DNA of 17,331 nt from Kiritimatiellota bacterium (GTDB lineage Bacteria; Verrucomicrobiota; Kiritimatiellia; JAAZAB01), in assembly GCA_008636095.1 (NCBI GenBank), contig VSJD01000264.1:1-17331 (forward strand), in the 5' to 3' direction. A model generated the notes under the pieces. The model had not been told where the DNA came from. It did not search any database and was given only the letters and a program-made list of their open reading frames with translations. This document shows, one piece after another, positions 1-17,331 of the stretch. Position 1 is the stretch's first letter, and each line of letters opens with the position of its first letter. A program made the translations under genes and the position numbers.

Positions 1-298
1 ATGGATCAACCCGTAATCCGTGGGCCAGATTCCGTTGTCGGGGTCCGTTTTGGAACCACAGGATCACCTGCAGCATGGTCTCCATGGTCTCCCGGGAGAT
101 AAAGCCGGACCGGCATTGCATGCCGGCATCACGAATCCAGAAACTGGGATACTTGTCATCGCCGCCCGGCACATAAAATACGAATGGCTGATCCGTCACG
201 CCGGGCACGGAGATAGCTGTCCGTTTGCATTTGGCGATAATGGTTTCCGTGTGAGCTTCAAACCAGGTGTAATGGTCCAAATCGGGGAATACAGGCAT
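1..298 (-). CDS. N-terminal part of a probable (alpha/alpha)6-type glycoside hydrolase (partial, runs off left edge)
   Basis: An open minus-strand frame starts with ATG at 298 and stays open to base 1, giving 99 codons. It begins MPVFPDLDHYTWFEAHTETI and has PSFWIRDAGMQCRSGFIS at about residues 60-77. The FWIRDA motif followed by a helix rich in Met, Leu and Thr resembles the barrel entrance of six-hairpin glycosidases such as amylo-alpha-1,6-glucosidase-like enzymes. This is motif reading, not a family assignment. AAAGGA lies about 8 nt before the ATG and supports the start. No signal peptide is visible. Its neighbour beyond a transposase relic is an amidotransferase gene on the other strand. 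The true function depends on the missing C-terminal part. Confidence 0.6.
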   Translation of the reverse strand, partial: MPVFPDLDHYTWFEAHTETIIAKCKRTAISVPGVTDQPFVFYVPGGDDKYPSFWIRDAGMQCRSGFISRETMETMLQVILWFQNGPRQRNLAHGLRVDP

Positions 299-326
299 GA
301 CACTATCCTTTCTTTGATGATACACC

Positions 327-341
327 ACCACGCGCCGTGGT
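327..341. promoter_or_regulatory. Short perfect palindrome upstream of the left-edge gene
   Basis: ACCACG-CGC-CGTGGT is a perfect 6-bp inverted repeat about 28 bp upstream of the minus-strand ATG at 298. Its size and place would suit a repressor or activator half-site pair. A minus-strand TTGACA lies further up at 397-402 but has no good -10 partner. The operator reading is inference only. Confidence 0.25.
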
Positions 342-511
342 AGATAGCCTATAAAGCATCCTTGCGGGTTGCACCCATTGGGGGCTTCAGTTTTCTTGTC
401 AAACGATCGATAACATCCAATTGTGTTTGTGCTTCGTTGGAAGTGGAGTCTTCCGCAGAATTTGTGGGTAAAACTATCAGATTTAATGAACAATAGGCAC
501 GCTAAAAATAC

Positions 512-691
512 ATGTTTTTACGAGGCTTTAAATCCATCAAGGATTTTGTGCGCATGCTGCGCCGTCATCAGCCGCTGGTCATAAATTGGTTGAAGGCTGA
601 AAATCAGTATTCCCAGGGCATTGTTGAGATCCAAGAAGTCTTTACAGACACTGCCAAATATGTAACAAATGCCAAACCATGCGGTCAATAA
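512..691 (+). pseudogene. Degenerate C-terminal remnant of an ISL3-like transposase
   Basis: This is a 59-codon plus-strand frame from ATG 512 to TAA 689-691. Residues 9-37 (IKDFVRMLRRHQPLVINWLK, then AENQYSQGIVE) match the pattern of the end of ISL3-family DDE transposases, where R.LR.HR.LILNWF.A is followed by SSG.VEGLNNKAK. After GIVE the copy diverges (IQEVFTDTAKYVTNAKPCGQ), and the conserved GLNN is lost. An in-frame stop (TAA, 503-505) just upstream shows the body of the gene is gone, and no ISL3 catalytic core or terminal repeat is visible nearby. This is a relic of an insertion between the left-edge gene and the amidotransferase gene. The family call rests on remembered motif spacing. 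Confidence 0.55.
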
Positions 692-709
692 TTTAAGGGG
701 AGCACGGCC

Positions 710-1414
710 ATGATTCTCGTGATCAGCATGCGGAACCGGAAGGACTATGACCATCGCGATGGGGCCACCGGACTTAAACGCCGGGTGGAGCAGTTGACCG
801 GTAATCCGGTTTTAACGATGCACTACGCGGACGCATGCCCGGTCACGGTCCGGGCCGTCAATCCCCAAGCCATCATTATCACCGGCTCGCCCGATCCCTG
901 GCCGACAATCCGCGTGTCGGATTTATACGGCATCAACGACCTTTTGCACGCCACGAAAATACCACTCCTGGCCATCTGCCAGGGCCATCAATTGATTGGA
1001 CACAGCTTTAATCGAGATCTGCGCAAGGTCCGCCGGTTGCCGGATGAGCCGATGCGCAAATGCCGTCCCGGAGAGCCGGATACCGGCGCCGTCAAGGGCC
1101 ATCCGGGCTATTACTATGCGGACGCCTTTGTGGAAGTGAACATTCTGCGCGCGGATCCGATCTTTGCGGGTTTGGGCCGGCGTGTCCGGGTTCGCGAAAG
1201 CCATCGGTGCGAGATCAAAAAACTGCCGCGGGGATTTATCCACTTGGCGAAAAGCGCAGACTGTACCTATGAAATGATCCGGCATGGCGCGCGGCTGTTA
1301 TATGGCATGCAATTCCACGCCGAACGCTGGGAAAAGCCCTATAAGGAGGGCCGCACGATTCTGGTCAATTTCTTTCACCTGGCCGGGGTGAGGAGCGTGA
1401 AGACGGATGCCTGA
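710..1414 (+). CDS. Class I glutamine amidotransferase-like protein
   Basis: This is a 234-residue cytoplasmic protein with the fold markers of class I glutamine amidotransferases. The nucleophile elbow is LLAICQGHQLIG with Cys90. The late His-Glu pair is at YGMQFHAERW (His203, Glu205), and IIITGSPDPWP near 54-64 is the oxyanion strand and turn. Family members usually carry FHPE; the Pro to Ala change here leaves the triad intact. A single domain without a synthetase partner is typical of gamma-glutamyl hydrolase, PuuD-like or stand-alone amidase members, so hydrolysis of a gamma-glutamyl or other amide bond is likely, with substrate unknown. AAGGGG at 695-700, 9 nt before the ATG, supports the start. 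The stop codon lies inside the first copy of a direct repeat that flanks a palindromic element. Confidence 0.8.
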   Translation: MILVISMRNRKDYDHRDGATGLKRRVEQLTGNPVLTMHYADACPVTVRAVNPQAIIITGSPDPWPTIRVSDLYGINDLLHATKIPLLAICQGHQLIGHSFNRDLRKVRRLPDEPMRKCRPGEPDTGAVKGHPGYYYADAFVEVNILRADPIFAGLGRRVRVRESHRCEIKKLPRGFIHLAKSADCTYEMIRHGARLLYGMQFHAERWEKPYKEGRTILVNFFHLAGVRSVKTDA

Positions 1415-1503
1415 CCCCGCGCGACGCGGGGCAAGCGCCAGATTTATCCCGCCGAAGGCGGGACGCCGGATACCAGACCGGAAGATAGAAGACAGATGCC
1501 TGA
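1399..1503. repeat. 16-bp direct repeats bracketing the hairpin pair
   Basis: GAAGACGGATGCCTGA (1399-1414) and GAAGACAGATGCCTGA (1488-1503) match at 15 of 16 positions and enclose the 73 bp that hold the two hairpins. The left copy is the last five codons of the amidotransferase gene, counting the TGA stop. The arrangement looks like a target duplication made when a small mobile palindromic element inserted. An internal recombination product is the alternative. Confidence 0.6.
1415..1463. repeat. Tandem pair of perfect hairpins directly after the amidotransferase stop
   Basis: The first hairpin is CCCCGCG-cga-CGCGGGG (1415-1431). The second is TCCCGCC-gaa-GGCGGGA (1447-1463). Both have perfect 7-bp stems and 3-nt loops. 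Neither is followed by a T tract, so they look like REP-type palindromes rather than a standard terminator, although they could protect or end the upstream mRNA. The block is bracketed by near-identical 16-bp direct repeats (see the repeat entry for 1399-1503). Confidence 0.7.
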
Positions 1504-1598
1504 TGCTGGAACGTGAAACATATCTCGGGAAGTGTGGCGCGGTGTGAGTCATTGCGCATTAATTCTGCGGAAGACCCAAATACCTGTAGGAGCCCCTT

Positions 1599-2315
1599 AT
1601 GGAAAACCAACCGACAGTTTCTTGCGTCGAAACGCAAGTTACGAACGAATACGGCATAGGCATGCGGATCGCGATCGTTTTGGCGTTCCTGATCCTCATT
1701 CCCGTTTTATTGCCGATAGCGTTCGTTTTGCTGGGACTCCTTTTTTCGTTTTATCTGGCGGGAATCGTTGTTTTCTATATCATCGAACGCACGACGGCAC
1801 CGAAAGGGATGTACGGCGATCCCCATATTAAATTCCAATGGCTGCGGGCCTTCATTAACAACGTAATCGCGTCTAATGTCCCACACTGCCAGGCGCGATT
1901 CCGGCGGTTCCTGTTCCGGCTCAGCGGGATCACGATCGGCAAACGCGTATTCATCGGCATGAACGGCTATATGGAGGATTATTGTCCGGAACACGTAGTG
2001 ATTGAGGACAACGCCACCATTTCGTTCCGGGTCACGTTCGTCGCCCATGGCGTGAAGCGGGGAAAGAATCTACGTGTTTTGATCCGCTCCGGGGCGTATG
2101 TGGGCGCAGGGTGTGTTATCCTGCCGGGCGTAACGATCGGGCGCAAAGCCGTTGTCGGCGCCGGCTCGGTCGTGGTCAAGGATATCCCCGACGGCGCAGT
2201 CGCCGCCGGCAACCCGGCCCGCGTCCTCCGCTGGCTCGAAGGCTATGGGCCGGACACATTAGCGGGAAAGGCGCCGATTGTGCCGGTGTGCAAGTCGGAA
2301 AACGTTAATTTGTGA
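1599..2315 (+). CDS. Membrane-anchored left-handed beta-helix (hexapeptide-repeat) acyltransferase
   Basis: This is a 238-residue protein. Residues 23-62 form one long or two short hydrophobic membrane segments (IAIVLAFLILIPVLLPIAFV onward). A left-handed beta-helix of hexapeptide repeats follows, seen at ITIGKRVFIG (111-120) and from LIRSGAYVGAGCVILPGVTI (161-180) to VVGAGSVVVKDIPDGAVAAG (185-204). It closes with the family signature GNPARVLR (204-211). His150 in FVAHG occupies the usual catalytic position for acetyl-CoA-dependent sugar O- or N-acetyltransferases. The membrane segments suggest work on a lipid-linked or envelope sugar at the cytoplasmic face. AGGAG about 8 nt before the ATG supports the start. 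The sugar substrate cannot be read from the sequence. Confidence 0.82.
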   Translation: MENQPTVSCVETQVTNEYGIGMRIAIVLAFLILIPVLLPIAFVLLGLLFSFYLAGIVVFYIIERTTAPKGMYGDPHIKFQWLRAFINNVIASNVPHCQARFRRFLFRLSGITIGKRVFIGMNGYMEDYCPEHVVIEDNATISFRVTFVAHGVKRGKNLRVLIRSGAYVGAGCVILPGVTIGRKAVVGAGSVVVKDIPDGAVAAGNPARVLRWLEGYGPDTLAGKAPIVPVCKSENVNL

Positions 2316-2457
2316 AGATCACAAGAAGTTCGCGATGACAAAACTGAAAGTAATGGAGGAACATGAGATACACGAGAATCCGTTTGTAGAGGAACTCCAC
2401 AAAAATGGAATTATGAATGTGGCGTAGAAACCTTCATCTTAATTAGGGGCGGACATT

Positions 2458-4509
2458 ATGGGTGCAAGAACATATAAATTCAAAATGTTCTCGGAGGATT
2501 ATTTCAGAGTCATCAATCAGGCTGGCGTGCGGCAGCGCGTCGCTCTTTGCGGTATTGATTATCCCGGTTGCTGGGACACGAACCTTTCGCCCGACGGCAT
2601 CCTGTACTACGCTGCGTCCGACGAGTCAGGCCGCGCGCGCCACACACGGTTGGTTGCCTATGATTACCAGACCGACACCGCGAAAATATGCGTCAAGGCG
2701 GAAGAGGTCACCCTGCCGAAAGCGCGCCAGCTTCCGGTTACAAAGTTTCACGAGTCCATAACTTTTCTTCCAGACGGCAGGATTTTCGCGACAACCCACT
2801 CGACCGACCGCGCCCCGGCGCATCCCGAATGGATGCCGTTCGCCCACCACACCCATATCTGGGAAGGCTGGCCGGGTTCGACGATGGTGTGCTACGATCC
2901 CAAGAACGGCAAGGTTGAAAACTGGGGGGTTCCCGTCCCCCGCGAGACGATCTACGGGGCCACCTACGATGCGAAGCATAATGCCGCCTACATGATCGGG
3001 TTTATGCGTGGCCATGTGTACCGCTTCTCGCTGGACGACCACAGTGTCAAGGATTTAGGCAAGGCGGCCGAGCTATACTGTTACCGCCTCCATGTCGGCC
3101 CCGACAAACACATCTACGGTTGTACAAAGTCGGGTTATTTATGGCGTGTCAATGTGGACACGGAGAAGCTTGAAGATCTTAACTGGCGTGTCCCCGCCTA
3201 TCCTGGCAACTACTGCAACAACACGTGGTACCGTTATATGTCCCAAGCCCACAACGTGGATGACCACACAATGATATTTTCCACTTACTGCGCGGACGAG
3301 TTTTTCATGTTCGACACCGGCACGCTGAAGATCAGAGCGCTCGGGCGCAATGCCCCCTTTGACGAGTTTGTGGATTTCATGCCGACAACCAAGGGCGTGA
3401 ATGAATTTGCGATGGATAAATATGGCGTCCTTTGGTATGCAATGCACATTACTACCTTACAGAAGCCTGCCAACGATTTCCGCAACTACGAGACGCCCAG
3501 CTATCTGATGCGCTGGGATTATTTAAACGGCGAACCACCCGAATGTCTCGGCGCGGTGGGCACCGTCAAATACATGCACGCTCACACCTCCGGTGTCTGC
3601 ATTGATAAGCAGCGGGATATTCTGTTCATGATCGGCCTGCACGCTGGGGGTCTAAGTGTCCTCTGCGTGGACCTTGAGAAGTTCCGCCCGCATAGGCATG
3701 AACCTGGTCCGGTGTCCACTGATCAATTATTCCGCCCCAAGGACATGACGCCCGAACAGATCGAGGTTGCCAAGAAACGCGGCAAGGCCACCGAGGAGGT
3801 CACCGCGGCGAATCCGTTCTACGCCTTTCCCATCGAAAATGTTACGCCGGTGCGTATTTGGCGGCATGTGCCGCACACACACATCGAGGACTCGAAAATC
3901 ATCGGTCTTGTGTGGGATGAGGGCAACCTGCTCCACGGCATTTGTGGCGGCAAGACCAAATACTGTTTCACAATCAAGGCCAAAAAGGTTGACACCTTCA
4001 AGCCATTTGATAAAGCGGATGCGAAATACAAGGTGTGGCTCCTTGCCAACATCTACCCGCGTGCCTGCGTTTTGGACGACAAAATAACACTGCCGCATGT
4101 TGTTGGACGCCAATATATTGCAAAAGCATCGGCTGTCGGTGACTGGAACGGGGGCCGAAAGATTGTGGGGACAAAGGACGGCCTGCTGGCCATTGTCAGT
4201 GGATCGGATATTTTCGCCCTGGGCAACGCCGCCGCCTACGGTCCGGTGCGTTGTCTTTACGTCAATGCGCGCAAAACCCGCCTGTGGGGTACCGCCGGCG
4301 ACGAGGAAGACCTGGGGACGGTGTTCTATTATGACGACAAGGTGGGACTCAGACAGCTTGGCTTCCTCATCTACAACATCCATGGCTACTTCGACGGCCC
4401 CTCGGCAAGCAATATTCTTTCAAGCATAGCCGTCAGCAAGGATGAAAAACTTGTCGCCGTCGGCGGCGCCGACCGGATCGGCTCCATCCATATCGCCGAC
4501 CTCAAATAA
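2458..4509 (+). CDS. Large beta-propeller-like protein of unknown function
   Basis: This is a 683-residue protein without signal peptide or membrane segment. It contains a series of blade-like units: strand, then SPDG or LPDG or DKYG turn, then hydrophobic strand. Examples are NLSPDGILYYAAS (about 42), TFLPDGRIFATTH (about 102), FAMDKYGVLWYAM (about 320) and IAVSKDEKLVAVGG near the C-terminus. Blades occur before and after a charged linker near 425-450 (MTPEQIEVAKKRGKATEEVT), which suggests two propellers or one large split one. Clustered His residues (YMHAHTSG, HVPHTHIED) could bind metal, and propeller lyases of the oligogalacturonate lyase type also use His clusters. I cannot assign a family. 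AGGGG (2445-2449), 8 nt before the ATG, supports the start. Nearby glycosidase genes make a carbohydrate-related role plausible but unproven. Confidence 0.72.
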   Translation: MGARTYKFKMFSEDYFRVINQAGVRQRVALCGIDYPGCWDTNLSPDGILYYAASDESGRARHTRLVAYDYQTDTAKICVKAEEVTLPKARQLPVTKFHESITFLPDGRIFATTHSTDRAPAHPEWMPFAHHTHIWEGWPGSTMVCYDPKNGKVENWGVPVPRETIYGATYDAKHNAAYMIGFMRGHVYRFSLDDHSVKDLGKAAELYCYRLHVGPDKHIYGCTKSGYLWRVNVDTEKLEDLNWRVPAYPGNYCNNTWYRYMSQAHNVDDHTMIFSTYCADEFFMFDTGTLKIRALGRNAPFDEFVDFMPTTKGVNEFAMDKYGVLWYAMHITTLQKPANDFRNYETPSYLMRWDYLNGEPPECLGAVGTVKYMHAHTSGVCIDKQRDILFMIGLHAGGLSVLCVDLEKFRPHRHEPGPVSTDQLFRPKDMTPEQIEVAKKRGKATEEVTAANPFYAFPIENVTPVRIWRHVPHTHIEDSKIIGLVWDEGNLLHGICGGKTKYCFTIKAKKVDTFKPFDKADAKYKVWLLANIYPRACVLDDKITLPHVVGRQYIAKASAVGDWNGGRKIVGTKDGLLAIVSGSDIFALGNAAAYGPVRCLYVNARKTRLWGTAGDEEDLGTVFYYDDKVGLRQLGFLIYNIHGYFDGPSASNILSSIAVSKDEKLVAVGGADRIGSIHIADLK

Positions 4510-4569
4510 ATAAAAGTAGATAAAAATCATGAACTCTTGTCGGGCCAGTCTTCGCCGCCACCACCAAGC

Positions 4570-4591
4570 AACCGGCGGTGTATCGCCGGTT
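4570..4591. terminator. Possible bidirectional terminator hairpin between convergent genes
   Basis: AACCGGCG-gtgtat-CGCCGGTT is a perfect 8-bp stem midway between the convergent ends at 4509 and 4692. It is GC-rich and flanked by only weak T runs, so it may act as an inefficient intrinsic terminator in either direction. The rest of 4510-4691 shows no gene. Confidence 0.45.
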
Positions 4592-4691
4592 ATTCCATAA
4601 CCTTATCGCTTGTATCGCCCACGATCTTGTCCTCTTCCACTTGGCGCCATTTCGGACTGGCCACTTTTTCGCTTAACAATGTACGATCAAA

Positions 4692-6935
4692 TTATGCTGG
4701 GAAATCAATATCAATTGTCAGGTTGTCGGGAAAATCCTGCCATAATATCCGGTCGGATTTGATGCTTTTTCCAGCAACTTTCAATTCAGCAATTTTTTCT
4801 CCATGGCCATGATAATGAATATCAATTTTTTTACCCATCAGGCGGATGCCAATTTCGGTATCAGCCAGCTGCTGTGGTATATGCGGCTTGAAGGTAATTC
4901 CCTGGAAATCAGGATGAAGGCCGAATACGCCGCAATAGAGAGTCCATAATATTGAACCGCCGTCTGATAAATAAGGTTCTGTACCTGCGCCGGTTGCTTC
5001 TTTTCCATCAATCCAGGTATAAGCGTTTTTGCCGGTAAGCCAGTGCCTCTTGCTGAAAAGATGAGGCTGTGGACATGTCCAGTCTATATAAATCGGCGTA
5101 GCGGAAAGCCGGTCTTTTTCCCACTGGGCTGTCAGGTCGCGCAGCATGATCCAGGCCGCTTTTCCACCCAGACCCGCGGCGCGTGCATAAAGCTCGTAGG
5201 AGGCCGGACCAAGGAACACCCCGCCATTAAGCCAAACTCCGAATTCAGTTGTACCGGCATATGTTCCGTCAGTAACCGGATCAAGATTTACACCAGCGGC
5301 AAATATTCGATGATGGTTCGGGTGCGCAAGAAAAGAAGCCATTATTCTACCAACCCGCTCCGATGGTACTATACCGGAGAATATAGCCAGAAAGTTGGTA
5401 TCCGTAAACCAGAAATCATGTATTTTACCATTGACATCGATCCAGCCGGCATATCTTCCGCTTGCTTCGTTCCAAAGATACTTGTTCACTGATTTTTCAA
5501 TCTGCGCTGAGCGCCGCCTGTATTCAGCTGCCAGTTCTTTTTTATCAAGAAATTCCAGTAAACTGCCGAACTTCTGAAAAGCAATGTATGCTGTCAAGTT
5601 TAAGTATGTGTCCAGATGACCTACCGACAAACAATCATTATATCCTGAAGCTGCAGCGCCGGGTGTGCCGAAAGGAGTTCCCGGCAGAGGGCTGACCAGC
5701 AGATTGTCGTAATCATTTGACTGCAGGCGGGTCAGCGATTTTAAAATATTATCCAGATCGGAAAATATCCGGCCGGCAAATTCCTTGTCGCCGCTTTTCA
5801 GCAGCTGCCAGCAGCAGCCAAGGACAAATGTGCCATGTTGCGTTGGCGAACCGGTGTCATTTTTTATATGTCCGCAGGCGTCCTGCCAGACTCCGGAATC
5901 GAACAAAGTGACTATCCTTTCCGGGTTGATCCGGCCCTGATCAAGCGTGCGCATTATTTGCTTTCGCCAGCGTTCTTCAATATCTCCCTGATATTCGGAC
6001 CAGCAACGGCGGTCGGTTATCATGAATCCCTGGGTTTCAAAGTGCATGGCGCAAGGCGCAAAGCAATGCCGGTAGGGATTGTTGCCGAAGAACTCGTGGT
6101 CTGCCGAAACAGACGAAAGCAGGTAGCCATCGAAAAATTCTTTAACAAATCTGTTTATTAATGGATTTTTAGAGGCGAATGATACCGGCGAAAGCGAGCC
6201 TTGCGGGACAACTGAAATATCCAGAATCCAGGAGTTTTCGCCGGGTTCCAGACATGCAGGCCCCGAAGAAAAATCATGCGAACTTATTCCGATTAAAACA
6301 TGCGAGCAGTAATGTTGTTCAATATGATATAAGCCGGTATTGAGTTTGAATAATAAATCCGGATAAGCAGGCGAACCATGCGCGTAAAATCCGGGCAGCT
6401 CCGCGGAAGAATGATATCCAACGACACGTCGTTTGGATCGCTCTTCATAGGAGGAATATTCGGTTCGGCATCCATTAGCCGGGTTATGATTTAATCTTAA
6501 ATCCGGTTTTGACCACAGGGAAAACTCGCGGACACAGTGCAATCCGAAAGGCACATCGGTAACAAGTTCCGTTCGGCGAGTGACCGTGCGGTGAACCTCG
6601 ATCCGGAGAATTTCTCCCTTGGCGCCGGTCAGGGAAAAATGAAGATCGACCAAAGCAAAATCCCCGACTTGAATGTTTTGCATGGCCAGCACCATTTCGT
6701 TTTTCAAGGAAGCCGAGGCTGTATGGCCGGCGCTGTTACGGGAAGTATTGATTCCATATTTTGTTTCGGAAACACTCAGACCGCCCAATCCTTCTGTTAA
6801 AATTTCCTGGCAGTATTCAGCGCGGCCTGCCGGATCCGAGCGCAGGCTTGTTATTCTGGGGTGAAGCGTGTCGACTTCTATTTTCCAGAAGCCGCTTTGA
6901 AGTATTGCATAATTATTCAAGTATTTGGCTGACAT
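4692..6935 (-). CDS. Probable six-hairpin ((alpha/alpha)6) glycoside hydrolase
   Basis: This 747-residue protein has the usual plan of clan-wide (alpha/alpha)6 glycosidases. An N-terminal beta-sandwich-like part (1-250) precedes a helical barrel (about 260-670) and a short C-terminal beta domain. Barrel landmarks are FDSGVWQDACGHIKND (345-360), PFGTPGAAASGYNDC (421-435), a run after WNEASGRYAGWID (488-500) and TEFGVWLNGGVFLGPASYEL (563-582). The passage SDGGSILWTLYCGVFGLHPD (657-676), followed by GITFKPHIP, closely resembles the C-terminal linker of GH94- or GH78-like enzymes. Candidate acids are Asp346, Asp352 and Glu564. No signal peptide is seen, which implies cytoplasmic oligosaccharide processing. 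The Shine-Dalgarno is weak (AAGAAG). Base composition is clearly more AT-rich than the arg genes next to it, consistent with a different origin. The exact family is uncertain. Confidence 0.75.
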   Translation of the reverse strand: MSAKYLNNYAILQSGFWKIEVDTLHPRITSLRSDPAGRAEYCQEILTEGLGGLSVSETKYGINTSRNSAGHTASASLKNEMVLAMQNIQVGDFALVDLHFSLTGAKGEILRIEVHRTVTRRTELVTDVPFGLHCVREFSLWSKPDLRLNHNPANGCRTEYSSYEERSKRRVVGYHSSAELPGFYAHGSPAYPDLLFKLNTGLYHIEQHYCSHVLIGISSHDFSSGPACLEPGENSWILDISVVPQGSLSPVSFASKNPLINRFVKEFFDGYLLSSVSADHEFFGNNPYRHCFAPCAMHFETQGFMITDRRCWSEYQGDIEERWRKQIMRTLDQGRINPERIVTLFDSGVWQDACGHIKNDTGSPTQHGTFVLGCCWQLLKSGDKEFAGRIFSDLDNILKSLTRLQSNDYDNLLVSPLPGTPFGTPGAAASGYNDCLSVGHLDTYLNLTAYIAFQKFGSLLEFLDKKELAAEYRRRSAQIEKSVNKYLWNEASGRYAGWIDVNGKIHDFWFTDTNFLAIFSGIVPSERVGRIMASFLAHPNHHRIFAAGVNLDPVTDGTYAGTTEFGVWLNGGVFLGPASYELYARAAGLGGKAAWIMLRDLTAQWEKDRLSATPIYIDWTCPQPHLFSKRHWLTGKNAYTWIDGKEATGAGTEPYLSDGGSILWTLYCGVFGLHPDFQGITFKPHIPQQLADTEIGIRLMGKKIDIHYHGHGEKIAELKVAGKSIKSDRILWQDFPDNLTIDIDFPA

Positions 6936-6961
6936 TGTTGGCTTTTCTTCTTTGAGACTTA

Positions 6962-7099
6962 TTAGCCGTTAGTAATTGCAATACCAGCTGGCCGACTGGT
7001 CGAGCTACGCCTTCTGTGGGCAAGGCAAAGCTCGCGGTTGTTTCCCCGCTGAAACGCTTTTGATTTTGCGGTTGAAGTCGCTTTCGAACTCCTGGTCAT
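6962..7099 (-). other. Small basic ORF coupled to the lysA stop (doubtful gene)
   Basis: This is a 45-codon minus-strand frame. Its ATG (7099-7097) overlaps the lysA TGA (7098-7096) as ATGA, and it ends at TAA (6964-6962). It encodes a Ser/Thr/Arg-rich peptide starting MTRSSKATSTAKSKAFQRGN. The frame passes through the palindrome at 7001-7034, and another frame is also open over part of the same stretch, so this may be a dispersed non-coding repeat. No homologue is recognised. Confidence 0.2.
7001..7034. repeat. Two-tier palindromic element downstream of lysA
   Basis: CGAGCT-ac-GCCTT-ctgtgggc-AAGGC-aa-AGCTCG has an outer 6-bp and an inner 5-bp stem separated by a 2x2 internal loop. It lies between lysA and the glycosidase gene and has no T tract on either side, so it looks like a dispersed palindrome rather than a terminator. 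Confidence 0.5.
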
Positions 7100-8343
7100 G
7101 GAGTCGTCTGGAACAAATCGCGGATGGTTTCCGCGCGCCGGATTTTTTTCAGCGCGCCTGAGCGCGTGATCAAGACCTCGGTGCTCCGTGGCCGGTTATT
7201 GTAATTGTGCCCCATGGCGTAGGCATGCGCTCCGGCGTTGTGGATGGCAATCAGATCCCCAATCGCGATGACTGGCAACCGCCGGTCTTTGGCAAACTGA
7301 TCGTTATTTTCGCACAGCCGCCCTACCACGTTCACCGGCTCCTTACGGCCGTGCGGTGGCTTGCCGACTACGGTTACGTGATGGTAGGCGTCATAAATTG
7401 CCGGCCGGGGTAGGTCGTTCATGCCGGCATCAATACCCACAAACGTTTTGGAGCTATGTTTCACGACATGGACGCGGCCGACCAGCCAGCCGGTATCGGC
7501 CATTATCAAGCGTCCCGGTTCCGCCATAAGCACGGGTTCGCGCAACCCGTAACGTACGCATTGCCTGTCGAAGATGCGGCGGATACCGCGTGCCACCTGG
7601 TCGAGGTTCAGGCAGGGCTGTTCCGGGCGGTAGGGAACGCCAAAGCCCCCCCCCACGTTCAGGCATTCGAAATCAATGCCGGTGGCTTTTTTTACTTCGC
7701 CGGCAATGGCCAGCAATTTGTCGGCCACCGCCGCGAAGTAGCGTTCGTCGAGCACATTACTGCCGGTCATGGCATGGATGCCGAAGCGCCGGACGCCCAA
7801 TGCTTGCGCCTGCCGATAGGCCTTCACAACATCGCGCGCGGGCACGCCGAATTTGGCGTCGGGCCCTGCCAAAAACAGGCTTTTCATGCCGCCCTGGCTG
7901 ATACCTGGATTGACGCGGAACGACAGAAACTTTGGCACGCCGATTTTCCGGAGAGTAGGCAACATGCTGATATCGTCCAGGTTGAAGCGGAAGTGCCCGG
8001 TTTTGAGCACGAAGCGAAATTCGGCTTCGGTGGTGTAGTTGCCGGTGTACATTCCCGTGGCGCCCAGACGCCGGGTGATCCAGGCCTCCGCCTCGCTCGA
8101 GGCGTCCGCGCCGAAGCCTTCCGAAAAGATAAGGCGTAAGAGCGCGGGATTTGTGTTGGCCTTGACGGCAAAGAGCGGCGTAAAGTTCGGAAAATAGCGC
8201 CGAAATGTGTTGCGGAAGCGCTCACAGTTGGCGCGGATGCGGCTTTCCTCGTAAATGAAAAAAGGCGTGGAAAACCGCCGCGCCGCGCTCTGAATCGCGC
8301 GCGTGGGAAGATATACGACATTCGGATTGATCCGGGCAGACAT
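7096..8343 (-). CDS. lysA: Diaminopimelate decarboxylase (PLP-dependent, fold type III)
   Basis: This protein would convert meso-diaminopimelate to L-lysine and CO2, the last step of lysine synthesis in the cytoplasm. The 415 residues match the usual family length. FAVKANTNP places the PLP lysine at Lys61. His190, the phosphate-binding GGGFG (231-235), EPGR (275-278), CENND (344-348) and the C-terminal NYNNRPRSTEVL (380-391) follow in the expected order. The common GAYG.SM stretch reads GAHAYAM here, a variant I recall from another decarboxylase subgroup. Related ornithine/arginine or carboxynorspermidine decarboxylases are the alternatives, but the Cys-Glu pair and NYN.RPR favour LysA. Position directly after argD fits a lysine role. 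No Shine-Dalgarno precedes the ATG; an 18-nt word (8358-8375) sits 14 nt upstream instead. Confidence 0.85.
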   Translation of the reverse strand: MSARINPNVVYLPTRAIQSAARRFSTPFFIYEESRIRANCERFRNTFRRYFPNFTPLFAVKANTNPALLRLIFSEGFGADASSEAEAWITRRLGATGMYTGNYTTEAEFRFVLKTGHFRFNLDDISMLPTLRKIGVPKFLSFRVNPGISQGGMKSLFLAGPDAKFGVPARDVVKAYRQAQALGVRRFGIHAMTGSNVLDERYFAAVADKLLAIAGEVKKATGIDFECLNVGGGFGVPYRPEQPCLNLDQVARGIRRIFDRQCVRYGLREPVLMAEPGRLIMADTGWLVGRVHVVKHSSKTFVGIDAGMNDLPRPAIYDAYHHVTVVGKPPHGRKEPVNVVGRLCENNDQFAKDRRLPVIAIGDLIAIHNAGAHAYAMGHNYNNRPRSTEVLITRSGALKKIRRAETIRDLFQTTP

Positions 8344-8357
8344 GCTGGAAATGATAA

Positions 8358-8375
8358 ATGGTCAATGGTTGATGG
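8358..8375 (-). repeat. 18-nt leader word before lysA, also found before the PHP gene
   Basis: Read on the lysA coding strand this is CCATCAACCATTGACCAT, ending 14 nt before the start codon. It matches CCATCAACCATTAACCAT at 14027-14044 in 17 of 18 positions, in the same sense orientation and at nearly the same distance from a start codon. The stretch 8344-8453 contains further copies of the submotif CCATTGACC and short inverted words (near 8396-8449), but no gene. Confidence 0.55.
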
Positions 8376-8453
8376 TCAATGGCCGAATATTTATGATTTC
8401 TCGATTTCGGATTGAGCTTGAAAGAAATCAGCAATCATCAATCCAAAATCAGG

Positions 8454-9677
8454 CTATTCCGATTTAGCTTCTTCCGCCGTGCTGTCGCCAAACATTTCCG
8501 TGCAGGCGTCGTTAATCATATCCAGCGCTTCATCTACTTCGCTGGGTTTTACGGTAAGCGGAGGGAGGAAACGGAGCACTTGTTTGCCCGTGGCCAGGGC
8601 GATCAGGCCCATTTCCATTAATTTGTCTTCCAACGGTTTGGCGGAAGCGGCGAGCACGAGACCGAGCATGAGTCCCAGCCCACGCACTTCGGCAAGGTGC
8701 TTGGGGTATTTTTCCACCAGCGCCTGTAGCCCCTTCTTGAACCTGGCACCCAGGTCCGAGGCGTGCTGGAGCAGGTTTTCCTGTTCGATGACCTGCAAGG
8801 TCGCCAGGGCCGCTGCGCAGGCCAGGGGCGTGCCGCCAAAGGTGGTGGCATGCTTGCCCGGCTGGAATACGTCGGCTAGCTTTGGGTTGGTCACAATGGC
8901 GCCGATGGGAAAGCCGCTACCCAGCGCCTTGGCCATCGAAAAGGCGTCCGGCTCTGCATTGAAATGCTGGAACGCGAACCACTTGCCGGTCCGGCCCATG
9001 CCGCATTGGACTTCGTCGCACAGGAGCAATAGGTCTTTCTCGTCGCAGAGCGCCCGCAAGCCTTGCATAAATTCGGCCGTCGCGGGAATCACGCCGCCTT
9101 CGCCCTGGACCGCTTCCACAAGGATCGCGGCTGTCCGCGCCGTGATCGCTTCCTTGACCGATTCCAGGTCATTGAATTTGGCGTGGACAAAGCCGGATGG
9201 CAGGGGGTCGAACCCCTTCTGGACCTTGTCCTGGCCGGTGGCGGTCAGGGTCGCCAACGTCCGGCCATGAAACGAATTTTTCATCGTGATGATTTCAAAG
9301 CGGTTCTTTTCATGGCCCCAGAGCCGGGCCAGCTTGATCAGCGCCTCGTTGGCCTCGGCGCCGGAATTGCAGAAGAAACATTTGCCGCCCAGCGCAAGAC
9401 CGGCGAGCGCCTGGGCCAGGCGTCCCTGGTTTTCCGTGTAATACAGGTTGGAGACGTGCATAAGCAAGCCCGCCTGCTGGCGGATGGCGTCAACGACAAC
9501 CGGATGACTGTGGCCCACATTCAATACGGAAATGCCCGCCAGGAAATCCAGGTATACCTTGCCTTCGGTGTCCCAGAGCTTGGCGCCTTTGCCTTTGACA
9601 AACACGATCGGCCGGCGGGCGTAAGATGGAATAACATGCTCGTCGAACTGTTGAATGATTTCTGTCGTTTTACTCAT
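8454..9677 (-). CDS. argD: Acetylornithine aminotransferase, possibly also N-succinyl-diaminopimelate aminotransferase
   Basis: This class III PLP aminotransferase moves an amino group from glutamate to N-acetylglutamate semialdehyde in arginine synthesis. The 407 residues show NSGAEANE (104-111), SFHGRT (135-140), DEVQCGMGRTG (221-231) and FSMAKALGSGFPIGA with the Schiff-base Lys250, all diagnostic. I place the start at ATG 9677 (MSKTTEIIQQ). The frame is open 50 codons further up, but that stretch lies inside argB and reads unlike the family, and GGAG lies 10 nt before 9677. The start overlaps the argB stop by 8 bp, implying coupled translation. ArgD of E. coli also acts as DapC in lysine synthesis, and the next gene here is lysA, so a dual role is a fair inference. 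Confidence 0.93.
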   Translation of the reverse strand: MSKTTEIIQQFDEHVIPSYARRPIVFVKGKGAKLWDTEGKVYLDFLAGISVLNVGHSHPVVVDAIRQQAGLLMHVSNLYYTENQGRLAQALAGLALGGKCFFCNSGAEANEALIKLARLWGHEKNRFEIITMKNSFHGRTLATLTATGQDKVQKGFDPLPSGFVHAKFNDLESVKEAITARTAAILVEAVQGEGGVIPATAEFMQGLRALCDEKDLLLLCDEVQCGMGRTGKWFAFQHFNAEPDAFSMAKALGSGFPIGAIVTNPKLADVFQPGKHATTFGGTPLACAAALATLQVIEQENLLQHASDLGARFKKGLQALVEKYPKHLAEVRGLGLMLGLVLAASAKPLEDKLMEMGLIALATGKQVLRFLPPLTVKPSEVDEALDMINDACTEMFGDSTAEEAKSE

Positions 9678-10548
9678 TTTGAATAATCTCCGTTCCGATT
9701 CCTTGATCTGTGAATATTTCCAACAACAATGAATGCGGCATGCGCCCGTCCACGATATGCACTTTCCGGACGCCGGCGGCCAAGGCATCGAGCGCGCCCC
9801 TGATTTTCGGCAACATGCCGCCGGCAATCACACCATTCTGGATCAGGCTTTCCACATCGTTGCGTTTCAACGTGGAAATGATTGAGTCCGGATTCTGCGG
9901 GTCCCGCAGGAGTCCCGGCACGTCCGAGAGGAAAACCAGTTTGCGGGCGCGTGCAGCCTGGGCTATGGCCGCCGCAGATTCGTCCGCGTTAATGTTATAG
10001 ATGGCCCCATCCATGCCCCGGGCCAACGGCGTGATCACGGGGATTATGTCCGCTTCCAGGCAGGCCTTAATCGGGCCAAAGTCCACGCCCGTGATTTTAC
10101 CCACAAACCCGATATCCACCGGCTGGTCCGTGGTTTTGTCAAGGGAGAATGCTTTTTCCGCGCGTATAATGCTGGGACCCTGGATGCCGGTGGCCCGCGC
10201 GCCGCGCGCGATCAGAGTTTCCACAATCTCAACATTCACCTCATGGTTCAGCACTTCTTCCACCAGGCGCACGGTGGCCTCATCCGTGACCCGCATACCG
10301 TTGACGAATACCGGCTGGAGCCCCGCCTCGGCCATCCGCCGTGAAATGGCTTTACCGCCGCCGTGTACGATGATCGGCCTTAAGCCCACGCATTCCAGGA
10401 ACGCCGTATCGGTTAGAATAGCGTCGTGGCACGCCTTGTCTTCCATGGCACTGCCGCCGAACTTGATGACCACCGTTTCGCCGCGAAAGGCCTGGATATA
10501 AGGCATGGCCTCGATCAGGACGCTGGCTTTTTCAATAATCTTTTGCAT
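9670..10548 (-). CDS. argB: Acetylglutamate kinase
   Basis: The enzyme phosphorylates N-acetylglutamate with ATP, the second step of arginine synthesis. The 292 residues carry VIKFGGSAM (27-35) with Lys29, IVHGGGK (60-66) for substrate binding, NINADESAAAIAQA in the ATP domain and GGMLPKI near the C-terminus. The extra N-terminal helix (MQKIIEKASVLIEAMPYIQA) is the element that lets arginine-sensitive homologues form hexamers, so feedback inhibition by arginine is likely. No clear Shine-Dalgarno precedes the ATG, and a palindromic element separates it from argJ. Its 3' end overlaps argD by 8 bp. Confidence 0.95.
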   Translation of the reverse strand: MQKIIEKASVLIEAMPYIQAFRGETVVIKFGGSAMEDKACHDAILTDTAFLECVGLRPIIVHGGGKAISRRMAEAGLQPVFVNGMRVTDEATVRLVEEVLNHEVNVEIVETLIARGARATGIQGPSIIRAEKAFSLDKTTDQPVDIGFVGKITGVDFGPIKACLEADIIPVITPLARGMDGAIYNINADESAAAIAQAARARKLVFLSDVPGLLRDPQNPDSIISTLKRNDVESLIQNGVIAGGMLPKIRGALDALAAGVRKVHIVDGRMPHSLLLEIFTDQGIGTEIIQNE

Positions 10549-10574
10549 GGCAAAAACGTGTTTTTTTTGTTGTC

Positions 10575-10698
10575 GGTCAATGAATGAGAGTGTAGATGCG
10601 GTTCGACAGAACCGCGGATTGCCGTTCTATCAAACGGCCGCTACACTTCTCAGACCTCGGTCCCATTTGATTGCTCAACATCTTCCCATTCACTGACC
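10575..10698. repeat. Three-stem cloverleaf-like palindromic element between argJ and argB
   Basis: The core (10590-10646) has an outer stem GTGTAG/CTACAC enclosing two hairpins: GCGGTTC-gaca-GAACCGC (10598-10615) and GCCGTT-ctatca-AACGGC (10621-10638). A further inverted repeat encloses it: GGTCAATGAATG (10575-10586) against CATTCACTGACC (10687-10698), 11 of 12 paired. All arms are intact or nearly so, which points to a structured, probably repetitive element. It fills almost the whole 161-bp argJ-argB gap. An RNA regulatory role for argB cannot be excluded. Confidence 0.65.
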
Positions 10699-10709
10699 AA
10701 TTGAGTTTT

Positions 10710-11963
10710 TTAGGTCATATACGACGCATTAATATGCACGTAGGTGTCACTGCAATCGCAGGTTGTCATGGTATACGTTGAGCGGCCCAGGTGCAAATCA
10801 ATCTCGATGCCGAATTCCGGCTTGGCGATGATGGCATGCAGGATCTCCGGCGCCAGGCCGACGGGCTGGCCCCCGCGCACGGCGAATTGTCCATTGTAGG
10901 CAATGTCAATCTGGTCCGGATTTACCGGTACGCCGGCATAGCCCACGGCACAGATCACGCGGCCCCAATTGGGGTCGGCGCCGAACCAGGATGTTTTCAC
11001 CAGGAGCGAATTAGCCACGGCCCGGGCAACTTTTTCCGCCGCGCGTTTGCCCGGAGCGCTCCGGACCGTCACGGTGACCAGCTTGGTGGCGCCTTCGCCG
11101 TCCTTGACGATCTGGCGCGCGAGTTCGCCGGTCAGGGCGTTGACGGCGGCGCAAAACGCCTTCCAGCGCGGATGCCGACGGTCTAACGTCGCGTTCTGGG
11201 CCGCGCCGTTGGCCAGGAAAAGCACGGTATCATTGGTGCTCCGGTCCCCGTCCACCGAAATTCGGTTAAAGCTCCGGTCAACTGCGGTTGCCAGGCAATC
11301 TTGCAGGGCAACCGCCTCCACGGCGGCGTCTGTGGTTAGAAACACCAGCAAAGTTGCCATGTTCGGGTGAATCATGCCGGCGCCCTTGGCCATGCCGCCG
11401 AGTGTCACAAGTTTGCCGTCGATTTCCACTTCTGCGGCAATCTGCTTCGGTTTTGTATCGGTCGTCATGATGGCCGTGGCCGCGTCTGCGCCACCGGCCG
11501 CGTTGGCGGCACCGGCACCGGCGGGCGCAAGGGCTTTGACGGCCAGGCGAATGCCGGCTTCGATTTTATCCATGGGTAGTGGTCGTCCGATGGTGCCGGT
11601 GGAACAAACAAAAACGGCGGGCTCTGCCAACTGCAGGAGGTCAGCCGTCAGCTGGGTCATTCGGCGCGCGTCGCGCATGCCGTCGGTGCCGGTGCAGGCG
11701 TTGGCGTTGCCGCTGTTAATGATGATGGCGCGGGCCTGCCGGGCGGCCAGCCGTTCGCGGCACAGCAGGACGGGCGCGGCTTGCACACGGTTCGTGGTAA
11801 ACACCCCGGCAATGACGGCGGGGGTATCCGAGACCAGCAGGGCCATATCCCGCTTGTCACTTTTGATGCCGGCGGCCACTCCAGAGGCCTGAAAACCGCG
11901 CGGAGAGGTAATCCCCCCTGGGGTGGTAACCCCTCCAGGGACCATGGTTATTCCCTTGCGCAT
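10710..11963 (-). CDS. argJ: Bifunctional glutamate N-acetyltransferase / ornithine acetyltransferase
   Basis: ArgJ moves the acetyl group from N-acetylornithine to glutamate, closing the cyclic arginine pathway; bifunctional forms also use acetyl-CoA. The protein is made as one chain and cuts itself before a threonine. Here that site is KGAGMIHPNMATLL with Thr204 (417-residue numbering). Other landmarks are INSGNANACTG (about 83-92), STGTIGRPLP (121-130) and DGDRSTNDT. A short Ala/Gly-rich insertion (APAGAGAANAAGGADA) lies before AIMTTDT. I choose ATG 11963, which has AGGA 5 nt upstream. An ATG at 11945 with AAGGGA 6 nt upstream is equally possible. The frame is open 17 codons further up, but that part lies in the hairpin element. 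Confidence 0.94.
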   Translation of the reverse strand: MRKGITMVPGGVTTPGGITSPRGFQASGVAAGIKSDKRDMALLVSDTPAVIAGVFTTNRVQAAPVLLCRERLAARQARAIIINSGNANACTGTDGMRDARRMTQLTADLLQLAEPAVFVCSTGTIGRPLPMDKIEAGIRLAVKALAPAGAGAANAAGGADAATAIMTTDTKPKQIAAEVEIDGKLVTLGGMAKGAGMIHPNMATLLVFLTTDAAVEAVALQDCLATAVDRSFNRISVDGDRSTNDTVLFLANGAAQNATLDRRHPRWKAFCAAVNALTGELARQIVKDGEGATKLVTVTVRSAPGKRAAEKVARAVANSLLVKTSWFGADPNWGRVICAVGYAGVPVNPDQIDIAYNGQFAVRGGQPVGLAPEILHAIIAKPEFGIEIDLHLGRSTYTMTTCDCSDTYVHINASYMT

Positions 11964-11980
11964 AACTGTCCTGAAAAATA

Positions 11981-12029
11981 ATTGCCCGCCGGCTTGTCCG
12001 CGAAGGCCAGACACTTCCAGGCGGGCAAT
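11981..12029 (-). terminator. Strong hairpin between rpsI and argJ: terminator, attenuator or palindromic element
   Basis: ATTGCCCGCC and GGCGGGCAAT form a perfect 10-bp stem around a 29-nt loop that can form a small inner stem (TGTC/GACA). On the minus strand it is followed at once by TATTTTTC, the layout of an intrinsic terminator. The argJ Shine-Dalgarno begins right after this T-rich stretch. It could end the rplM-rpsI message, attenuate argJ, or be a dispersed palindrome of the kind seen elsewhere here. Confidence 0.6.
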
Positions 12030-12069
12030 GTGACGATCTAACTTTAAAAAATGCGAAGCTTTGTCCTGC

Positions 12070-12468
12070 TTACCGTTTTGAGAACTGGAAGCGTTTGCGG
12101 GCGCCCGGCTGACCGGATTTTTTGCGCTCCTTCATACGGGCGTCCCGGGTGAGAAAACCGCTGTTCTTCAGCACCTCGCGCAGGGATTTGTCCGCTCGGA
12201 TCAGGGCCCGCGCAATCGCATGGCGCAGGGCGCCGGCCTGGCCCATGGTGCCGCCCCCGGTGAGTTTGGCAAAGACATCAAACTTGACGTCCGTGTTGGT
12301 CAATTTCAGTGGTTGGAGCACATAGTTGCGGGCGGACAGCGAGGGGAAATAGTCCTCGAAATTCCGGCCGTTAGCGAGTAGTTTGCCGGTCCCTTCGATC
12401 AGTTGCACGGAAGCGACGGCATTTTTACGCCGGCCCGTGGCTTTAATAGCGGCCTGGGTTGTAACCAC
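12070..12468 (-). CDS. rpsI: 30S ribosomal protein S9
   Basis: This 132-residue protein of the small subunit head has a C-terminal tail that reaches toward tRNA in the P site. The diagnostic start TGRRKNAVASVQLIEGTGK, the middle LTGGGTMGQAGALRHAIARAL, and the basic end KKSGQPGARKRFQFSKR with terminal Lys-Arg are all present and full length. The start codon is GTG at 12468, with AAGGAG (12476-12481 on the complement) 7 nt upstream. It lies 14 nt after the rplM stop, the conserved rplM-rpsI order. Confidence 0.97.
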   Translation of the reverse strand: MVTTQAAIKATGRRKNAVASVQLIEGTGKLLANGRNFEDYFPSLSARNYVLQPLKLTNTDVKFDVFAKLTGGGTMGQAGALRHAIARALIRADKSLREVLKNSGFLTRDARMKERKKSGQPGARKRFQFSKR

Positions 12469-12482
12469 TTTTTTTCTCCTTA

Positions 12483-12983
12483 TTAAACAAGGGGCTGGGG
12501 CTCGCCGGCAACGCTACCTGCCCGCAGTGGCTTCGCCACAGGCGATGCAGGCGGGTGCGTAGCATCGCGGGCAGGGCTCTGGCCGGCGTGGGGATGCTTA
12601 TCCTCCGCATAAACCTTCAATCTTTGAAATACCTCGCGCATGAGCCGGTTCTTGGGTAACATACGTTTGACGGCGTCATAAATCATACGCTCCGGATTAC
12701 GCTCGCGCATTACGGATGCCTTGATTTCCTTGAGGCCGTGCCGGTAGCCCGAGTAGTCCGTGTAGATTTTCTGATCATTCTTTTTGCCCGTCAGCTTGAC
12801 ACTGCGGGCGTTGATCACGACGACAAAGTCGCCCGTATCCACGTGGGGGGTGTAGGTCGGCTTATGCTTGCCGCGCAGGCGGTCGGCAATTTTCACGGCG
12901 AGCCGGCCCAGTGGCTGGTCGGCGGCATCCATTAATAGCCAATTACGTCGGACGTCTTCCGTCCGGGGTATCGTTGTTTTCAC
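12483..12983 (-). CDS. rplM: 50S ribosomal protein L13 with a 26-residue C-terminal insertion
   Basis: This is an early-assembly protein of the large subunit. The family core is clear: RRNWLLMDAADQPLGRLA, IADRLRGKHKPTYTPHVDTG, VKLTGKK and RMIYDAVKRMLPKN. I place the start at GTG 12983, giving MKTTIPRTEDVRRNW as in other L13 proteins, with AGGAAG about 9 nt upstream. A GTG three codons earlier abuts the Shine-Dalgarno and is unlikely. The length is 166 residues against about 142 in E. coli. The excess is residues 135-160 (12504-12581), coded by a palindromic element dropped in frame between HPHAG and EPQPLV. Without it the protein would be 140 residues with a normal end. The two parts of the L13 C-terminus are thus separated but the frame is kept. 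Confidence 0.95.
   Translation of the reverse strand: MKTTIPRTEDVRRNWLLMDAADQPLGRLAVKIADRLRGKHKPTYTPHVDTGDFVVVINARSVKLTGKKNDQKIYTDYSGYRHGLKEIKASVMRERNPERMIYDAVKRMLPKNRLMREVFQRLKVYAEDKHPHAGQSPARDATHPPASPVAKPLRAGSVAGEPQPLV
12503..12588. repeat. Cloverleaf-like palindromic element inserted in frame inside rplM
   Basis: Nested stems are CGCCGGC/GCCGGCG (12503-12509 with 12582-12588) and CCTGCCCGC/GCGGGCAGG (12517-12525 with 12567-12575). Two inner hairpins follow: GTGGC-ttc-GCCAC (12527-12539) and GCGATGC/GCATCGC (12542-12548 with 12562-12568, competing for two bases with the outer stem). All arms are perfect. On the coding strand GCCGGCCAG and GCCGGCGAG stand at the two junctions, a possible short duplication of the target. 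Confidence 0.8.
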
Positions 12984-13018
12984 AGTATTCACCTTCCTGT
13001 AAATGTAAAAGAAATGAA

Positions 13019-13047
13019 ACCATACGGCAGGCTTATCGGCCTGTCAA
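13019..13047 (-). promoter_or_regulatory. Sigma70-type promoter of rplM-rpsI with a palindrome in its spacer
   Basis: On the minus strand a perfect TTGACA (complement of 13042-13047) is followed after exactly 17 nt by TATGGT (13024-13019). The spacer holds CAGGC-cgataa-GCCTG, a perfect 5-bp inverted repeat (13028-13043) that overlaps the edge of the -35 box. The expected start of transcription is near 13012, which gives a leader of about 30 nt. Confidence 0.7.
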
Positions 13048-13102
13048 ACAAAAAAGTTATTTTTTTTGCATGTAGTTTTGTGTTAGCAAAGGGTTTTTAG
13101 GT

Positions 13103-13131
13103 GTGACAAATCGATAGTTATGCCATATACT
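13103..13131 (+). promoter_or_regulatory. Sigma70-type promoter of pcm
   Basis: GTGACA (13103-13108, five of six consensus) and TATACT (13126-13131, five of six) are separated by 17 nt. Transcription should start near 13138, just before the tandem repeat in the leader. It faces away from the rplM promoter about 55 bp to the left. Confidence 0.65.
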
Positions 13132-13145
13132 GAAACTCAATGAAG

Positions 13146-13177
13146 GATATAACGTCTTTCAGATATAACGTCTTTCA
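13146..13177 (+). repeat. Perfect 16-bp tandem duplication in the pcm leader
   Basis: GATATAACGTCTTTCA occurs twice in a row (13146-13161 and 13162-13177) with no mismatch. It lies between the predicted transcription start and the Shine-Dalgarno AGAGG (13181-13185). It could be paired protein or sRNA binding sites, or a recent slippage product. Confidence 0.75.
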
Positions 13178-13194
13178 CTGAGAGGCTGGTTGTC

Positions 13195-13911
13195 ATGGTG
13201 CGGGCCATGCTTGTTATGGCGGTGGTGAGTATGATTCCTTTCACGAACAGTTTCGGGGAGGGCGCGGGTATTTCGGCCGAGGATGCCGGCTGGGCGGCCC
13301 GGCGTCAAGCCATGGTCGCGCAATTAAAGGTCTACCACATCACCAACACGTGTGTGCTGACGGCCATGGGCAAGATTCGCCGGCATGTATTCATCCCGGC
13401 CGCCTACCGTAACAGTAGAGATGCCTACGCCGACGGTCCTTGTCCCATCGGGTGTGGGCAAACTATTTCCCAGCCGTATATCGTGGCCTATATGACCGAA
13501 AAACTGGCCCTTATGCCCGGTAACAAGGTGCTGGAAATCGGCACCGGTTCGGGTTACCAGGCGGCCGTGCTGGCCGAGTGCGGCGCGGACGTCTACACCA
13601 TCGAAATCATTCCGGAATTGGCGTGCCATGCCCATGCGGCACTCGATGCCGAAGGTTATCAGGGCATTCACATTTTGACCGGTGATGGCCACAAAGGCTG
13701 GCCGGAATATAGTCCTTTCGATGCTATCATTGTGACGTGCGCTCCGGATGAGGTGCCCAGGACCCTGGTGGATCAGTTGAAGGAAGGTGGCCACCTGATT
13801 GCGCCGGTGGGCCGCGGATCCCAGCGCCTGGTTATCCTGCACAAACAGCACGGCCAGGTGGAACAGGTAGAAGACTTGCCCGTTCGCTTCGTGCCCATGG
13901 TGCGGGAATAG
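13195..13911 (+). CDS. pcm: Protein-L-isoaspartate O-methyltransferase, apparently exported
   Basis: This SAM-dependent repair enzyme methylates isoaspartyl residues in aged proteins. The 238 residues show GCGQTISQPYIVAYM (86-100), the SAM motif I LEIGTGSGYQAAVLAE (113-128), acidic IEIIPE after strand 2 (136-141), GDGHKGWPEYSPFDAIIVTC (163-182) and the family ending RFVPM (231-235). The first 20 residues (MVRAMLVMAVVSMIPFTNSF) look like a signal peptide or membrane anchor and are absent from the typical cytoplasmic enzyme of about 208 residues. An internal start could give a cytoplasmic form, but the Shine-Dalgarno AGAGG 9 nt before ATG 13195 supports the long form. Periplasmic action would raise the question of SAM supply. 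It has its own promoter. Confidence 0.88.
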   Translation: MVRAMLVMAVVSMIPFTNSFGEGAGISAEDAGWAARRQAMVAQLKVYHITNTCVLTAMGKIRRHVFIPAAYRNSRDAYADGPCPIGCGQTISQPYIVAYMTEKLALMPGNKVLEIGTGSGYQAAVLAECGADVYTIEIIPELACHAHAALDAEGYQGIHILTGDGHKGWPEYSPFDAIIVTCAPDEVPRTLVDQLKEGGHLIAPVGRGSQRLVILHKQHGQVEQVEDLPVRFVPMVRE

Positions 13912-13942
13912 AAGAAAGAAGTCAGAAATCAGAGAACGGACA

Positions 13943-14010
13943 GTATGGGAGTAGTGGAGTAAGGGAGTATGGACGTAACAACAAGACTCCCATACACCCA
14001 TACTCTCTTA
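13943..14010. repeat. Mirrored short-word repeat between pcm and the PHP gene
   Basis: GTATGGGAGT (13943-13952) pairs perfectly with ACTCCCATAC (13986-13995). TAAGGGAGTATGG (13960-13972) pairs in 12 of 13 positions with CCATACTCTCTTA (13998-14010). Variants of the word GTATGGGAGTA thus occur several times in both orientations. A structured pcm transcript end is possible, but no T tract follows. Confidence 0.6.
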
Positions 14011-14026
14011 CGCCCATACACTTTAG

Positions 14027-14044
14027 CCATCAACCATTAACCAT
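14027..14044 (+). repeat. 18-nt leader word before the PHP gene, also found before lysA
   Basis: CCATCAACCATTAACCAT ends 11 nt before the ATG at 14056 and matches the lysA leader word in 17 of 18 positions. No Shine-Dalgarno is present between word and start in either gene. Confidence 0.55.
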
Positions 14045-14055
14045 GCTTTTTTCCC

Positions 14056-15426
14056 ATGAATACATCAGATAATGCCCGGCTCATCGAACAGTTGGATTCC
14101 TTCGATCTCGAAGAACGCCGGCAGGCGCTGAAGGCCCTGGCCGCGCGCGACGGCACGATTTTGCCGGAGCCCTTGGAACGCGTCAATATGCATATGCATT
14201 CCTTTTTTTCCTACAATACGAAAAACTATTCCCCCAGCCACATTGCCTGGGAAGCCCGCCGTCAGGGGCTGTTCGCCGCCGGTCTTTGCGATTTTGATGT
14301 GCTCGATGGGTTGGATGAGTTTCTGGCGGCTGGACAGACCCTGGGATTGCGTGCCACGGTGAATCTGGAAACACGGGCCTTTTTCCACGACTATGCCCAG
14401 ATGGACATCAATTCGCCGGGCGAGCCGGGGGTCACTTATATCATGGGCGCTGGATTTGCCCGTAGCCCCAAGCCTGGCAGTCGGGTGGCCGCCACGCTCT
14501 TGCAGTACCGGCGCCAGGCGGGGGAACGCAACCGGGCGCTTGTTCAGCGCATCAACGCGCATCTGCCGGAAATTGCCCTGGATTACGATGCCGATGTCCT
14601 GCCGCTCTCGCCGGGCGCATGTTCCACGGAACGTCACATTATCTGTGCCTACCGGGGAAAAGCAAATACCGCGTTTAAAACGTCGGTTGCCCTGTTTGAA
14701 TTCTGGGCGAAGCTGATGAAGGCGCGGCCGACCGACGTGGAAACATGGAACCAAAAAATACCGGTCATGGAAGATAAAATCCGCGCCGTGCTGGCCAAGA
14801 GCGGCGGCATTGGTTATGAGCGGCCTACCGCAAAAACATTTCCGCCGGTGGATGAGTTCGTGGCCTGGGTGCGCGATTGCCAGGCCCTGCCAATGATGAC
14901 GTGGCTGGACGGCACATCCCGGGGCGAAGCGGATTCAAAAGCAATGATGGAATGCCTGCGGGAGCAGGGCGTCTGCGCGCTTAATATTATTCCCGACCGC
15001 AACCACCGCATCGCCGATCCTGCCGTGCGGGCCGTGAAATTGCAAAAACTGGCCGAGGTTGTGGCCGTGGCGGATAAATTGCAGTTTCCCATCAATATAG
15101 GCACCGAAATGAACAAGGATGGTCAGCCGTTCGTGGACGATACCGGCTGTGAAGCCCTGCGGCCTTATCACGCGGCCTTTTTGCGTGGCGCACGCATTAT
15201 GGTGGGGCAGACTTTGCTTGCGCGCTATGCCAACTTTGCCTATGTCAGCGCCGCCGCCCAGGCCGAGTTTGGCAATAATGCCAGGCAAAAAAATGCTTTT
15301 TTCGAAGCCGTCGGCAAACTCCAGCCGCTCACGACTGTTCTATCGGACAAGTTAAGTACCCTGGGTCCGGAAAAGGGCCTGGCCTGTTTGCGCGATTCGG
15401 CCCGCCGGGGTTCCTGGTACGTATGA
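14056..15426 (+). CDS. PHP-domain putative metal-dependent phosphoesterase
   Basis: This 456-residue cytoplasmic protein carries the first PHP motif at NMHMHSFFSYN (His46, His48), the second at LCDFDVLDGLDEFL (Asp79, Asp81) and a probable metal ligand in VNLETRAFF (Glu105), as in histidinol phosphatase and DNA polymerase X/III PHP domains. The long insert and the C-terminal half (INIGTEMNKDGQPFVDD, near 350) are not those of HisK or polymerases, so the substrate is unknown. Start choice follows the onset of a family-like helical N-terminus. There is no Shine-Dalgarno, but the leader word at 14027-14044 sits just upstream. The stop overlaps the start of the heparinase-like gene as ATGA, so the two are probably translated together. 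This suggests a joint role in handling a sugar or phosphosugar, which is inference. Confidence 0.78.
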   Translation: MNTSDNARLIEQLDSFDLEERRQALKALAARDGTILPEPLERVNMHMHSFFSYNTKNYSPSHIAWEARRQGLFAAGLCDFDVLDGLDEFLAAGQTLGLRATVNLETRAFFHDYAQMDINSPGEPGVTYIMGAGFARSPKPGSRVAATLLQYRRQAGERNRALVQRINAHLPEIALDYDADVLPLSPGACSTERHIICAYRGKANTAFKTSVALFEFWAKLMKARPTDVETWNQKIPVMEDKIRAVLAKSGGIGYERPTAKTFPPVDEFVAWVRDCQALPMMTWLDGTSRGEADSKAMMECLREQGVCALNIIPDRNHRIADPAVRAVKLQKLAEVVAVADKLQFPINIGTEMNKDGQPFVDDTGCEALRPYHAAFLRGARIMVGQTLLARYANFAYVSAAAQAEFGNNARQKNAFFEAVGKLQPLTTVLSDKLSTLGPEKGLACLRDSARRGSWYV

Positions 15427-17331
15427 GCCAATCATGTTCTAACAGCCAACAGTCTACAACCTACAGTCTGCAGCCAACAGCCGATATTAAGCCTGGTCGC
15501 CTGCGATGCCGTTTGTGGCGGGTAAACTTGGTGTTAGTTCTATCCTGCGGTTGTCTATCTAACGGTTGGTCCGCTGTTCCACCCGCCGTGCCTGTCCCGG
15601 CCGGCGCCCTCATGCGGCCGCATCCGTTTCTCGCCTGTTCAACCGGTGAGTTGACCCGCCTTCAAACCGTGTTGCGCGATCATTTGCCGGGTTGTGAGAT
15701 TCTGGCGAGCCGTATCCGGCAGGCGGACGGCATGCTGAATCAGCCCTTGCGCTTTCCGCCCCGGGGCGCGCGGCATAACCAGTGGTATCAATGCGATCGC
15801 TGTCAGACGGCTCTTGAGACCGTGGATGATACGCATCACCGTTGCCCGATCTGTAAAAAGATTTACAGCGGGCCGCCCTATGATGATGTCATCTTCGGCA
15901 GGCAACATAGAGAGAACTTCGGTCAAATGACGGCGTGTGCCTGGGCCTATGCGCTGACGGGCAAACGAATCTATGCCGAGCGCGTAGCGGCGCTGTTGAC
16001 CGGCTATGCCGAGCGCTATCGCCAGTATCCCTTTCGCGGTAATACGCGCTGGAATTTTTTATACGCCTGGGTCACCGGCGGACGGCTTTATGACCAGACC
16101 TTGAGTGAAGCCTCAACCCTGGTGACCTCGCTGGCTCCGGCATACGATTTAATTCATGATGCCGGGGTTTTAACGGAAGCGGACCATCAAAAAATTCAGA
16201 ACGACCTGTTTGAGCCGATGCTGTCCGGCATTGAGAAGAATTTCGCCAACCGGGGCAACTGGCATACATGGCATAATGCCGCCATCCTGTGGGGTGGAGC
16301 CTTGATAGGCGACACGCAACGGGTCTCTAAGTCCATCAACGATCCGTACGACGGGTTTCGCTATCATCTGGATAACTACGTCAACCCGGAAGGCATGTGG
16401 TATGAAAACAGCTGGGGTTATCATTTCTATGCCTTGCAGGCGCTGACTGCCCAGGCCGAAGGCGCCCGGCGCCTTGGTGTGGACCTGTGGAGCGCACCCC
16501 GCTTCCGCGCCATGTTCACATTGCCTGCGGCTTTTACCATGGCGGATGGTTCCCTGCCGCGGTTTGGCGACGATACGCAAGCCTCAGCAACAGGTTCACC
16601 CAGTCTCATGGAACCGGCTTACCATACTTGTCACGATCCGGCTATCCTGGCCTTGTTGTCGAATAAGCTATCCTGGGAATCATTGCTATATGGCCGCGAT
16701 ACCAGCGTCACGGTCGAACCGGTGTCGCTGGTCAGTCATGTGTTTCCTCTTTCGGGCTATGCGGTGCTACGCTCGCGCGGTCCGGCGAATATGACCGTGG
16801 CTTTAACCTTCAGTCCGTTCGGCGGATTTCACAGCCACATGGACAAACTTAGTTTCGTCTGGTTTGCCTATGGATGTGAACTTGCCGTGGATCCCGGGTG
16901 TGCCCTAAGCCAGGCATACCGTTTGCCGATTCATGCCGACTGGTATCGCTCCACGATCAGTCATAACACCGTGATGGTCAATGGCCGGTCGCAGGCGCCG
17001 GCCGAAGGCGCCCTGGAGTTTTTCGATACCCGCGAACGCTATTCCGCCGTGGCTGTGCGCTGTGTGCAGGCCTATTCCGGCGTCATGCATCGGCGATTGC
17101 TCCTGCTGACCGACCGTTACTTGCTTGTGGCTGATGAGCTCCGGGCCTCCAAACCTGTGCGCTTCGACTGGCTTTATCATCAGCGCGCCAGCAACGTGGT
17201 CTGCGAGGCGGCGGGGCAGTCGGCCGACTGGGATCGCGCTAAACCGGGTGGTATTTACGTTAAAAATATCCGGCGCGGCATGAGTGACGGTCCCATTCGC
17301 GCCCGGTTTAATGACACGGGTCTTGTAACCC
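15423..17331 (+). CDS. Heparinase II/III-family polysaccharide lyase, secreted (partial, runs off right edge)
   Basis: The frame is open from ATG 15423, overlapping the PHP stop as ATGA, to the window end (636 codons seen). Residues 27-51 (RLRCRLWRVNLVLVLSCGCL, then SNGWSA) look like a signal peptide behind an unusually long n-region coded by the word repeats at 15443-15480; a TTG at 15513 is a possible shorter start. WYQCDRCQ...HRCPICKK (121-146) is a CxxC...CxxC zinc-ribbon-like insert seen in such lyases. The helical lyase domain has GNWHTWHNAA (278-287) and ENSWGYHFYAL (328-338). The beta-sheet domain has FHSHMDKLSFVW (469-480) and WYRSTISHNTVMVNGRSQ (507-524), both hallmark passages. It should cleave uronic-acid polysaccharides by beta-elimination outside the cytoplasm. 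Which glycan cannot be told. Confidence 0.87.
   Translation, partial: MSQSCSNSQQSTTYSLQPTADIKPGRLRCRLWRVNLVLVLSCGCLSNGWSAVPPAVPVPAGALMRPHPFLACSTGELTRLQTVLRDHLPGCEILASRIRQADGMLNQPLRFPPRGARHNQWYQCDRCQTALETVDDTHHRCPICKKIYSGPPYDDVIFGRQHRENFGQMTACAWAYALTGKRIYAERVAALLTGYAERYRQYPFRGNTRWNFLYAWVTGGRLYDQTLSEASTLVTSLAPAYDLIHDAGVLTEADHQKIQNDLFEPMLSGIEKNFANRGNWHTWHNAAILWGGALIGDTQRVSKSINDPYDGFRYHLDNYVNPEGMWYENSWGYHFYALQALTAQAEGARRLGVDLWSAPRFRAMFTLPAAFTMADGSLPRFGDDTQASATGSPSLMEPAYHTCHDPAILALLSNKLSWESLLYGRDTSVTVEPVSLVSHVFPLSGYAVLRSRGPANMTVALTFSPFGGFHSHMDKLSFVWFAYGCELAVDPGCALSQAYRLPIHADWYRSTISHNTVMVNGRSQAPAEGALEFFDTRERYSAVAVRCVQAYSGVMHRRLLLLTDRYLLVADELRASKPVRFDWLYHQRASNVVCEAAGQSADWDRAKPGGIYVKNIRRGMSDGPIRARFNDTGLVT
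15443..15480 (+). repeat. Short-word repeat at the 5' end of the heparinase-like gene
   Basis: CAGCCAACAG occurs at 15443-15452 and 15471-15480, and ACAGTCT at 15449-15455 and 15463-15469. The texture is like the word spacers before lysA and the PHP gene, yet here it lies inside the predicted coding frame (residues 7-20), which casts some doubt on the ATG 15423 start. Confidence 0.5.

Follow-up and report, generated by a model that had tools for sequence, protein, structure and literature searches.

The gene for ribosomal protein L13 (rplM) of a Kiritimatiellota bacterium contains an in-frame insertion, which is very probably built from a short, non-autonomous palindromic repeat that occupies a precise site in the gene, is dispersed through the genus and behaves in a REP- or RPE-like manner; its mobility we infer. 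The window, that is, the whole stretch of DNA analysed (17,331 nucleotides), is contig C223 of the source MAG G000 (3.8 Mb in 357 contigs, 87% complete), and was compared with four congeners (G001, G002, G003 and G004) and with the relatives G005, G006, G007, G008 and G009 of the same family.

rplM was located on the minus strand at 12483..12992 as a 169-aa ORF with a 25-residue insert. The ORF has a GTG start in G000, relatives begin three codons downstream, and the translation given in the ORF list terminates in ...HPHAGQSPARDATHPPASPVAKPLRAGSVAGEPQPLV. An L13 match was obtained in 37 of the 38 genomes searched, G000 among them, and PF00572 was assigned to the 120 L13 protein relatives listed. 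By comparison with the empty sites of G001, G003 and G004 and with the 36-bp insert of G002, the composite palindromic insertion PARDATHPPASPVAKPLRAGSVAGE was delimited to 12501..12575 (minus strand; 75 bp, equal to 25 codons), where it adds 25 residues, with the predicted peptide stretch ARDATHPPASPVAKPLRAGSVAGE, five codons ahead of the stop and with the frame kept. The insertion consists of two units. The outer element totals 36 bp, and its 5′ arm CCTGCCCGCGATGCTACGCA (12556..12575, minus strand) and 3′ arm TAGCGTTGCCGGCGAG (12501..12516, minus strand) differ from the G002 element at the same site in 1 of 20 and 2 of 16 positions, respectively. The inner element of 39 bp (12517..12555, plus strand) occupies the loop of that outer unit, between its ACGCA and TAGC. 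The native L13 tail PQPLV and the stop (12483..12500, minus strand) are in frame, and the same residues are present in G002 and G004. rpsI, encoding ribosomal protein S9, is the next gene downstream (12070..12468, minus strand) and is an open ORF; the order rplM then rpsI was seen in G000–G004.

Locus comparison identified the rplM site without insert in G001, G003 and G004. The empty site of G004 reads GCCGGCCAGAGCCCTCAGCCCCTTGTTTAA, that of G003 is nearly identical, and that of G001 is diverged and also empty. In G002, GAGC is followed by the 36-mer CCTGCCCGCAATGCTACGCATAGCGTTGCAGGCGGG and then by CCTCAG (site GAGC^CCTCAG), and the net gain equals the element length exactly, with an ambiguity of up to 3 bases and without a clear target duplication. 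Across the genus, L13 occurs in three states, namely empty, with 36 bp added, and with 75 bp added in nested form. The original prediction that a palindromic repeat lies in frame in L13 and contributes protein sequence to it was borne out by the three empty congeners and by dozens more copies in G000, and its outline had to be redrawn: where 78 bp at 12504-12581 and 26 foreign residues had been proposed, the sister genomes give a net 75 bp at 12501-12575 and 25 residues. The proposed junction repeat GCCGGCcAG/GCCGGCgAG proved coincidental; GCCGGCCAG is native in G001, G002 and G004 (G003 reads ACCGGCCAG there), and GCCGGCGAG represents the right end of the G000 element after divergence, G002 having GCAGGCGGG at that place. 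Both the 78-bp cut and the GCCGGC junctions arose because two substitutions sit in the right end of the outer unit. The stems, described as perfect and nested, are in fact imperfect and belong to two elements, one within the other; the outer unit is found by itself in the sister species G002, and the nested composite was absent from that prediction.

L13 tails were fetched from 30 loci (G000 and 29 relatives), 28 of which were read by script, with L022 and L033 left unread and spurious additional matches in L026 and L029 discarded by eye. Alignment of the relatives' L13 confirmed that the extension is not general: 34 residues follow HPH in G000 and 21 in G002, and the remaining 26 of the 28 loci have 8–13. 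Among the 120 listed L13 homologues, 30 were read, and in these 22, 21 and 19 residues follow HPH in P0028, P0107 and P0117, respectively. Within the same 30, the tail of P0028, NPAALAAPGAAGGPKPPVT, is alone in resembling an insertion before a native-like end and, judged by its sequence, is possibly an independent repeat insertion at the same place of L13. The branching of G000, G002 and G004 received a support of only 39 in the concatenated tree, which takes in some residues upstream of the true starts and for which rpsI was aligned for G000, G001–G004 and G008. Because the genomes are species-level MAGs and no insertion event was observed, loss of the element in some lineages, instead of gain, is possible; G004 may have lost the insert or may never have possessed it.

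Both L13 units belong to one dispersed family, CCTGCCCGC...GCAGGCGGG, which was searched for with the pattern TGCCYGC-N(8-38)-GCAGGCGGG, using the reversed pattern as a control. Further copies, as had been anticipated, were found in G000, with 47 pattern matches at 43 distinct places (4 overlapping another) and none with the reversed control. The congeners yielded 107 (G001), 96 (G002), 37 (G003) and 26 (G004) matches, with 1, 0, 0 and 0 in the controls; within the same family, 61 were found in G006, 34 in G008, 1 in G005, 2 in G007 and 3 in G009. Class-wide, at least one match was present in 124 of 193 genomes, with 0–7 per genome for the reversed control, and more than 20 matches were reached in only 10 of the 193 (G000–G004, G006, G008, G103, G163 and G182). 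The candidate explanation that the repeat is confined to rplM was ruled out by the dozens of matches elsewhere in G000. As regards the mobile element originally proposed, dispersed copies and empty and filled sites are documented, and the movement itself we infer.

The ends of the element are near-invariant, partly through the choice of pattern, and the loops are variable; units are mostly 32–45 bp long, with 36, 32 and 39 bp as the commonest lengths. Flanking bases are often complementary (AT in 49 and GC in 46 of 165 copies), and one more base pair may therefore belong to the palindrome. Six 36-mer copies in G002 (L258, L269, L299, L336 twice and L338) have the common flanks TTCATGTGGGAGG..ACTA / TGTGC.GCGA; a longer repeat therefore carries the element at these places. 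In G103, which belongs to another family, 82 pattern matches were counted, and 16 of the 20 displayed are variants of one unit ending in TGCGCAGGCGGG or near it; the copies of this genome are a separate expansion.

Host genes other than rplM were named after inspection of their Pfam matches and sequences. In PheT of G000, PARSATHSVAGG lies between the tRNA-binding and B3/4 domains (+36 bp, site GACGGA^CTGAC); the insert is missing in G002, G003 and G004, and G001 gave a weak PheT fragment match only. The ThiL site CCCTG^CCGGAGC, just ahead of the AIRS domain, contains an additional 45 bp in G000 and 75 bp in G002 and is empty in G001, G003 and G004. In GlnE of G000 the insert lies inside the Pfam GlnE match, and it is absent in G001, G002 and G003. 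A DinG-like helicase and a PMT-family glycosyltransferase are further hosts in G000, and a MotA/ExbB protein and a CoaBC-type DFP protein carry copies at their C-terminal ends. HflX contains the repeat within its G-domain match; following identical bases, G001 carries a single unit and G002 a tandem pair. Hosts in G002 and G001 include an aminotransferase, YacP, an M20 peptidase, a phage-integrase-family recombinase and a cytidylyltransferase-like protein, among others. L132, L185 and the N-terminal stretches of L133, L144, L147 and L191 were left out as cases, as they may lie upstream of the starts or be spurious.

For the analysis of reading frames, 171 distinct copies were available in the fetched loci (44 in G000, 88 in G002 and 39 in G001), which are partly non-independent, some being common to several species and at least 6 lying within one longer repeat. 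Coding flanks were called by codon-usage scoring of 120-bp flanks, and same-strand coding was assigned on both sides of 20 copies, on one side of 38 and on neither side of 113. Nineteen of the 20 both-flank copies are in frame and open and one is frame-shifted; the 19 represent 17 sites, with HflX counted three times. In an earlier pass with 150-bp flanks and 73 copies, all 6 both-flank copies kept the frame and left it open. Lengths divisible by three were found for 53 of the 58 copies with a coding flank versus 64 of the 113 without one (Fisher p = 1.6e-6, with copies treated as independent). The frame test is weakened by the fact that 117 of all 171 copies are already multiples of three; on this baseline, 20 out of 20 would arithmetically be expected by chance about 5 times in 10,000. 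For L13 alone the in-frame state is weak evidence, because just five codons follow. Both flanks were coding in 20 of the 171 copies versus 1297, 1364 and 1281 per 3000 random positions in the G000, G002 and G001 loci, respectively. Copies are rare in genes, and those present almost always keep the frame, a pattern which selection after insertion accounts for with no need of targeting.

The inner 39-mer of L13 in G000 occurs in identical form and in the same nested position in the 75-bp ThiL composite of G002 (L218/L259), and on the G002 contigs C173 (L304) and C310 (L360). The nested arrangement was flagged computationally at five places (L001, which is L13, L005, L259, which is G002 ThiL, L358 and L360), and nine copies, read by eye, lie between GCTA/ACTA and a TGCG-type half of the outer unit. 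Inner units measure 39 bp in L001, L259, L304, L309, L358 and L360, 36 bp in L005, and 32 bp in L261 and L344; L002 and L004 are likewise nested, with different inner units. The differing inner units at one loop position favour the loop as a landing pad, or an exchange of loops between copies; movement of the 39-mer composite as a single unit is also possible. The content of fixed sites differs by species, with 36 versus 75 bp in L13 and 45 versus 75 bp in ThiL. At its left end, the G002 ThiL composite (L218) matches the 9-base sequence of its right flank, CCGGAGCGC, as though by conversion or copying from there.

The repeat would spread by insertion of copies, probably through a single-stranded hairpin intermediate that is processed by a putative trans-acting enzyme. 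Within genes, copies would persist only if their length, the frame and the fold of the protein permit it, and the 25-residue addition to L13, if translated, would probably be a neutral, disordered tail. Further change would take place in the loop of a resident copy, via nested insertion or loop exchange between copies. A bolder version, which we put forward tentatively and consider rather unlikely, is that a resident palindrome in an essential gene acts as a landing pad for its own family, with different inner units nesting at the same loop point and in multiples of three within genes, that the hairpins build the tails and loops of L13, ThiL and HflX stepwise at fixed sites, and that the mover is other than the known REP transposases.

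An alternative that deserves serious attention, although we lean against it, is that the repeat is a REP moved by an HUH tyrosine transposase (RAYT) of G000, in an ordinary REP/REPtron system. Y1_Tnp (PF01797) matches were obtained four times in G000 and 25 times in eight of nine relatives. The element has palindromic ends; among 165 copies, the preceding base is a purine in 87% and the following base a pyrimidine in 93%. No clear target-site duplication, as would be expected of a MITE of a DDE transposon, was detected in L13 of G002 or in PheT and ThiL of G000, where the net gain equals the element length and up to 3 bp are indistinguishable from matching ends; this fits IS200/IS605-type chemistry, in which insertion takes place without target duplication. 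CTAC, the reverse complement of GTAG, was counted close to the 5′ end of 24 of 165 copies and straddles that end in 22, but many of these 22 derive from the loop of the outer element or from one longer repeat, and CTAC is missing at the three sites with a known empty state. GTAG itself is no general end tag: just 1 of 165 copies has it near the 5′ end and just 3 have it near the 3′ end, and the same counts were obtained for CGTC. The element was present in none of the fetched flanks of 29 Y1-transposase loci (4 in G000 and 25 in relatives), 19 of which are truncated on one side where the contig ends; because of these cut loci and the copy density, the result means that no enrichment was seen and does not imply exclusion. 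No mobilising enzyme was found beside the element in the Y1_Tnp loci of G000 and its relatives, and the copy-rich G002 (a MAG of 70% completeness) gave no Y1_Tnp match. The RAYT-like Y1 gene of G000 at L039 is apparently bordered by a different inverted repeat, seen in the translations on both sides as CYMLRRVPN...YVETRPQ on opposite strands, which from its sequence is perhaps that gene's own family. A hypothetical HUH enzyme that acts in trans on the dispersed repeat is plausible.

Two readings that place function at the L13 locus itself were also weighed. Selection of the hairpin for an mRNA role at the rplM–rpsI junction, in transcript stability or S9 synthesis and with the residues as a by-product, is improbable. 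The insert does sit just ahead of the L13 stop, rpsI is the adjacent downstream gene, and the fold of the insert is strong, with -29.6 kcal/mol for 101 nt of the minus strand (DNA parameters) versus a shuffle mean of -20.9 (z -3.48) and an equal stability reached by 1 of 200 shuffles; REP hairpins are also thought to be active in mRNA (PMC3733652). The element is, however, missing in three of the four congeners, the G000 hairpin is unlike the G002 hairpin, and members of the same family lie at unrelated positions of unrelated genes, a distribution which such a role leaves unexplained. An adaptive L13 extension on the ribosome surface is very unlikely. Frame and stop are preserved, and the insert has persisted, given that its outer arms differ from those of G002, but repeat-derived peptides span all six readings in unrelated proteins (translations read by eye), and the extension varies between close relatives. 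It is also predicted to be disordered: the AlphaFold2 model of L13 has a mean pLDDT of 71.7, with residues 139-169, native tail included, below 50, which is consistent with a floppy C-terminal end. An assembly artefact in the form of a repeat-induced chimera, suggested by the fragmented MAG (357 contigs) and by the exact repetition of the inner 39-mer elsewhere in the genus, is hardly credible, as the outer arms differ three times from the G002 copy and therefore are no pasted consensus, the outer element is seen at the identical base position in G002, an independent MAG, and rpsI follows rplM in G000–G004.

In-frame intragenic REPs are already known, from the Rickettsia RPEs and the GTAG-REPs of Opitutus terrae, and Kiritimatiellia belong to the same superphylum as O. 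terrae. RPEs are palindromic repeats of ~150 bp that are found in frame in unrelated genes, where they are translated, and also outside genes (PMC10969869). The present repeat likewise lies in frame within unrelated protein genes and is also extragenic, and it differs in its length (mostly 32–45 bp, 75 bp for the composite), in its Kiritimatiellia-type genus and in its use of several reading frames; the two are likened by behaviour. Intragenic GTAG-REPs are described as most numerous in the verrucomicrobium O. terrae and CGTC-REPs in R. conorii, with DNA-repair and RNA-related genes among the hosts of intragenic REPs and with more than half of the inserts being dimers or groups (PMC3733652). 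Short REPs within conserved genes are common to the GTAG-REPs and the L13 family, but the latter is without general GTAG or CGTC ends, no transposase gene was found beside it, and one unit sits in the loop of another, not beside it. CGTC-REPs are intragenic units with no dedicated transposase known (PMC3733652), which resembles the situation here, except that CGTC was near the ends of just 1 and 3 of 165 copies. IS elements are described to insert into REPs as their targets (PMC1525189), whereas the inserted unit here is of the same short repeat family and no IS.

The setting had been put forward as novel, which holds in part: in-frame REPs in conserved genes are known elsewhere (PMC3733652), and the repeat family, its ribosomal-protein host and the in-gene fixed-site loops that differ between species appear to be new. 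'Ribosomal protein' is not mentioned in the main text of PMC3733652, and the literature searched contained no publication on a REP within ribosomal protein L13 and, by title, no prior description of the L13 repeat family in Kiritimatiellota. Translated selfish palindromes, a rare phenomenon, are hereby extended to an uncultured genus and a ribosomal protein, and the natural empty, one-unit and nested states in close relatives allow their spread and their absorption by essential proteins to be tested. Protein annotations of MAGs in this group include repeat-encoded residues and should be used with caution.

Two of the host proteins show additional length variation. PheT of G000 (L125) contains a further in-frame insert, SADQAPPERSAQARALRPGEPG, at residues ~497-520, which G002 has as well and which G003 and G004 lack; another repeat may be involved in it. 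In GlnE, Gly-Pro-rich repeats (TPGTPGAP) of variable length are found in G000, G003 and G004 and are missing from that position in G002 and G001 (L150, L278-L281). The residues RWSGSDCGQ occur elsewhere in GlnE of G000 and G002, where they may represent an older fixed copy; the G002 stretch is encoded by the palindromic repeat.
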